This document shows positions 1-64,000 of a stretch of DNA of 64,000 nucleotides, in pieces (the first letter of the stretch is position 1; each line of letters starts with the position of its first letter). The stretch covers positions 186,001-250,000 of the forward strand of contig NZ_CP008887.1 in NCBI RefSeq assembly GCF_000769655.1. The letters are read 5' to 3'. The translations under genes and the position numbers were made by a program. This DNA comes from Thermococcus eurythermalis. Lineage in GTDB: Archaea; Methanobacteriota_B; Thermococci; Thermococcales; Thermococcaceae. The notes under the pieces were generated by a model that ran no database searches, had not been told where the DNA came from, and worked only from the letters and a program-made list of their open reading frames with translations.

Positions 1-457
1 CAGGACAAAGAAGGAGAGGTGGGTCAAAAAATATCGGCTTGAGCCGGATGAGTTCGTATGGCTGAGCAATATGGAGGAAGAAACTGCAATCAGCCCCACA
101 AAGCTCCACGTGATTCAGGGCAAGATACTCCAGTTTCTGAACGGGAGCGGAGGAAAAGCAGTGGTGTATATGGAGGGGGTTGAATATCTGGTAATCTACA
201 ACGACTTTCCCCCAGTTGCAAAGTTCCTGTTCTCGGTCAAAGACTACGTTATTTCCCATAAATCGGTGCTTATCTCTTATATCCCCCATGGCATCCTGGA
301 TAAGTCACAAGAGAGCATTATTCTAAAAGAGTTCAAGGAAGCGGAGGAGGAAGAACTACTTAACGAAATCTCCCAAAAACTCCTAGTAACAATGGTGGAA
401 CAGAGGGAAAGTGCTAGTGTCGATGAACAAGAAAATGTCATGTCAAACAGTGAATGA
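1..457 (+). CDS. DUF835 family protein, 5' end cut off by window edge
   Basis: The frame is open from base 2 with no start codon before the internal ATG at 71, and the residues upstream of that ATG (RTKKERWVKKYRLEPDEF) align with the same part of the second DUF835 copy (EWVERAGIEPDEY). The real start therefore lies before the window. The visible 151 residues hold the DUF835 core, recognisable from VVYMEGVEYLVIYNDF against VVYIEGVEYMLFYSDF in the neighbour. DUF835 proteins are common and often tandem in Thermococcales, usually with an N-terminal membrane part; their biochemical role is unknown to me. The C-terminus is a charged, low-complexity tail. The next gene is a paralogue on the same strand, so this is a tandem duplication. 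Confidence 0.75.
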   Translation, partial: RTKKERWVKKYRLEPDEFVWLSNMEEETAISPTKLHVIQGKILQFLNGSGGKAVVYMEGVEYLVIYNDFPPVAKFLFSVKDYVISHKSVLISYIPHGILDKSQESIILKEFKEAEEEELLNEISQKLLVTMVEQRESASVDEQENVMSNSE

Positions 458-573
458 TGGCCCCAGCAGGGGTACTTTTGGAGCCGTACTGCAGTCTTGG
501 AGACGCGAACAAGCACCCGCCGTAGAGTAGAAAGGTTTTTTGGGGAGCGATGCAAAGTTTTAATGGTGGAACA

Positions 574-1555
574 GTGGAGCTAAACAACCTCTCGCCGTAT
601 CTTTCAGGGATAATGCTGATTCTCATAGGCCTCTATGGTATGGTTAGGTCGTACCAAGAGTGGAGACTGCATGACGAGCCAGCCAAACGGCTTGCCCTAG
701 TCCTAATGGTCTCATTCGCCCTGTTTGGGATCGTCGGAGGAGTTAGTATAATCATGCTTATCGCCATTGACCCCGAGTTCTGGGTCATTGAGGCAACTGC
801 AATCACTTCGGGGTATCTTCTCCTGGTGTATGCAACGCTGAGCATGCTCCCGTCTGAGAACAATCCAGAAAAAACCCAGGACAGGAGGAGCAGAGGAAAA
901 ACTCGAAAGACAGAGGGTAAAAAAGGTAAAACTTCCCCTCCCCTCTGCGGGGGTAGTGAAGTCCCGCAAAGACGCTGTATTACTCCTTAGGGCAATAGCA
1001 AACTATGCTGGCCGCCCCATCCTTGTCATTGGAAGGGAGCACCCCGATGAGTGGGTCGAAAGGGCGGGCATAGAACCCGACGAGTACATATGGCTTACAA
1101 GGGTTGAGCACAGAAAGGCCGTGAGTCCGAGCAGCCTGCATGTTCTCACAGGAAAAGTTGAGGCATTCCTAAAGGGTAAGCCGGGAGGTGTGGTCTACAT
1201 TGAGGGAGTTGAGTATATGCTCTTTTACTCCGACTTCAAAGCCGTTGCAAAGTTTTTGTTCACAATCCGGGACATGGCAATAATGGAGAATGCCCACATA
1301 ATCCTTCTAGTAGATGAAAACACGATGTCCCCAGAACAGACGGCAATACTAAAAAAAGAGTTCGAGGAAATAGACGTAGAAGATGCCCTCGAAAAGCTGA
1401 TGGGCCCTGCACTGTTTGGAGCTATTCCCAGCGAAAAACGGAGGGGCAACAATGCCAGCCCTGAAAGTCCCGAAGAAGGAAGCGGAGCCGGTGAAGAGAA
1501 AGCTGAAGAATCTGGGTCTCTACGACGGGAAGAGGAGACCGAGGAGAGAAAGTGA
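574..1555 (+). pseudogene. DUF835 membrane protein, one-base frameshift
   Basis: Two frames together make one DUF835 protein. The first frame encodes three hydrophobic segments (ending ...LLLVYATLSML). The second, readable in frame from about 872, encodes a charged linker and then the DUF835 core (VVYIEGVEYMLFYSDF). The switch point fits the A6 run at 869-874: removing one A gives a continuous reading of 327 codons including the stop. I chose GTG 574 because GGTGGA at 565-570 precedes it; ATG 550 is in frame and possible. The 3' end runs 104 nt into the trm5 coding region, giving a tail rich in Glu and Ser. Either the gene is really broken or the A-run is miscounted; translation could also restart at GTG 956 to yield only the soluble domain. 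Confidence 0.6.
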
Positions 1556-2471
1556 TTTCGTCCTTCTGCCTGTAGTTGAGGACGAGAGAATTTATTCCCT
1601 CGGCTACGAGGTTTTACCAATTGAGCTCCCCCTCAGGCCGGAGAGACAGATTTACAAGAACCTTGAGAGCGTCCTTGCGGAGAGGCTGAGCGAGGAGGAG
1701 CTGAGGCACCTCAGGCGCTACGACGTGGTTGGGGACATAGCGGTAATCCAGATACCGCCCGAGCTGGAGCACCGCGTTGACGACATCGTCTGGGGACTGA
1801 GAAAGGTTCACCCTTTTCTGAAGGTCGTCGCAAAGAAGGGCTTCCACGAGGGGGCCTTCAGGATAAGGGACTACTCGATAATCTGGGGCGAGAAAAGGCT
1901 TGAGACAGTCCACAGGGAGAACGGCGTCGAGATTAAGGTTGATTTGAGCAAGGCATTCTTCAACCCGCGGATGAAGGGAGAACGCTATCGGCTGGCCCAG
2001 CTGGTGAAAGACGGCGAGAGGATTTTAATTCCCTTCGCCGGAGTTCTGCCGTATGCCCTCGTGATAGCAAAGTATAGAAAGGTCAAGATAACTGCCGTCG
2101 AGCTGAACAGGGAAGCCTACGAACTCGGACTGGAGAACATAGAGCGCAACAGGAGGAGGCTGAAGGGAGAGATAGAGTTCATCTACGGCGATGCCTTCAA
2201 AGTCCTGCCGGAGCTCCCAAGCTACGACCGCGTGATAAGCCCAACGCCGAGGGGCGTTGATGCCCTAAGTTTAACGCTCTCAAAGGCCGAGCGCTGGCTT
2301 CACTACTACGACTTCGTCCATGAAAACGAGATTAAAGCCTTCAGGCGGAGAATACTTGAGGAATGCCAAAAGCTCGGAAGGGAGTGCTCGGTAATGGTGA
2401 AGAAGGTCAGCGACTTCAAGCCGCATGTGTTTAAGGTGTGTGCCAATGTTGAACTCATGCGAGGCCCTTAA
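1452..2471 (+). CDS. trm5: tRNA (guanine-37-N1)-methyltransferase, Trm5/Taw22 family
   Basis: A 339-residue class I SAM-dependent methyltransferase. Start ATG 1452 is chosen because GGAGGGGC (1439-1446) sits 5 nt upstream; in-frame codons further 5' are inside the DUF835 gene. The N-terminal half holds the D1 and linker domains of archaeal Trm5. The SAM loop is PFAGVLPYALVIA, and it is followed by the acidic AVELN that binds the ribose. The catalytic-loop position reads SPTPRG rather than NPP/NLP, and the HYYDF motif follows. Trm5 methylates N1 of G37 in tRNA; in Thermococcales the bifunctional Trm5a/Taw22 also methylates the wyosine intermediate imG2. The related transferase Taw2 is an alternative. 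Taw3 is encoded at 62461-63090, so wyosine synthesis is expected. Which Trm5 subtype this is remains inference. Confidence 0.75.
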   Translation: MPALKVPKKEAEPVKRKLKNLGLYDGKRRPRRESDFVLLPVVEDERIYSLGYEVLPIELPLRPERQIYKNLESVLAERLSEEELRHLRRYDVVGDIAVIQIPPELEHRVDDIVWGLRKVHPFLKVVAKKGFHEGAFRIRDYSIIWGEKRLETVHRENGVEIKVDLSKAFFNPRMKGERYRLAQLVKDGERILIPFAGVLPYALVIAKYRKVKITAVELNREAYELGLENIERNRRRLKGEIEFIYGDAFKVLPELPSYDRVISPTPRGVDALSLTLSKAERWLHYYDFVHENEIKAFRRRILEECQKLGRECSVMVKKVSDFKPHVFKVCANVELMRGP

Positions 2472-2600
2472 ACTTGATGTTGCACCACAATACGACTCCC
2501 TTATTCGGATTTCTTTTGTCCGGTTCTAAATGGGAAACCCAGGTTAGAACAAATTTATACTTGAAAAAAAAAGAAAAAAGACTTACTTATAGTAAAAGGA

Positions 2601-2613
2601 AAAACTTATAAAG
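2601..2613 (+). promoter_or_regulatory. Archaeal promoter (TATA box) of secreted-protein operon
   Basis: The sequence AAAACTTATAAAG contains a TATA-type box about 55 nt upstream of ATG 2663, predicting a transcript start near 2635. A strong ribosome binding site, GGAGGTGA, lies at 2651-2658. The 2472-2600 stretch is AT-rich and otherwise unremarkable. Confidence 0.55.
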
Positions 2614-2662
2614 GTTAGCTGTACAACTGATATTGCAAAAACCTAATGATGGAGGTGACCTC

Positions 2663-3919
2663 ATGCGGTGGAAACCACTCCTCGCAGTCCTGTTGGGACT
2701 GCTGATGGTCGGAGTAACGGCAGGAAGTGCGATGGCAGTGGAAATCAACAATGATTCGAAGCACTTAAGCGGGATAGTATTAGTTCTGAAGGGGAGGTAC
2801 TATCCCCATTCATGGAAGGGGAACTACACAAAGTCATCACCTGCCCAAACAGTTGCTAGGTTCAACATGCGGACTCATGAATTAACAGCAATCTTTATGT
2901 ACGAACAAACTATGGAGCCCACCAGGTACAAGGTTAGAATACTAAAATCACATCTGTTCAATGGATACGCATTGCTACCCATAGGTAGTAGCCAAAAACA
3001 CAACAACATTCATCTTCTTGAGATTATAGTATATGACAACGGAACGATACAGATTTTTGCTAAAGACCATAAGGGCAACCTAATAGCCCTCAGTGGATAT
3101 AGCCGCAGCTTAATAAGGGGACTGCATCTATCACAGTTCCCATCTGAAGATATTCCAGACAATTTGTGGATAATGTCCGTAACACCTATCATTAATGGAA
3201 CAACAAAAATAGTAAAAGTTCCAACAGATTATAGTACAATGGCGACACGCTCAACTTCTGTCTCTAAAGTTATAGAATATCAATATACCGCAAAAGCCGC
3301 ACATTGGAACGTTACATTTTACATAACATTCAAACTATACATGTATGGACCAACGTCGCTAGATAATTATGGCAAATACCGTGTTTCAGTGTCTGTCTTG
3401 GACAAAGGGGTATACTATAACAAAAAACATGTACATCACAATGGAGTTCCCCTCTCGATTGGGAATATAAAGCCTATTGAAATTGGGTTTATAGTTCCAA
3501 ACGATGACAACATCAAAGACAGGATTATATCAACACAGTTTTCATATCATTCACCTTCAGATATTTTATCAAAATTAGCAGTAGGATGGGACCTCCTAGT
3601 GGGGGGGTTCAATCCAATAACTGTTGTTGACACCTTTTTCAACATAAAACCAGATGTCAAACTAGATCTTAGGCACACAGATGAACCTCCCAATGCAATT
3701 CATGTAAAGTTCGAGAATGTACCGTTATGGTCTCCCGAAGACTACGTGGAAGGTTTATTCGAGGTTGACCATTCATCAGGCGTAGGCAGTGGAACTATTA
3801 CCACGTTTTTTGCAGTTCCACTCTATTACAAACAGGGCAAATTCCACTATATAGAGACTATCAAAGACAAACTCAAAATAACCGCTGAGCATCTAGACAG
3901 TAAAACTGCTCGAAGGTGA
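2663..3919 (+). CDS. Secreted protein of unknown function
   Basis: A 418-residue protein starting at ATG 2663, 4 nt after GGAGGTGA. The N-terminus is a clear signal peptide (MRWKPLLAVLLGLLMVGV, then a small-residue cleavage region ending SAMA). The mature part is rich in Tyr, Thr, Ser and Asn with N-glycosylation sequons and no other hydrophobic segment, so it should be released or loosely held outside the cell. I recognise no domain. Base composition is much more AT-rich than the flanking trm5 and rfcL genes and codon choice differs, which suggests a horizontally acquired or fast-evolving gene. Its TGA overlaps the start region of the following gene, so the two form an operon. Confidence 0.7.
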   Translation: MRWKPLLAVLLGLLMVGVTAGSAMAVEINNDSKHLSGIVLVLKGRYYPHSWKGNYTKSSPAQTVARFNMRTHELTAIFMYEQTMEPTRYKVRILKSHLFNGYALLPIGSSQKHNNIHLLEIIVYDNGTIQIFAKDHKGNLIALSGYSRSLIRGLHLSQFPSEDIPDNLWIMSVTPIINGTTKIVKVPTDYSTMATRSTSVSKVIEYQYTAKAAHWNVTFYITFKLYMYGPTSLDNYGKYRVSVSVLDKGVYYNKKHVHHNGVPLSIGNIKPIEIGFIVPNDDNIKDRIISTQFSYHSPSDILSKLAVGWDLLVGGFNPITVVDTFFNIKPDVKLDLRHTDEPPNAIHVKFENVPLWSPEDYVEGLFEVDHSSGVGSGTITTFFAVPLYYKQGKFHYIETIKDKLKITAEHLDSKTARR

Positions 3920-3924
3920 TGAAC

Positions 3925-4554
3925 ATGCCAAGCAGGTGTTCACTAGCAATCTCCCTCCTTCTCATTTTTCTCGTTGGTACCAACGTCTGGACATATGCAT
4001 ATTACAAAGAGACCGTCAGAGAAGCACAGAAAAATGGCGACATACACACAGCCGTACTGCTCACAGGTACGTATCTCCATGATACACGCTCCCACTCGGA
4101 GGCCGCTCTCAGCGCCCTTTCACAGGGAAACTTTGACATCTTTAACTTCACGATGGGTGAACTCCACAGCGACTTTGTGAACCTTGGGTTTTCATTGGAC
4201 CTAATAGCGGAACTCGTATTCCCCGAAGAATATCCTGATAACACAACGGTGGTCAGCATGACCGAAACGGGGTCGTGTGCTGACTTTGTAAATAAAGCGC
4301 GGGATGCTGTCTTATCCGGCCAAGGGAACCTCTCTGCCGTTAGAGAAGGCCTTATACTAATCCACGATTTTGCCAACCAATGGATAACCGGCGATGCTAA
4401 TTCCCATGCCCTTAAAAATAACTCCACGCACGTTCATCATTTCGCTAACAGGTGGATCTTTTCTGGCTCCCTCGTTAGCAGAGCATTCCTTCAGGCAAAC
4501 GAGAGGCTTGAAGAGAAATGTGAGCTCCTCGCCCATAAAATTGATGGAGGTTGA
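3925..4554 (+). CDS. Membrane-anchored extracytoplasmic protein of unknown function
   Basis: A 209-residue protein with one N-terminal hydrophobic anchor (LAISLLLIFLVGTNVW) and a helical, acidic outer part. ATG 3925 is preferred because GGTGA at 3915-3919 then has normal spacing; ATG 3919, which overlaps the previous TGA, is possible. It is co-transcribed with the upstream secreted protein and shares its AT-rich composition. Two His-rich repeats (IHDFANQWI and VHHFANRWI) occur about 30 residues apart, an internal duplication. No family recognised. Joint export and operon structure suggest the two proteins work together at the cell surface, but nothing in the sequence says how. Confidence 0.6.
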   Translation: MPSRCSLAISLLLIFLVGTNVWTYAYYKETVREAQKNGDIHTAVLLTGTYLHDTRSHSEAALSALSQGNFDIFNFTMGELHSDFVNLGFSLDLIAELVFPEEYPDNTTVVSMTETGSCADFVNKARDAVLSGQGNLSAVREGLILIHDFANQWITGDANSHALKNNSTHVHHFANRWIFSGSLVSRAFLQANERLEEKCELLAHKIDGG

Positions 4555-4671
4555 TGATACCGATTACTCCAGATACGCCCTTAAGGAATCAAAACACAGA
4601 TAGCAGGGCGCACATTATTAGGGCAAGAAGCATAAAAACGATAAAAATCGGTAAAATACAAAATCAGAGCC

Positions 4672-6171
4672 TCACTTCTTCCCCAGGAAGTCGAACAGCG
4701 TCGCCTGCTTGCCCTTCTTCTTTTCAGGCTTCTTCTCCTTCTTCCCCACGGGCTCTATCTCCCTCTCGGCCTCCTCAAGCTCCTCTTCGGTGAGCTCTTC
4801 ACTTTCCTCGGACTCTTCAACTTCCTCCTCCGGTTCTTCAAGCTCCTCTGCTTCTTCTAACTCTTTCTCCCTTGCCTTTCTCAGGCCCTCACGGACCCTC
4901 TCCTCAAGTTCACCGCGCTCTTTGAGCCTCTTCTCGATGTTCATGGCCTTGCCCCATATTGTCTTGGCCTTCTCCGAGTCCCCAGCTATGAACTCAACTT
5001 CCTTGAGGTTAAGGTCGAGGTAAACAACGAAGTGCGCCGCAAGGTCTGGGTTGTTCTCGAATATGACGCGGAGGTAGTGGAGCGTCTCAAGGGCCTCAAG
5101 CTTGGCCATGTGCATTTCTTTCATTATTTTCTTGACTATCGAGTCCCTGAGGCCCCTCTCAGCCTTGCTCTCCGCCAGGAGCTTAATCGTCTTCGGCGGG
5201 TAAATCCTCACGAAGCCCTTCTTCTTGACGCCGGCGACGGCAACTCCGGCCGTCATCATGTCGGTGGCGTACTTCCAGAGCGAGTAGTTGCCTGTCCGCT
5301 TCGCCCTGCCAAGGTATATGTCGGCCCTGCTCAGGGCCTCGTAGGCCCTTGCTATGTCCCCTGGCTTGTAGTAGACGTAAGGCACGTTCTCGTCAATCCA
5401 GAGGAGGAGCTCGTCGGGAAACATGTCAACGCCGAGCGTCGCCATCTTTGCCCTCTTCGCGTTGTCGGTCGCGAAGACCTGAGCCAGAGCCTGGAAGACG
5501 CTCTTCTCGACGTCACGGTATGCGAGAACCTCGGCGGCGTCCTCGGCCCCGCCAGTGACCACTGTTTGAAGGTCGTTTATTGCCGCCCTCAGGTCGCCGT
5601 TCGCCCTCTTGGCTATCTCGTAGAGGATTTCCCTGGGAACAGTCTTGCCCTCGCGCTTGAGAATCCTCACGAGGGCCTTGATGATGTCCCTCTGGGTAAG
5701 GCGCTTGTATTCGACAATCTGAGCCTTGTTCCTTATCTCCTTGGGCACTTCCCAGTAGTGGTTGGCGCTCATGATTATCGGGTTCTTAGCCTTGTCGATG
5801 AGCTTCGCTATCTCGCGAGCACCGCTCGGCTCTATGTTGTCTGCCTCGTCAAGGAAGATGAGCTTCCTCCTCTTTCCGAGGATGTCCATAGTGTACGCCG
5901 CCTGGACGTAGCGCTCGACCTTCTCGTAGGTTCTCTCATCGCTCGCGTTCAGCTCGATGACCTCGAAGCCGTACTCGTTCGCTAAAGCATAGACGGTGGT
6001 CGTCTTGCCGACGCCTGGAGGTCCAGCGAGGATTAGCGCCTTCTTCTTCGGGGGGTTGCCGTGAAGCCAGGCCTCGACCCAGGCCCTCACCTGCTCTATT
6101 GCCTTCTCCTGGTTCACTATCTCGCTCAGCTTCCTCGGGCGGTATTTCTCAACCCAGGGAACCTCGGTCAT
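4672..6171 (-). CDS. rfcL: Replication factor C large subunit (clamp loader)
   Basis: A 499-residue AAA+ ATPase that loads the PCNA sliding clamp together with RFC-S. It has Walker [10 protein letters not shown], Walker B FLDEADN, a sensor-1 region, the RFC collar domain, and a very acidic Glu-rich linker. It ends in a PIP-box motif ([11 protein letters not shown]) for docking on PCNA. I chose ATG 6171 ([12 protein letters not shown]), the usual Thermococcales N-terminus; a GTG three codons earlier overlaps the rfcS stop. It follows rfcS directly on the same strand, so the two subunits are co-transcribed. Intein-free, unlike rfcS. Its reverse strand carries a 317-codon open frame that is only a codon-bias shadow. 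Confidence 0.97.
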
Positions 6172-6176
6172 GGCAA

Positions 6177-9100
6177 TCACTTGCCCTTCTTGTCACCCAT
6201 AATCGTGAACTGAGCGAGTAAAGCTTCGAGCTGTATCATCTCGTTGGCGCCTTCAACCAGGCGGAAGTTGTACTCGCCTATCTTGTCTGCCAGAGCTACC
6301 TTCTTGTCCTCCGGAATCGGCAGGTTAAACACTTCCTTGTGCATCTGAATCAGCACGTCCTCACCGCTGAGGCCCTGCTTGAGGAGTATGTCCCTCAACT
6401 TGTCCCTCGCTTTCAGGAAGTTACCCTCCAACGCTAAGGTCATCATCTCGCGAACGTCCTCCGGGCGGGCTCTGCTGGCAACGAGGAAGACGTTCTCGTC
6501 GGTTATCTTCTTGTCCAGAGCGGCCGCCGCCTGGAGGACGTTGATGGCCCTCCTCAGGTCGCCTTCGGCAACGTAGAGAATCGCCTGAAGGCCCTCCTCT
6601 GTGAGCTCAAGCCCCTCCTGCTCGGCAATGTACCTTATACGCTTCGCTATGTCCTCGTCGCTGAGGGGCCTGAAGCGGAAAATTGCACACCTCGACTGTA
6701 TCGGCTCGATAATCTTGGAGGAGTAGTTGCAGTTGTGGCTGACGACGCCGTTGGATATGAAGCTGTGGTCTCTGGCGCAGGTAACGTCGTAGACGTCGAG
6801 GTAGCCGAGCTCCTCCTTCTTGATAATCCGCTCAACGACGTAGCCGTCGAGGGTTCTCTCGCGGAGGAACTCCTCAAAGGTCATGAAGTCCCTTGTTAGG
6901 CCAATTGGGACGCCCTTGAGTCTGTTCACAACAAAATCCCGCTTGACGCCGAGGACTTTGGCGGCATGAGCTGGATTTGTAGCTGTGGCGAGCTCCACGG
7001 CTTTTTCTGCAACCTGCGGGAGGACGAGTTCTTTGTACGCCAGCTTAATCCTGAGGTACTCTCCAACGAGCCTCGCATGGGAATCCTTGGCGTAGGCGTA
7101 GCCAACCCTCGTGAGGAAGAGGAGGTAGTTGGCGTCGTTGGGCGTAACGAGAAGGCGAACGATGAACTTTCCGTCCTTCGAGGGGGAAACCACGATCTTC
7201 GAATCAACCTCGAATTCCCTGAGGAGCTCGGCCAAGTCGTTGAAGAACTCAGTGGTCTTCTCAAGGCTCTCCCTCGTCGCGCGCATCTCAAGCTTTATCC
7301 CGTTGAAGTTGTAGCGGTTTCCGCTCGGCTTCGTTCCGTCGGCTCCAAAGAGGCCCCTGAGGAACTCCCTCTTGACGAAGAGGTTGCCCCTCTTTATCCA
7401 CTCTGGAACGGCGTAGCCCTTGGAGGTTTTGTTTCCAACCTCGACGTCCCAGAACCGCATGAGCGCGTGGAACGCTGAGCTGTCCACGTAGAGCATGTGG
7501 ATTCTGCCCTCGACCTTTCTTCCGCGTATTTCTGAGCTGGTCTCACGTTCTATTATCTCAGAGGGCTTTAAGCCGAGCCTTCTGAGGTCCTCGGCGAGGA
7601 GCTCAAGTTCCTCCCTGCTCGAGTTGAACCAAACCCTGACACCTCCCTTGGCAAGGTGGCCGTCGCCGAGGAGGAATCCAAGGACCCTCGCAAGGATTCC
7701 CGCTTTCTCGTCGTCGTAGCGGACGAGCCACTTCTCCCTGACCTCCCGCAGGATGTCGTAGGCGATTCCACTTATCTCACCGTTGAGGAGCTTTCTAACG
7801 GTGGAGTAGCTTATCCTTATTCCGAACTCCCCCTCAATGGCCTTCTTCACGTCCATCGCGTTTCTTAGAGGTTTGCCGTTGCGAACCTTCCTGACGAACT
7901 GCCTTTTGCCTTCAATCCTCCTTTCGACGTAGCCCTTTTCCTCAAGGCTCTGGAGGAGCTGGTTGAGCCTCACCCTTGAGAGGCCGGTCTTCTTCTGAAG
8001 CTCCGCCCGTGAAACCCAGTCCTCTGGAATCTGGGTGAGGATTTCAGCCTCCCTAACCGTCAGCCCGTTCTCCATCTCGGCCTTGAGCTCAAGAACCCTT
8101 GCGAGGATTTTCTCCTTATCCCTCGTCAGGAGCTCGCGGAACGTCTTTGCCTCGCCGAGAGGCTTCAGCCCGTGCTCGCGCTCGATTTCCTCAAGGAAGC
8201 GGTAGAACTCGTGGAGGTCTATTATCGGTCTCGGGTCTGGTTCGTATGGGGTGCCCTCAAGCGTCGGCCTGACGAGGACTTCCGAGCCTTCCCTTAGGTC
8301 GTAGGTCTGAACCCAGCCCGTAGGCGTTAGGAACATGTGGTCGCCAGTAGCTTCGATTATCCTACCACTTTCAAGGGTCAGCCTGAAGACGGGGTGGCCG
8401 ACTATCTTTGAGTTGAAAGCCACTGCTGCTATGACCGTATCCCTTCCCGCCCTGTTGCTCACCTCCCTGAGCAGGCCATTCTCGAAGTGCCTAAGGAAGT
8501 CCCGTATCTTAACTTCCCTTTCGTCGGGCGTGTAGATTTTCGTGTCTCCAGTGACACAGCTTAGGATAAAGCGGACGTTGTTGGAAAACATTTCCATCGT
8601 TCTTCTCAGGGCCTGCTGGGCGTCCTGGGTCAGAGCATCGGCCTCGTCGAGGAAGATTATCTTGAAGCTCGCACTGCCTATCGGCTTCGTCCTTGCAAAC
8701 TCCTTGACCTTCTCCCTAATCACGTTTATTCCGCGCTCGTCGGAGTTGTGAAGCAGAACCGGAATCTCGCCAGCGAAGAACATCTCGTTGCCCGGAACAC
8801 TGACGTCGTAGACGAAGTCGTTGTATTCAACGAGCTCGACCTTTTTGACAGTCAGGGCATGTAAATCCGTCTCGGCGAGCTTTCTCAGCGTTTCAAGGAT
8901 CCTCCTGCCCTTCTCGTCGAGTTTGTCCTCGTTAACCATTCCGATGACCTTTCTCAGGGCTGCCTTCCTGACGCGCTTCTTGCCTTCGTAGAGCTGGTGC
9001 CTGAGCTCGTAGCGCCAGTTACCCTCGATGGCGTTTTCTATCGCCGTGAGCATCTTAACTATCGGCTCAGCTGGGAGGGGCTCAGCCTTGCTCCACTTCA

Positions 9101-11924
9101 TTCCACCCTTCCAGATTAGTCTCGCCTCCCTCTCGAAGAGACTCGCCTCTATTCCAGAAACCCTCGCGAGCCAGACGGTGTCTATGAGCAAATCCCTCGA
9201 AACCGAGGAAACCCTGATTACACCGCCCCATTCTCCTGTTCCGTCACCGTCGGCAAGTCCCTTCAGGAACGCTATCCTTTCCTGAAGGGGGAACTCGAAG
9301 ACGAAGCCCGGAATCCTTTTGTTCACAGCCCTTCTGCCTTTTCCATCGTAAAAGCTCTCCTCAAAGAACCTCGCCAGCTGGGTGTTGAGGAACCTGAGCT
9401 GGTGCGCGCTCTTCCTTGAGCGGTCGAAGGCGGAACCAACGTCATTCTCGTAGAGGCTCACCCCAAGGTTCTCGGCAAAGGCCCTAACGCGGTTTATCAG
9501 CTCGTCTTCGTGATTTCCGAGGGTGTAGATGACCTGACCGGAGGTCTTGCCCTTGAATCCCACCGCCCCTTCAGCGGCGTAAAGGCCGAGCATGTAGGAG
9601 AGCTCCTCACCGACGGGGAGGTTCTCAAAGGTCCTCGTCCTCGCGCTCTCCTTAATCCTGTATTCGCTCAGGTCGAGGACGTCGAGGAAGCCCTCAAGGT
9701 TCGCCGTGAAGCTGAGAAGGATTGTGCCTTCCGTAAGCTCACTCGCCTTCACCGTTTCGAGTCCGTTCTCGGTGAGCACCATAACGGAGTGGTTTCCAGT
9801 GAGTTCGAGCTTTCCTCCGCCTTCGAGGTGGACGCGGAGTATAACCGGAACGCGGTGGCGGATTATCTTGCTCACCCTCGCCCACTTGACGCGGTAGTTC
9901 TCATCAACCGTAAGGACTTCAAGGTTTGGAGCATCTTTGTAGGCAACGTCGCCGTCGTTCCCGTCGAAGTAAATCTTGTCAAGCTCGGCAAACGTTGTCC
10001 TGATGACTCTTCCATTGAGCCTCACGAGTATCGGGGTGTCCTTAGAAACGGAGGCGTTTAGCTCAAGGAAATTGTGTTTCCAGTTTTCGCCGAATAACTC
10101 CCTCGCAAGGGCCAGAGCAGCCGTTGTGTTGTGGAGAACCGTCGGAAGGTTGCCGCCTATGAAGTTGTGGTAGTTCGGCACGTGGAGGTCGTAGATTATG
10201 AAGTCGCCCCTAAGCTTCTCGACTTCGACTATTTCGTCCCAGAGGAGCTCGTTCTGGGCAAGGAAGATTAGATAGGCGACCCCGCGCTTGAGTTTCTCGT
10301 CGTTGAGCATCTCCCTTAGAAGCTTCAGCTCGGCCTTCCTAATTTCCTCAAGGACTTCTATCTTCTCGGTGTTGCTCTCAAGGACAATCCTCACACTTGA
10401 GTTCCAGGTTCCAACGAGCCTACCAATTTCGGCATAGCTGGAATACTTTCTCGCAAAGAGTCTCATGGCTTCTATCGTTTCCTCCAGCTGAATTCCAAGG
10501 GCGCCAGCAATCTTAAGGTAGTTCCTCAAGCTCGGCTTTCTCTTGCCCCTGATGTACTCAAGGATTCTGTCGGCCCTTATTCCAGTGGCCTCGGCGATTT
10601 CCTTCCTTCTCTTCGCGACTTCGTTCCAGTCTATGAGAACGCTCCTCGACAGGGCCTTCTCAAGCTTTTCGAGCTCATCCAGGCGGTAGTAGATTTCCTT
10701 CATCAGCTCCCATGCTATCCTCTTGGCCTTCTCCGGGCCCCACCGGGGCTTGTCATCGTAGAAGTTCAGCTTGAGCCTGTCCCTGACGTAGGAAATCAGC
10801 TCCCTGTCAGCGTAGAGCGAGCCGATGTTGGGGTTCGGCTTCTTTACCAACGCCTCAGCTTTCCTCCTCTTCTCCTCGACCGAGAAGCCAACCTCGCTGA
10901 GGAAGCGTGATATGTTTTCGGAGCCTGAGATAACAACGTAATAGTAGGTGCGTCCTTTGACTGCCTTGCTCTTCACTTTGGCGACCACTCCAAGCCCCGC
11001 CAACGCGTAGGAAACCTGTTCGGCCATTTCCCTGCTCGCGGTCGAGAGAACTATCCCGTTCTTCTCAACACCCGCGTCGCAGTCGAAGTAAGCTCTCAGG
11101 AAGGAACGCAGGCCATTCCAGCCCTGCTTAGGTATGTAAACCCTATCTGCCTTCCTGCCAGCGAGGCCAAGGCTCTCAACGAGCTTCTTTGCCATCTTCG
11201 AGTTCACGTAAACGTCGGGTGCACGATTCTTGTGAATTCTTTCCTTAATTCTTGCATCGGAGAAGAGTCTTTCGGTGAGCTCCATGAAGCGCTTTCTGAG
11301 CTTCTTGTCCGTGTTAGTGAATGTTATAACGTTGTTCTGAGCGTCGGCGTGGCCGTCACCGATGAAGTAGCCAAGCCACTCGGCCAGGGGGTCTTCATCG
11401 AAAACTGCTGGAAGGAAACGTGGAACCGCAAGCCTGTCCCCAGGCTTGAGCTCCTCAGCCTTGACCCACGCGATTCTCCCGTCCCTTCTGTTCACGAGGA
11501 GCGGATGGTAGGGGGTCACCTTGAGCTCCCTACCAAGTCTCGTCCTTATCCTGACGAGCTCATCGGTTCTGTCCTTGTAAACGTACTCGACTGGCAACTC
11601 CCTGAGTTTTCCGTCCTCGTCAACGCCGAGAACCGTTAGGCCTTTGACGGGGGTTGGACCAAATCTACCGTTGCCTAACTTCTCAACGAGTTCACCTATG
11701 GTAGTCAGCTCACCGTTGATTATGACCTTAGCATCTCCCGTAAGGCACTTTCCAACGCCTGGCGGTCCAGCGAAGAGCAGGTGGGGCATCGAACCGGTCT
11801 TAGCGTAGTGTTTGAGCCTCTTGACTATGTGCTCCTGACCGACGATGTCATCGAGCCTCTGAGGGCGGTACTTTTCAACCCAGGGCTTCTCGAGAACCTT
11901 AACCTCTCTAATCTCCTCGGTCAT
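6177..11924 (-). CDS. rfcS: Replication factor C small subunit with three inteins
   Basis: A 1915-residue precursor. Start ATG 11924 ([10 protein letters not shown]) follows an AGGTGG ribosome binding site. Removing three inteins leaves about 330 residues, the normal archaeal RFC-S length. Extein blocks are at 11748-11924, 10053-10127, 8559-8744 and 6177-6731. The exteins show Walker A GPPGVGKT (split by intein 1), ELNASDERG (split by intein 2), Walker B FLDEADAL, the SRC arginine-finger region, and FILSCNYSSKI (split by intein 3). RFC-S forms the pentameric clamp loader with RFC-L, encoded immediately downstream. All three insertion points interrupt ATP-binding or sensor elements, so the protein cannot work until every intein is spliced out. 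No frame break is seen. Confidence 0.97.
6732..8558 (-). mobile_element. Intein 3 of RFC-S (609 aa, LAGLIDADG endonuclease)
   Basis: Begins with Cys (CVTGDTKI) after RFILS and ends GVVSHN before CNYSSKI. Block B is ATGDHMF. It is the longest of the three. A winged-helix-like segment ([20 protein letters not shown]) sits between the N-terminal splicing half and the endonuclease helices [13 protein letters not shown] (about 289-301) and [13 protein letters not shown] (about 396-408). The C-terminal block reads [16 protein letters not shown]. All splicing and endonuclease residues I can place are present. Confidence 0.93.
8745..10052 (-). mobile_element. Intein 2 of RFC-S (436 aa, LAGLIDADG endonuclease)
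   Basis: Begins with Ser (SVSKDTPIL) after ELNA and ends PVLLHN before SDERG, so Ser1 and Ser+1 are the splicing nucleophiles. Block B is LTGNHSV. The two endonuclease helices are [13 protein letters not shown] (about 151-163) and [15 protein letters not shown] (about 259-273); the first uses Glu rather than Asp as its catalytic acid. It interrupts the conserved LNASDERG box of RFC-S. Confidence 0.93.
10128..11747 (-). mobile_element. Intein 1 of RFC-S (540 aa, LAGLIDADG endonuclease)
   Basis: Begins with Cys (CLTGDAKV) after GPPGVGK and ends with TVLHN before extein TTAALALA, so splicing uses Cys1, terminal His-Asn and Thr+1. Block B-like VTPYHPL lies near residue 78. The endonuclease has two LAGLIDADG helices, [13 protein letters not shown] (about 121-133) and [14 protein letters not shown] (about 213-226), both with acidic catalytic residues. 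After the endonuclease comes a helical region with a helix-turn-helix look ([18 protein letters not shown]). The insertion site is the P-loop of the ATPase, a known RFC intein position. It appears intact for both splicing and homing. Confidence 0.93.
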
Positions 11925-11972
11925 GTATTCCACCTAAACCTTTATGAGAGCCAAGAGTTTAAGGGCTTTGCC

Positions 11973-12428
11973 ATGGACCCGCTTGAGCACGCCTCGATTC
12001 CGAGCCTCGTTTACCTCGCACTCTCAAACGAGCCGACGCTGACGGGACTAACAGCACTCGTCCTCGGCGCGGTCTTCCCCGACCTCGATGCTTTAGCTGA
12101 GGAGCACCGCTCATACCTCCACTCCCTCCTGCCCTTTCTCCCGGCCCTTCTCCTCGGCCTGCACTTCAAGCCGTTTCTCCTCTTCGCCCTCGGCTGGGGA
12201 AGCCATCTCTTCCTCGACTTCTTCACCGGTGTCGTGCCCCCTGCTTACCCACTGTCGAGAAGGGGCTGGGGGTTGTCAATCATCGTCACAGGGCCGACAA
12301 ATTTTAGGATTGAGCTCAGACTAATCGAAAGGTATCCGGACAGAAAGCGCGACTACAGACTTGAAATCGGCGGGAGCGTTGCGCTCGCCCTTTTAACAAT
12401 CCTCACGGCAATAATTAGACTGAACTAA
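11973..12428 (+). CDS. YdjM-like metal-dependent membrane hydrolase family protein
   Basis: About 151 residues, mostly membrane. The protein shows the YdjM/DUF457 pattern: His in MDPLEHASIPSLVYL, Asp in AVFPDLDAL, then EEHRSYLHSL and GWGSHLFLDFFT with repeated His/Asp that could bind a metal. At least three hydrophobic segments follow. Start ATG 11973 is about 30 bp from a TATA-like AAACCTTTATGAG near 11937-11949, so the message is probably leaderless. It is divergent from rfcS. A perfect inverted repeat (CTGAAC/GTTCAG, 12420-12437) spans its stop codon. Confidence 0.6.
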   Translation: MDPLEHASIPSLVYLALSNEPTLTGLTALVLGAVFPDLDALAEEHRSYLHSLLPFLPALLLGLHFKPFLLFALGWGSHLFLDFFTGVVPPAYPLSRRGWGLSIIVTGPTNFRIELRLIERYPDRKRDYRLEIGGSVALALLTILTAIIRLN

Positions 12429-12444
12429 CCGGTTCAGTGCAAAA

Positions 12445-12453
12445 CTTTTATAC
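12445..12453 (+). promoter_or_regulatory. TATA box of kbl
   Basis: CTTTTATAC lies 32 nt before the GGTGGT ribosome binding site region (12475-12480) and 40 nt before ATG 12485, consistent with a short leader starting near 12476. Confidence 0.6.
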
Positions 12454-12484
12454 CTCAATGACCAAAAAACGACCGGTGGTTTTC

Positions 12485-13672
12485 ATGGGGAAGCTTGACT
12501 GGATTAGGGAAGAGCTCCAGGAGCTTAAGGATAAGGGCCTCTACGTGACCATAAGGAAGCTCGAGAGCGCCCAGGGCCCGTGGGTCGTCGTTGACGGCAA
12601 GAAGGTTCTCAATATGTGCTCCAACAACTACCTCGGCCTTGCCGCGCACCCGGAGATTAGGTACGCGGCAATTAGAGCTATTCTTGACTACGGTGTTGGT
12701 GCCGGAGCCGTTAGGACCATAGCCGGAACGATGGAGCTCCACGTGGAGCTTGAGGAGAAGCTCGCCAAGTTCAAGAAGAGGGAAGCTGCTATCCTCTTCC
12801 AGAGCGGTTACAACGCGAACCTCGGAGCCATAAGCGCCCTCCTCAAGAAAGGAGAAGACGGAGTCTTCATCAGTGAGGAGCTCAACCACGCGAGCATCAT
12901 AGACGGGATGCGCCTCAGCGGTGCGCCGAAGGTCATCTACAAGCACATCGACATGGAAGACCTCAAGAAGAGGCTTGAGGAGAACAAGGACAAGAAGAAG
13001 AAAATCATCGTCAGCGACGGTGTTTTCTCAATGGACGGTGACCTCGCCCCGCTTCCCGAAATGGCCGAGCTGGCCGAGCAGTACGATGCCATACTCTACA
13101 TAGACGACGCCCACGGTGAGGGTGTCCTCGGTGACAGCGGTAGGGGTATAGTCGACCACTTCAAGCTCCACGACAGGGTTGACTTCGAGATGGGAACGCT
13201 GAGCAAGGCCTTCGGTGTCATCGGCGGTTACGTGGCCGGTCCAGAGGAGGCCATCGAGTACCTCCGCCAGAGGGCGAGGCCGTTCCTGTTCTCAAGCGCC
13301 CCGAACCCGCCCGACGTCGCCGCGGCCATAGCTGCCGTTGAGATACTCCAGAGGAGCGACGAGCTCGTCAGGAAGCTCTGGGACAACACCCACTTCCTCC
13401 AGAACGGGCTGAGAGACCTCGGCTACGACCTCGGAAACACCAAGCACCCGATTACGCCTGTTATGCTCTACGACGAGAAGCTCGCCCAGGAGTTCTCAAG
13501 GAGGCTTTACGACGAGTACAACATCTTCGCGCAGGCCATCGTCTATCCGACCGTCCCGCTTGGAACCGCGAGGATAAGACTCGAACCTTCAGCGGCCCAC
13601 AGCAAGGAGGACCTCCAGTACGTCATAGACGCGTTCGAGGATTTGGGGAAGAAGACGGGCTTTTTGAAGTGA
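12485..13672 (+). CDS. kbl: 2-amino-3-ketobutyrate CoA ligase (glycine C-acetyltransferase)
   Basis: A 395-residue PLP-dependent alpha-oxoamine synthase. It cleaves 2-amino-3-oxobutyrate with CoA to glycine and acetyl-CoA, completing threonine breakdown started by threonine dehydrogenase. Visible motifs are SNNYLGL, the glycine-rich GAGAVRTIAGT, the PLP-contacting DDAHGEG, and the Schiff-base lysine in TLSKAFG (K241). Start ATG 12485 (MGKLDW) is supported by GGTGGT 5 nt upstream and the TATA box. The length is typical. It is a single-gene transcript between a membrane protein and the convergent endA. Confidence 0.93.
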   Translation: MGKLDWIREELQELKDKGLYVTIRKLESAQGPWVVVDGKKVLNMCSNNYLGLAAHPEIRYAAIRAILDYGVGAGAVRTIAGTMELHVELEEKLAKFKKREAAILFQSGYNANLGAISALLKKGEDGVFISEELNHASIIDGMRLSGAPKVIYKHIDMEDLKKRLEENKDKKKKIIVSDGVFSMDGDLAPLPEMAELAEQYDAILYIDDAHGEGVLGDSGRGIVDHFKLHDRVDFEMGTLSKAFGVIGGYVAGPEEAIEYLRQRARPFLFSSAPNPPDVAAAIAAVEILQRSDELVRKLWDNTHFLQNGLRDLGYDLGNTKHPITPVMLYDEKLAQEFSRRLYDEYNIFAQAIVYPTVPLGTARIRLEPSAAHSKEDLQYVIDAFEDLGKKTGFLK

Positions 13673-13699
13673 ACCCTTTCCATCTTTTCTTCTATTCTC

Positions 13700-14206
13700 T
13701 TAAAACCTCACCCACTCAACCTTATAATAAGTAACATCCGCGTCCTCATCAACTATCGCCATAATCATGTTCTTCCTGACGCCGTGGGCGACGCGGACGC
13801 GGGCTGTGATGTCGTTTGGACTCAGGCGGGAGTTCTCTGGGAGAACCCACACGAGCCACTGGGAGTGCTCGTCCATTCCGCGCCTGTAAACGCGGAAGTG
13901 GGAGCCGAACTTGAGGCCGGACTTGACGGTGTAGCCCCTGTCGCGCAAATCCTTGTAGACGAGGTATTTTGCATCAAACAGCTCGTCCCTCTCCCTTCCG
14001 AGGTTCATGAGCTCCTCAACGGTGAGCTTCCTCTTTCCATCCCTGACCTCTATCTTGCCCCTTTCAACGAGGTAGGTAGCTTCCAGCAGGGAGAGGAACA
14101 GCTTGCCCTCCACCAGCTTTCCGAAGTGGCGCTTGTTGTAGAGGCCGTTTATCGCGTTCTGGTCGGTCGAGAAGACCCTGTCTCCGCTCAGGTAAAAGAC
14201 TATCAT
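13700..14206 (-). CDS. endA: tRNA-splicing endonuclease
   Basis: A 168-residue enzyme that cuts archaeal bulge-helix-bulge intron junctions in tRNA and rRNA precursors. The catalytic triad is visible: Tyr107 in FRVYRRG, His114 in DEHSQW, Lys145 in VRKNMIMA. The length matches the homotetrameric type. Start ATG 14206 overlaps the rimI stop in a TGATG arrangement and has GGAGGGG 6 nt upstream; an in-frame ATG five codons earlier lacks such support. It is translationally coupled to rimI. Confidence 0.95.
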   Translation of the reverse strand: MIVFYLSGDRVFSTDQNAINGLYNKRHFGKLVEGKLFLSLLEATYLVERGKIEVRDGKRKLTVEELMNLGRERDELFDAKYLVYKDLRDRGYTVKSGLKFGSHFRVYRRGMDEHSQWLVWVLPENSRLSPNDITARVRVAHGVRKNMIMAIVDEDADVTYYKVEWVRF

Positions 14207-14706
14207 CAGCTTCCCCTCCATTCCTCAGCAGGCAGGAGCATGTAGTAGGCGTCCTCGCCGTCTGAGTAGTAGCCGATAATCCGCTTCACCTTCCTGAAGC
14301 CAAAGCGCTCGTAGAGCTTTATGGCCTTTTCGTTGCTGACCCTGACTTCGAGGCCTATGTACCTTGCCCCCCTCGCGATGAGCCTGTTTATGGCCTCTGC
14401 AAGTAGAGCAGAGCCAATACCGTTCCCGCGGTAGCGCTCCTCAACGGCTATGCTCATTATGTGGCCCTCAAGGTCGGGCCTGAGGTAGGCCATGACGTAG
14501 CCTATAACCTTTCCGTTGTATTCTGCAACGAGAAAAGTATCCGGGTTGTTCTCAAGGAAGACCAAAAAGAGCCCCCTTGGGTAGGCCTCGCGGAAGGACT
14601 CCCTCTCAATCCTCATAACTTCGCTTATGTCGAAGAGCTTCGCCGGCCGTATCGTGACGAGTGCCAGAGGTATTCTGGCCTTCACTTCCCTCGCTGAGAC
14701 GCTCAT
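14206..14706 (-). CDS. rimI: RimI-like N-terminal acetyltransferase (GNAT)
   Basis: A 166-residue GNAT enzyme. The acetyl-CoA loop is RYRGNGIGSALL, and the second half has LEVRVSNEKAIKLYERFGF, characteristic of RimI/Ard1. The archaeal enzyme acetylates protein N-termini co-translationally. Start ATG 14706 is preceded by GGGGGAGAG. A TATA-like TTAAAA lies further upstream in the 14730s. It is upstream of, and coupled to, endA. Confidence 0.9.
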   Translation of the reverse strand: MSVSAREVKARIPLALVTIRPAKLFDISEVMRIERESFREAYPRGLFLVFLENNPDTFLVAEYNGKVIGYVMAYLRPDLEGHIMSIAVEERYRGNGIGSALLAEAINRLIARGARYIGLEVRVSNEKAIKLYERFGFRKVKRIIGYYSDGEDAYYMLLPAEEWRGS

Positions 14707-14771
14707 GTTAATAACTCTCCCCCAAGGCTTTTAAGGCTTGAGGGGACTCCCTATGGGGTGGCCACCCCGGC

Positions 14772-14824
14772 GTGATGAGCACTCTCGAACCTGACCCAGG
14801 GATGATGACCGGATTCCTGGCTGA
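14772..14824 (+). ncRNA. C/D box sRNA (2'-O-methylation guide)
   Basis: All four boxes are consensus and correctly spaced. Box C GTGATGA is at 14772-14778, a 12-nt guide at 14779-14790, box D' CTGA at 14791-14794, a 6-nt spacer plus G, box C' ATGATGA at 14802-14808, a 12-nt guide at 14809-14820, and box D CTGA at 14821-14824. This is the standard archaeal dual-guide form. Guides are gcactctcgaac and ccggattcctgg; the targets were not determined. It lies in the gap between rimI and herA. Confidence 0.9.
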
Positions 14825-14903
14825 TTACAACTCCCTTTAGTTCCTTTTTCACGGTGTGGAAAAGTTTAATTAGCCGAGCCTCGAACTTGTGCCGGTGGTG
14901 AAG

Positions 14904-16679
14904 TTGAGGATTCACGAGGAACCTGTTGGTATAGTCACCGGAGAAGCCACGGTCAACTCGTTCCAGTTCTACGCTCACCCGAACGTAGAGCTCAGGTTCG
15001 GCGACTTCGTCGTTGCAAGGCTCTGCAAGGAGGCGAAGGACAGGAGCTGCCGCTGGAACGATGACGTTGAGTGGGTAATAGGGACAATCAGGGGGATTAA
15101 AAACATCAACTGGCTCCTCAGTGAAGGGAAGAGCACTTTCCAGTCCCTCATGCTCGACATCAGGGAATACGGGGAGAGCATAGTTGAGAACGAGGCCCTA
15201 ATAGTGGACGTCCGCATCCTCGGCAAAGTTTCCCTCAGCGGGGAGAAGGCGGAAATAGTGCCCCACAGGGTACCTGTCCCCAACGGCAACACGGTTTATA
15301 GAGCAAGCTCGGAGCTCCTAAAGGCAATATACTATGGAGGAGATGGGTTTATCGAGGTTGGCAACCTCCTCCTGAGGGAGGACGTCCCGATATACCTCAA
15401 CGCAGACGAGCTCGTCTCAAGGCACTTCGCAGTCCTTGCAGTTACGGGTGCGGGAAAGAGCAACACCGTGGCAGTCCTGATAAGTGGAATGGTAGAAGAC
15501 CTCGGAGGGACTGTGATAGTCCTCGACCCGCACGGGGACTACGTCAAGCTCATGCTACCGAAGACAGGAAGAAAGCATGTAAACGTTATAGAAGCTAAAA
15601 TTTCACCCGAACACCTTGATAGCGAAGAGCTTGCGGAAATTATAGATGTAAGAAAAGATGCTTCTATTCAACGGACGATTTTAGAAAGAGCATGGGACAC
15701 TGTAAAACATGAAAATCCGACTCTAGGTGGAAAAGATCTTATAGTTAAGCTACGAGATAAATTGATAACTTGGGTAGAATGGGAAGATTGGAATAATCCC
15801 CCCAAATACTGGGACCCAATTACTGAACGAAAATATGAGCTAGAAAAGCTAGACACAAACAAAAAGAATTCCATTGTAGGAGTTATCATGAGGCTATCTA
15901 GATTCATACGAAATTATGGATCCTTGCTAACTTCAGAGGACTTAATTGGAATGATAAAACCAGGGATGGTCAACGTCATAGATCTAGGCCCTCTAGACGA
16001 GGGACAAATGAAAGTTATCACTGCAAGACTCCTAGCTAGGTTATTCGAATTGAGGGTTGAATATGAAAAGGCAAGAAAAACCCTCGAGAGGGAAAAAGAA
16101 GAAGCAATGCTCAACCCTAACTCGCTTAGAACCGAGAAAATTAAAGAACTTGAACAAACGCTAAAACGTATTGAGACTATAAACCCTGCCCTGGCTGAAC
16201 CCGTGCTCGTGATAGTCGAAGAGGCCCATATCTTCGCGCCACAGGGCGAGAAGAACGACGCAGTGAGAATACTCAGCAGGATAGCGAGGGAGGGAAGAAA
16301 GTTCGGCGTCGGGCTCGGTATAGTCTCCCAGAGGCCAAACAAACTCAACGAGGACGTGCTCAGTCAGACAAATACAAAAATAATCCTGAGAATCGTCAAT
16401 CCAAAGGACCAGGACTACGTGCTGAAGGCGAGCGAACAGCTCAGTAAGGAGCTCCTCGGGGACATAGCGTCCCTCGGAAAGGGTGAGGCCGTCATCGTCG
16501 GCCAGGCGATAAGCCTCCCTGCCCTCGTCAAGATACACAACTTCAAGGCCATCGGCGGAGACTACGGAGGAGAGGACATAGGAGTCGTGAAGCGCTGGCG
16601 CGAGAGGCTTGAGCGGGAGAGAGCGGAGCGCGAGAAAGAAGCCCTCTACGAAGAGGAAGGTATTGAGATAGACCTGTGA
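14904..16679 (+). CDS. herA: DNA double-strand-break repair helicase/translocase HerA
   Basis: A FtsK/HerA-type hexameric DNA translocase that works with NurA, Mre11 and Rad50 to resect DNA ends. The N-terminal HAS-barrel ([16 protein letters not shown]) is followed by Walker [10 protein letters not shown] (about residues 180-188) and Walker [10 protein letters not shown], then a C-terminal arginine-finger region (SQRPNKL). I prefer TTG 14904 (LRIHEEPVG), which follows GGTGGTGA; GTG codons at 14889, 14895 and 14898 are in frame. About 591 residues. The middle, roughly 15585-16195, is markedly AT-rich compared with both ends, as though that block was replaced by recombination. First gene of the herA-mre11-rad50-nurA operon. 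Confidence 0.93.
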
Positions 16680-16688
16680 GGTGCTAAG

Positions 16689-18056
16689 ATGAAGTTCGCC
16701 CACATAGCGGACGTCCATCTGGGCTACGAGCAGTACCGACTGCCATACCGGGCAGAGGAGTTCACCCGCGCATTCAGGGAGACCGTTGAAAGGGCAGTTG
16801 AGGAGAGGGTGGACTTCATACTCATAGCCGGCGACCTCTTCCACACGAGCAGGCCGAGTCCCGAGACTCTAAAGGAGGCCATAGAGATACTGAAAATCCC
16901 AAAGACAAGGGGAATACCCGTCTTTGCAATAGAGGGCAACCACGACAGGACCCAGAGAAAGGTCTCGGCGTACCACCTCCTCGAGGGCCTTGGCCTCCTC
17001 AACCTCGTCGGCATACGGGAAGAGAAGGTTGAGAGCGAACACCTGACGAGCGAGAAACTGGGGGACAAGTACCTCGTCAAAGGAATCTTCGAGAAAGAAG
17101 GCGAGAGCATCGAGATTCACGGGCTCAAATACATGAGCGCCGCGTGGATCGAACGGAACAGACTGAAGGACATATTCAGGCCCGAAGGAGACGCAATCCT
17201 TATGCTCCACCAGGGGATAAAGGAGCTCTTCGAGAGGGTCTCAGGAGTACTTCCCGAGAGCCAGCGCGATTATTTCGAGCTCAAGATGGAAGACCTGCCG
17301 AAAGGCTATCTCTACTACGCGATGGGCCACATACACAGGCGCTTTGAGACCAACTACGACATCGGGAAACTCGTCTACCCAGGCTCGCTCCAGCGCTGGG
17401 ACTTCGGGGACTACGAGGTCAGGTACCGCTGGGACGGAAGGACGTTCAAGCCCAGGGCCGGCGTCGAAAAGGGCTTCTACATCGTGGAGGACTGGGAGCC
17501 GAGGTTCGTTGAGCTCAAGGTGAGACCCTTCGTGGACATCAAGATTGAGGCCGACGGTGAGACCGTCAAGAGGGAAGTAAAGAGGCTCGGCCCCAGGATT
17601 CCCAGCGAGGCCTTTGTAAGGCTCGATATCAAATGGGAGAAGCCCTTTGACGTCTCCACCCTCCACGAGCTCTTGAAGGTAAAGTACCTCCACATAAGAA
17701 CCCGCTTTGGAAGGAAAATCGAGACACCCGGCGGGGGAGGAGAAGTCCCGAGACCGGAGGAGTACTTCTCGCCCCTCGAACTCAAGGCCATTGAGCTCAC
17801 AGGAGAGAAAAAATTCGAAGTGGAGCCCGTGGTGGAGCTCTTCCTCCGCGGTGGGTGGGACGCAGAAAAAACCCAAAAACGGGAAGAGAAGAAGGAAAAT
17901 AAGAAGATGGAAAAAGAGGGCCCCTCAAAAGACGGCGAGAAGAAGCAGACAGAGGCCAGACCCCCCAAAAAAGGGGAAGCTGTTGAGAAGAAGCCTGAGA
18001 ATGCCAAGCCCAAGAAGGGCCCCAACCTGCTTGCCTGGCTCGGTGGTGCGAGATGA
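16689..18056 (+). CDS. mre11: DNA double-strand-break repair nuclease Mre11
   Basis: A 455-residue metallophosphoesterase nuclease. The phosphoesterase motifs are all present: D8 and H10 (ADVHLG), D49 (AGDLFH), N84-H85 (GNHD), the His of LHQG, and GHIH. The C-terminal 80 residues are a Lys/Glu/Pro-rich linker ending [11 protein letters not shown]. Mre11 with Rad50 processes DNA ends. The start follows GAGGTG that overlaps the herA stop. The 3' end overlaps rad50 by 4 nt (ATGA), so synthesis of the two partners is coupled. Confidence 0.97.
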   Translation: MKFAHIADVHLGYEQYRLPYRAEEFTRAFRETVERAVEERVDFILIAGDLFHTSRPSPETLKEAIEILKIPKTRGIPVFAIEGNHDRTQRKVSAYHLLEGLGLLNLVGIREEKVESEHLTSEKLGDKYLVKGIFEKEGESIEIHGLKYMSAAWIERNRLKDIFRPEGDAILMLHQGIKELFERVSGVLPESQRDYFELKMEDLPKGYLYYAMGHIHRRFETNYDIGKLVYPGSLQRWDFGDYEVRYRWDGRTFKPRAGVEKGFYIVEDWEPRFVELKVRPFVDIKIEADGETVKREVKRLGPRIPSEAFVRLDIKWEKPFDVSTLHELLKVKYLHIRTRFGRKIETPGGGGEVPRPEEYFSPLELKAIELTGEKKFEVEPVVELFLRGGWDAEKTQKREEKKENKKMEKEGPSKDGEKKQTEARPPKKGEAVEKKPENAKPKKGPNLLAWLGGAR

Positions 18057-20707
18057 AGGTTGAGAGGCTCATAATCAAGGACTTCCGTTCGCACAAACTC
18101 ACGAAGGTCAATTTCACCAGCGGGATAAACCTGATAGTCGGCCAGAACGGTAGCGGAAAAAGCTCCCTCCTTGATGCCCTCCTGATAGGCCTGTACTGGC
18201 CCACCAAACCGAAAGACCTGAAGAAGGACGACTTCTTCAGGATAGGCGGGACATCAACTGAGATAACGGTCTTCTTCGAGAAGGACGGTGTGAAGTACCA
18301 GCTGCACAGGAACATAACAAAGGGCCTCTCCTTCGTCAAATACTGGGACGGTGAGCGGTGGCAGACCCTTGAGAGCGGGCAGAGGCAGGTCAGGGAGTGG
18401 ATGGAGAGGCTAATCCCCTACGACGTCTTCCTCAACGCAATTTACATCCGCCAGGGTGAGATTGACGCCATACTGGAAAGCGACGAGAGCAGGGAAAAGG
18501 TCGTCCGGCAGGTTCTCGGCTTAGATAAGTACGAGAACGCGTACAAAAACCTCCTTGATGTCAAAAAGGACATCGAGGCCAGGATTAAAGCCGTGGAGGA
18601 CTACCTGAAGAGCACGGAGAACATAGACTCCCTAATTGGGGAGATGGAAAAAGAGCTGACGAACACCCTCAGGGAAATAAACGGGCTCTCACCCCAGCTC
18701 CCGAACCTCAGGAAGAGGCTCGCGGAGGTTGAGGGCCGGCTGAAGGAGCTGGACAAGCTCTCTAAGGACATCAACAGCATGAGGCTCGAAGTGAAGAAGA
18801 GGGAGGGAAACGTTGGAATACTGAAGGCGAGAATAGGGGAGCTTGAGAGGAAGCTCTCCGAAATCGAGGAGCGCATCGGGGGGCTCAGAGAGAAAGTGAG
18901 AGAGGCCGAAATGCTCAGAGAGAAAGCCGAACTGTACACAAAGCTCTCCGAATTCAGAAAGCGTTATTCCGACGAGAAGGCCAGGGACGAAAAGCTCGTG
19001 GAAAGCTACAAGGCACAAATCAAGAGCATAGAAGAACGTCTGGCCGAAATAGAGGGGCTAAAATCCCGCGTTGAAGAGCTTGAAGGGAAGAAAAAAGAGC
19101 TCTCCGAGAAGCTTGAGGTGCTGAAAGAGGGCACAAAGACGTATGAAGAGGTGCGCGCGATAGAGGCCAGCCTGAGGGACAGCAGGGCAAAACTAAAGCT
19201 CTCAGAGGAGGAAATTGAAAGACTTGAAGGGAGCATTGAAGGCGCCAAAAAGAGAAAGGAAGAAATCCAGCGCAGACTGGAGGAGATAAACGGGGAAAGG
19301 GGAGCGCTGAAGAGCCAGGCGAGCGAAAAGAACAGGGCAATACTTGAGCTAAAGAAGGCCAGGGGCAAATGCCCCGTGTGCGGCAGGGAGCTCACCGAGG
19401 AGCACAGGGCGGAGCTCCTTGAGAAGTACCTAGGGGAGGTTCGGGAAATATCCAGGAAGATCAAAGAGCTCGATGCAGAGGAGAGAAAGCTCAGAGAGGA
19501 GCTCGTGGACGTCGAGAAGACGCTTAAGAGGGAGCGGGAGGTAATAGCCCAGAGAGAGCTCCTTGAGAGGGTTAAAGAGCTTGAAAGCAGGCTAAAATCC
19601 TACGACATTGAGGGCCTGAAGGCCAAGGTGGAGGAGTACGAACGGCTGAGGGGCGAGCTCGGGAAAGTCGAAGGCGAGCTGAAGAACCTCAAAGAGGAGC
19701 TTGAAAAGGCCAGAGCCCTTGAGAAAAAGAGAGATGTCCTGCAGAGAAAGCTGGAGTCCCTTGAGTCGAGGCTGGGGGAGCTTGATAACGAACTCAAGAA
19801 CCTCGGGTTCTCAAGCGTCGAGGAGCTTGATGAAAAACTGAAGGAGCTCGAACCGGACTACAGGAAGTACCTGTCCCTCAAGGGTTCGGCAGAAGAGCTG
19901 GAGAGGGAAGAGAGAAGGCTAACCCTGACCCGGAAGGAGCTCGAAAGTGCCAGAGAGAGCCTAGAAAAAGAGACCGCAGTCCTGTTGGAGCTGAGGAAAA
20001 AGCTCGAAGAGCTGGAGCGGGCCTACAACCCCGAAGAACACGAAAAAGTCAGGGAAGAGTTCACACGGCTGAGGGAGGAGCTTGCCAAGAAGGAAGAAAA
20101 GCTGAGGGGGCTTGAGGAGAAGAGAGACCAGCTCATGGAGAACATCAGAAAGCTGAAGGAAGAAAAGGAGAAGAGAAAAGAAAAAGCGAGGGAGCTTGAG
20201 AAGCTTAAAGAGGCCCGCGATAGGGTGCAGAGGCTCAGGGAGAAGGTCAAGCACTACAAGAACCTCCTCAAAGAGGGCGCCCTCGCCAAGGTTGGGGAGA
20301 TAGCGAGTGAGATATTCGAGGAACTGACGGAGGAGAAGTACTCCGGAATAACCGTTAAGGCCGAGGAAAACAAGGTCAGGCTCGGCGTTGTTTACGATGG
20401 AAAAGAGCGTGGACTCGGATTTCTGAGCGGTGGGGAGAGGATAGCGCTGGGACTGGCATTCAGGCTTGCGCTGTCCCTCTATCTGGCGGGAGAGATAAGC
20501 CTGCTCATCCTCGACGAGCCCACACCATACCTGGACGACGAGAGGAGAAGAAGACTTGTGGACATAATGCAGCGCTACCTCAGAAAGATACCGCAGGTCA
20601 TCGTGGTTTCTCACGACGAGGAGCTGAAGGACGCGGCGGACAGGGTAATACGGGTGGGCCTTGAGAACGGGGTATCAGTCCTCAGGGAAATCGAGGTGGG
20701 GGTGTGA
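18053..20707 (+). CDS. rad50: DNA double-strand-break repair ATPase Rad50
   Basis: An 884-residue SMC-like ATPase. It has a P-loop ([14 protein letters not shown]) at the N-terminus, a long heptad-rich coiled coil, a zinc hook CPVC at residues 440-443 near the middle, a returning coiled coil, then the signature [10 protein letters not shown] and Walker [13 protein letters not shown] with the D-loop. The zinc hook joins two Rad50 dimers. It overlaps mre11 and nurA at its two ends. The dense GAG/AAG coiled coil explains the many long antisense open frames here, which are not genes. Confidence 0.98.
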
Positions 20708-22041
20708 GCGTGTACCGGCTTCTTGACAGGAAGAGCGTTGACAGGATAAAGGAGATGCTTGAGAGGAGCTACAAAGAGGCCGAAGGAAAGCTCAAGGACA
20801 TCGAATGGCGGGAGCTACCTGAGGAGAGGAGGCCCTGCAGGGTCTACGCAATAGACGGCAGTCAGGGGAAGCAGAGGCTCAGCGGGACGATTTTCTACGC
20901 CGTCTCAAGCTACGCCTTCGGCAACGGCCCGGCTTACAGGCTCATCTACACCAACGTAATGCTCTACAACCAAGGCATATCCGACCAGATAATAAGGCTC
21001 CAGATGGAGACCCTTGAGAACAAGCTCGGCTACCTATCGGCCGAGCTCGGTGAAGTCGACTACGTTATGATGGACGGGACGCTCACGGGTTCACTAACGA
21101 GGCCCCCGGTTTACCCGGAGAGCATCAAGGGCATAACCACCATCGAAAACGCCCTTGGGAGAAACAAACTGGAAGAGCTCGTCAAAGCCTTCGTTGAGCT
21201 CCTCGACGAGCACTACGAGAAGCTGGGGGAGGAGCTCAGGGAGAAGCATAAGGTAAACCAGGGAGTCATTCTTGCAGACGAGAGGCTGGAGGACTTTGAA
21301 GAGTTTTACAAGGCAATGGAGGGCTTCAAAGGGCGCTCCCTTGATGCGACCTTACCGAGAAGGGTCGTCCTTACGAGGAAAACCCTCGATGCCTACCTCA
21401 AGGGGGAAAAAGGCGCTGAGGAGATATTCCAGGAGATACTCAACGAGTACAGCGAAGAAAAGGAGCTGAGCCTTGACGACGCGCGCAATGCCGTCCACGT
21501 TGTCCTCGGCTACCTGGAGTACCTCTACTCTCTGGAAAAGCTCCTTCAGAAAAACCTCGTCTACGTCGCCAAGAGCTTCTACAACAGAAAGATAACCCAG
21601 AAGCTTGGACTTGACATCGTAGACGTCCCCTACCTCGACGCTTACCTGAGGCAGAAATACGGGGAGGAAAAAACCGGGTACTACATCATAACCCAGGGGG
21701 GCACCCCGATAAGCCACAGGATGCCCAAGATACTAAGGAAGTACTTCCCGACCGTCGAGGACTATATCGAGAGGGGCGTTCCGATGGCCTACATAAGGAC
21801 TATGCGCGGTGGGGTCATTTACCTCCTCCAGAGCAACAGAAAAATAACCGACGACCTCTTGGCTGAAATACTCTGGCACGAGAGCAACGGCTACTTCAGG
21901 CCGCTCCAGAGGGCCCATGAGGGCGTTAAAATCGAGAAAAAGGCCTTTGAAGCTGAGCTGAGGGCGCTTCTCAACATCATCAAGGCCGAGAACCCGGAGC
22001 TGAGGGCCTTCCTCAAGTACGGACGCTCACCCCTTGAATAA
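20704..22041 (+). CDS. nurA: DNA end-resection nuclease NurA
   Basis: A 445-residue NurA-family 5'-3' nuclease, partner of HerA. The first metal-binding acid is in [10 protein letters not shown] and a second is in DYVMMDGT; the conserved C-terminal region carries YFRPLQRAH. Start GTG 20704 overlaps the rad50 TGA and has GAGGTG at 20693-20698. It is the last gene of the four-gene resection operon, an arrangement typical of hyperthermophilic archaea. Confidence 0.95.
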
Positions 22042-22077
22042 CATCAGCTTTAAAAGGCTGGACAAAAACTCCACCAC

Positions 22078-23163
22078 ATGCGGAAATGGCTCCCGGCCCT
22101 GCTCGCCCTTTCAATCACCTCAATTTTCCTCGGCGTTTACTTCGGCCCGGTTAGCCTGGGCCTTCACGACGTCACAGAGAGCGTAACCTATGGCCTGAAA
22201 ACGACCCTCGGAAACGGGCTATCCTGGATTCTAGAGGGGCTCGCCGAGGTCACCCACTCCCAGACCCTTGAGGAGGTTTCCAGGTCAATAGCCGAGCGCG
22301 TCTCAGGCCAGCCCCCAAGGTACTTCACAATAGTGTGGCAGATTCGCATGCCCGAAGTCCTCTTGGCATATCTCGTCGGCCTCGCCCTCGCATCGGCCGG
22401 CGTCACGAGCCAGGCCCTCTTCCGAAACCCCCTCGCCGACCCGTACATAATAGGCATAAGCTCCGGCGCGGCCCTAGGCTCCGCCATCGCAACGCTGGTT
22501 AACCCCACTTACATGGCGCCCTTCGCTCTGGTGTTCGCATTCCTCTCTGTCTTCATAGTCTACACGATAGCGAGAACCAACGGAACCGTCCCGGTAGATA
22601 CGCTCCTCCTCGCGGGGATTGCCTACGGCTTCCTGGCAAACGCTGTGACGTGGTACATCTACGTGACGCACCCCCACGAGAGCACCCTGAGCTGGATGTG
22701 GTTGCTTGGGAGCTTCAACGGGAGCACGTGGCGGGACGTAGGGGTGATGCTCGTCGTCTCGACCCTTGGAGTCCTCTTCCTCACCTGGCGCTGGCGCGAG
22801 CTGAACCTAATCCTCCTCGGAGAGGAGAGCATAGCGCTCGGCCTCGACCTGCACCTCTACAGAAAGGTTTTCCTCGGGGTTATAGCGACGCTGACTGCGT
22901 TCGCCGTCTACACTTCCGGGATAATAGGCTTCGTGGGCCTCGTGAGCCCCCACATAATGCGCCTGCTCCTCGGCCCGAACCACAGGGAGCTGACGCCCGC
23001 AACGGCGCTCTTCGGCGGAGTCCTCCTCGTCACGGCAGACCTGCTGGCCAGAACAGTCGCAAAGCCAACGGTCATCCCGGTCGGCGTAGTGACCGCCCTA
23101 ATGGGCGCACCGTTCTTCCTCTACCTTCTGATGAGGCACAAGAGGGGTGAGCTGATTGCTTGA
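22078..23163 (+). CDS. btuC: FecCD/BtuC-type ABC transporter permease
   Basis: A 361-residue integral membrane protein with about ten hydrophobic segments. FecCD motifs are visible: QIRMPEVLLAYLVGLALASAGVTSQALFRNPLADPYIIGISSGA, given here only as landmarks over residues 89-132, and GLVSPHIMRLLLG near the C-terminus. It imports cobalamin or iron-siderophore-type substrates. A TATA box (CTTTAAAAG, 22049-22057) lies about 25 bp before ATG 22078, so the message is leaderless. It is co-transcribed with the ATPase that follows. No substrate-binding protein is nearby. The CobO/CobA gene at 63648 makes cobalamin/cobinamide a reasonable guess for the substrate, but iron is not excluded. Confidence 0.9.
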   Translation: MRKWLPALLALSITSIFLGVYFGPVSLGLHDVTESVTYGLKTTLGNGLSWILEGLAEVTHSQTLEEVSRSIAERVSGQPPRYFTIVWQIRMPEVLLAYLVGLALASAGVTSQALFRNPLADPYIIGISSGAALGSAIATLVNPTYMAPFALVFAFLSVFIVYTIARTNGTVPVDTLLLAGIAYGFLANAVTWYIYVTHPHESTLSWMWLLGSFNGSTWRDVGVMLVVSTLGVLFLTWRWRELNLILLGEESIALGLDLHLYRKVFLGVIATLTAFAVYTSGIIGFVGLVSPHIMRLLLGPNHRELTPATALFGGVLLVTADLLARTVAKPTVIPVGVVTALMGAPFFLYLLMRHKRGELIA

Positions 23164-23878
23164 GGCGAGGGTCTCGTTCGCCTACGGCGAGAGGGAAGTC
23201 CTGAAGAATGTCGAACTGAGCGCGAAGAGGGGCGAACTGCTCGCTGTAATCGGGCCGAACGGTGCCGGTAAGAGCACCCTGTTGAAGTGCCTCGTCGGTA
23301 TTCTAAGACCTATTGGTACAGTAAAGCTGGACGGCCTCGAGCTGACAGGGCTTAAACCCGCCGAAAGGGCCAGGCTGATAACCTACGTGCCCCAGAGCTC
23401 TCTGCCGCAGTTCGCCTTTACCGTCGAGGAGTTCGTGGAGATGGGGGCGTACATAACGAGGGGGAGCGTCGAGGAGGCCCTCAAACGGGTTGGCCTCTGG
23501 GAGAAGCGGAGTGACAGGATAACGAGCCTCAGCGGCGGAGAGTTCCAGCTCGCCCTCATAGCGAGGGCTTTGGCACAGGGCAGTAAGGCCATTCTCCTCG
23601 ACGAGCCCACGAGCCACCTCGACATCAACCACGCCCTCGACGTCATGGAGCTCCTCAACGAGCTCAAAAGGGAGAAGATAATCATCGCCGTCCTCCACGA
23701 CCTCAACCTCGCGTTGAGCTACGCCGACAGGGTTCTTGTCCTGAAGGGCGGAAAGAAGGCCTGGGAAGGGCCGTCGAAAAAGCTCAAGGCCCAAATCATC
23801 GAGGAGGTCTACGGGATACGGGCGAGAATCCTCGAGGTCGAGGGGAAGAGGCTCATCGTCGCCTGGCCGGAGGGCTAA
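23156..23878 (+). CDS. btuD: ABC transporter ATP-binding protein (FecE/BtuD type)
   Basis: A 240-residue ATPase. It has Walker A GPNGAGKST, a Q-loop in VPQSS, signature LSGGEFQLALIARAL, Walker B AILLDEPTSHLD and the switch His in VLHDLN. Start TTG 23156 overlaps the permease stop by 8 nt and has GGGGTGA upstream. It energises the permease encoded just before it. Length and motifs are complete. Confidence 0.92.
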   Translation: MLEARVSFAYGEREVLKNVELSAKRGELLAVIGPNGAGKSTLLKCLVGILRPIGTVKLDGLELTGLKPAERARLITYVPQSSLPQFAFTVEEFVEMGAYITRGSVEEALKRVGLWEKRSDRITSLSGGEFQLALIARALAQGSKAILLDEPTSHLDINHALDVMELLNELKREKIIIAVLHDLNLALSYADRVLVLKGGKKAWEGPSKKLKAQIIEEVYGIRARILEVEGKRLIVAWPEG

Positions 23879-23888
23879 GGTTTAAAAC
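23879..23888 (+). promoter_or_regulatory. TATA box of psmB
   Basis: GGTTTAAAAC lies 33-42 bp before GTG 23921; a GGTGAG ribosome binding site at 23910-23915 would sit at the very 5' end of the transcript. Confidence 0.55.
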
Positions 23889-23920
23889 TCTGGCGCGTTT
23901 CTTAGTTTAGGTGAGAGAAA

Positions 23921-24520
23921 GTGGAGAAGAAGACCGGAACAACAACGGTGGGAATAAAGGCCAAGGATGGCGTTGTTCTTGCAGCTGATACGCAGGCCTC
24001 ACTTGACCACATGGTCGAGACCCTGAACATCAAGAAGATAATCCCGATAACCGACAGGATAGCGATAACCACCGCTGGAAGCGTCGGCGACGTTCAGGCC
24101 CTGGCGAGGATGCTCGAAGCCGAGGCCAGGTACTACCAGTTCACGTGGGGAAGGCCAATGACCGCCAAGGCGATGGCGCATCTGCTCAGCAACATCCTCA
24201 ACGAGAACAAGTGGTTCCCCTACATGGTGCAGATTATCATAGGCGGCTACGTTGAGGAGCCCACTTTGGCGAACCTCGACCCGCTGGGCGGCCTCATCTT
24301 CGACGACTACACGGCGACCGGCTCGGGAAGCCCCTTCGCAATAGCGGTCCTTGAAGAGGGCTTCAGGAAGGACATGAGCATCGAAGAAGCCAAGGAGCTC
24401 GCCATCAGGGCCGTCAGAACCGCAGGAAAGCGCGACGTCTACACCGGCAACAGGAAGGTTCAGGTCGTCGTCATAACCAAGGACGGCATGAAGGAGGAGT
24501 TCGTCGAGTTCAAGGAGTGA
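23921..24520 (+). CDS. psmB: Proteasome subunit beta
   Basis: A 199-residue N-terminal-nucleophile hydrolase of the 20S proteasome. A six-residue propeptide (MEKKTG) precedes the catalytic Thr of TTTVGIK. The active-site Asp (AADTQAS) and Lys (NIKKI) are conserved, along with the Ser-Gly stretch ATGSGSPFA, so the subunit should be catalytically active after self-processing. Start GTG 23921. Many Thermococcales have two beta subunits; this is one of them. A short perfect dyad (ACCGTT/AACGGT) follows directly after the stop. Confidence 0.96.
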
Positions 24521-24574
24521 ACCGTTCAACGGTTGCACCAAAGCTCTTTTTAATTCTCTTTTTGAGTTGGTAAC

Positions 24575-25678
24575 ATGCGGAACCTCCCAGAAAAGCTGGC
24601 GGTTCTGGGGCTGATACTCATTCTCGTTTCGGCCCTCTACGCGGCCGAGAGGTTAATTGCCGAACCGGGCACGGTTCTTGAGGAAGTTGACGAAATCCTC
24701 CACCAGGTTCAGGAGATACGAAACCTCACGTTCAAGGAGTGGCCCAGGATAGTTGTCATCACGAAGAGCGAGGCCCTGAGCATGTGGAAGCCCGGCGAGA
24801 CGGACGTCGAGAGGCTAAGGATAGAAGAGCTGACATATAAGATGACGCTCCTTCTCCCCCCTGACTACCAGTACATCAAGGAAGAGACCGAGAGAAAGGC
24901 CAGCTGGATAGCCGCCACCGTTGGGGACACCATCTACATCATCAGGGAAAACTTCATGGAAAACCCTGACATCGCCCGGAGAACGATAGCCCACGAGAGC
25001 GTCCACGTGCTCCAGAAACAGTGGTTCGATGCGAAGTACAGGGCAGACACCTACGACGGCACCATAGCGGTTCAGTCACTCATCGAGGGCGACGCAGACC
25101 TCGTCGCCGACCTCTACTGCGAGAGGAACGGGATTCCGATTCACAAGATACGCTCGCTGAGCGGCAATCCACTCACGGACCTTCACATCTTCCCCTACGT
25201 CTTCGGCGACCGCTTCGTGAGGTACCTCTACGAGAAAGGTAGCTGGGAACTTGTTAACGAGGCGTACAGCCGCTATCCGGTCTCGGCGCAACAGGTCATG
25301 CACCCGGAGCTGTACCTCGAAAACGTCACCCCCCTCAACGTCACCCTGAGCGCACCGCCCGGTTCCAGAGTCCTAAAAGAGGACAGGCTAGGTGCGTATT
25401 ACGTCTACATCCTCCTCCTGGACGTCGCGGGGCTGGACAACGAGGCCGCCTGGAGCGTCTCGACCGCCTGGCTCGGCGACAGGCTGGTTCTCACGGTCAA
25501 CGGGACTGACTACGTGCTCCTCTGGAAGGTGGAGTTCTCGGACGAGAGGGCTTCAGAAACATTCGCCGAAACCCTCAAGAAGCTTGCCCGGGAAAACAGC
25601 TATGCACACTTCACTATAACCCGTGATGGAAACACCGTGCTCCTTAAAGCTGTAAGGAGGGTCAGAATTGAAACTTAG
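24575..25678 (+). CDS. Membrane-anchored putative zinc metallopeptidase
   Basis: A 367-residue protein with one N-terminal membrane segment (LAVLGLILILVSALYAA) and an extracytoplasmic domain. A HExxH motif occurs in IAHESVHVLQ near residues 138-147, and a downstream Glu in SLIEGDADLVADLY, about 30 residues later, fits a third zinc ligand of the gluzincin type. I do not recognise the family beyond this. The start ATG is about 25 bp after a TATA-like TTTTTAATTC, so it is probably leaderless. It overlaps the threonine synthase start by 11 nt, which may only reflect operon packing. Confidence 0.6.
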   Translation: MRNLPEKLAVLGLILILVSALYAAERLIAEPGTVLEEVDEILHQVQEIRNLTFKEWPRIVVITKSEALSMWKPGETDVERLRIEELTYKMTLLLPPDYQYIKEETERKASWIAATVGDTIYIIRENFMENPDIARRTIAHESVHVLQKQWFDAKYRADTYDGTIAVQSLIEGDADLVADLYCERNGIPIHKIRSLSGNPLTDLHIFPYVFGDRFVRYLYEKGSWELVNEAYSRYPVSAQQVMHPELYLENVTPLNVTLSAPPGSRVLKEDRLGAYYVYILLLDVAGLDNEAAWSVSTAWLGDRLVLTVNGTDYVLLWKVEFSDERASETFAETLKKLARENSYAHFTITRDGNTVLLKAVRRVRIET

Positions 25679-26798
25679 GTGTCCACTCTGTGGTAGGGAG
25701 TACAGTGAGCCAGTCCAAAGATGTGAGTGCGGTGAACCGGTTGAGTTCGAGACATTTCACGGCGAGCCGTACATCGGAAAGAGCGTCTGGGAGCGCTTTT
25801 ACGACTTCTGGCCCGTTGAGCCCGTGCTGGAGTTCTCCCTCGGCGAGGGCGACACGCCTCTGGTTAAGTCGAGGCTCGGCGAAGAGCTTGGAATAAAGCT
25901 CTACCTCAAGAACGAGACCGTGAACCCGACGTGGAGCTTCAAGGACAGGGGCACTTTTCTGGCGATGAGCTACGCACTCAAAGCAGGCTATAGGACAGTT
26001 GGAACTGTCTCAACTGGGAACATGGCGGCGAGCGTCTCGGCCTACGCCTCCCGCTTCGGGCTGAAGGCGAAGATTCTCGTCTCAGAGAGCGCTAGCGAAG
26101 AGAAGCTGAAGGCTGTCGGCGCTTACGGCGGGGACGTCATCAGGGTTCACGGCGACTACGGAAGGCTCTACTTCGAGAGCCTGAAGCTGGGAGAAAAGCT
26201 CGGCGTCTATTTCATCAACTCGGACAACCCCTTCCGAATCGAGGGCTACAAGGGAATAGCCTTTGAGATAGCGGAAGAGGTAAGCCCGGACTACGTTTTA
26301 ATCCCCACCAGCTCCGGCGGGCTCTTCAGGGGAGTGGCGAAGGGCTTCATCGAGCTTTACGAGAGCGGGCTGATTGATAACTTACCAAAGCTGATTGCGG
26401 TCCAGGCGGAGGGTTGTTCGCCGATATGCAGGGCATTCCACGAAGGAGAGGAGAAAGTGGAGCGCTTTGAGAACCCGAAGACGATAGCAAAGGCCATAGC
26501 CAATCCCTACCCGCCAAGCGGGAACGCGGTTCTGAAACTCCTCAGGGAGTTTGGCTGGGAGTGCGTTGCCGTTTCGGACGAGGGAATAAGGAAAGCTCAG
26601 GAAAGGCTCGCCCGCGAGGGCCTCTTTGTCCAGCCCGCGAGCGCTACGGGAATTGCCGCGCTTGAGAAGCTCGACCTCCCTGAGGGAGCAAAGGTCGTCT
26701 CGATTCTCACTGGCTCGGGTTTGAGAACGCTGAAGGAGGCCCAGACCGGAAAGGTAATGGAGTGCCCGCTCGAAGGACTTGAAAAGTGTTTGAGGTGA
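25668..26798 (+). CDS. thrC: Threonine synthase
   Basis: A 376-residue PLP enzyme converting O-phosphohomoserine to threonine. It starts at TTG 25668 after AAGGAGGGTC. A small zinc ribbon at the N-terminus (CPLCGREY...CECG) is typical of archaeal ThrC. The PLP lysine is in WSFKDRG, the phosphate loop is TSSGG, and VSTGN recognises the cofactor. It overlaps the upstream peptidase gene and the following LigB-like gene is a few nt downstream, so these may be co-transcribed. Confidence 0.88.
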   Translation: MKLRCPLCGREYSEPVQRCECGEPVEFETFHGEPYIGKSVWERFYDFWPVEPVLEFSLGEGDTPLVKSRLGEELGIKLYLKNETVNPTWSFKDRGTFLAMSYALKAGYRTVGTVSTGNMAASVSAYASRFGLKAKILVSESASEEKLKAVGAYGGDVIRVHGDYGRLYFESLKLGEKLGVYFINSDNPFRIEGYKGIAFEIAEEVSPDYVLIPTSSGGLFRGVAKGFIELYESGLIDNLPKLIAVQAEGCSPICRAFHEGEEKVERFENPKTIAKAIANPYPPSGNAVLKLLREFGWECVAVSDEGIRKAQERLAREGLFVQPASATGIAALEKLDLPEGAKVVSILTGSGLRTLKEAQTGKVMECPLEGLEKCLR

Positions 26799-26803
26799 TT
26801 GAA

Positions 26804-27589
26804 ATGCTAGTTGGAATCGGCCTGATGCCCCACGGGAACCCGGTTCTTGAGCCGCCCGACGAGGAAACGGAGAGGCTCGCGGAGGTGCTGAGGAGAATCG
26901 GCGAGGAGTTCAGGAATGTGGACTCCTACGTTTTGATAAGCCCGCACAACGTGAGGATGAGCGACCACCTCGGCGTGGTTATGGCGGAGCACCTAGTTTC
27001 ATGGCTCGGCTTCGAGGGGAAGGAACTGCCCGGCGAGTGGAAAACAGACAGGGAGCTGGCTGAGGAAATATACCGCGCCGAGAAGGACGCCGGAATGCCC
27101 GTAGTTGACCTGAACTTTGCATCGGCAAGAGGGGAATACTCGCGCTGGCCGCTGAGCTGGGGAGAGCTTATACCACTGCAGTTCCTTGAGAAGAAACCGC
27201 TCGTCCTGATAACGCCATCTAGGGGAGTGAGCAGGGAGACCCTCGTAAGGTTCGGTGAAGTCCTCGGCGAAGTCCTCGAAAAAGATAACAAGAAAATCGC
27301 CCTGATAATCAGCGCCGACCATGGACACGGACACGACGAAAACGGCCCCTACGGAAAGGTGAAGGAAAGCGAGGAGTACGACAGGTTGATAATGGAGCTG
27401 ATAAACGGAGACCGCCTTGAGGAGCTCCCAGAGGTTCCCGAGGAGCTCGTTAGGAAGGCCCTCGTGGACAGCTACTGGCAGATGCTTATAATGCTCGGGA
27501 CTATGAAGAAAGCGGAGTTCGAGCTGAAAGCTTCGGCGTACGCCTGTCCGACCTACTTCGGCATGGCAGGGGCGCTGTGGGTGAGGTAG
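26804..27589 (+). CDS. Class III extradiol dioxygenase subunit B-like protein (LigB family)
   Basis: A 261-residue LigB-fold protein. Candidate metal-site His residues occur in GLMPHGN, ISPHNVR and SADHGHGHDENG. Start ATG 26804 is preferred over the GTG 18 nt earlier, since GAGGTGATT precedes it. Members of this superfamily include ring-cleaving dioxygenases and MEMO-like proteins; a hyperthermophilic fermenter is unlikely to cleave catechols aerobically, so the real substrate is unknown. It sits immediately after threonine synthase. Confidence 0.65.
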   Translation: MLVGIGLMPHGNPVLEPPDEETERLAEVLRRIGEEFRNVDSYVLISPHNVRMSDHLGVVMAEHLVSWLGFEGKELPGEWKTDRELAEEIYRAEKDAGMPVVDLNFASARGEYSRWPLSWGELIPLQFLEKKPLVLITPSRGVSRETLVRFGEVLGEVLEKDNKKIALIISADHGHGHDENGPYGKVKESEEYDRLIMELINGDRLEELPEVPEELVRKALVDSYWQMLIMLGTMKKAEFELKASAYACPTYFGMAGALWVR

Positions 27590-27683
27590 CCTGCACCAGA
27601 GTTCTCTCGTAATCTACACTTTCCGTTTTTAGCCCTAAAAAAGGGTTATTAGGAATCACCACGTACCTATTGAAGGTGTTCTC

Positions 27684-28120
27684 ATGAAAAAGCTCGAAGA
27701 AATCGCCAAGGAACTGGGGGCCGAGATTCTTAAGATTGGAAGGCCCGTCAAGACCGTCGAACAGGCCACAAGGGAGACGGGCGTTTCCAAAAAGCAGGCC
27801 ATAAAGTCGCTCGTTATCGTAAGCGAGAGCGGGCCCCTCCTCGTCATAGTGGACGGCGAGTCGAGGGTCAGCATGTCAAAACTTGAAAAAAGTTCGGAAA
27901 GTGCAGGTTCGCCAGGCCAAGGGAAGTCAAAGAGCTCACCGGCTATGATGTCGGAGGCGTCCCTCCAGTTGGCGTTCCCCTCAAGACGGTAGTCGACCCG
28001 AAGGTTCTGGAAAACGAGTACGTTATCGGCGGTGGCGGCACCACTGAGAGGTTTCTGAGGATAAAGCCAGAGAAGATAGCCGAGTACCAGAAAGCAGAGA
28101 TTCTTGACGTGAGCGAGTAG
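27684..28120 (+). pseudogene. YbaK/aminoacyl-tRNA deacylase-like protein, frameshifted
   Basis: The first 69 codons read as a YbaK/ProX domain (ESGPLLVIVDGESRVS). The frame then breaks and the rest of the domain continues in another frame (FARPREVKELTGYDVGG, then GVPLKTVVDPKVL) to a TAG at 28118-28120. One missing A in the A6 run at 27886-27891 explains the break: adding it gives a 145-residue protein of normal length. YbaK-type proteins hydrolyse mischarged aminoacyl-tRNA. Because both halves keep good coding character the break is very recent or a sequencing indel. Confidence 0.8.
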
Positions 28121-28249
28121 TGCGGAATGTCCATAGACACCCTGACAGGCCAACCGGTGATTATCCAGTCCTATCTGAAGACTTTTCAATGTTTAAATGT
28201 CCACATCGAATAAACCCCACAGAAAGCTTTCACTATTCAACGAAAACCG

Positions 28250-28257
28250 TTATAAAT
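28250..28257 (+). promoter_or_regulatory. TATA box of cpgS
   Basis: TTATAAAT about 52-59 bp before ATG 28309; GAGGTGGTC at 28296-28304 is the ribosome binding site. Confidence 0.55.
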
Positions 28258-28308
28258 GCCAAAAGCGATACACTAATGCCGAATTAAAAGCTTTTGAGGT
28301 GGTCAAAA

Positions 28309-29658
28309 ATGGCCGAGAAGAAGAAAAAGAGGGTTCTGATTTTGGGCGCCGCCGGAAGGGACTTCCACAACTTCAACGTGTTCTTCAGGGACAACCCTGA
28401 GTACGAGGTCGTCGCCTTCACCGCCACCCAGATTCCGGACATCGAGGGCAGGCTCTACCCGCCCGAGCTCGCTGGAGAGCTCTACCCGAACGGTATCCCC
28501 ATCTGGAGCGAGGACGACCTTGAGAAGATAATCAAGGAGCACGACATTGACATCGTCGTCTTCGCCTACTCCGATGTCTCCCACGAGCACGTCATGCACC
28601 TCGCCAGCAGGGCCCACTCAGCCGGTGCCGACTTCTGGCTCCTCGGCCCGAAGAGCACCATGCTCAAGTCCAGCAAGCCGGTCGTTGCCGTTACCGCAGT
28701 CAGAACCGGCTGTGGAAAGAGCCAGACCAGCAGGAAGGTCGCCCAGCTCCTCCAGGAGATGGGCTACAAGGTCGTTGCCATAAGGCACCCGATGCCCTAC
28801 GGCGACCTCAGGAAGCAGGTCGTCCAGCGCTTCGCCACCTTCGAGGACCTCGACAAGTACGAGTGCACCATCGAGGAGAGAGAGGAGTACGAGCCCTACA
28901 TCGAGCGCGGTATGGTTGTCTACGCGGGCGTTGACTACGAGAAGATTCTCCGCGAGGCCGAGAAAGAGGCCGACATAATCCTCTGGGACGGAGGAAACAA
29001 CGACTTCCCGTTCTACGAGCCCGACCTCTGGATAGTCGTCACCGACCCGCACAGGCCCGGCCACGAGCTCAAGTACCACCCTGGTGAGACCAACTTCAGG
29101 GCCGCTGACGTCATAATCATCAACAAGATTGACACCGCCAACAGGGACGACATCCAGAAGGTTCGTGAGAGCATCGAGAAGGTCAACCCGAACGCCACCG
29201 TCATCGAGGCTGCCTCGCCGATATTCGTCGACAACCCAGAGCTCATCAAGGGCAAGCGCGTTCTCGTCGTCGAGGACGGTCCGACCCTCACCCACGGCGG
29301 CATGAAGTACGGAGCCGGGTACGTTGCAGCGAAGAAGTTTGGAGCCAAGGAAATCATCGACCCGAGGCCCTACGCCGTCGGCTCAATCGTCGAGACCTAC
29401 AAGAAGTACCCGCACCTCGACGTCATCCTCCCTGCTATGGGCTACGGCAAGAAGCAGATTAAGGAGCTCGAGGAGACCATCAACAGGGCTGATGCCGACG
29501 TCGTCATCATGGGCACCCCTGTTGACCTGCGCAGGTTCATGAACCTCAACAAGCCAGCTGTAAGGGTCCGCTACGAGCTCGAGGAAATCGGCCAGCCCAA
29601 GCTCAAGGACATCCTCGAGAACTGGGTCAAGAACTGCGAGAAGCTTAAGAAGGAGTGA
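28309..29658 (+). CDS. cpgS: Cyclic 2,3-diphosphoglycerate synthetase family protein
   Basis: A 449-residue cytosolic ATP-binding protein. The N-terminus is Rossmann-like (VLILGAAGRDFHNF). A P-loop-type nucleotide site TAVRTGCGKSQTSRK lies near residue 130, followed by a GTPase-like VIIINKIDTANRDD. The family enzyme in methanogens makes cyclic 2,3-diphosphoglycerate, an osmolyte and protein thermoprotectant. Thermococcales homologues carry the same name but whether they make this compound I cannot confirm. It is a single gene with strong codon bias, which suggests high expression. Confidence 0.8.
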   Translation: MAEKKKKRVLILGAAGRDFHNFNVFFRDNPEYEVVAFTATQIPDIEGRLYPPELAGELYPNGIPIWSEDDLEKIIKEHDIDIVVFAYSDVSHEHVMHLASRAHSAGADFWLLGPKSTMLKSSKPVVAVTAVRTGCGKSQTSRKVAQLLQEMGYKVVAIRHPMPYGDLRKQVVQRFATFEDLDKYECTIEEREEYEPYIERGMVVYAGVDYEKILREAEKEADIILWDGGNNDFPFYEPDLWIVVTDPHRPGHELKYHPGETNFRAADVIIINKIDTANRDDIQKVRESIEKVNPNATVIEAASPIFVDNPELIKGKRVLVVEDGPTLTHGGMKYGAGYVAAKKFGAKEIIDPRPYAVGSIVETYKKYPHLDVILPAMGYGKKQIKELEETINRADADVVIMGTPVDLRRFMNLNKPAVRVRYELEEIGQPKLKDILENWVKNCEKLKKE

Positions 29659-29689
29659 AGTTTTTAACCTCCGCTCCTAATTTTTCTTC

Positions 29690-29941
29690 ATGTTCGACGT
29701 GGTCATTGAAATCTGGTGTCTGATTTGGGTTCTCAACATCGCGGGCTTTGCGTGGGTCACCTACGACGTCATCAAGAAGCAGAAGCTTATGCCAGACTCG
29801 GAGAAGGTCATGTGGATTCTTTTGGCGTTTCTGTTTGGCTCCTTTGTTGCCCTCGTCTACGCCATCTCAATTAAGCTGAGCGGGAAGTATGAGGAAGTCG
29901 AGTTCGAGAAGAAGGAGAACGAAGATGTCAAAGTGTGGTAG
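29690..29941 (+). CDS. Small membrane protein, PLDc_N-like
   Basis: An 83-residue protein with two membrane segments separated by YDVIKKQKLMPDSEKVMW, the layout of the phospholipase-D-nuclease N-terminal domain found alone in many small membrane proteins. It is probably leaderless: a TATA-like GTTTTTAAC at 29660-29668 is about 25 bp upstream of ATG 29690. Function unknown. It ends just before the right flank of a TnpB element. Confidence 0.65.
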   Translation: MFDVVIEIWCLIWVLNIAGFAWVTYDVIKKQKLMPDSEKVMWILLAFLFGSFVALVYAISIKLSGKYEEVEFEKKENEDVKVW

Positions 29942-29944
29942 AAA

Positions 29945-31225
29945 GCCTTTTATTGTGAAGCGCCCAACTCAAATCGCCCGGGGAGCACCGCCGAGGGCGG
30001 AGTCAATGAACTCGGGCGGGTTATTACCGTCCCGCCGACTCCTTCCTTTTTATTGCATTGACAGTGAGAGTCGGCTTCCCTCCTCCCAGCTTCATTGGAG
30101 GGCTTTCGGGGGGAACGGTGACTCCCCACATCTTCAAGGCTCTCAAGCGAATATTCCAACTCCCAACCACGTCCCTATCGGCTTCAAAACCACAATTCAA
30201 ACACTTCAAAATCCGGTGCCCATTCGGGCTTAATTTCTCTCCACATATCGGGCACAGAGAAGAAGTGTAAGCAGGGTTTACAAAAACGACTCTAACACCC
30301 TTCAGTTTGGCTTTGTATTTGATGATTGACTGGAGTTTGCGAAAACTCCACCTGTGAAGTCTCCCATTCATCCCAGCTGAATATCTAATCGAATCCCTGA
30401 TTTCAATCAAATCCTCTAAAGCAATCCCACCATACTTCTCCGCCAGCTCGATGATTTTATTGGCAAGCTTATGGTAAAGGTCGTTAAGCCTGTTCTTTTC
30501 CCTTCGCCCGTATTTTTCAAGGAGTTCTCTCCTCCTCTTTCCAGCCTTAAATTTCTTCTGGATTTTCCTTCTCTTCATGAAGTAACCTGTCCTAATCTCC
30601 CGCTCGTGGGTGATGATTTGAACAAACTCTCCATTAGGGAAGGAAAGCGTTACGTTATTCTCATTCAAATCCACTCCAACAAAGGCTTTCGGCTCTTTAA
30701 CCTCGACTTCCTTCGAGAAGACGACGTTTAGGAAGACTCCCTTCGATGTTCTCACTAACCACGCTTGACCAACCCCCCAGTTCTTGAACTTCTCGTGGTA
30801 TTTTGCGGGATAAAACTCTAACTGAACCCTCCCGCTTGGAGTGGAGAGTTTTACGGTCTTGTTCTCCAAGTCGAGTTTGAACAGGTGGTCGTCGAGCATA
30901 ATAACTTCTTTCTTGAAAACTGGTCTTCCCCTCGCTTTACCCTTCTTTTTCCTCTTCCTGAAGCTTTTAAAGATTGCAGTCGCCATCTGGCAGGCCGTGT
31001 AAAGGTAGTGACTTGGGAGTTCTGGATACTCTTTGCGAAGACTTTTGTAAGTTTCTTTTTTCAGCCTGTAGAAGCTTGTGGTGTTGTTTTCGAAAGCATA
31101 AGTGATGAGAAAGTTCACGATTTCACGATAAGTGGAGAAAAGGCATTCTAAACCCTCTGGAATTTCCCTAAGCTTGAATTTGGCAGTAAGTTTAATTGTT
31201 TCAAATGACATTGAAAACCACACAA
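29945..31225 (-). mobile_element. Solitary TnpB element (IS200/IS605-IS607 superfamily)
   Basis: A tnpB gene without a transposase partner. Boundaries are approximate. On the tnpB strand, the region after the stop is GC-rich and can fold: GGCGGG/CCCGCC (30015-30036) surrounds the stop codon and CCGCC-GAG-GGCGG follows near 29992-30000. This is where an omega/reRNA would be. The gene is closely similar to the tnpB of the complete IS607-type element at 56976-58157 but has no tnpA upstream. The opposite flank is a shared AT-rich promoter region. Confidence 0.6.
30024..31211 (-). CDS. tnpB: TnpB RNA-guided nuclease, stand-alone copy
   Basis: About 395 residues. The RuvC-like catalytic acids are present: Asp in VGVDLNENN, Glu in IALEDLIEI, Asp in EADRDVVGSWNI. 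A four-Cys zinc ribbon (CPICG...CLNCG) lies between the last two. Start ATG 31211 (MSFETIKL) corresponds to the start of the IS607 copy; an upstream in-frame codon would add four residues. TnpB cuts DNA under guidance from RNA made at the element's right end. The 3' tail differs from copy 2 after PPESP, so the two right ends are not the same. Confidence 0.9.
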   Translation of the reverse strand: MSFETIKLTAKFKLREIPEGLECLFSTYREIVNFLITYAFENNTTSFYRLKKETYKSLRKEYPELPSHYLYTACQMATAIFKSFRKRKKKGKARGRPVFKKEVIMLDDHLFKLDLENKTVKLSTPSGRVQLEFYPAKYHEKFKNWGVGQAWLVRTSKGVFLNVVFSKEVEVKEPKAFVGVDLNENNVTLSFPNGEFVQIITHEREIRTGYFMKRRKIQKKFKAGKRRRELLEKYGRREKNRLNDLYHKLANKIIELAEKYGGIALEDLIEIRDSIRYSAGMNGRLHRWSFRKLQSIIKYKAKLKGVRVVFVNPAYTSSLCPICGEKLSPNGHRILKCLNCGFEADRDVVGSWNIRLRALKMWGVTVPPESPPMKLGGGKPTLTVNAIKRKESAGR

Positions 31226-31313
31226 AGATCTAATTTGGAGTATTTAAATCTTACTATAATGTCTTCGTGGACAATTCCAATTCCATATAATTGTACTCTC
31301 TGGGAGGAGGGAA

Positions 31314-31798
31314 ATGATAAATCGGGCTGTATTTTTGATGTCCATCGGTGGAGCAAGTTTTGCATACGGCGTTATGAACTTCTTGACAGCAGCTACGGAG
31401 CTCTGGAAAAAGCGCTTTCCTACTACCGCTCAAGCTCAATCTACAAAGATAAATCAGAGCTCCAACATCTTCAGCGCGCCTACAAAGATGTCCTCCCCAC
31501 CGCGACGAAGGATTTTCACGAGATAATTGGAGGATGGCGTCTCAGCGGTGCCGGGGTTTTACTGGGCTGGTATGCCATGTTGAACGGTGAATATCTGACT
31601 ACATGGAGCGAAGAACTCATGGAGGACGTATCCGACGTAAAAACCACAGGTTATATCGTTGACATAGGTCTCATAATCGCGGGGCTGGCATTCATAATGA
31701 TGATACTATCTTACCTTCGAGTCAGCAGCTATGAGAGAGAACTCCTTGCGATAAGGCTTAAAGACTCAAAAAATGCTGAAATTTCGATAAAGGTTTAA
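31314..31798 (+). pseudogene. Small membrane protein, frameshifted
   Basis: A very strong ribosome binding site (GGAGGAGG ending about 3 nt before ATG 31314) leads into a hydrophobic N-terminus (MINRAVFLMSIGGASFAYGV). That frame loses coding character after WKK, while the frame one base back continues sensibly to the stop at 31798 with another membrane segment (IVDIGLIIAGLAFIMMILSYL). Restoring one A in the A5 run at 31407-31411 gives a 161-residue two-segment membrane protein. No family recognised. AT-rich compared with the neighbouring thiamine cluster. Confidence 0.55.
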
Positions 31799-31862
31799 TT
31801 TTTCATTCTCCCACCGTTCCCCTTTGCGTTCCGAACCTATTTAACGCCTTTGCATTGAAGCG

Positions 31863-31927
31863 TTTATAAATGGTGAGAACTCACACTTCTCAAAGTTTAT
31901 AAAGAGGTGAGAACCGGAAGTTCTCAC
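31863..31927 (+). repeat. Duplicated TATA-plus-GGTGAGAAC module with palindromes
   Basis: TTTATAAA followed within 1-2 nt by GGTGAGAAC occurs twice, at 31863-31880 and 31896-31914, about 33 bp apart. The first copy extends into the palindrome GTGAGAACTCAC (31873-31884). The second forms an inverted repeat of GTGAGAAC (31907-31914) with GTTCTCAC (31920-31927), reaching into the end of yjbQ. A third TATA plus GGTGAGAAC sits before the VapBC operon (61609-61628). On the plus strand these would drive transcription antisense to yjbQ; no plus-strand gene follows. Confidence 0.6.
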
Positions 31928-32337
31928 TCCCCTATGACCTGCACTATAACGCGCCTGTGCCTCGGCCTCACGTCCAGCTCGACGAAGAAAATCTGCTGCC
32001 AGGTTCCGCGCACGAGCCTGCCGTCAGCGACCGGGAAGCACTCGCTAGCTCCCAGCAGGGTGGCACGGAGGTGGCTGTGGGCGTTGTCGTCTATCCTGTC
32101 GTGGAGGTAGCCCCTCCCCTTCGGAATCAGCTCCTTCAAGGCCCGCTTGAAGTCCTCCAGAAGGCCGGACTCGTGCTCTATGGTGACTATCGCGCCCGTT
32201 GCGCCGGGGACAAAGACGAGAACCTGGCCGTTCTCTATTTCGGACTCTTCCACAATCCTCTCGACGTCGCGGGTTATGTCAACGAGGTCAATCTCACCCC
32301 TCGTGGAGAAGTGAAGCTCCTTTGTCACGACCCTCAT
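31924..32337 (-). CDS. YjbQ family protein (UPF0047)
   Basis: A 137-residue protein with the YjbQ fold signature: LVFVPGATGAIVTIEHE, then HDRIDDNAHSHLRATLLGAS with conserved His/Asp, and GTWQQIFFVELD. Some family members have weak thiamine-phosphate synthase activity, which fits the neighbouring ThiN-domain gene. Start ATG 32337 is chosen because GGGTGGTGG precedes it. It overlaps the VanZ-like gene by 44 nt and is the last gene of the thiR-vanZ-yjbQ run. Confidence 0.85.
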   Translation of the reverse strand: MRVVTKELHFSTRGEIDLVDITRDVERIVEESEIENGQVLVFVPGATGAIVTIEHESGLLEDFKRALKELIPKGRGYLHDRIDDNAHSHLRATLLGASECFPVADGRLVRGTWQQIFFVELDVRPRHRRVIVQVIGE

Positions 32338-32617
32338 GCCACCACCCAAGGAGGACTCCGAGCGCGAAGCCTATTAGGTTTGCGCCCATGTCCGCGAAGG
32401 AGAAAGTCCTGCCGGGGACGAAGAGCTGGAGGGACTCCAGGACAACGGGCAGAGGAACGAGATAGCGCCAGAGAGACCGGCCCAAAAAGCCCAGTACCGC
32501 AAACTCGGCCAGATGCACCAGCTTGTCCCCGTTCGGCACGGGGGACGACGGAACAGCGGGCATCAGGTTCAGAAAAAGAAGGAGAACCACATAGGGAACA
32601 AGAATCCTACGCCTCAA
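32294..32617 (-). CDS. VanZ-like membrane protein
   Basis: A 107-residue protein with about four membrane segments. The VanZ pattern is visible: DKLVHLAEFAVLGFLG and ESLQLFVPGRTFSFADMGANLIG. The function of VanZ-like proteins outside glycopeptide resistance is unknown. It overlaps thiR by 4 nt upstream and yjbQ by 44 nt downstream. Confidence 0.75.
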   Translation of the reverse strand: MRRRILVPYVVLLLFLNLMPAVPSSPVPNGDKLVHLAEFAVLGFLGRSLWRYLVPLPVVLESLQLFVPGRTFSFADMGANLIGFALGVLLGWWHEGRDKGASLLHEG

Positions 32618-33504
32618 AGGTGCCTCACCAGCCGCTTGAGCTTCTCAACGACCTCAACGGGGTCTCTACCGAAGAGGTAGACAAGGGGCTCAACGCCGAG
32701 GCCGCCCTCGTCGACGACGGCGTCGTAAACATCGTCCCTGAAGACCCCCACTATCCTCTCAATGGCCTCGTCCTCGCCCAGCCCGCCGGTTTTAACCCTC
32801 GCGACTTTAAAGCCGGCCTTTTTGATGGTCCCCTCAACGTCATCACCATACCTTATGTTCAGAACGCTCCTGATTTCAGGCCTTATCCCGGCCAGCTTCA
32901 CGAGGATCCCCGCAACAAAGCGGCTCGCGCCGAACTCCGGCGGTAGTGCGAAGGCCTTCCCCTTGACGGAGGTTATCCTACCCGGAATCGCCGCGACGTC
33001 CTCTGGGCTCTTCGGGGACGGGAGGGAATAGGCGAAGTTGCTCCGTACCTCCGGAATAAGGGACGGGAACTTTTCTTCCCTGAGGAGCTCGTTTAGGGCG
33101 GTGTTCAGAACCTCAAGAACCTCCCCTCTGCTCGGAACCATGGAGAACAGCGAGCGACAGGCCTCCTCGCTCACTCCGGCGTATTCAGCGTAGAATTTGC
33201 ACAGGAAACCGTTCTGGAAGAGCTCCATCAAGCGCCTCGTCACAAGAAGAACCGCTTCCTCCCTGCTCCCGCCGAAGAGTATGAAGGAGGCAACGTCATT
33301 TGCCAGGTCTTCAAGTCTCTCGGCTACCTCCGCCGGGGGCACCTTGTACTTCCCGGCCAGGTACTTGCTCACCATGGCCTGGGTCATGCCGAGATAAGAT
33401 GCAATCTGCGACTGCCTCATGCCCTCTCGGTATAGTCTCTCAGCTATTTTAGCCCTCAGAAAAGGCATCAGCTCCTCAGCAACGTAAACGCTGGGCGTCC
33501 TCAT
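32614..33504 (-). CDS. thiR: ThiR-type regulator: HTH fused to ThiN domain
   Basis: A 296-residue protein. The N-terminal helix-turn-helix (MRQSQIASYLGMTQAMVSKY) is followed by a linker and a C-terminal ThiN domain (thiamine-phosphate synthase type; FGASRFVAGILVKLAG and LNIRYGDD). In archaea such fusions act as thiamine-phosphate-responsive transcription repressors, not primarily as enzymes. Its promoter region has a GAACGTTC palindrome (33530-33537) that could be a self-operator. It is divergent from pyrB. Whether ThiN here is still catalytic cannot be told from the sequence. Confidence 0.82.
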   Translation of the reverse strand: MRTPSVYVAEELMPFLRAKIAERLYREGMRQSQIASYLGMTQAMVSKYLAGKYKVPPAEVAERLEDLANDVASFILFGGSREEAVLLVTRRLMELFQNGFLCKFYAEYAGVSEEACRSLFSMVPSRGEVLEVLNTALNELLREEKFPSLIPEVRSNFAYSLPSPKSPEDVAAIPGRITSVKGKAFALPPEFGASRFVAGILVKLAGIRPEIRSVLNIRYGDDVEGTIKKAGFKVARVKTGGLGEDEAIERIVGVFRDDVYDAVVDEGGLGVEPLVYLFGRDPVEVVEKLKRLVRHL

Positions 33505-33527
33505 GCTATCACCCTAAAACCAGGTTA

Positions 33528-33540
33528 TTGAACGTTCCAA
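33528..33540. promoter_or_regulatory. Palindrome in thiR/pyrB divergent promoter region
   Basis: TTGAACGTTCCAA contains the perfect 8-bp palindrome GAACGTTC. It lies about 25 bp upstream of the thiR start and just downstream of its likely TATA box (ATTTAAAC on the minus strand), the expected place for a repressor site. Assignment to ThiR is a guess. Confidence 0.35.
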
Positions 33541-33590
33541 CTCGATGTTTAAATTTTTGCCTCAACAAGCAAATGTCAAAAAAGACTTAA

Positions 33591-34550
<960 letters not shown>

Positions 34551-35006
34551 ATGGCCGAGCTTAAGGTTACTGCCATTAAAGAGGGAACCGTTATAGACCA
34601 CATCCCAGCCGGAAAGGGGCTTAAGGTCATCGAGATACTCCGCCTCAACAGGCCGAACGGAGGGGCGCTGCTCCTCGCCTCGAACGTCAACAGCAAGAAG
34701 CTGGGCAGGAAGGATATAGTCAAAGTGGAGGGCAGGTTCCTGAGCGAGGAAGAGGTCAACAAGATAGCCCTCATCGCCCCGACCGCCACCGTGAACATAG
34801 TGCGGAACTACAAGGTCTCCGAGAAGTTCAAGGTCGAGATTCCGGACGAGATAACAGGAATACTCCGCTGTGCCAACCCGAACTGCGTCAGCAACCACGA
34901 GTACACGGTTTCAAAGTTCTACGTCGTCTCAAGGGAGCCTCTCAAGGTGCGCTGTCACTACTGCGAGAGGACGATGGAGGAGGAGGATATACTCCGGAAC
35001 CTCTGA
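34551..35006 (+). CDS. pyrI: Aspartate carbamoyltransferase regulatory subunit
   Basis: A 151-residue allosteric partner of PyrB. The N-terminal nucleotide-binding domain has TVIDHIPAGKGLKV and HIPAG-type contacts; the C-terminal zinc domain has four cysteines (CANPNC and CHYC). Its start codon touches the pyrB stop. Length and zinc site are complete. Confidence 0.97.
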   Translation: MAELKVTAIKEGTVIDHIPAGKGLKVIEILRLNRPNGGALLLASNVNSKKLGRKDIVKVEGRFLSEEEVNKIALIAPTATVNIVRNYKVSEKFKVEIPDEITGILRCANPNCVSNHEYTVSKFYVVSREPLKVRCHYCERTMEEEDILRNL

Positions 35007-35042
35007 AGAAAACTTTAAAACTACACCCCCTTTATTTTAATT

Positions 35043-36614
35043 GTGAGTAGTATGAGAAAAAACTCACGAGTATTATTGCTGCTCATAGTCACCACTACCA
35101 TTCTTGGAATTATATACCTAGGGACTAGTCATTTTGAGGAAGTCCCCCTCTCAGAAAGCCACGAAACTGAAGACGTCAGAGTCTACGTAATGCTCAAGGA
35201 GGAAAACGCTGTTTTTGAAACAGCCATATTTAAGATAAACGTTGGCAAAGCAAGGATAAACGAGACAAACGTCCCAGCTTTGGCGTACAGCGGGAAACCA
35301 GGCCGTGTTCATCTTCGAGTAGGGGGAGAAGTCGTAAACTGGAACGGGGTTAGATTCGATGTCACAGGCGATTTTTCCCTGGAAACTGAGGGAGGAAAAA
35401 GCTATTTAGTGGCACTCACCCTCGTTCATAAACCCGGGGTCTTTGTAATAAAGCCAGATTCACGACTAAGTGGCATCATAGGTGAGGACATACCGGACAC
35501 GCTTCTCCTAGATGACAAATTCTTTGTAAATAGGGCAATGGCGAAGGCCAACGCAACGGAAGAGCTAAAAATAAACCGGGAACTGAGAGAAAAATACCTA
35601 GGGTTGTGGGAGCAAACTAAAAATCTGAGTTATCTTCTGGCCTACAGGGACTTAAGCTATCACCTCAAGATGATTTCCATGCTCGGGAAAGCTGGAAAAC
35701 TAACAGACACTGCCCTTAAAACATACGTCCTTGATATAATTGCCACAGACTACTATTATTCCAGGTTCACGAAACCAGGGAAAAAAGACCTGATACTGGT
35801 TTTTTCGAACGAGTGTCCGTATTACGGAGCCATTAAAGTCACAGATGGTCCCATAAAGAGCCACATGCCCTTCATATACTACCGCGGGAGAGGGTTTAAC
35901 TTATACCCCGTTTCAGCTCTTCACTGGGCACACGTATATTTTGAGAAAGATCGCCCCAACGTGGCCGTTGAAATTCTGCAGGAACTCCAAGATTTCATTG
36001 AACACGGAAAGTACCAGACAACCGAGTACGCCATCTTTCCAGTATACTTCCACTTCCAAAACGCCAGCATCCCATGGGTTTCAGGCTATGCCCAGGGCCT
36101 AGGCGCTGGACTCTACGCCCTCGCCTACAACATCACGGGGAATGAGAGTTACCTCCAGACTGCCAAGCTACTCCTGAACTCCTTTGAACTGCCTCTAGAA
36201 AGGAACGGCTTTGTTCTTCAAACCCCATATGGGCCATGGTACTTGGAATACAACTACTACCCAGAGCAACTCGTCTTGAACGGACATATAATCTCCCTCC
36301 AGGGACTCTACTATTACTGGAAAGTAACGGGCGACCAGAGGGCCTACAAACACTTCATAGAAGGCGCCTTAAGCGTTAAGCGAGCCCTCCCATTCTTTGA
36401 CACCGGGAACTGGAGCAGATACGCCAGTATCTACAACTCCTCCAGCATCTTCTACCACCGTCTTCACGTAAGGCTCCTCGTCTGGCTCTACGCAAAAACG
36501 GGAGAGGAGGAGTTCATAGAGTACGCAAAGAGATGGAATGGTTACCTAGAAGAGAAGGGACTTAAAAAAGAGGACATAGAGGCTCTACTCCAACAGATGC
36601 GGAAGACGCCTTAA
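35043..36614 (+). CDS. D-glucuronyl C5-epimerase family protein, membrane-anchored
   Basis: A 523-residue protein with one N-terminal membrane anchor (VLLLLIVTTTILGIIYLG). The C-terminal half resembles the heparosan-glucuronate C5-epimerase catalytic domain: WVSGYAQGLGAGLYALAY, ALSVKRALPFFDTGNWSRY and RLHVRLLVWLY. It probably acts on an extracellular uronate-containing polysaccharide, but the substrate is unknown. GTG 35043 lies about 25 bp after the TATA box CTTTAAAACT, implying a leaderless message; ATG 35052 is an alternative. More AT-rich than pyrBI. The 3' end overlaps the convergent ECF gene by 30 nt. Confidence 0.75.
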   Translation: MSSMRKNSRVLLLLIVTTTILGIIYLGTSHFEEVPLSESHETEDVRVYVMLKEENAVFETAIFKINVGKARINETNVPALAYSGKPGRVHLRVGGEVVNWNGVRFDVTGDFSLETEGGKSYLVALTLVHKPGVFVIKPDSRLSGIIGEDIPDTLLLDDKFFVNRAMAKANATEELKINRELREKYLGLWEQTKNLSYLLAYRDLSYHLKMISMLGKAGKLTDTALKTYVLDIIATDYYYSRFTKPGKKDLILVFSNECPYYGAIKVTDGPIKSHMPFIYYRGRGFNLYPVSALHWAHVYFEKDRPNVAVEILQELQDFIEHGKYQTTEYAIFPVYFHFQNASIPWVSGYAQGLGAGLYALAYNITGNESYLQTAKLLLNSFELPLERNGFVLQTPYGPWYLEYNYYPEQLVLNGHIISLQGLYYYWKVTGDQRAYKHFIEGALSVKRALPFFDTGNWSRYASIYNSSSIFYHRLHVRLLVWLYAKTGEEEFIEYAKRWNGYLEEKGLKKEDIEALLQQMRKTP

Positions 36615-37169
36615 AACGGGTATCGTGGCGGCCAGTCCTATGAAAACATCAATTGCACTCTGCACCGAGTTGGGCAAGCCTATAGCCACCCAGAAGGGGA
36701 CGTGCGTCCAGTCCTCAACTGCCTGAACCACCTGCTCCCTCGGCAGGCCAAGCCAGATTGGAAGCGCCACGTAGTAGTTGAGGGCCAGCGTCAGCGGAAT
36801 CCTAAGGGCAACACCCACCACGTACGCGACGAGACCGAAGAGGACGGCCCTTCTCGGATTCCTCAGGTCGAAGCCAACGGTTCTCCTCGCAAACTCAAGG
36901 CCCAGGAGAACCGTGAAGGTGGCGGTCGTCTTCATCATTGCTCCGAGCCAGCTCGCGGAGGAGACCACGCTGAGGCCCAGGAAGAGCAGGCCGAGGGCAA
37001 AGAGGCCGCCCCAGAAGCCCAGTATCAGGTAGGTGACTATTATCGGCACTGCAACAACGTCAATCTTCATTCCCCATACCGTCGGAAAGTCTATCGGGGC
37101 GACGTCGAGGAGGAGCGCGAGACCCAGCATCACACCTGAAATCGCCATCTCTCTCGGGCCAACTTTCAT
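36585..37169 (-). CDS. ECF transporter S component (RibU-like)
   Basis: A 194-residue protein with five to six membrane segments, the size and layout of an energy-coupling-factor substrate-binding subunit. TYLILGFWGGLFALGLLFLG and the SSASWLGAMMKTTATF loop resemble RibU/YpaA-type riboflavin binders. The substrate is not proven. The EcfA ATPases and EcfT are not in this window, as expected for a shared-module transporter. A dyad TTGTTC-N8-GAACAA lies in the divergent promoter region. Confidence 0.65.
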   Translation of the reverse strand: MKVGPREMAISGVMLGLALLLDVAPIDFPTVWGMKIDVVAVPIIVTYLILGFWGGLFALGLLFLGLSVVSSASWLGAMMKTTATFTVLLGLEFARRTVGFDLRNPRRAVLFGLVAYVVGVALRIPLTLALNYYVALPIWLGLPREQVVQAVEDWTHVPFWVAIGLPNSVQSAIDVFIGLAATIPVLRRLPHLLE

Positions 37170-37188
37170 TCACACCACCGAGACAAAT

Positions 37189-37230
37189 TTGTTCCATAAT
37201 TTTAAAAGGTTTGTTCCAGAAAAAGAACAA
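37189..37230. promoter_or_regulatory. Divergent promoter region with TTGTTC/GAACAA dyad
   Basis: TTGTTCC occurs at 37189-37195 and again at 37211-37217; the second pairs with GAACAA at 37225-37230 to form a perfect dyad with an 8-bp spacer. It sits between the minus-strand TATA (CCTTTTAAAATT, about 37197-37208) of the ECF gene and the plus-strand TATA (TTCTTAAAAAC, about 37232-37242) of the next gene, so one factor could control both. If the S component is a riboflavin carrier, an RbkR-type regulator would be the first candidate; that is inference. Confidence 0.4.
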
Positions 37231-37264
37231 TTTTCTTAAAAACATCCGCCCGGAACACTCACCG

Positions 37265-38065
37265 ATGTTCACCCCAGAAACAATATCGAAGCTCGTGCAA
37301 GAGATACGGAGGGAGCACAGCCTCCCGGACAGCCCCTTCAGGATAGATGAAGTCAGATACGACGAGGAGGAAGACAAGCTCTTCATAATCGCCCACGACA
37401 GGACGGATAAGAGTGTGGTCATAGGCAACAGCCTCGTCATCGGGAAGCTCCGGGAGAGGCTTGGGGTCAAACAGGTTACCGTCTACTCAAACCTCGACCT
37501 GGAGATAAAACGGAGGACGCTTGAGGAAGCCGAAAAGCTAATATCCGGCACGGAGTTTGAGTTTCTCCTCCCGATAATAGAGGCCGAGAAAAGATTCCCT
37601 CCAAGGAAATGGCCCAACGTTAAGGGGGACATCAAAACGCTCGTCTTCCTGAGCTTCAACGCAAAAGCTCTCCTTGGATTCGCCAAGCGGCTGGGACTAC
37701 CATACGAAGCCATCGGAATCCGCTATGCCTTCCCAAAGCTGGAGTATGAGCCCGTGGAAGCGGAGCCAAGGAAGATTTTCTTTCCCGACGAGGAGAAGCT
37801 CACCATGTTTGCAAAGGAGAAGGGGACGAGACTCGTCCTAGCAGATTTCCCGTTCGGCCTGAAGTTTAAAAATGAAGTTGCGCTCCTCAACCCATTCCGC
37901 TTCCTTCACGTAGGGTTCTTCGAGCTGAAGTACCTCTTCGGCTTTGAAAAGCCCGTAATCTACGATAAAAAGGCCCTCGTGGACTTCGTGGTAAGCCTGA
38001 CCTACGAGGGCCTCATGGAGTCCACCGATGGGGCAAACATAATCTGGAGGATGTGGAGAAAATGA
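37265..38065 (+). CDS. Conserved-looking protein of unknown function
   Basis: A 266-residue soluble protein. I recognise no family. Start ATG 37265 (MFTPETISKL) is about 25 bp after the TATA box, so it is leaderless; upstream in-frame codons lie in the promoter. The N-terminal 80 residues look like a small alpha/beta domain (RIDEVRYDEEEDKLFIIAHD), and a second domain contains AFAKRLGLPYEAIGIRYAFP-like segments. The ATG of the kinase-like gene overlaps its TGA, so the two are translationally coupled with each other and with the DUF523 gene. Confidence 0.6.
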   Translation: MFTPETISKLVQEIRREHSLPDSPFRIDEVRYDEEEDKLFIIAHDRTDKSVVIGNSLVIGKLRERLGVKQVTVYSNLDLEIKRRTLEEAEKLISGTEFEFLLPIIEAEKRFPPRKWPNVKGDIKTLVFLSFNAKALLGFAKRLGLPYEAIGIRYAFPKLEYEPVEAEPRKIFFPDEEKLTMFAKEKGTRLVLADFPFGLKFKNEVALLNPFRFLHVGFFELKYLFGFEKPVIYDKKALVDFVVSLTYEGLMESTDGANIIWRMWRK

Positions 38066-38634
38066 TCATCGGAGTCGTTGGAAAGATTGCCGCGGGAAAG
38101 ACGACGGTTGCAAAGTTCTTCGAGGAGAAGGGGTTCTGCAGGGTCTCGTGCAGCGACCCGCTCATAGACCTCCTCACCCACAACGTCTCGGACTACTCCT
38201 GGATCCCGGAACTGCCCGAGAAGGCCGAGCCGACCCGTGAGAGGCTGATAGAGTTCGGAAAGTACCTAAAGGACAAGTACGGCGGCGACATACTCATCCG
38301 CCTTGCCGTAGACAAGAAGCGGAACTGTGAGAACATTGTCATAGACGGCGTCCGCTCCAAGGAGGAGATTGAGGCGATCAAAAGGCTCGGCGGAAAGGTC
38401 ATCTATGTCGAGGCGAGTCCGGAGATAAGGTTTGAACGCCTGATGAAGAGGAAGGCCAGCAAGGACAGAGAGATAAAGAGCTTCGAGGACTTCAAGAAAA
38501 TGGACGACGTAGAGGAGAGCCTTTATCACACGAGCAGGCTGAAGGATTTAGCCGACTACGTGATAGTAAACGAGGGGACGCTGGGGGAGCTGAAAGGACA
38601 GGTTGAAAAAATAATCGAAGAGGTGGTCGGGTGA
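38062..38634 (+). CDS. UPF0200-type P-loop nucleotide kinase family protein
   Basis: A 190-residue P-loop protein with Walker A GVVGKIAAGKTT, a lid-like arginine region (RFERLMKRKASKDRE) and VIDGVRSKEEI. This is the archaeal UPF0200/dephospho-CoA-kinase-like group; the true substrate is unknown. Start ATG 38062 overlaps the previous TGA and has GTGGAG upstream. Its own stop overlaps the GTG of the DUF523 gene. Confidence 0.7.
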   Translation: MIIGVVGKIAAGKTTVAKFFEEKGFCRVSCSDPLIDLLTHNVSDYSWIPELPEKAEPTRERLIEFGKYLKDKYGGDILIRLAVDKKRNCENIVIDGVRSKEEIEAIKRLGGKVIYVEASPEIRFERLMKRKASKDREIKSFEDFKKMDDVEESLYHTSRLKDLADYVIVNEGTLGELKGQVEKIIEEVVG

Positions 38635-39212
38635 AGCTCCTAATCCTCGCCCCCTGTCTTCTGAGCCCCTTCTACGTCTACCGCGGACCAAAGGAGAAGG
38701 AGTATAAAACTGCAAAGCTCCTGAGAGAGCTGATTGGAGAGCTGGGCGACGAATGGCAGGTCTTAGTATACCCGTGTCCCGAGTTCGAGCTGATCGGCTG
38801 GCCAAGGGCGCCGGCGAGCAGGGAAGTTTATGAGAGGCTCGGCATGCGCGAGAGGGCGAAGGTAATAGCGGACTTCATAGGGAGGGTTCTGACCGAGGAA
38901 AAGCCAGAGAAAGTCATTTTTGTTGGAGTTAAAGGCTCGCCGACCTGCGGTGTCTTCCACACGAGCTCAAGCGACCCCGAGGGCTACCCGTACCGGGCGA
39001 TGCAGGAGTTCTTCTACCTGAGCAAGGACGAGAGGATAAAGCGTTCTAAGGAGCTCGTGGAGGAGCAGAACTTCAAACTTGTGAAGATGCCCGGCATACT
39101 GTTTGAAATCCTGATGGCGAGGTTCCCGGAGGGTGTCTACATCGAATTTGACAATGAGGACATTGAGGAGAGCCTTGAGAGGCTAAGGGAAACCCTATCC
39201 AAGCGCTCATAG
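38631..39212 (+). CDS. DUF523/TudS-like protein with three conserved cysteines
   Basis: A 193-residue protein. Three cysteines lie in the family positions: C9 (APCLLSP), C49 (YPCPEFELIGWPR) and C106 (KGSPTCGV). In the TudS thiouracil desulfidases of this family three such cysteines hold a [4Fe-4S] cluster that takes the sulfur. Start GTG 38631 overlaps the kinase stop. Function here, desulfidase or other, is inference from those residues. A non-coding 72-nt gap follows before the convergent EamA gene. Confidence 0.65.
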   Translation: MKLLILAPCLLSPFYVYRGPKEKEYKTAKLLRELIGELGDEWQVLVYPCPEFELIGWPRAPASREVYERLGMRERAKVIADFIGRVLTEEKPEKVIFVGVKGSPTCGVFHTSSSDPEGYPYRAMQEFFYLSKDERIKRSKELVEEQNFKLVKMPGILFEILMARFPEGVYIEFDNEDIEESLERLRETLSKRS

Positions 39213-39284
39213 TCCACGTCCCCATTCGCCACGGAGCATGGAGAAAAAGCAAACCCGCTGCGAGCCACTCCGGCTTTTGCTAAG

Positions 39285-39699
39285 TCACAAAGAAACCAGC
39301 AAAGCTCCCAGGACTATCAACAACGCCCCAAAACTGTTCTGGGTGTAAGTTCTTCCTTCAAAACTGACCACGAGAGAAATATCGCCAGGGCGACGCTCGT
39401 CTTGTCTATTGCTATTACGGCTGGAACGCGGCCGTCCTTAACTGCCATGAAGTATAAGAGCCACGAGAGCGCCCCGCTATCCCGGAGAGGGCTATGAAGA
39501 GCAACGCCCTGCCGTTGATGCTGGAAACGTCGGTCCTACCCTGCCACACTGCAAGGAGGAAAAGGAACGCGAACATTATGAAGGCCCTCACCATCGTCGC
39601 GACGGTCGAATCAACGTCCTTCAGGCCGAGTTTTCCGAAGATGGGAACAAGAGAGGCAAAGAAAGCCGAGAGAATGGCATAGAAGATATAGGCCTTCAT
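39285..39699 (-). pseudogene. EamA/DMT-type small transporter, two frameshifts
   Basis: The first 69 codons from ATG 39699 read as a DMT transporter (YAILSAFFASLVPIFGKLGL). The frame breaks at a run of four G (minus strand; 39472-39475) and continues sensibly one base over (SWLLYFMAVKDGRVPAV). It breaks again at another four-G run (39326-39329) and ends LIVLGALLVSL before a TGA at 39285-39287. Adding one G at each site gives exactly 139 codons, the normal length of a single-repeat EamA protein. It directly follows the phosphohexomutase gene. Two independent single-G losses in short runs look more like sequencing indels than decay. Confidence 0.8.
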
Positions 39700-39700
39700 C

Positions 39701-41050
39701 TCACGCCCGCTCCACGGCGTTCCTAACAAGCTTCTCCGCCTTCTCCATCAGCTCTTTCGCTTTCTCCTCGGTGTGAGCCTCAAGGGTGATGCGCATTATC
39801 GGCTCAGTCCCGCTCGGACGGAAGAGTATCCACCAGTCCGAATTCTCTATTCTTATCCCGTCTATGTCTATAAGCCTCTCGTAGTCGAAGCTATTAAGAG
39901 CTTCCTGAGCTATCAGCTCCATCGCCCTAGCTTTCTTCTCGTTGGGGCACGGTATCTTCGCCCTCAGCGTCACGTAGCGTGGGACTTCCTTGGCCAGCTC
40001 GCTCAGCGGGCCGAGCCTGTCAATCATCTCAAGGACGAGCGCCCCGGCAAAGATGCCATCGGGAGTGAGGTTCCACTGGGGGATTATCCACGTCCCGCTC
40101 GGCTCTCCGCCGAAAATCCCGCCGTGCCTGGCCAGCTCGTCCGCGACGGCCACATCCCCAACGCGAGTCCTTATGACCTCGCCGCCGAGGGGCCTGACGT
40201 AGTCATCTAAAGCAAAGCCGGCATCAACGGTGGTCACGATTTTGCCCTTCCCGAACTTCCTCAGCATGTAGCCGGCCATGAGCGAGAGCATGACCTCATA
40301 CTCAACAAACTTCCCTCGATCGTCTACAACTCCAATCCTGTCCGCGTCGCCGTCGTGCGCTATGCCAACGTCGGCCTTCATGGCCTTGACCGTCTTCGCC
40401 AGTGCGGAGAGGCTCTTAGCGTTAGGCTCAAGCTCCCTCACGAAGAAACCCGTCGGGTGGGAGTTAAGGCTTATAACGCGGTTTCCAAGCTCGCGCTGGA
40501 GGTACGGGGAAAGAATGCTCCCGGCACCGTTTCCAGAATCGACGACGACGGTGTAAGAGTTATCGAGGTGGACCATCTCAAGGGCCTTTTTTATGTACTC
40601 GGCCTTCGGGTCGGCCCTTCTGAGGCTTCCAATCTCGTTCCAAGGGGCCTTCCTGAAGTTGCCAGACTCCAGAATCGCCTCAAGCTCGTTCTCCATCTCA
40701 GGGGTGTACGCCATCCCGTTGGGCTGCCACACCTTTATGCCGTTGTATTCAGGCGGATTGTGAGAAGCGGTGATAGTAACGCCAGCGTCCGCACCGTAGA
40801 GCCTGATTGCAAAGCCCGTGAGAGGGGTCGGCGCGAGGCCGATGTCTATAACATTAACTCCCGTGCTCAGGAGTCCACTTATTACCGCCCGCTTGAGGGT
40901 CTCACCGCTCGTTCTCGTGTCCTTACCGACCACCACCGTGCCGCCACCGAGGTACGTTCCAAGCGCCTTTCCGACTTTGAGGGCAAGCTCCGGCGTCAGC
41001 TTCTCGTTGACGACCTCTCGAATCCCGCTGGTTCCAAAGTACTTCCCCAT
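39701..41050 (-). CDS. glmM: Phosphoglucosamine mutase / phosphomannomutase family enzyme
   Basis: A 449-residue alpha-D-phosphohexomutase. Catalytic phosphoserine S96 is in [13 protein letters not shown]; the magnesium site is DGDADR (about 233-238); the sugar-binding loop is GGEPSGT and the phosphate-binding loop RPSGTEP. Start ATG 41050 (MGKYFGTSG) follows GGTGGTG. It isomerises glucosamine- or mannose/glucose-phosphates for cell-surface glycans; GlmM is favoured by the overall sequence, but archaeal members are often multifunctional. The EamA gene begins 1 nt after its stop. Confidence 0.88.
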
Positions 41051-41132
41051 GGGCACCACCTAAATTAGATTGACGAAGATGAAATTAAGACGTAACAGGA
41101 GAGAGTAAAAGGGAAAAAATATAACGCTTTCG

Positions 41133-41516
41133 TCACTTCTTGACGAGGCGGTAAATGCCAACGGAAACGGTGTAGCTGTCCACGTTAACTGGAGCTTTGT
41201 AGTCAACTCTAACCTGGAAAGGCTGGCTTGAGCCGTAGATAAGGCTGTTAGTCTCGGACTCCGTCAGGACATTGCCGTTCTCGTCCAGGATTGTTATTTT
41301 CTCCACGGTCCCCTCGCTCTCGGCGGTTATCTTGTACTTGCCCGGCTCAAGCACGTGGCTGAGGTAGAAGACGTCGCCACTCACGGTCTCGGTCTTGACC
41401 TCGACTGGAACCTTATCGTAGGCTGTATCGTAATAGTACTGCATTCCAAAGATTGCCGCAACTCCGATGAAGAGGAGCAGGAAGAAGCCGACTATCAGTT
41501 TCTTCAGGATTCCCAT
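41133..41516 (-). CDS. Membrane-anchored beta-rich protein, unknown function
   Basis: A 127-residue protein with one N-terminal membrane segment (LIVGFFLLLFIGVAAIFG) and an outer part that looks like a small beta-sandwich (YKITAESEGTVEKITILDENG). Start ATG 41516 (MGILKK) follows GGGGGTGAG; the longer open frame upstream is non-coding in character. It is the last of three envelope-protein genes on this strand (41133-43574). Confidence 0.65.
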   Translation of the reverse strand: MGILKKLIVGFFLLLFIGVAAIFGMQYYYDTAYDKVPVEVKTETVSGDVFYLSHVLEPGKYKITAESEGTVEKITILDENGNVLTESETNSLIYGSSQPFQVRVDYKAPVNVDSYTVSVGIYRLVKK

Positions 41517-41529
41517 TTTCTCACCCCCC

Positions 41530-42195
41530 TCAAGTTGAATCCTCCCTAACCGCATTCGCAAGTTCTTCGGCGGTAAGCTTCCCCTCCCACGCGTGGAGCA
41601 GATTCTCACTCGATATGGAGAACGTTGCATTCCTCTCGCCGATGTAAGTTATCCTGACTTCTTCGACCCATGGAGCGTTCTCCAGAACTGCGAATGCCAT
41701 CTTGAAGTAGTCATTCCAGAAGGAACCCCCGTCCGCAAGGTATTCAAGCGATACCGCGGCGGTCTCGTTGGTAACGTCCACATCAAACACGTTCACGTCA
41801 AAGAGGGCAAGGTCAGTCCTTATCCTGAACTCCGGCGTTCTGATGTCCTCAAAGGTGTAGCTCCCGTTGGTCTTCGTGAGCCTCAGAACTGGCTCACCGA
41901 GGTAGTAAGCGTCAACCCTCGTCGCGTTCCTCTCGACCGCAACTCTGTAAAGCAGGCCCGTGAGGTTCTCGTTGACGGCCGGAACGTCCAGCCTGACGTA
42001 GGTGCTCCCGTTCACGGTCGAAACGCTGACGTTGCCCGGTATCTCTGAAGGCGTTAGGGTTGAAGTCGCGTCGCCGTTCTCCTTCCCTGTGAGGTCATTC
42101 ACGGCCGAACGGACGTCGTCCGGGGAGATGTAGCCGTTGACGTAGGCGTAGGCCCCGAGGAGGAGCAGGATTAGAAAAATAACCTTCCCCTTCAT
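41530..42195 (-). CDS. Secreted or membrane-anchored protein, unknown function
   Basis: A 221-residue protein with an N-terminal hydrophobic segment (VIFLILLLLGAYAYVNGY) and a domain rich in Asn-X-Ser/Thr sites. The start overlaps the stop of the upstream gene (ATGA), so they are translationally coupled. No domain recognised. The three-gene group probably forms a cell-surface assembly. Confidence 0.65.
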   Translation of the reverse strand: MKGKVIFLILLLLGAYAYVNGYISPDDVRSAVNDLTGKENGDATSTLTPSEIPGNVSVSTVNGSTYVRLDVPAVNENLTGLLYRVAVERNATRVDAYYLGEPVLRLTKTNGSYTFEDIRTPEFRIRTDLALFDVNVFDVDVTNETAAVSLEYLADGGSFWNDYFKMAFAVLENAPWVEEVRITYIGERNATFSISSENLLHAWEGKLTAEELANAVREDST

Positions 42196-43574
42196 AGCTT
42201 CCCCTCCTCGAAGAGCTTGTTTATGTAGAGCCTTATTCTGGCCTCCTGGTCAGAGTAGTCACCGCCAGAGTTCCGGTTGAGCATTTGAACCTTCTTCATG
42301 CCCTGTGTGGTTTCCATGACCTCGTTCACCGTGTTCCTGATAATGTCCCTGTACTTCAGTCCCATCTTCTTGTAGCGGACGGCGGTTTCCGCGGTCTTCC
42401 TGAACTCCCATTCGTAGTTCTGGGCGAGCGTCTTCTTTATGGCGACTCCCATTGACGAGAGAACAGTTTCAATGGGTTTTGTGGCAATCGAGGTCGGAAC
42501 CGCGTTTTTGTAAGGGGATAGGGCTTTTTCCCTTGACTCAATCGAGTTCATCGTGTTGTACAAAGAGGCGCTTCTCTCGTTTACGTGAAGGTCTTTGGCC
42601 GTTTTCCTGACCGATTCGCTTTCGTTGAAGACGAGTGAGTCCTTGTATCCCTTGACGTAGTCCTTAAACAGACCGAGCGGACTGGGCAGGAGCGACGAGG
42701 CGCCGTCGATTAGGGAATCTAGGGCTTTGTTGCCGTAGTACTTGGCCTTCCAGCCGAGGGCGGTGCTGGCCCTTCCTGAGCTGAGCTTCACAAGTTTTCC
42801 GTTGGGGGTTTGGAGCTCTATGGAATCCCCGAGCGAGGCTATCCTCGCGGTTGTCGTCTTCATTCTCTCACGGGCAGAGGGGCTCAGAAAACCTCCCGAG
42901 CTCTCTGAGATGTTGTCGTTACCACTCGAAGTCTCGCCAGAGCCCTCTATCGAGACGTTTTCAGGAACCCTGACGGTGTTCCCCTCGAACTTGCTCAGGT
43001 AGAGGTTGAAGAGCCTCGGGAGAAGGGCATCAATACTGCACGGGGGCGAGTAGCTTGTCTGGTAGTACTTGGTCGAATAATGGGTGTTCAGCGTGACGAT
43101 GTAGTCCCCAATGAGGGCATAGTAATAGTACCAGTAAACCTGGTAGTCCCGGCTGGAGTCGTAGTAGTCGTAGTCCTCAATCTGAAGGACGAAGAAGTAG
43201 TCATCGTCACCCGAAATCTCGTAGTGAATGCGGTGCGTCCCTATGACTTCCCCGCTCCAGAAGTCCTCAAGGGGACTCTCTTCCTCCTTGCGCCCCATAA
43301 AGTCTTGATAATACGCTCTAAACTCCTTCCCCGCACGGCCGTCCGGGTAATACGTCGCCATCAGCGTTATCGTGGTGTACGGCTCGCGGTCGTTGAGGCA
43401 TATGAAGTCCTGGTATGAATTGGAGCCCCCACCCGGAACGCTTCCACCGCCGCCGTAGCTTATCCTGAGCCCCAGGGAGGAAGCCTCCTCCTGTGTTACG
43501 TGGGGAAACTGGGGCGTGGCCACGACTAAACCTGCGCTGATTAGAAAAAGGAGTACTGCAAAGAGCCTTCTCAT
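42192..43574 (-). CDS. Secreted protein, unknown function
   Basis: A 460-residue protein with signal peptide MRRLFAVLLFLISAGLVVA. The first half is very Tyr/Asp-rich (FFVLQIEDYDYYDSSRDYQV) with a Gly-rich stretch; the second half is helical and charged (about residues 230-450). ATG 43574 is chosen because a GGGAAGTGAG site precedes it; an in-frame start eight codons earlier lacks one. First gene of the three-gene envelope operon. No family recognised. Confidence 0.65.
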   Translation of the reverse strand: MRRLFAVLLFLISAGLVVATPQFPHVTQEEASSLGLRISYGGGGSVPGGGSNSYQDFICLNDREPYTTITLMATYYPDGRAGKEFRAYYQDFMGRKEEESPLEDFWSGEVIGTHRIHYEISGDDDYFFVLQIEDYDYYDSSRDYQVYWYYYYALIGDYIVTLNTHYSTKYYQTSYSPPCSIDALLPRLFNLYLSKFEGNTVRVPENVSIEGSGETSSGNDNISESSGGFLSPSARERMKTTTARIASLGDSIELQTPNGKLVKLSSGRASTALGWKAKYYGNKALDSLIDGASSLLPSPLGLFKDYVKGYKDSLVFNESESVRKTAKDLHVNERSASLYNTMNSIESREKALSPYKNAVPTSIATKPIETVLSSMGVAIKKTLAQNYEWEFRKTAETAVRYKKMGLKYRDIIRNTVNEVMETTQGMKKVQMLNRNSGGDYSDQEARIRLYINKLFEEGKL

Positions 43575-43700
43575 TTTCTCACTTCCCAAACAACCCATCT
43601 CGCGGAAGAGAAAAGCGGGACAGGGTCACTTTGTACAACTTACGCGCTCAAGGGTAATAAGGCTTTCGGAAAAGAAAATTCGAAGAATGCTGAAGGAAAG

Positions 43701-44483
43701 CTAAGAACTTCTCCTCAACTTCTCAGCCAGCTCGACGAGCTTTTTAGCCCTCTCAAGGGAGACCTCGTTCTCGACCTTTCCGTCGCGCTTGAGCCACGTG
43801 CCGACGATGAAGGCATCGGCGTGCTTCCACAGCTCGGGCAGGTTGTCGTAGGTTGTTCCCGAGCCGACTATCACTGGTACGGGCGAGATTCTCTTCGCGA
43901 GGGCGAGCTTTTCTAAATCTACGGGCTTTCCGGTTGCCCTTCCGCTCACCACCACCGCATCGGCCAGACCGCGCTCGACGGTGTCCCTTATGGCATCTTC
44001 AAAGTCGAAGAAGTGAACCGCGTGCTTGACGTGGACGTCGGCAAAGACCTGAATCTTGCTCGGGAGGAGCTTTCTGAGCTTCGCCAGCTCGTGGGCGATG
44101 CCCTCTATGATTCCCTGGTCGGTGTAAGCGACGCCACTGAGCACGTTAACCCTTATGAAGTCCGCTTTAATCGCGTAGGCTATTGAATAGGCCGCTATCC
44201 CGTCGTTCCTGAGGACGTTAATCCCAACTGGAACGCTCACCTCGTCCCTGATGGCCTTTGCTACGGCGGTAAAGGAAGCAACCGTCACCTTGTCAACTGT
44301 CTTGGGAAACGGGACGTCGCCGAAGTTCTCAATCATTATCGCGTCGAAGCCCGCCTCTTCGAGAGTCTTGGCGTCCCTCAGGGCGAGCTCAATAACAGTC
44401 TCAAGGTTGCCGTCGTAGAGGTACGAGCCAGGGAGGGGCTTGAGGTGAACCATGCCGATGAGCGGTTTCCTCTCGAAGTCCAT
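43701..44483 (-). CDS. BtpA/SgcQ family protein
   Basis: A 260-residue TIM-barrel-like protein of the BtpA family: IGMVHLKPLPGS at the start, DAIMIENFGDVPF, ADVHVKHAVHF, and VVVSGRATGKP with the phosphate-binding-like VIVGSGTTYDNL. BtpA was named for a role in photosystem I stability in cyanobacteria, which cannot apply here; the archaeal function is unknown. The length is standard and the gene appears intact. Confidence 0.85.
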   Translation of the reverse strand: MDFERKPLIGMVHLKPLPGSYLYDGNLETVIELALRDAKTLEEAGFDAIMIENFGDVPFPKTVDKVTVASFTAVAKAIRDEVSVPVGINVLRNDGIAAYSIAYAIKADFIRVNVLSGVAYTDQGIIEGIAHELAKLRKLLPSKIQVFADVHVKHAVHFFDFEDAIRDTVERGLADAVVVSGRATGKPVDLEKLALAKRISPVPVIVGSGTTYDNLPELWKHADAFIVGTWLKRDGKVENEVSLERAKKLVELAEKLRRSS

Positions 44484-44573
44484 GCCTTATCACCGGTAGG
44501 GGTTGAGGGAGGGAGTATTAAACTTTGCCGGCGGGCCGCAGAAATGGAAAAAGAAAATGGCTCGCCAAAGCGT

Positions 44574-46721
44574 TTAGCCACGCTTCCGCTTCCAGACCGC
44601 GAGGAGAACCAGGAGAAGGGCCGCCATTCCGGCATAGAGCGGCCAGTTCTCTGACTGTCCCCGCGATTTGGTTTCCCCAGGTTGTACCGGTTGCTTAGGG
44701 GGTTCGTCGCTCAGGAGGACGACCGTGGAGTTCACGAAGCCGTAGAGGGTGACGTTGATGGGCTCAAGCTCTCCCCAAGGCGAACCGGCGTAGAGCTCGA
44801 CCGAGAAGGCCGTCCCGTTGGGCAGGGGTGCAACTGTAAAGTAGTAGCCTGTGCTCGACCTCAGCATGGGCCTCGGCTCGGCCAGCTCAGGGATATCGCC
44901 CTTAATCCAGAGCTGGCCCGTGATGTTTGTGGCGTTAACGACGACGAGCGCGGGGACGTCGTTCCCGGAGTAGTAGCGCAGTTTTGCAGGGGCGCTTGTC
45001 CTACCGCCCCTCTCGACCACCACATCTACCCATGCGCTCTCCGTTTTGAGCTCAGGAACCTCGATGAGTATCTCAATCGGGCTCCACGAGAGAACCCTTG
45101 CCTCAACGCCGCCTACGAGAACCCTTCCGGAGGAGCCGAAGCCGGCCCCACCTATGAGGACTTTCTGGCCGGGCTGGGCGGCGTAGGGCGTCAGGGAGCC
45201 GATGAGGGGTTCTTTCTGCTCTCCCTCGATGTGGAAGACGTAGAAGCTGTTGTGCGGGAGCTCAAGTGTAGTCCTACCGTTGGAAACTACCATCTCCCCA
45301 CCGTAGAGGGCGTCCTCATACCTCCTGTCAGGCCAGTCTATGCTGAGGGTCAGACCGACGGGCGAGCCCTTGTTCATGACAACTAGAAGCTTATGGCTTC
45401 CAAAGGTTCTCTCAAAGGCCCATACGGAGTAGTTGGCGTAGAGCGTCTTGAAGTCTCCGAAAGCGAGGGCATCGTTGGTCTTTCTCAGCCCCGCGAGGGT
45501 TCTAATTATCCTCGCCGCCTCGGTGGTGTTGTCGAAGACCATCATCGGCCTGTTGTAGGGGTCGCCCTTGCCGTCCCTGCTCACCAGGTAGCTCTCGTCG
45601 CCGTAGTAGATGACCGGAATTCCCGGCAGGGTCATCGTGAGGGCAAGGGCCATGTGGAAGCGCTCAACCGCGTCCTTTCTCCTGGCCGCGTTGAGGAAGC
45701 GGACGAGGTCGTGGCTGTCGAGGAAGTTCAGCTGCTTGTTAGGATAGACGAAATGAGAGTAGTACTCCTCAAGCGTCTTGGAAAGGGCCTCGAGGCTCCC
45801 CACGAAGCCGAGGGTTCTAATGATGTCCTCCCTTATCGGTATGTTGAGAAGGGGCGAGACGTTGGAGTAGCGGTAGAGCTCGTAGAGGTCGTCAGTCTTT
45901 TCGGGCGAGAGGGCGTAGTACTCGCCGTAGATGAAGAGCGGACCCCGCGAGTAGAGGCGCAGGTAAAAGCTCTCCAGCCAGCCCAGCTCCATGTGCTTGA
46001 CCGCGTCTATCCTGAAGCCGCAGGCCCCGGAGTCCGCGAAGAGGAGCGCGCCCTCCGTGAGGTACGAGTCGACCCAGGGATTGAGCTGGTTGAAGTCCGC
46101 CAGGCCGAAGAGGTTGGAGTACTTGAGCGGAATGCCTTCCCAGGCGAAGATGTTGCCGTTGTGGTGGTAGATGTTCTCCTTGAGGCCAGTGTATGGGTTC
46201 ACGGTCGCGTTCTTGATGTCGCGGTAGTAGTCGGTTACGAATGTGCCGTTGTCGTAGAGGGCCCCAAACTCACCGTCGGTTGCCGGGTTGGAGTGGTTTG
46301 GGACGTAGTCAACGACGATGCAGATTCCCCGCTTTCTAGCCTCCTCGACGAGCCTGCGGAAGTCCTCCCACGTCCCGAAGTGCTCCTCTATGCGCTTGTA
46401 GTCGCGCGTCCAGTAGCCGTGATAAGGGGCGCTCCCGGCGGCCATTTTGTTTATGTTATCGTTGAGCGGGGAGACCCATATCATCGAGACGCCAAGGCTC
46501 CTGATGTAGTCGAGCTTCTCTATCAGCCCCTCTATGTCCCCGCCCCAGTAGAGGCGGTAGTTCGTGTGCGTCGGATCGTAAAAGGGCCCGTTGTTGCTCT
46601 CGTTCCCGTCGTAGAAGCGGTCAACCATCACCTGATAAACCACTCCCCTCTCGGGGACGCTGTAAGCTCCGACCGGGGGAATCAAGAGGAGCAGTGCCAA
46701 CAGGAGGGTTATACCACGCAT
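44574..46721 (-). CDS. Cyclomaltodextrin glucanotransferase-like GH13 enzyme
   Basis: A 715-residue extracellular starch-acting enzyme. Signal peptide 1-19; GH13 barrel with catalytic D239 (GFRIDAVKHME), E267 (FIYGEYYA) and D338 (FLDSHD); an IPT/TIG domain (IGSLTPYAAQPGQKVLIGG, near 505); and a CBM20-like starch-binding domain near the end. This domain order is that of CGTases. After it comes a Pro-rich spacer and a C-terminal membrane segment (YAGMAALLLVLLAVW) with basic residues, so the enzyme is probably held on the cell surface. RBS GGTGATAAA. A perfect TGM operator lies between the TATA box and the start, predicting repression by TrmBL1 when maltodextrins are absent. Confidence 0.88.
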   Translation of the reverse strand: MRGITLLLALLLLIPPVGAYSVPERGVVYQVMVDRFYDGNESNNGPFYDPTHTNYRLYWGGDIEGLIEKLDYIRSLGVSMIWVSPLNDNINKMAAGSAPYHGYWTRDYKRIEEHFGTWEDFRRLVEEARKRGICIVVDYVPNHSNPATDGEFGALYDNGTFVTDYYRDIKNATVNPYTGLKENIYHHNGNIFAWEGIPLKYSNLFGLADFNQLNPWVDSYLTEGALLFADSGACGFRIDAVKHMELGWLESFYLRLYSRGPLFIYGEYYALSPEKTDDLYELYRYSNVSPLLNIPIREDIIRTLGFVGSLEALSKTLEEYYSHFVYPNKQLNFLDSHDLVRFLNAARRKDAVERFHMALALTMTLPGIPVIYYGDESYLVSRDGKGDPYNRPMMVFDNTTEAARIIRTLAGLRKTNDALAFGDFKTLYANYSVWAFERTFGSHKLLVVMNKGSPVGLTLSIDWPDRRYEDALYGGEMVVSNGRTTLELPHNSFYVFHIEGEQKEPLIGSLTPYAAQPGQKVLIGGAGFGSSGRVLVGGVEARVLSWSPIEILIEVPELKTESAWVDVVVERGGRTSAPAKLRYYSGNDVPALVVVNATNITGQLWIKGDIPELAEPRPMLRSSTGYYFTVAPLPNGTAFSVELYAGSPWGELEPINVTLYGFVNSTVVLLSDEPPKQPVQPGETKSRGQSENWPLYAGMAALLLVLLAVWKRKRG

Positions 46722-46723
46722 TT

Positions 46724-46740
46724 TATCACCACAAGTGATA
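46724..46740. promoter_or_regulatory. Thermococcales glycolytic motif (TGM), TrmBL1/Tgr operator
   Basis: TATCAC-N5-GTGATA exactly matches the published consensus for the Thermococcales glycolytic regulator. It lies downstream of the amylase TATA box (CTTTTTAAG on the minus strand, 46751-46759) and overlaps the ribosome binding site, the position linked to repression of sugar-uptake and amylolytic genes. Confidence 0.88.
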
Positions 46741-46750
46741 CTCAGAGGCG

Positions 46751-46759
46751 CTTAAAAAG
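46751..46759 (-). promoter_or_regulatory. TATA box of the CGTase-like gene
   Basis: CTTTTTAAG on the minus strand, about 30 bp before the start codon, followed by the TGM site. Confidence 0.6.
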
Positions 46760-46850
46760 CTCACGCCGGTGCCGGCAGGGTCAGGGACCAACTGAACCAA
46801 TCGCTATAGAGCAGTCCGCCCTCCAAAAGAGAGCAGAGAGAAGAAGGAAA

Positions 46851-48134
46851 TCAGACGAGCCTTCCCCCCACGAGGACCCTCGGTGAGATAAAGCTCTGAA
46901 CCCTCTCCGGTTCCTTTCCGGGCCTCAGCGTCCTGAGGAGCTCGAAGACGTTGCCGACGAGCATGTTGTCCTTGAAAGGCTTTAACTCGCCGTTCTCAAC
47001 GACGTAGCCGAGCTCGACCGTCAGCGAGAAGTCCCCGCTCACTGGGTTTGCGGTGTGCTCTCCGAAGACCTTCCTGACTATGACCCCTTCGTAGTCCTCA
47101 AGGCTTTCTTCACCGGGCTCAAGGACGATGTTGCTCGGCCCTATGTGCGGTGTGCTTCTAAAAGTTCTCAGGGCGTTTCCCGTGCTCTCCATGCCCAGGA
47201 ACGATGCGTAGGTGTGGTCGAGGAGGAAGTTCCTGACAACTCCGTCCCCGACGAGGGTTGTTTTCTGGCCCGGTGTCCCTTCCCCGTCAAAGGAGTAGCT
47301 GCCAGGGAGCTCAGGGATGGTTGAGTCATCAACGAGCGTGAAAGAGCCAACTTCCTCGCCGGGCTTAGAGAACCTGCTCCTGCCGTGGTAGACCTCGTCG
47401 CCGTAGAGGTTGCTCAGGAAGACGCCGATGACCGACTCCAAAGCGGTTGGCTCCAGAACGAGCTCGCCAGAGTAGGGCTCAAGCTTCTCCGCCCTGGCGC
47501 TCAGCCTGGCTTCCTCGACGGCCTTCTCAACGGCATTCTCAAGGACTTCAAAGGGCTGGAGCGAGGTAAAGTTCTGGCTGTACGAACCGGTTCCAGGCGG
47601 GTCGCTGAGAACCGCGTAGGCGGAGACGCCCATGTAGGTGGAGCTCTCCTCCAGCTCGACCCCGTTGGAGTTGACCACCCCATTCGTCCCGACGGCAAGC
47701 GAGATTGAACCCGAGATTGTTTCCCCGGCCTTTTTACCCCTCATGAGCTCAGCGTACTCAAGGGCCAGCCCCTGGGCTTCCTCGAAGGGAATCTCGTCTA
47801 TCTCCCTGTCGTAGATTCCAGGGACGCGCTTCACATTTTCATGGGCGGGAAAACCCCTAAACGGAACCTCGCTTATCTTTGCCAGCTTTACCGCCCTCTC
47901 CACCAGCTTTTCAAGCTCCTCCTCGCTCGGATGGAGTCCCGTGATGTAAGAAAAGCCGAGCCTGCCCTTTAACCCGACCCTGAGGCCTATTCCCGAATAG
48001 AACTTCCTCTGGGAGCGCTCAAGAGTTTCTCTCTCGATTTTAAACGACCCAGAGCGGCCGAACTGGTAGAACACTTCCCACTCGACGTCCTCGCGTTCGA
48101 GGATGCGGACGAGCCCCTCAACGGCTTCCATCAT
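46851..48134 (-). CDS. tldE: TldE/PmbA-type metallopeptidase subunit
   Basis: A 427-residue TldD/PmbA-family protein without the HExxxH zinc motif, hence the TldE partner. Family signatures include ISGSISLAVGTNGVVNSNG, FLLDHTYASFLGMEST and NPVSGDFSLTVELGYVVENG. TldD and TldE form a heterodimer that degrades unfolded or modified peptides. The start overlaps the tldD stop (two adjacent ATG codons, 48129-48134; the first is used here). The coordinate end is the last gene before the amylase promoter region. Confidence 0.9.
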   Translation of the reverse strand: MMEAVEGLVRILEREDVEWEVFYQFGRSGSFKIERETLERSQRKFYSGIGLRVGLKGRLGFSYITGLHPSEEELEKLVERAVKLAKISEVPFRGFPAHENVKRVPGIYDREIDEIPFEEAQGLALEYAELMRGKKAGETISGSISLAVGTNGVVNSNGVELEESSTYMGVSAYAVLSDPPGTGSYSQNFTSLQPFEVLENAVEKAVEEARLSARAEKLEPYSGELVLEPTALESVIGVFLSNLYGDEVYHGRSRFSKPGEEVGSFTLVDDSTIPELPGSYSFDGEGTPGQKTTLVGDGVVRNFLLDHTYASFLGMESTGNALRTFRSTPHIGPSNIVLEPGEESLEDYEGVIVRKVFGEHTANPVSGDFSLTVELGYVVENGELKPFKDNMLVGNVFELLRTLRPGKEPERVQSFISPRVLVGGRLV

Positions 48135-49492
48135 CTCAATCCCCCCACAAGGGCCCTTGTGAGTATGTGCGGCCCGCCGTCGTCAACGGGAACCCACTGG
48201 CCCTTTCCGCAGTAGCCTGGAAACTCCACACGGGTATCGTTTCCGATGGCCCTGATGTTCTTCAGCACGTCGAGGATTTTGCCCGAGAGCGCGACGTCCC
48301 TGACGGGCTCCTTGAGCTCGCCGTTTTCGACGATGTAGCCGAGCTTGGCCCCGAAGGTGAAGGTGCCGTTTGCGGTGTCAACCTCACCGCCCTTGTCCCC
48401 GAGCATGTAAAGGCCGTTCCTGACCTCTTCAAGCATTTCCTCAAAGCTCCAGTCGCCGGGTTCGACGTATGTGTTGCTCATCCTCACGAGGGGCTGGTAG
48501 GCGTAGCTCTCAGCCCTCGCGTGCCCGTTCGGCTCAAGCCCGAAGTACTCCGCAGTTTCTCTGTCGTTGAGGTAGTTAACCAGGACTCCATCGCGGATTA
48601 TCTCGACGCGCTTCGCCCTAATCCCCTCGTCGTCGTAGGGGTAGCTCCCGAACTTGCCCGGCAAAGTGGGGTCGTCCACAACGTTCAGCCCCTCAACCGC
48701 AATTTTCTCCCCGAGCTTCCCAGCAAGGATGCTGTCACCGTTCTTGACTGAATCAGCCTCGACAGCATGTCCCAATGCCTCATGAATGAAGACACCGGTC
48801 AGCTCGGGGTCGGCTATGACGTCCATCTCGCCGGACGGGGGAGAGCTAGCCCTCAGGAGCTCAAAGACCTTTTCCTTGACGTGGGAAGTCCAGTAGTCTA
48901 TGTCAATTCCCTCTATCAGCTCCCAGCCGACTGTGCCTCCGAAGCTCTTCCAGAAGTCCTGCATTGAGCCGTTTTCGCGGGCTGTGACTGAAAAGCCGAG
49001 CCTTATCCTCGGCACAACTGTTCTTATCTCGCTCCCAAGGGAGTTGAAATATAACGTCTCAACGACGGAGTCGCCGTAGCTGACGTTCCTGTTGACGATT
49101 TTCTCTCCCTTGAGCATGCCGTCTATCTCCTTGACGAGCGAGAGGGCTTCCTCGATGTCAACGGCGGTGAAGGGCTTCTTTACCCTGAGCTCTACCTCGT
49201 CCCTAACCGGGTCGCCGAGGTAAATCCTCGCGTCTCCCCTGGATAATTTTGCTATCTTCATCGCGGTCTCGATAGCCTTCTCAAAGCGCTCGCGGTCGTT
49301 GGCGCTCGAAAAGCCCCACGCCCCGTTAAAGGCCCTCGCACCTACCCCCAGCTCGGAGTTGCTTGAGAGCTCCCTCAGCTGGCCGTTGCTCATGGCGAGC
49401 CTTCTCGACGTGACCTTAATGAGCCTGATTTCATAGTAATCGACGCCGTGCTTTCTCGCGAGCTCCTCAGCCCTCTTCATGAGCCACTCCAT
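48131..49492 (-). CDS. tldD: TldD metallopeptidase
   Basis: A 453-residue zinc peptidase subunit. The HExxxH motif is in GVFIHEALGHAVEADS. C-terminal GPHILTRALVGG and NGTFTFGAKLGYIVENG are family signatures. Start ATG 49492 (MEWLMKRAEELARKHG) is 3 nt after GGTGGGATT; the longer frame upstream has no coding character and no ribosome site. It is co-transcribed with tldE. Confidence 0.93.
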   Translation of the reverse strand: MEWLMKRAEELARKHGVDYYEIRLIKVTSRRLAMSNGQLRELSSNSELGVGARAFNGAWGFSSANDRERFEKAIETAMKIAKLSRGDARIYLGDPVRDEVELRVKKPFTAVDIEEALSLVKEIDGMLKGEKIVNRNVSYGDSVVETLYFNSLGSEIRTVVPRIRLGFSVTARENGSMQDFWKSFGGTVGWELIEGIDIDYWTSHVKEKVFELLRASSPPSGEMDVIADPELTGVFIHEALGHAVEADSVKNGDSILAGKLGEKIAVEGLNVVDDPTLPGKFGSYPYDDEGIRAKRVEIIRDGVLVNYLNDRETAEYFGLEPNGHARAESYAYQPLVRMSNTYVEPGDWSFEEMLEEVRNGLYMLGDKGGEVDTANGTFTFGAKLGYIVENGELKEPVRDVALSGKILDVLKNIRAIGNDTRVEFPGYCGKGQWVPVDDGGPHILTRALVGGLR

Positions 49493-49574
49493 AATCCCAC
49501 CGCTCGGCATAAACGGGGAAGGCCTTATATGGATTGCCATAGCGTGATGAACCACAGGGTTTAAGGGTTGAAAG

Positions 49575-50081
49575 ATGGAGCGGAGGAAGGAGATACTCAA
49601 CTACATCCGCAACAGACCAGGTATAACTTTCCGCGAGCTGGCAAGGGAGCTTGGACTGGGCATAGGCGACCTGCAGTACCACCTGGGAAAGCTTGAGAAA
49701 GAGGGGCAGGTGTTTTCAAGGAGGGCCGGAAGGAGGCGCTACATCTTCCCGGCGGGCTTTGAAGAAGATGCCCAGAGACTGCTGATGGCCATATCCACCG
49801 AGACAAGAAGGCAGATACTGCTCCTCCTCATGAAGGGGCCAATGAGCCAGGGCGAGATAGCGGAAAAGCTGGGGGTCAGCCAGCCGACGGTGAGCTATCA
49901 CATGAAGGAGCTCGAAAAGCTCGGCATTGTGAGGGCCGAGAGAACGGGAAAGAGTATAATTTACCGCATCAACTACGACCCTGAGGCCCTCGTGAGGCTC
50001 ATCAGGGAATACAGGCCAACACTGTGGGAGAGACTGGCGGACGGCCTTATAGACTTCCTCGCTGGGGTGGGTGAAGGTTAA
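49575..50081 (+). CDS. Transcription regulator with two winged-helix domains
   Basis: A 168-residue protein. Domain one (about 1-60) is a winged helix with LARELGLGIGDLQYHLGKLEKEG, and domain two (about 75-140) is an ArsR-type helix with IAEKLGVSQPTVSYHMKELEKLG. A short C-terminal tail follows. The start ATG 49575 is divergent from tldD. A membrane protein gene begins at its stop (TAATG), suggesting it senses or controls that protein or the secreted Lon-like protease downstream. No cysteine/metal site is visible. Confidence 0.85.
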   Translation: MERRKEILNYIRNRPGITFRELARELGLGIGDLQYHLGKLEKEGQVFSRRAGRRRYIFPAGFEEDAQRLLMAISTETRRQILLLLMKGPMSQGEIAEKLGVSQPTVSYHMKELEKLGIVRAERTGKSIIYRINYDPEALVRLIREYRPTLWERLADGLIDFLAGVGEG

Positions 50082-50335
50082 TGATGGGAATGCTCGTAGA
50101 TATGGTGGTGGCCATACTCGCAGTGGCGCTGGTTGGTGTCAGCTATCTGGCGTACCGCAAGAGCCACATGAGGGCGGCACTCTACCTGGCGCTGGCCTTC
50201 ATTCTCTTCGCCCTCAAGAAAGTCGTGGAGATTTCGGCCGAAGGCGGTGCCATAGAGAGAGACATCAGGCTAATCGTGGACTTCCTAGAAGTTCTCGTTC
50301 TCCTGCTCTTCCTGATGGCCATCTGGCGGCGTTAA
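50081..50335 (+). CDS. Small membrane protein coupled to regulator
   Basis: An 84-residue protein with three hydrophobic stretches (VVAILAVALVGVSYLAY, AALYLALAFILFALKK, LVLLLFLMAIW). The ATG overlaps the regulator's TAA, so the two are translated together. No known domain. The pairing with a two-HTH regulator suggests a membrane-linked signalling or autoregulatory unit. Confidence 0.7.
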   Translation: MMGMLVDMVVAILAVALVGVSYLAYRKSHMRAALYLALAFILFALKKVVEISAEGGAIERDIRLIVDFLEVLVLLLFLMAIWRR

Positions 50336-50393
50336 ACTGTTGAACCAAAAACGCTTTATTTAACCCTCTCCAATCCTCGAAACGGGTGAAAAG

Positions 50394-52334
50394 ATGAAGA
50401 GAGCAGTCATTTTAGTTCTGGCAGTGCTCCTTCTGCTCCCGTTAGCGACGCCAGTGGTGGCTCAGTGCCCAAGTGAGGGACACACGGTGATAATGCACGC
50501 ACCGGCAGTGGCCAAAACCTCGACGGGCGAACTGACCGGTGTCGCCACGGAGTTCGTGATTACAGTGGCTCCAGGAAGCGGGCACGTTTACATAGAGACG
50601 TGGCCGTTAGCAGAAGTTGACATGCAGGCCAGCGCCAGGCTGGCAACCCAGGTGGCGGGAAGGGTTCTCCAGGTGGACATGAGCCAGTACGATGTTTTTG
50701 TCCGGGTTCGTGCCGAGAGCCCCATCATAGGTGGGCCCTCAGCAGGCGCAACCATGACCGTCGGCATAATCGCGGCGCTGATGGGCTGGGACGTCAACCC
50801 GAAGGTTATGATGACCGGAATGATTAACCCGGACGGCAGCATCGGGCCCGTTGGTGGAATTCTTGAGAAGGCCTCAGCCGCCCACCAGGCGGGGGCGGAA
50901 GTCTTTCTGATTCCAGAGGGGCAGAGAATCCAGTACATCCAGGAGACCCAGAAGAAGGAAATCGGGGGGATTATCCAGATAGTGAACACCGAGACCCAGC
51001 CGGTTGATGTCGTTGAGTACGCCAGAGAACGCTGGGGGCTCAAGGTGATAGAGGTAAAGGACATCTACGAGGCAGTTTATTACTTCACGGGCCACAGGCT
51101 CCCGAAGCCCAAAGTGCCTGAAAACGTCCAGATTGACACCTCCTTCCTTAGAAACGACGCTCTGAGCGACTACCAGAACACCACCGAGTACTACCAGAGG
51201 GTCTTGGAGGCTCTCAAGGGGAGCAACGTCGGCTACGACACATACATGACCCTCCTTGCGGCCCTTGACAGCGCAGAGGAGAGACTTGCCCAGGCAAAGA
51301 AGTACCTGGACGAGGGGCGCTACTACACCGTCCTCAGCAAGGACTTCCAGGCAAGGATAGTGATAAGGCACGTCGAGTGGTACCTTAGTGTTGCCACGCC
51401 AGAGGACGTTGGGGAGCTCCTGAAGAACACGAGCAGGACGATAGATGAGACCGAAGCCTACGTTGAGGGCCAGGAGATAAGAGGCATCACGATGCTCCAG
51501 GCGGTAGCGGCCGCCGAGGAGAGGGTGGAAGACGCCAAGAGCAACCTTGAGGAGGCGTGGAAGGCCTACTACTCAGGAGATTATTGGAACGCCCTTGGAA
51601 ACGCCGCTTACGCCTACGAGAGGGCAAAGACAGCAATCCTCTGGACTGACCTCGGGAAACGCTTTGCTAAAGACGAGACGATTGAAAAGGATGTAGTCAA
51701 AGCCACAGCGAGGGACTACATAGACGAGTCCACACTCATAGTCGCCTACATCGAGTCCATGTACGGGGACGTTCTCGGAAGCACCCTCACCGACACCATC
51801 CAGAAAGCCGAACAGTACTACGACAACGGCAAATATTCAGCGGCCCTCTTCACGGCCATGGAGGCCCGCGTCCAGGGTGAGGTGTTCCTCGACACTCTTG
51901 CAATATCCAACTGGACAGTCCTGCTGGACAAGCTCAACATGCTCAAAAATGACGCCAGAACCGCGATAGGCCTCGCGGAGAAAAACGGGGTGACCCCATT
52001 GCTTGCAATAGCATACTACGAGTTCGCCCAGAGCTTTGAAGACCTCGCGAGGGAGAACCAGAGCCTCAACGACCTCCAGACGGCGATGACATTCTACGCC
52101 TACGCCAAGGAGACCGCGAACCTGTTTCTCTCGACCCCGCTCAGCCCGATTGAAGAGGTGCCCGAGGAGAGCATACCTGTGCCGGAAATAGTTATTCCAA
52201 ACGAGACAGAAACTCAAACCCAGACGCAGGCCCAGACTCCGGCCGGCCAGACGGATGAAGTGAACTACGAACTCATAGGTTTGTCCGTGGTTTTGGCGTT
52301 CGTCCTTGGAGTGTCCATTGGAAGGAAGCTCTGA
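50394..52334 (+). CDS. Secreted Lon-like (S16) serine protease, membrane-anchored
   Basis: A 646-residue protein with signal peptide (MKRAVILVLAVLLLLPLATP), an S16 Lon proteolytic domain, a long helical region (about 230-600), a Glu/Thr/Gln-rich stretch and a C-terminal membrane anchor (LIGLSVVLAFVLGVSIG). The catalytic dyad is S116 (IIGGPSAGATM) and K159 (GGILEKASAA), spaced 43 residues as in Lon. There is no AAA+ ATPase domain, so it must act without ATP-driven unfolding. Start ATG 50394 follows GGGTG; TATA TTTATTTAA near 50354-50362. It overlaps the convergent PAPS-reductase-like gene by 70 nt. Confidence 0.85.
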   Translation: MKRAVILVLAVLLLLPLATPVVAQCPSEGHTVIMHAPAVAKTSTGELTGVATEFVITVAPGSGHVYIETWPLAEVDMQASARLATQVAGRVLQVDMSQYDVFVRVRAESPIIGGPSAGATMTVGIIAALMGWDVNPKVMMTGMINPDGSIGPVGGILEKASAAHQAGAEVFLIPEGQRIQYIQETQKKEIGGIIQIVNTETQPVDVVEYARERWGLKVIEVKDIYEAVYYFTGHRLPKPKVPENVQIDTSFLRNDALSDYQNTTEYYQRVLEALKGSNVGYDTYMTLLAALDSAEERLAQAKKYLDEGRYYTVLSKDFQARIVIRHVEWYLSVATPEDVGELLKNTSRTIDETEAYVEGQEIRGITMLQAVAAAEERVEDAKSNLEEAWKAYYSGDYWNALGNAAYAYERAKTAILWTDLGKRFAKDETIEKDVVKATARDYIDESTLIVAYIESMYGDVLGSTLTDTIQKAEQYYDNGKYSAALFTAMEARVQGEVFLDTLAISNWTVLLDKLNMLKNDARTAIGLAEKNGVTPLLAIAYYEFAQSFEDLARENQSLNDLQTAMTFYAYAKETANLFLSTPLSPIEEVPEESIPVPEIVIPNETETQTQTQAQTPAGQTDEVNYELIGLSVVLAFVLGVSIGRKL

Positions 52335-53593
52335 GGGAGCGCCCTCACTCCCCTCTTCTTTAACAGCTCAACCTCCCACTCCGCCAGACTCGGACAGATT
52401 GTACAGCCAAGCCTGTAGAAGCCCTCGTAGTAGAGCGGGTGCAGTTTAAAGCCCCTCATGAGGATGAAGAGCTGAACCATGAGCCCGCTCCAGAACTTTA
52501 TGGGCATAACCTCAAGGATTCTTCCGAAATCCGTCTTTCTCTCGATGACCGGTGGCTTGAGCCTTCTCCTCGCGCTCTCCCCGTCGCGGTCGCCGACGAG
52601 GAGAACTGGGTTTTCAAACTCCGAAACAACTGAATAGAGGGCCTCGACCTTCTTCCTCGTGCACCAGCGGTTCCCATGGGTCGGCATGCCGTACTTCTCA
52701 ACGGGCATCGGAACGTCGACGCGAACGAGGTTAACGCCAAGCTTTTCCGCGAGTTCTTCAACGTATTCGTCCGTTCCTGGCATCTCGTACTCCATCCTGA
52801 CGTAGACAGCGGTAACCTCGTCGAAGACCTCTTTCGCTAAGATAAGTGTGGCCGTCGAGTCCTTTCCCCCGCTCCATGGAACCACGATGTCGTAGTCCTC
52901 AAAAGCCCTGAGAAATGCTTTCGAAGCCTCGGCAAAGGCCTCTATGTAGTCCCTGTTAGCTGAGATGAGCGAGTCGAGCGAGACGTCCTCGATGCAGGGG
53001 CACTTCCAGAGGACCTCGGTCGGAAAGCCGAGCTTTTTGCTCACCTCGGCCACCTTGTTCGGGCCCGAGAAATAGACCTCCTGGTTCATAGTCTTCCTCA
53101 GGACGAGCGAGTTCTCGCCGAGCTCGACGTCGAGGAGCGAGCGCATGGCCCTTCTAAAGCCGTCGTCAAGGGCGAGGTAAACGTCGTAGTCCGGGTTAAT
53201 TTCGAGGCCGAAGGGGTTCTCGGGGTTGAGAGCGTAGGTTCCCCGCCACTCGATGCCGAGGCGAAAGAGGGCCTTTATCTCCTCGATGTGGGAGTAGAGC
53301 TCGTCAACGCGCATGTTTCTAACGCGCTTCGTCCTCAGAACCCTCGCGTAGAAGGGCTTTCCTGACTCCCTCAAAACGGGGAGGAGCTCCTCCATGAGGT
53401 CTCTCTCCTTCTCGCCGAGGAGGAGAACCGGGATGTAAGGCCCTTCGAGGGCTCTCTCAAGGTTCTCGAGGACTTCCTTCTTAGTTCTGCCCCCGCCGAG
53501 GCTCTCAACCCTAAGAAAGCCCCCGTAGTTCCTCTCGTTTATGTAGCTTAGAGCCTTCGCGTCCTTCCTTGCCCTCGCTATGAGCGCGAACAT
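52265..53593 (-). CDS. PAPS reductase/PP-loop family protein
   Basis: A 442-residue protein with a PP-loop ATPase motif (DIVVPWSGGKDSTATL) and a PAPS-reductase-like second half (GNRWCTRKKVEALY), followed by GCTICPS near the C-terminus. These cysteines could bind an iron-sulfur cluster. Sulfate reduction is not expected, so it may transfer sulfur to tRNA or a cofactor. Start ATG 53593 is about 25 bp after TATA-like CCTTTTAAGC, so it is leaderless. The last 20 or so residues are read antisense to the Lon-like gene, which may mean the original stop was lost. Confidence 0.75.
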   Translation of the reverse strand: MFALIARARKDAKALSYINERNYGGFLRVESLGGGRTKKEVLENLERALEGPYIPVLLLGEKERDLMEELLPVLRESGKPFYARVLRTKRVRNMRVDELYSHIEEIKALFRLGIEWRGTYALNPENPFGLEINPDYDVYLALDDGFRRAMRSLLDVELGENSLVLRKTMNQEVYFSGPNKVAEVSKKLGFPTEVLWKCPCIEDVSLDSLISANRDYIEAFAEASKAFLRAFEDYDIVVPWSGGKDSTATLILAKEVFDEVTAVYVRMEYEMPGTDEYVEELAEKLGVNLVRVDVPMPVEKYGMPTHGNRWCTRKKVEALYSVVSEFENPVLLVGDRDGESARRRLKPPVIERKTDFGRILEVMPIKFWSGLMVQLFILMRGFKLHPLYYEGFYRLGCTICPSLAEWEVELLKKRGVRALPQSFLPMDTPRTNAKTTDKPMSS

Positions 53594-53627
53594 GGAAGGG
53601 GTTAAAAGGGGAAGCTTAAAAGGATTG

Positions 53628-54695
53628 TTACCAAACAGGACTGTTTTTCTTTTGAGATTTCAATGAATTTAACCCCCACCAACCTATCACGAACGCCGAC
53701 GAGAAGTGAACGTCCAAACCTAACCCTTGAGCAAGTTCCCGCCCCAACTTCGAAGAACCTGCAGGATTAACCAGATAGACCTCAAAACCCCTCTTCAACG
53801 CCATAACAATCCCGTGTTCGAGAAGCTCCTTCTTGGCGAAATTTGAGGCCTTTCGATTCCCTTTTCTCGAATTTGTTGCCTTCCCATTTTTCCTCTTAAT
53901 CCTCTCCAAATCCTCAAAGAACACGACCCCAACACCATGATAAAACGCATAATCCAGAAGATGAGCGAGAGCCTTTAACCTCAAATCCCGAGCCCTCCTT
54001 TTCGAGAACCCCGGAGAATTAACTTCAGGAAAATGCTCAACCCTAACGTCCCGAATAATCCCCCTCTCATCGAGAATAACCATATTCACCCTGTCCGAAT
54101 TCAAATCAAATCCAGAGTAAAGCTTTCCATAAGCAGTCCTCCCGTAGTGTTTAAGATAAACCTCAAAAGGCACTTGAACATGCAGATAAACTTTTCCATT
54201 TCGCAGAACAACTTGAGCACCGTATTTTAATTTCTGAACATCAAAGATTACCGGAAGAAAATTCTTGCCTGTCTTCATCTTAAAGTTTAGCCATTCACCG
54301 TTCGAGCGAATTCTAACGTTTAACCCTTCAATCCTTACGTTCCTGTTCCCCTTCTCGTTTTCCTTAGGCTTGCTAATGAGGAATTTTGATTTCAAGTGAA
54401 TGTGCAGTGGATTTCCACCGTTTTGTTTTGCTCCCTTGAGAAGCATTTTCGCGTAATCCCACGCGCTGTCAGAATACCACCAGTTATTGAGAACCAGCCG
54501 GGAAACTTCCTTTACGCCTTCACTCTTTCTAATCCCCTTGAGCTGTAGCCTTATTGCGAGTTCAACGGCTCTTTTGAATTTTTCTGTCAGGAGAGCAAGT
54601 TTCAAGTAGTCTTCCGATGTTTTTGGTTCAAGCTTTGTCTTGATGGTTACGTAGTTTACTTCTGCTCGACGGATCGTTCGTGTTTTTCGAGCCAT
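53628..54695 (-). CDS. TnpB-like RuvC nuclease lacking the zinc ribbon
   Basis: A 355-residue TnpB/OrfB relative. The RuvC acids are present: D197 (SGFDLNS), E261 (VVFFEDLERIKRK) and D328 (LGLDVHFSSAF). Between E261 and D328, where TnpB has its four-Cys ribbon, this protein reads VNPAGSSKLGRELAQGLG with no Cys pair. It shares only the fold with the two TnpB copies elsewhere in the window. No transposase partner, and no foldable right end after its stop. Its start overlaps the RHH gene upstream by 40 nt, so they are translated together. This is either a derived stand-alone family or a domesticated nuclease. Confidence 0.8.
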   Translation of the reverse strand: MARKTRTIRRAEVNYVTIKTKLEPKTSEDYLKLALLTEKFKRAVELAIRLQLKGIRKSEGVKEVSRLVLNNWWYSDSAWDYAKMLLKGAKQNGGNPLHIHLKSKFLISKPKENEKGNRNVRIEGLNVRIRSNGEWLNFKMKTGKNFLPVIFDVQKLKYGAQVVLRNGKVYLHVQVPFEVYLKHYGRTAYGKLYSGFDLNSDRVNMVILDERGIIRDVRVEHFPEVNSPGFSKRRARDLRLKALAHLLDYAFYHGVGVVFFEDLERIKRKNGKATNSRKGNRKASNFAKKELLEHGIVMALKRGFEVYLVNPAGSSKLGRELAQGLGLDVHFSSAFVIGWWGLNSLKSQKKNSPVW

Positions 54696-54817
54696 AACTC
54701 AATAGCCTCCGTTATGGCCTTCCCGAGAGCTCCTTTTTTAACTCCATAAACGTCAAGGATTTTCTTTCGGAATTTGACTTCCAGTTCATCTGGAATTTTC
54801 ACTGTGATGACACCCAT
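54656..54817 (-). CDS. Ribbon-helix-helix (CopG-like) small protein
   Basis: A 53-residue protein starting MGVITVKIPDELEVKF, the beta-strand of an RHH DNA-binding protein, followed by two helices (VYGVKKGALGKAITEAIELW). ATG 54815-54817; RBS GGTGA upstream; the TATA box AAGTATTTAAG lies about 25 bp further, giving a short leader. The frame ends at TAA 54656 inside the TnpB-like gene. An RHH partner is what toxin-antitoxin and autorepressed operons use, so this protein may regulate the TnpB-like gene and the divergent RNA. Confidence 0.75.
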   Translation of the reverse strand: MGVITVKIPDELEVKFRKKILDVYGVKKGALGKAITEAIELWLEKHERSVEQK

Positions 54818-54872
54818 TGTATTCACCAAAATTCTTAAATACTTGTTTACTTAAATAGTTTTTGGCAATGAT

Positions 54873-55107
54873 GCCGGCCCTGTGAAGTCTGTGAGCCAGG
54901 CGAGGTGGAGGTCTGGTTGAGCCCTGTGGGTGTTCGGGCGACCCGTTCCGCCGTAGTGTGCTGAAAGAGAAGGAGAGTGGGCGGGGCGGTCTAAGTCCGG
55001 GCACCCCCGTAACTCGGGGAATGAATCCTCGTGTGTGAGTCTTGTGAACTCACGAAGGGGGACCCCGATGAGGATAACTCCCTGCCCTGAGCGGTGATGA
55101 GACCGGC
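54873..55107 (+). ncRNA. Putative GC-rich structured RNA, divergent from RHH/TnpB-like operon
   Basis: No open frame of note. A plus-strand TATA box (CTTAAATAG, 54850-54858) predicts a start near 54880. Foldable parts: AGCCAG (54894-54899) with CTGGTT (54913-54918); CCGCC (54948-54952) with GGCGG (54980-54984); a perfect hairpin CCCCG-TAACT-CGGGG (55005-55019); ATCCTC with GAGGAT closing a GTGAG/CTCAC hairpin; and the ends GCCGG (54873-54877) with CCGGC (55103-55107). The GC content stands out from the AT-rich promoter. It could be a guide RNA for the neighbouring TnpB-like protein, a lone element end, or an sRNA. Within its 3' part, CTGA (55087-55090) and TGATGA (55095-55100) resemble a D'/C' pair. 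Confidence 0.45.
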
Positions 55108-55117
55108 TTTCCCGAGG

Positions 55118-56227
55118 CTACACCAGCGACGCGAGGAAGGCTCTGTATGTTTCCTTCACCCTTCTCATCGATGAAACGCTCACCCACTCGTCGCTCGCGT
55201 GCCAGTTGCCTCCCTCTGGCCCGAAGACGAGGGTTGGCTTGCCGAGGTAAGTCGCGAAGTAGTTGAAGTCGCCGACGCTCCTGCCGTAGGTTACCTCGGG
55301 GCCCTCGCCCGTCGCCGAGGTGTAGGCCCTCTTAAAGAGCTTGACCTCGTGGAGGTTCTCCCTCACAACGTAGGGGAGCATGTCCGGCGTTGGCCTCGGG
55401 AACTTCTCGATTTCGAGCTCAGCTTTAACGCCAACCCGTTCCGCGAGCTTTCTCAGCTCGGCCTCAACGCGCTCCCAGTCCTCCCCTATGACGGTGTGTC
55501 TATCGATTATCGCCTCCGCGTAATCGGGGACGCTCAGGCCGTCGGCTTCGCCCCTCATATAGAGCGTGCAGTACGAGCCCCTGCCGAGTTTCAGGTGGCT
55601 CTTTGGCCTTATCCTTTCAAGGTTCGAAACGAGCTTTGCCAGCTCCTCGATGGCGTTTACACCAAGCCATGGCCTCGCGGCGTGGGCCTTCTTTCCTCTG
55701 GCCCTAACTGTGATTACAAAGCGACCCCTCGCGCCGAGCATCAGCCTCTCACGCGTCGGCTCTGCCACGAGAACCAAATCGGCATTCTCGAGCTTCCCGC
55801 TCTTTATCAGCTCCCACGTTCCGCGCGAGTAACCTTCCTCGTCGCTGACGGCGGTGAAGATTAGGTTCGGCCTCTCCCGCTTTGAAAGCTCACCCATCTC
55901 GACGAAGAGGCTCAGGAGAACGGCCAGACCGGCCTTCATGTCCACACTGCCCAGACCGTAAAAGCGGTCGCCGTCGAGCTCGCCCTTCGGGTTCCTCGTC
56001 CAGCCCGGCGAGAGGTTTACCGTGTCCATGTGGCCGTTGAGGACGACCGTTAGGCCCCTCCCTGGAAGATATGCCAGCACGTCGTCACCAAAGCCCTCAA
56101 CAGGAAGTGTTTCAACGTCGAAGCCATGCTCCTCCAGCAGGGACGCTATAAAGCGTGAAATTTCCCCTTCCCTGCCGAAGGGAGACTCAATGGCAACGAG
56201 CTTTTTAAGGAGTTCAAACTCGTCCAT
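55118..56227 (-). CDS. M20 family metallopeptidase (ArgE/DapE/LysK type)
   Basis: A 369-residue amidohydrolase. Metal-binding motifs are LNGHMDTV, SVDMKAGL, SDEEGY and VAEPT, with a C-terminal HASDEW. The ACY1/ArgE/LysK group deacylates amino acids such as acetyl-lysine or acetyl-ornithine. Start ATG 56227 (MDEFELL) follows GGTGATAGGG; an in-frame codon four residues earlier is inside the upstream gene. It overlaps that gene by 14 nt. Confidence 0.85.
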   Translation of the reverse strand: MDEFELLKKLVAIESPFGREGEISRFIASLLEEHGFDVETLPVEGFGDDVLAYLPGRGLTVVLNGHMDTVNLSPGWTRNPKGELDGDRFYGLGSVDMKAGLAVLLSLFVEMGELSKRERPNLIFTAVSDEEGYSRGTWELIKSGKLENADLVLVAEPTRERLMLGARGRFVITVRARGKKAHAARPWLGVNAIEELAKLVSNLERIRPKSHLKLGRGSYCTLYMRGEADGLSVPDYAEAIIDRHTVIGEDWERVEAELRKLAERVGVKAELEIEKFPRPTPDMLPYVVRENLHEVKLFKRAYTSATGEGPEVTYGRSVGDFNYFATYLGKPTLVFGPEGGNWHASDEWVSVSSMRRVKETYRAFLASLV

Positions 56228-56765
56228 CCCTATCACCAACCAGCTCCTGAATGAACTCAGAAAACCTGGCTTTCCTGTTGAAGTTTTCTACCCTCTCAAG
56301 CTCCTTTTGAAGAAACGAAATATTTTCCTGAACCTCGTCCAAAAAGTCTTCAAGTATTGCCCATATTTCCCAGTTCTGAACACACTCAGCGAAGCGCTTG
56401 GCCATCTGAAGCTGGGTCTTCTCAAGCACTATGGCCTCTCTGAGAACGTTGGCATAATCCCCCACAGTCGAAGGGGGAACCTCAAACTCCTCGTCAGGCC
56501 CCCCAGAAGAAAGGGTCGATGGCAACAGTTCAAGTGCCAGCCTGCGGAGTTTGGCCACCTGGCCCGCCTTGAGCTCGACAAAGCGGGAAAACTTAATCTT
56601 GCTGTAACCCCTCGGCAAAAAGTCCCGCATGACCTCGTAAGTCTTGAGGGCCCGATTGGACACCGACAGGAGACGTCCTAGAACCCCATCAGGAGGAAGC
56701 TGAGAGGGCAAACTTAAGGCCCTTGACGAATCCGAGGGTTCAAAGAACCGTTCCAGTGAACCCAT
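56214..56765 (-). CDS. Helical protein of unknown function
   Basis: A 183-residue, mostly alpha-helical acidic protein (FLDEVQENISFLQKELERV near the end). No family recognised. The start ATG 56765 has GGTGTT upstream. It precedes and overlaps the M20 peptidase gene, so it is probably co-transcribed with it. Confidence 0.6.
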   Translation of the reverse strand: MGSLERFFEPSDSSRALSLPSQLPPDGVLGRLLSVSNRALKTYEVMRDFLPRGYSKIKFSRFVELKAGQVAKLRRLALELLPSTLSSGGPDEEFEVPPSTVGDYANVLREAIVLEKTQLQMAKRFAECVQNWEIWAILEDFLDEVQENISFLQKELERVENFNRKARFSEFIQELVGDRDGRV

Positions 56766-56808
56766 AACACCACCATAGAAGAATCACGGCAGAACGTAAA
56801 AAGTTTGC

Positions 56809-56886
56809 TGGTGGACCGGGCGGGATTTGAACCCGCGGCCTCCGCCTTGCGAGGGCGGCGCTCGTACCAGGCTGAGCTACCGGCCC
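56809..56886 (-). tRNA. tRNA-Ala (anticodon CGC), CCA encoded
   Basis: A complete cloverleaf on the minus strand. The acceptor stem is GGGCCGG paired with CCGGTCC and includes the G3-U70 pair that identifies alanine tRNA. The anticodon stem is CCGCC/GGCGG around loop CTCGCAA, giving anticodon CGC. T-loop GGTTCAAATCC. The CCA end is encoded at 56809-56811. No intron. A TATA box (TTTTTAAAA, about 56915-56923) lies 25-35 bp upstream of the 5' end. Confidence 0.97.
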
Positions 56887-56973
56887 ACTCCCGGTTATAG
56901 TGGAGTGCCCGGGGTTTTAAAAAGTTTTGGTATATGCCATGTGCTCAGTGGTGACCGCTCTCATCACCGTTCT

Positions 56974-57021
56974 GGTTAGCCGTAACTTGTGTAAAGTTCG
57001 TAAACGTCGTTACGGCTAACC
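56974..57021 (-). ncRNA. Perfect hairpin at tnpB 3' end, putative omega/reRNA part
   Basis: On the tnpB strand, GGTTAGCCGTAAC (57009-57021) and GTTACGGCTAACC (56974-56986) are exact reverse complements, 13 bp with a 22-nt loop, and the stop codon of tnpB (56976-56978) lies in the second arm. A smaller GGTGA/TCACC hairpin follows. TnpB guide RNAs are made from this end of the gene, so this is probably part of the guide-RNA scaffold or the element end. Confidence 0.6.
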
Positions 57022-58157
57022 TTCCCCACTCCTGTCTTCATTGTGGGGCTTTCGGGGGGAACGGAAACTCCCCACATCTTCAGGGCCCTCAAACGGATAT
57101 TCCAACTTCCAATCACATCACGGTCGGCTTCAAACCCACAATTCGAACACTTCAAAACCCTGTGCCCATTCGGGCTTAATTTCCCCCCACATACCGGGCA
57201 CAGGGAAGAAGTATGAGCAGGATTCACGAAAACAACCTTAACCCCTCTCAGTTTGGCCTTGTATTCGATGATTGACTGAAGTTTGCGAAAACTCCACCTG
57301 TGAAGTCTCCCATTCATCTCAGCTGAATACCTAATCGACTCCCTAATTTCCGTTAAATCTTCGAGGGCGATTCCGCCGTATTTCTCCGCCACCTCAACGA
57401 TTTTATTGGCGAGCTTATGATAAAGGTCATTAAGCCTGTTCTTCTCCCTCTCACCGTATTTTTCGAGGAGTTTTTTCCTCCTCTTCCCACTCCTAATCTT
57501 CCGCTGGATTTTTCGTCTCTTCACGAAGTAGCCAGTCCTGATTTCACGCTCATGGGTTATGATTTGGAGAAACTCACCATTAGGGAGGGAAAGCGTTATG
57601 TTGTTCTCATTCAAATCCATACCAACAAAGGCTTTAGGCTCTTTAACCTCGACTTCCTTCGAGAAGACGACGTTTAGGAAGACTCCCTTCGATGTTCTCA
57701 CTAACCACGCTTGACCAACCTTCCAGTCCTTGAACTTCTCGTGGTATCTGGCAGGATAAAACTCCAACTGAATCCTCCCGCTTGGAGTGGAGAGTTTTAC
57801 GGTTTTGTTCTCCAAGTCGAGTTTGAACAGGTGGTCATCGAGCATAATAACTTCTTTTTTGAAAACTGGTCTTCCCCTCGCTTTACCCTTCTTTTTGCGT
57901 TTCCTAAAGCTTTTGAAGATTGCCGTCGCCATTTGACACCCCGTGTAAAGGTAATGGCTCGGTAACTCAGGATACTCCTTGCGAAGGCCCTTGTAAGTCT
58001 CCTTTTTCAGCCGGTAAAAGCTGGTGATGTTGTTCTCAAAAGCGTGAGTGATGAGAAAGTTCACGATTTCTCGATAAGTGGAGAAAAGGTCATCTAATCC
58101 GTCGGGTGTCCCCTTGAGTTTGAATTTGGCAGTGAGTTTAATCGTCTCGGAGGGCAT
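56976..58157 (-). CDS. tnpB: TnpB RNA-guided nuclease of the IS607-type element
   Basis: A 393-residue TnpB. RuvC acids D181 (VGMDLNENN), E266 (IALEDLTEI) and D345 (EADRDVIGSWN); zinc ribbon cysteines C320, C323, C337 and C340. All key residues intact. Start ATG 58157 (MPSETIKL) overlaps the tnpA stop by 20 nt. It is very close in sequence to the solitary copy at 30024 except in the last 20 residues, which lie in the 3' hairpin. Confidence 0.95.
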   Translation of the reverse strand: MPSETIKLTAKFKLKGTPDGLDDLFSTYREIVNFLITHAFENNITSFYRLKKETYKGLRKEYPELPSHYLYTGCQMATAIFKSFRKRKKKGKARGRPVFKKEVIMLDDHLFKLDLENKTVKLSTPSGRIQLEFYPARYHEKFKDWKVGQAWLVRTSKGVFLNVVFSKEVEVKEPKAFVGMDLNENNITLSLPNGEFLQIITHEREIRTGYFVKRRKIQRKIRSGKRRKKLLEKYGEREKNRLNDLYHKLANKIVEVAEKYGGIALEDLTEIRESIRYSAEMNGRLHRWSFRKLQSIIEYKAKLRGVKVVFVNPAHTSSLCPVCGGKLSPNGHRVLKCSNCGFEADRDVIGSWNIRLRALKMWGVSVPPESPTMKTGVGKVSRNDVYELYTSYG

Positions 58158-58746
58158 TCTTTACCGCCTCGACGAGGCGTTTTTTCTTGTGAGAACGCAT
58201 ACCGTAAAGCTTTCCGGCGAAGGAAGTTACGATTGCCAACAAGTCTTCCACGAGTTCCTTTTCCGGTGTTTTCTCCTCATCGTCGAAAATTACTTCAATC
58301 TCAACACCGTGAGAGTTGAAGTATTGTTCGAGGTATTTGAAGCCGAAGCGGGTAAGCCTGTCCCGGTAAGTTATGACGACTTTCGTAACTTCCCCGCTTT
58401 CGACGAGTTTGAGAAGCCGTCTTAATCCCTTTCTGTTCTCGTTCAATCCAGAGGAAATGTCCGTGATGATTTTGGCCACTTGGTATCCTTTGGACGAACA
58501 GTAATTCTTGAGGTATTCGACTTGCCTTTCCAAGTCCTCTTTTTGGTCTCGGCTTGAGACTCTGGCATAAATAACGACCTTATCAGGGATTTTGCCCTCA
58601 AGAATTCTCTTGATTTCACTTTCGGGGATACGGTATTCTTTGCCAATCCGATACGCTTTAATCTCACCGGATTTTATCTTCCTAATCAATGTTGGCTTGC
58701 TGATACCTAAGAGTTGTGAGGCTTTGCCCGTCCGATAAAGCCTCAT
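58138..58746 (-). CDS. tnpA: IS607-type serine recombinase (TnpA)
   Basis: A 202-residue protein. An N-terminal MerR-like helix-turn-helix (GKASQLLGISKPTLIRKI) precedes the serine-recombinase domain with catalytic S64 (VVIYARVSSRDQ), and the arginines of YRDRLTRFGF. Start ATG 58746 (MRLYRTG) has GGTGGAG 6 nt upstream. IS607 enzymes catalyse excision and insertion with little target specificity. Confidence 0.94.
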   Translation of the reverse strand: MRLYRTGKASQLLGISKPTLIRKIKSGEIKAYRIGKEYRIPESEIKRILEGKIPDKVVIYARVSSRDQKEDLERQVEYLKNYCSSKGYQVAKIITDISSGLNENRKGLRRLLKLVESGEVTKVVITYRDRLTRFGFKYLEQYFNSHGVEIEVIFDDEEKTPEKELVEDLLAIVTSFAGKLYGMRSHKKKRLVEAVKNALRDD

Positions 58747-58892
58747 ATCTTGCTCCACCAAAACAAGCTATGAAATGAAAATATTTAAACTTTACGCTTT
58801 TAACCGTTTATGAAACAGCCCCTCAGGAGGGCTTGGGCGTCATCATCGCTGGGCTTAAAAACTCACGAGCCCTTTTAACCCTGGTGGTTGAG

Positions 58893-59642
58893 ATGCGCTT
58901 CATACCGCTCATCGTCGCTAAACCGGAGGTTCAGATGGCGATAGACGAGGCGATAATGATTGCCAGAATCGAGGGAAGGGTTCCCGACACTGTAAGGTTG
59001 TACGCCTTCTCGCCGAGTTCTGTGACGATAGGCCGCTTCCAGAGCGTCGTCCACGACGTCAACCTTGATGAAGCCAGAAGGCTCGGTATTCCCGTCGTGC
59101 GCAGGATAACCGGTGGAGGAAGCGTTTTCCACGACGAGTTCGGCGAGATAACCTATTCGGTCGTCGTCGGCGAGGACCTTCACCCAGCTTTGAGGAACGT
59201 CGAGACGAGCTACCGCTACTTAGCCGGTCCGCTGGTTGATGCGCTGAAAGGACTGGGGCTTGAGGCCGGCTTTTCAGGGTTAAACGACATCGTAGCCAAC
59301 GGGAAGAAGATAAGCGGCTCAGCCCAGACAAGGAGGAAGGGAGTAATCCTCCAGCACGGCACCTTCATGTACGCGACGCGCGTTGATATACTTGGTAAAG
59401 TTCTCCGCGTTTCGAGGGCTAAGCTCGCGGACAAGGGCGTTTCGAGCATCTGGGAGCGCGTTACGACCCTGGAGCGCGAGGGAATAAAGCTGAACCGCTG
59501 GGAGGCCTACGAGCTTTTAAAGGAGAGCTTTTTCAACGCCTTCGAGCTTGAGGAAGGCGAGCTTACAGACTACGAGCTCGAACTCGCGGAGGAGCTGGTA
59601 GAGAAGCGCTACGGCAACAAAGAGTGGAACGAGATGAGGTGA
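58893..59642 (+). CDS. lplA: Lipoate-protein ligase A family protein (N-terminal domain type)
   Basis: A 249-residue protein with the LplA catalytic motif RRITGGGSVFHDEFGEI and the lysine motif NDIVANGKKISGSAQ. It attaches lipoate to acyl-carrier-like domains such as the glycine-cleavage H protein. Start ATG 58893 (MRFIPLI) follows GGTGGTTGAG; in-frame codons upstream overlap the promoter (TATA GGGCTTAAAAAC about 58850-58862). Archaeal ligases are often split; a separate C-terminal (LplB) protein is not seen here. Confidence 0.85.
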   Translation: MRFIPLIVAKPEVQMAIDEAIMIARIEGRVPDTVRLYAFSPSSVTIGRFQSVVHDVNLDEARRLGIPVVRRITGGGSVFHDEFGEITYSVVVGEDLHPALRNVETSYRYLAGPLVDALKGLGLEAGFSGLNDIVANGKKISGSAQTRRKGVILQHGTFMYATRVDILGKVLRVSRAKLADKGVSSIWERVTTLEREGIKLNRWEAYELLKESFFNAFELEEGELTDYELELAEELVEKRYGNKEWNEMR

Positions 59643-59646
59643 AACC

Positions 59647-61314
59647 TTATGGGTTCCCCTTCCCTTTTTCTTGCTCCCTGAACAGCTCACGGTAGCGTTG
59701 GCAATTCTCCAACAGCTCGTCATGCCGGCCCCTGCACACTACGTGGCCCCTATCGAGAACCCAAATCTCCCCCATCCCTCTGACCGTCGAGAGCCTGTGG
59801 GAGATAATGATTAGTGTCATGTCGGCCTCCATCAACCGCTTCAATATCCTCGCTTCCCTTTCGGAGTCCATTCCAGATGTCGCCTCATCGAGGATTAGAA
59901 TCCTTGGATTCCTTGCCAGAGCCCTCGCGAGGCCAATCCTCTGCCTCTGCCCCAGTGAGAGGTTTTTGCCGCCCTCTTCAATCACATGGTCAAGGTCAAA
60001 ATCACTGAGCTCCACCATATCCAAGAGGTTCCTAAGCCTTTCGTCCGGGATTTCCCTGCCGAGGGTTAGGTTCTCGCGCAGGGTGCCTGTGAAGAGATAT
60101 GGGTGAGACGGTACGTATATCAGGTAATCACCGAGGAGTGCAGACGGCGGACATTCTCCAACGCTTACTTCACCCCCTGTTGGTTTTAGGATTCCCGCGA
60201 TAATCAAAGCGAGCGTAGTCTTTCCGACACCGGAGGCCCCAACTATTCCGAGCTTTCCACCTTCAGGAATTTCACCGCTTATCCCGTCGAGGACGGTTGA
60301 ATCGCCGTAGGACAGGGAAACACTCTTCAGAGCTACACCATAGGAGTGTGGAGAGCAGGAGGGTCTTTCAAGCCTCGGCGTTTCCCTTTCAATGACGTCC
60401 CATATCCTCTCGATGATTGGAACGGCGCGGTGATAACTGCTCCATAGGAAGGCAAAGCGCTCAACGGGATAGTAAACCCTCCCGAGGTAAGAAAAGACTG
60501 CCACCACCGAAGGGAGTGTTGCCATGTCTTTCTTGACGAGAACAACGCCGGATAGGAGGACGAGGAGCGGAAGGATCGTCGAGAGGTATGATTGGAGGCC
60601 GTAGTTGGCGCTACTGTAGAAAGCTACCCTCTTCGATGCCTCGACCCACTCGTCGAGCTTCTTTGAAACCCTGTCCACGAGGTACTCAAAGGCGTTGAGG
60701 GACTTCGCATCAAGCCGGCCGTCAAGGCCCTCCTTGAAGTATTCAACCGTCTCTGAGTAGCGCTTTCTCTCCTCGGCCGAAGCTGTTTTGAGTCCGTGAA
60801 CGAAGGCCCTGAGTGAGAAGCCGTATATGGGGAGTGTCAGGAGAGTTATGACACCGAGGTAGAAGTTCAACCTGAAGACAACGATGACTGAAACGATGAG
60901 CGAGAAGGCCTCAATGATTATTGCCGGAATCAGGGACATGCCCATTCTGCCCACTATTTCAGTGTCGGACTGGATGCGCGAGAGAGCGTCCCCCGTGTCG
61001 AGGTTTTCGGAGAGTAGCGTCGAGATGAAGAGCTTCCTCTTGAGCCACGCCGCGGCCTTGGTCTCGGCAAAGTTACTCACGAAACCGCCGTAGAGGTAAA
61101 CGATTGTCGAAGCCGTGTAGAGAAGGACGATTATCCCGATATAGCCGAGAATCTCCCGCGTGCTCAGATTTTCAAGGTTTGCCAACAGGTTCCTTAGGTA
61201 GAAGGGCACCATCGCCGAGAGGAGGGTCGAGAGCGCTCCGAGGACTATCAGAAGAACAGTGTAACGCCTGTGCGCAAGCCCAATCTGGAGAACCCTGCGG
61301 ACGTTTTCGTTCAT
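59647..61314 (-). CDS. ABC transporter, fused permease and ATPase (exporter type)
   Basis: A 555-residue half-transporter. Six membrane segments at about 15-300, then an ATPase domain with Walker A GASGVGKTTLAL, signature LSLGQRQRIGLARAL, Walker B ILILDEATSGMD and switch IISHRLSTV. This is the multidrug/lipid exporter layout; it would act as a dimer. Start ATG 61314 (MNENVRRV) follows GGAGGTGCC; upstream in-frame codons are in the promoter. An imperfect dyad at 61337-61365 overlaps the promoter and is probably its operator. Confidence 0.9.
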   Translation of the reverse strand: MNENVRRVLQIGLAHRRYTVLLIVLGALSTLLSAMVPFYLRNLLANLENLSTREILGYIGIIVLLYTASTIVYLYGGFVSNFAETKAAAWLKRKLFISTLLSENLDTGDALSRIQSDTEIVGRMGMSLIPAIIIEAFSLIVSVIVVFRLNFYLGVITLLTLPIYGFSLRAFVHGLKTASAEERKRYSETVEYFKEGLDGRLDAKSLNAFEYLVDRVSKKLDEWVEASKRVAFYSSANYGLQSYLSTILPLLVLLSGVVLVKKDMATLPSVVAVFSYLGRVYYPVERFAFLWSSYHRAVPIIERIWDVIERETPRLERPSCSPHSYGVALKSVSLSYGDSTVLDGISGEIPEGGKLGIVGASGVGKTTLALIIAGILKPTGGEVSVGECPPSALLGDYLIYVPSHPYLFTGTLRENLTLGREIPDERLRNLLDMVELSDFDLDHVIEEGGKNLSLGQRQRIGLARALARNPRILILDEATSGMDSEREARILKRLMEADMTLIIISHRLSTVRGMGEIWVLDRGHVVCRGRHDELLENCQRYRELFREQEKGKGNP

Positions 61315-61336
61315 GAGGGCACCTCCACACATTGAG

Positions 61337-61365
61337 TACAGATTTTTGTAGTACAATTTTCTGTA
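61337..61365. promoter_or_regulatory. Imperfect dyad operator at ABC exporter promoter
   Basis: TACAGATTTTTGTA (61337-61350) and TACAATTTTCTGTA (61352-61365) are inverted copies around a single G; 11 of 14 positions pair. The TATA box of the ABC gene (TTAAATAC, minus strand, 61363-61370) abuts one arm, so a bound repressor would block transcription. The regulator is unknown and not encoded nearby. Confidence 0.5.
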
Positions 61366-61380
61366 TTTAACTGGCGTTGT

Positions 61381-61620
61381 TTGTATATAAAAATTTACCG
61401 GGTTATCGACATAAAGGCTCACCGTCAAACAAGAGACGCCGGCTTCGCTTCGGCCTTCCCCCTCGTTTATGGCCTTGTGGTGGTTCTCATCTACCCAGTC
61501 TATGAGGTCAGAGAAAAAGAGGCACCGGTGGCGACGGTTGGGGACGTGGTGGAGTTCTTGGTCGGCTACGTTATCGGCTTGGCACTCCTAATCTGGCTGG
61601 CGTTAGGGTTTTATACTTAG
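61381..61620 (+). CDS. Possible small membrane protein
   Basis: An open frame of 79 codons with two hydrophobic segments (FPLVYGLVVVLIYPVY and FLVGYVIGLALLIWLALGFY). Only TTG 61381 and GTG 61477 are available as starts. The first overlaps a TATA box (TATATAAAAATTTA), so the protein may really begin at GTG 61477 with 47 residues, or be a truncated remnant. Function unknown. Confidence 0.35.
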   Translation: MYIKIYRVIDIKAHRQTRDAGFASAFPLVYGLVVVLIYPVYEVREKEAPVATVGDVVEFLVGYVIGLALLIWLALGFYT

Positions 61621-61628
61621 GTGAGAAC
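61609..61628 (+). promoter_or_regulatory. TATA box with GGTGAGAAC element before VapBC operon
   Basis: TTTTATAC (61609-61616) is followed by GGTGAGAAC (61620-61628), the same combination found twice at 31863-31914. It lies 18 bp upstream of ATG 61647. The repeated use suggests an operator recognised by a common regulator. Confidence 0.5.
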
Positions 61629-61646
61629 AAGAAGCGAGGGAGCTTT

Positions 61647-61814
61647 ATGGGAGCGACCAAGAGCGAGATTGTGGTTGAGGTCCCCAAGGGAATGAGTGTT
61701 AGCGAGATTCGGAAGATAGTGAGGGAAATCGTCCTCAGGTACCTTCGCGAGAAGGGTGCGAGCGAGGAGGAGCTGGAAAAGGTGAGGGTTAGGGTGGAGG
61801 TGCTTGAGGAGTGA
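61647..61814 (+). CDS. Small protein upstream of VapBC, possible antitoxin-related
   Basis: A 55-residue protein (MGATKSEIVVEVPKGMSVSE at the start). Beta-strand then two helices, charged, with no cysteines. Its TGA overlaps the GTG of the next gene, so it belongs to the same transcript as the VapB-like and VapC genes. It may be a second antitoxin or a regulator; no family recognised. Confidence 0.6.
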   Translation: MGATKSEIVVEVPKGMSVSEIRKIVREIVLRYLREKGASEEELEKVRVRVEVLEE

Positions 61815-62005
61815 AGGTCAGGGTCAAGGTGTATGGTGGCTCGATTCCGGAGCGGGTTCTTGCGAGGGAGTTAAAGCGTGCGCTTGAGATTAAGAAGACG
61901 GCGAGCGAGTTGTATGAACTTCTATCGGAGGAGGAGCTCGATGAAATCAAAAAGGAAGTCTCGAAGAAGAGGGTCTCGTTCAGGGACTTCGGGGATATTG
62001 ATTGA
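61811..62005 (+). CDS. vapB: VapB-like antitoxin
   Basis: A 64-residue protein starting at GTG 61811 within the previous gene's stop. The first half is strand-like (KVRVKVYGGSIPERV), the second helical and charged (LLSEEELDEIKKEVSKKRVS), typical of an antitoxin that binds a PIN toxin through its C-terminus. It overlaps the VapC gene by 8 nt. The assignment rests on size and position. Confidence 0.65.
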   Translation: MKVRVKVYGGSIPERVLARELKRALEIKKTASELYELLSEEELDEIKKEVSKKRVSFRDFGDID

Positions 62006-62366
62006 TACGAGCGTTCTGATTGACCTCTACAAGGCTAAAAAGCTTGAAGAATACGCAGGCTCGGCAATCTCGATAGTTACTCTCTTTGAGTTCGTTAGGG
62101 GAATTCCAAGTGAAAGAAAGAGAGTAGCAGTTCTGAAGAGATTGGAAAAGCTGTTCAAGGTCGAACCTCTGGACAACTTGATAATCCTAACGGCCTCGAA
62201 AATATACAGGTACCTAAAGAGGAAAGGAGAGCTAATCGATGACGCTGATATACTCATCGGCGCCACCGCGATAGTTAAAGGTTATACCGTGTGGACCACA
62301 AACATTGACCATTTTGAGAGAATGAGGGACTTTGGGGTGAAATTGTACAAACCCCGGAAGAGGTGA
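61998..62366 (+). CDS. vapC: VapC-type PIN-domain ribonuclease toxin
   Basis: A 122-residue PIN protein. The four acidic residues of the metal site are present: D3 (MIDTSVLID), E31 (TLFEFVRG), D84 (DADILIGA) and D104 (TTNIDHF). Start TTG 61998 gives the usual VapC N-terminus and overlaps the antitoxin gene; GGGGATA precedes it. VapC toxins cut tRNA or rRNA when freed from the antitoxin. Confidence 0.88.
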   Translation: MIDTSVLIDLYKAKKLEEYAGSAISIVTLFEFVRGIPSERKRVAVLKRLEKLFKVEPLDNLIILTASKIYRYLKRKGELIDDADILIGATAIVKGYTVWTTNIDHFERMRDFGVKLYKPRKR

Positions 62367-62416
62367 TGGCCTTGGGTGTTTACCTCGACCGCGAGGCGCT
62401 TGAGATAGTGTTTTAA
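62366..62416 (+). other. Sixteen-codon open frame after VapC, probable remnant
   Basis: ATG 62366 directly follows GAGGTG and the frame ends at TAA 62416 (MALGVYLDREALEIVF). The good ribosome site and abrupt end suggest a truncated gene or a short read-through peptide. Low significance alone. Confidence 0.25.
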
Positions 62417-62460
62417 AAGAGAGACTCAGCCTCAAGAGAAGTGTCAAGACTCTAAAAGTT

Positions 62461-63090
62461 TTAAACTGCAGACTCTATCCCAAACTCCTCCGCCAGCTCG
62501 TAGAAAAGCTCGTCCTCACCGAGCTCCTCGCGAAGCCTCTTAAAATTCTCCATCAGCCTCGGAAGCCTGCCCTTGCTCCTCCGCAACATCGAGTTGCCTA
62601 TTTCGAGGGCGAAACGCAGGTAGTCGTCGCTGACGAGGACTTTTCCATCCCTGCCGAGCGGTGCCGTGAGATACTCTGTGGCGTTTATCTCGACGAGGTA
62701 GCGCTTTGAGATGACCTTGAACGTAGTGTACTTAAAACCAGAGGCGAGGCCGAGCTCGTGGAGCTTTTTGGCCCGCTCAAGGTCTTCAGCAATGACATGG
62801 AATATCGGGGGCTGGCTCTTCAGGAAGATGAGGCCTTTCTCAGCGTTCTTCAGCGCGGCCTTGGCCTCTTCGAACTCGATTGGGTGGTGCTCCTTTATCA
62901 GCCACCTGCTGAGGGGCTTAGCACCGAGGGCAGGCTCCTCTATGATGCCTATCCTCCCGGAGCACGAGCTTGTGGTGTAAACTCCCCTGATTGAGTTGAT
63001 TAGAAGGAGAAGGTCTATTATATCCTCATCAACTTTTCCCTCTCTCATTGCTGTGAACAGGCTAACTAGGGCCTCACGCTTCGCTTTCAT
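62461..63090 (-). CDS. taw3: tRNA-Phe wyosine-intermediate methyltransferase Taw3
   Basis: A 209-residue TYW3-family enzyme that methylates N4 of the aminocarboxypropyl wyosine intermediate at position 37 of tRNA-Phe. Family motifs: INSIRGVYTTSSCSGRIGI near the start and LEIGNSMLRRSKGRLPRL near the end. Start ATG 63090 with GGGGGGTT upstream. Complements the Trm5-family enzyme at 1452 in the same pathway. Confidence 0.93.
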   Translation of the reverse strand: MKAKREALVSLFTAMREGKVDEDIIDLLLLINSIRGVYTTSSCSGRIGIIEEPALGAKPLSRWLIKEHHPIEFEEAKAALKNAEKGLIFLKSQPPIFHVIAEDLERAKKLHELGLASGFKYTTFKVISKRYLVEINATEYLTAPLGRDGKVLVSDDYLRFALEIGNSMLRRSKGRLPRLMENFKRLREELGEDELFYELAEEFGIESAV

Positions 63091-63231
63091 TCGTTAACCC
63101 CCCGTGCGGTTTTCAACAGCAGTTTTATGACATCTATGCCTTACTTTCGGATTAAAGCAGAACCTACGACCTCCGCTCCCGGCATCTGACGAAAACTTTA
63201 TAAATCTAACCCGAAAGCTTAAGCTGGACGT

Positions 63232-63309
63232 GGCCGGGGTGGTGTAGCCTGGTCAGCACAGGGGACTGTGGATCCCCTAGCCCGGGTTCAAATCCCGGCC
63301 CCGGCCCCA
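63232..63309 (+). tRNA. tRNA-His (anticodon GUG), CCA encoded
   Basis: Plus-strand cloverleaf with acceptor GCCGGGG/CCCCGGC, an extra G-1 at 63232 facing C73 (the histidine identity element, encoded here), and anticodon loop CTGTGGA giving GUG. T-loop GGTTCAAATCC. CCA at 63307-63309. The TATA box CTTTATAAAT (63196-63205) is about 27-36 bp upstream. No intron. Confidence 0.97.
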
Positions 63310-63647
63310 TAACAGCCCTTTGCTTCGCAAAGCGCTGGCGGAAAGATGGCGTGCAATTCTAAAAACGCTTGTCCTCTAAGTGGTTTACACTTCAATTGCC
63401 ACTTTTACAGTGTTTCACTTCCCACAAGGCGTTCAACGAACGCCAGAATAAAAAGCGAAACCCGCTCAACAGTCTATTTTAAAGCCAAACACTCATCGCA
63501 GGCAAATTTCAGAGCGCACGCTTTATTCTCTGCCAGTTCAGCAGGAAAGGAACATCTTTTGGTGAAGCTTTTTCCAAAAGCTTCATGTATTCTCAAACAC
63601 CCAACATCTTTAAAACTCCTGGCAATTATATCCACAGGGTGAGTTTC
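63310..63647. repeat. Non-coding stretch with three tight perfect hairpins
   Basis: No credible gene. Three perfect inverted repeats with 3-nt loops: CTTTGC-TTC-GCAAAG (63318-63332), GGCGTTC-AAC-GAACGCC (63428-63444) and GAAGCTTTT-TCC-AAAAGCTTC (63564-63584). The first may end the tRNA-His transcript. The stretch is AT-rich. The TATA box of the next gene (CTTTAAAAC) is near 63609-63617, 30-odd bp before ATG 63648. Confidence 0.5.
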
Positions 63648-64000
63648 ATGACGTGGAAGGAAAAACTTGGCCTTGTCCATATCTACACAGGGAACGGGAA
63701 GGGGAAGACGACGGCCGCTTTTGGCCTGGCTATCAGGATGCTTGGCTCCGGCGGAAGGGTGATAATCATTCAGTTCATGAAAGCCGGAGGAGTGTACGGC
63801 GAGCAGAAAAAGATAGCGGAGTGCGGCGCTGTCATAGAGTCCTTCGGTCTGCCGAAGTTTGTGCACGGGAAGCCCGAGCCAGACGACATCGAAGCGGCCA
63901 AAAGAGCCCTGGAAAGGGCAAAGGAAGTCGTCTCAAGCGGCGAGTGGGACCTGGTAATCCTCGATGAAATCTGCGTTGCCCTCGGCTTCAAGATGCTCGA
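63648..64000 (+). CDS. cobO: Cob(I)yrinic acid a,c-diamide adenosyltransferase, 3' end beyond window
   Basis: The first 117 residues of a CobA/CobO/BtuR-type adenosyltransferase: P-loop TGNGKGKTTAAFGLAIR, VIIIQFMKAG and DLVILDEICVALG. It adds the adenosyl group to cob(I)alamin-type corrinoids. Start ATG 63648 follows GGGTGAG. It is consistent with the BtuCD importer at 22078-23878 and corrinoid salvage. The gene runs off the window. Confidence 0.9.
   Translation, partial: MTWKEKLGLVHIYTGNGKGKTTAAFGLAIRMLGSGGRVIIIQFMKAGGVYGEQKKIAECGAVIESFGLPKFVHGKPEPDDIEAAKRALERAKEVVSSGEWDLVILDEICVALGFKML

What the first reader, a model, noticed from the sequence alone, without database searches (positions are those of the whole stretch)
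53628..54817. RHH protein coupled to a zinc-ribbon-less TnpB-like nuclease
A 53-residue RHH gene (54656-54817) overlaps, by 40 nt, a 355-residue TnpB-like gene that keeps the RuvC acids D197, E261 and D328 but has lost the four-Cys ribbon. It has no transposase and no foldable right end after its stop. In a genome with two ordinary TnpB copies this is a distinct lineage, organised like an autoregulated operon. It might be a domesticated RNA-guided nuclease, a regulator or a defence module.
Basis: partly seen in the sequence, partly recalled or inferred. Interest (0 to 1): 0.7.

Follow-up and report, generated by a model that had tools for sequence, protein, structure and literature searches.

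The report
Archaeal TnpB element with left-end RNA
This is a small jumping DNA element of heat-loving archaea that carries a tiny repressor-like gene, a TnpB-like nuclease without its zinc finger and, at the opposite end from where such guide RNAs usually lie, a conserved structured RNA that may be the nuclease's guide.

Summary
The genes are real and at the stated coordinates: a 53-aa RHH-type frame overlaps by 40 nt a 355-aa TnpB-like gene with D197, E261 and D328 and no zinc ribbon. The unit is not domesticated. The window copy fills 53631-55066. Fourteen places in eleven Thermococcales genomes (three genera) have sharp ends and mostly unrelated flanks; two interrupt coding genes, and the window's empty site exists in relatives with a single GG, the IS607 overlap dinucleotide. 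It is a TnpA-less, IS607-like element. RHH-tnpB operons also occur with ordinary zinc-ribbon TnpBs in Thermococcales (63 of 75 distinct loci of this RHH family precede a tnpB), so the pairing is general, not unique. The new finding lies upstream of RHH: a ~203-nt, GC-rich, covarying structured RNA (54864-55066) on the strand opposite the genes, with a divergent promoter motif in every copy, ending at the left end. The right end, where TnpB guide RNAs normally lie, holds only the end of the ORF. All nine independent targets have a C right of the GG. I infer, not prove, that this RNA is the nuclease's guide RNA, relocated to the left end in antisense, with RHH repressing the shared promoter.

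The parts
53631..55066 (-). Whole mobile element, 1436 bp, GG at both ends
   Evidence: Homology block with unrelated flanks; empty site with one GG
54656..54817 (-). RHH (CopG/Arc-like) gene, 53 aa
   Evidence: Frame intact in all 14 places, dN/dS about 0.05; relatives hit RHH_6, RHH_1, Arc-like repressor
53628..54695 (-). Zinc-ribbon-less TnpB-like gene, 355 aa; the stop codon comes from the flank and the last ~10 codons are frame-shifted by a 13-nt deletion relative to other copies
   Evidence: TIGR01765/TIGR01766; D197, E261, D328 invariant; right-end alignment
54864..55066 (+). Structured left-end RNA (candidate guide-RNA scaffold), antisense to the genes
54924..55009 (+). Long rod helix of that RNA (28 pairs)
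   Evidence: 97.9% of cells paired, double changes in 4 pairs
55016..55066 (+). Terminal hairpin of that RNA, closing at the left end GACCCC
54818..54865 (.). Divergent promoter region: CCAAAA-n-TATTTAAG toward RHH/tnpB and CCAAAA-n-CTTAAATA toward the RNA, each 22 nt before a GG
   Evidence: 12/12 copies on the RNA side, four with one-base variants; 10/12 exact on the gene side
55067..55086 (+). Left flank that would become the guide (inferred)
   Evidence: Directly follows the RNA; no second match in the genome with up to 3 mismatches
53631..53632 (.). Right GG core; the host base after it is C in the empty site (mutated in the window copy)

Best explanation
A TnpA-less IS607-like mobile element of Thermococcales. 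SHOWN by sequence comparison: it sits at GG with one GG in the empty site, keeps an RHH gene and a zinc-ribbon-less TnpB gene under purifying selection, and encodes at its left end a conserved, covarying structured RNA on the opposite strand behind a promoter-like motif. INFERRED: this RNA is transcribed leftward through the left end into the flank, so that a ~200-nt scaffold is followed by a guide copied from the left flank. The TnpB-like nuclease binds it, recognises 5'-YGCC on the RNA strand (right flank plus core) as target-adjacent motif, and cuts the empty site after excision or on a sister chromosome, so that the element is kept, as proposed for other TnpBs. The RHH protein represses the shared divergent promoter. 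Movement is provided in trans by an IS607-type serine recombinase.
For: Mobility and GG core: with PMC4058570. Serine recombinase in 10 of 11 carriers; nearest plasmid relative sits behind an IS607 TnpA. Selection. RNA: conserved, GC 0.56-0.63 against 0.41-0.49 in the element's ORFs; consensus fold -82 against -55 kcal/mol on the gene strand; z -2.98 against -0.94; G-U to C-A cells 101:9 in the 5' domain and rod; covariation 0/500 shuffles. Divergent promoter and no terminator-like T-run. Right end almost unstructured and decayed in several copies, while ordinary RHH-TnpB elements of the tnp37 group keep a GC-rich block after the stop. C right of GG at 9/9 independent sites.
Against: No transcript or binding data. 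The conserved C may be a recombinase preference. One genome of 11 (a draft) shows no serine recombinase. D328 is absent in the bacterial relatives aligned, so catalysis is uncertain. No operator palindrome is significant. The terminal hairpin alone shows no strand preference (7 G-U against 8 C-A).
Confidence: 0.5

Rival explanations
1. Same mobile element, but the left-end RNA is a regulatory RNA (for example control of the element's own expression or excision), and the true guide RNA is the 3' part of the tnpB transcript, as in other TnpBs.
For: TnpB is known to process its own mRNA (PMC10278001, abstract); Thermus ribbon-less elements have a hairpin in the ORF end and a conserved left flank; left flank base is C at most sites here too.
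Against: Right end weakly structured and partly deleted in several copies; no clear synonymous constraint at the ORF end; conserved target base lies on the right.
Confidence: 0.3
2. A decaying TnpB element without present function; the RNA is only a transposon end.
For: The window copy has lost 13 nt near its right end and its last codons are shifted; TnpB is broken in L020, L021, L086 and L087.
Against: dN/dS 0.03-0.14 for TnpB and up to 0.13 for RHH; RNA conserved and covarying across three genera with RNA-type G-U asymmetry.
Confidence: 0.12
3. Domesticated RNA-guided regulator or defence module.
For: RHH and TnpB-like genes form a tight pair without TnpA; acids conserved.
Against: Mobile at many sites with empty sites elsewhere, patchy (5 of 37 same-genus genomes), no PADLOC hit, no second genomic target for the putative guide.
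Confidence: 0.04

Closest known systems
IS607 family (serine TnpA + TnpB; RAGATH-18-type reRNA, PMC11061315)
   Same: GG overlap dinucleotide, no target duplication, TnpB gene; nearest plasmid relative is in an IS607 element
   Different: No TnpA (RHH in its place); candidate RNA at the left end on the other strand instead of downstream of tnpB; no AG-rich motif at the left end
Zinc-ribbon-less 'IS200/IS605 family accessory protein TnpB-related' family (TIGR01765/TIGR01766; Thermus, Peptoclostridium)
   Same: N-terminal domain, RuvC motifs I and II with DxNxD, no ribbon, gene runs to the right end; profile match 99%
   Different: Thermococcales keep D328 where the bacterial ones aligned have S or N; bacterial proteins are longer (about 500 aa); no RHH gene seen there
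Ordinary Thermococcales RHH-TnpB elements (groups tnp37 and tnpW)
   Same: Same RHH family directly upstream of tnpB, no TnpA
   Different: Zinc ribbon present, 1-2 nt overlap; no left-end RNA found by model R1 in the four loci tested
IscB elements
   Same: RNA at the 5' side of the gene, guide from the left flank (from general knowledge)
   Different: Here the RNA is on the opposite strand, and the protein is TnpB-like, not IscB
TldR
   Same: TnpB-derived, small-protein neighbourhood, possible regulatory role (from general knowledge)
   Different: TldRs are nuclease-dead; here the three acids are conserved and the element is mobile

Membership tests
IS607 family element | Insertion at a GG overlap dinucleotide without target duplication | tested here: met
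   Empty site with one GG; coding frames restored with one GG in L087 and L090
IS607 family element | Serine transposase TnpA in the element | tested here: not met
   RHH stands in its place; at most a non-autonomous IS607-like element
RNA-guided TnpB | RuvC acids D, E, D | tested here: met
   D197, E261, D328 invariant in 9 copies; activity itself untested
RNA-guided TnpB | Zinc ribbon between RuvC II and III | tested here: not met
   No ribbon in any copy; no TNB domain hit
RNA-guided TnpB | Structured reRNA at the right end with guide from the right flank | tested here: not met
   ORF fills the right end, weak structure; structured RNA at the left end instead
TIGR01765 TnpB-related family | N-terminal model above curated cut-off | tested here: met
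   79.2 bits against 47.25
RHH (CopG/Arc) DNA-binding proteins | Profile match | tested here: inconclusive
   No hit for the window protein itself; weak hits for relatives to RHH_6, RHH_1, Arc-like
RHH (CopG/Arc) DNA-binding proteins | Beta-helix-helix fold | tested here: inconclusive
   Prediction shows two helices at modest confidence, strand not seen in the monomer
TldR (nuclease-dead TnpB repressor) | RuvC acids lost, fixed regulatory target | tested here: not met
   Acids kept; putative guide has no second genomic match

The most novel reading that the evidence does not exclude
A lineage of TnpB-like nucleases whose guide RNA has moved to the left end of the element, is transcribed divergently from its own promoter on the other strand, and takes its guide from the left flank with the target-adjacent motif on the right, under control of an RHH repressor that shares the promoter.
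Probability: 0.45. Interest if true: 0.8.

Novelty: new variant of a known kind. Interest (0 to 1): 0.6.

Why it matters
TnpB guide RNAs are described at the right end of their elements, overlapping or following the gene. A left-end, opposite-strand guide RNA would show that RNA and nuclease can be uncoupled and re-sited, as must have happened on the way to CRISPR type V systems, and would give a compact heat-stable candidate enzyme lacking the zinc ribbon. Independently, the recurrent RHH-tnpB operon in Thermococcales suggests that TnpB expression is commonly controlled by a dedicated small DNA-binding protein in these archaea.

Tried and rejected
Domestication or defence (rejected: mobile, empty sites, no PADLOC hit). 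IS200/IS605-type origin (disfavoured: one GG in the empty site; a Y1 transposase match in only 3 of the 5 carrier genomes searched). Operator palindromes upstream of RHH: 0 of 10 ribbon-less regions below p 0.05; a GTATT/AATAC-type word is frequent in all three groups, but a variant also occurs in 2 of 4 controls without RHH. Synonymous constraint at the ORF end: not clear. Structure prediction of the TnpB-like protein: poor (pLDDT 41); RuvC and Cas12f matches only suggestive. No relevant sequence match in solved structures for TnpB. Viral contigs and phages: nothing. The genome-contig scan found only two Thermococci copies. Rfam lists no family inside 54818-55063; the only matches touching the RNA's end are C/D sRNA models at 55064-55117. 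Literature searches listed no paper whose title or abstract describes an RHH-TnpB pair or a left-end reRNA.

Full report
Observation. The two reading frames exist as described: RHH-type frame 54656-54817 (-) and TnpB-like frame 53628-54695 (-), overlapping by 40 nt. The TnpB-like protein matches NCBIfam TIGR01765 above its cut-off and TIGR01766 0.1 bit below it, has no Pfam hit, and in 9 full-length Thermococcales copies D197, E261 and D328 are invariant while no cysteine ribbon exists. The host genome (2.13 Mb, Thermococcus-like) has 16 TNB-domain matches, 14 of them above the cut-off, more than the two stated.

Mobile element. The same unit was found in five same-genus genomes and in six genomes of two further genera of the family: 14 places in 11 genomes. 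Two of the three places in genome G025 end at contig edges and might be parts of one copy. Nucleotide alignment shows a homologous block with sharp ends and mostly unrelated flanks; L084 and L085 share one site, and L017 and L088, of two genera, share another. Left ends read GGGGTC, right ends usually CAGTTTnGnTAGG, followed by the host base C. Some copies interrupt genes: L087 within trpB, L090 within a methyltransferase gene, L089 near the end of a phosphatase-type gene (gene names are my reading of the translated flanks). Joined flanks of the window copy match uninterrupted sites in many Thermococcus genomes, with a single GG. This is the IS607 signature; Boocock and Rice give GG as the overlap dinucleotide for IS607 (PMC4058570). 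Serine recombinase genes occur in 10 of 11 carriers (non-carriers were not surveyed). The closest plasmid relative, in Peptoclostridium, lies downstream of an IS607 transposase. The unit is therefore best read as a TnpA-less IS607-like element moved in trans. Its TnpB stop codon in the window comes from the flank. Two places in genome G025 share a 1-nt frameshift and are 93% identical, which suggests, without proving, that the element moved after its tnpB was broken.

The RHH gene. Its frame is intact in all places, also where TnpB is broken (L020, L021, L086, L087), with dN/dS median 0.046 against 0.078 for TnpB. A profile of the RHH family finds it in 40 of 94 Thermococcales genomes. After removing duplicates, 63 of 75 distinct loci precede a tnpB: 12 ribbon-less, 32 of an ordinary zinc-ribbon family (tnp37; one is a remnant) and 19 of an IS607-type zinc-ribbon family (tnpW). 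The ordinary ones mostly overlap by 1-2 nt, the ribbon-less by 28-37 nt at profile level. RHH and a serine TnpA appear to exclude each other: only one locus of the set has a serine-TnpA match, on the other strand and more than 1 kb away. So the pair is general in Thermococcales and does not define the ribbon-less lineage. Members of the RHH family hit RHH_6, RHH_1 and an Arc-like repressor model weakly. An autorepressor role fits but was not demonstrated; no operator palindrome was significant in the ribbon-less group.

The left-end RNA. Between the left end and the RHH promoter lie about 203 nt. In 12 aligned copies they are strongly conserved although TnpB synonymous sites are near saturation between genera, and GC-rich (0.56-0.63) against the element's own ORFs (0.41-0.49), even in carriers with AT-rich flanks. 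The consensus fold is much better on the strand opposite to the genes: -82.4 against -55.2 kcal/mol (the gene-strand alignment is 45 columns longer), alignment z -6.9 (the gene strand reached -6.2), single-sequence z -2.98 against -0.94. In the 5' domain and the rod, cells that are not Watson-Crick are G-U on that strand 101 times and C-A 9 times (part of the G-U cells are invariant pairs), as expected of an RNA read from that strand; the terminal hairpin shows no preference. Pair counting gives 96.5% standard cells, 9 pairs with changes on both sides, and a covariation score that none of 500 shuffles reached and that falls on sliding. A promoter motif CCAAAA-n-CTTAAATA stands 22 nt before the first paired GG on that strand in 12/12 copies (four with a one-base variant of CCAAAA; 21 nt in L086), mirrored by CCAAAA-n-TATTTAAG 22 nt before GGTGAATACA-ATG on the gene strand in 10/12. 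No T-run longer than 4 lies in the RNA. Rfam shows no family within it. Model R1 finds it in the carriers tested but not in four loci of the other two RHH-TnpB groups or five bacterial ones, and the left-end DNA was found only in carriers of the element.

Why it may be the guide RNA. The structure runs to the last base of the left end, so transcription would continue into the left flank, giving scaffold plus 3' guide, the order used by TnpB and Cas12. The right end shows only weak structure and is partly deleted in several copies, while the ordinary tnp37 elements have a conserved GC-rich block after the stop, ending at the junction. Among nine independent sites the base after GG on the right is always C and the next is a purine in eight, i.e. 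5'-YGCC before the putative target on the RNA strand; by chance nine of nine would be rare (about 1e-5). In Thermus ribbon-less elements the conserved flank is GGAGG on the left, with a hairpin in the ORF end, which resembles the AGGAG TAM next to the left end of IS607 TnpB systems (PMC11061315); the Thermococcales lineage thus looks reversed. The putative guide of the window copy has no second match in the genome, in line with self-site targeting and against a TldR-like regulatory guide.

Limits. The conserved C may reflect recombinase preference. Catalysis is uncertain: the bacterial relatives aligned lack D328, and D201 is invariant in both groups, so the third acid could be displaced. The hhalign comparison with ordinary TnpBs aligned only the first RuvC motif, so the placing of D328 rests on my reading of the motif. 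Structure prediction was poor. No transcript data were available, and the key work on TnpB diversity (Altae-Tran and colleagues) was not in the library, so priority of parts of this could not be checked.

Noticed in passing
55064-55117 (+); 56943-56981 (-); L017/L088 insertion site: Several insertions lie at or in C/D box sRNA-like sequences: an sR47-like sRNA at the window element's left edge (33 bits, below its cut-off of 40), an sR44-like half next to the window's IS607 copy (23 bits, below cut-off), and a C/D-like target GATGACGAAACC-GG-CACTGGCTGA shared by two genera.
   Followed up: partly
L034, L035, L132, L134; L036; L175: The same RHH family also precedes a ~590-aa protein (MTRLEDTINFIPANEYNK...), a large primase-like ORF on a small replicon (L036), and starts a 401-aa frame on a 3.4-kb contig (L175).
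   Followed up: no
L107 1125-4000: In an Ammonifex plasmid an iscB gene stands directly upstream of a ribbon-less TnpB-related gene.
   Followed up: no
56976-58790 and 30075-31211: The window holds an IS607-type element with serine TnpA overlapping an ordinary zinc-ribbon TnpB, and a related TnpB copy without TnpA or RHH upstream.
   Followed up: partly
L106, L179-L187: Thermus thermophilus ribbon-less TnpB elements end about 5 nt after the ORF stop and have a ~142-nt noncoding left end; their left flanks share GGAGG and their right ends CCAGG.
   Followed up: partly
L020, L021: Two places in genome G025 share the same 1-nt deletion in tnpB yet differ by 7%, while RHH and the left-end region stay intact.
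   Followed up: no
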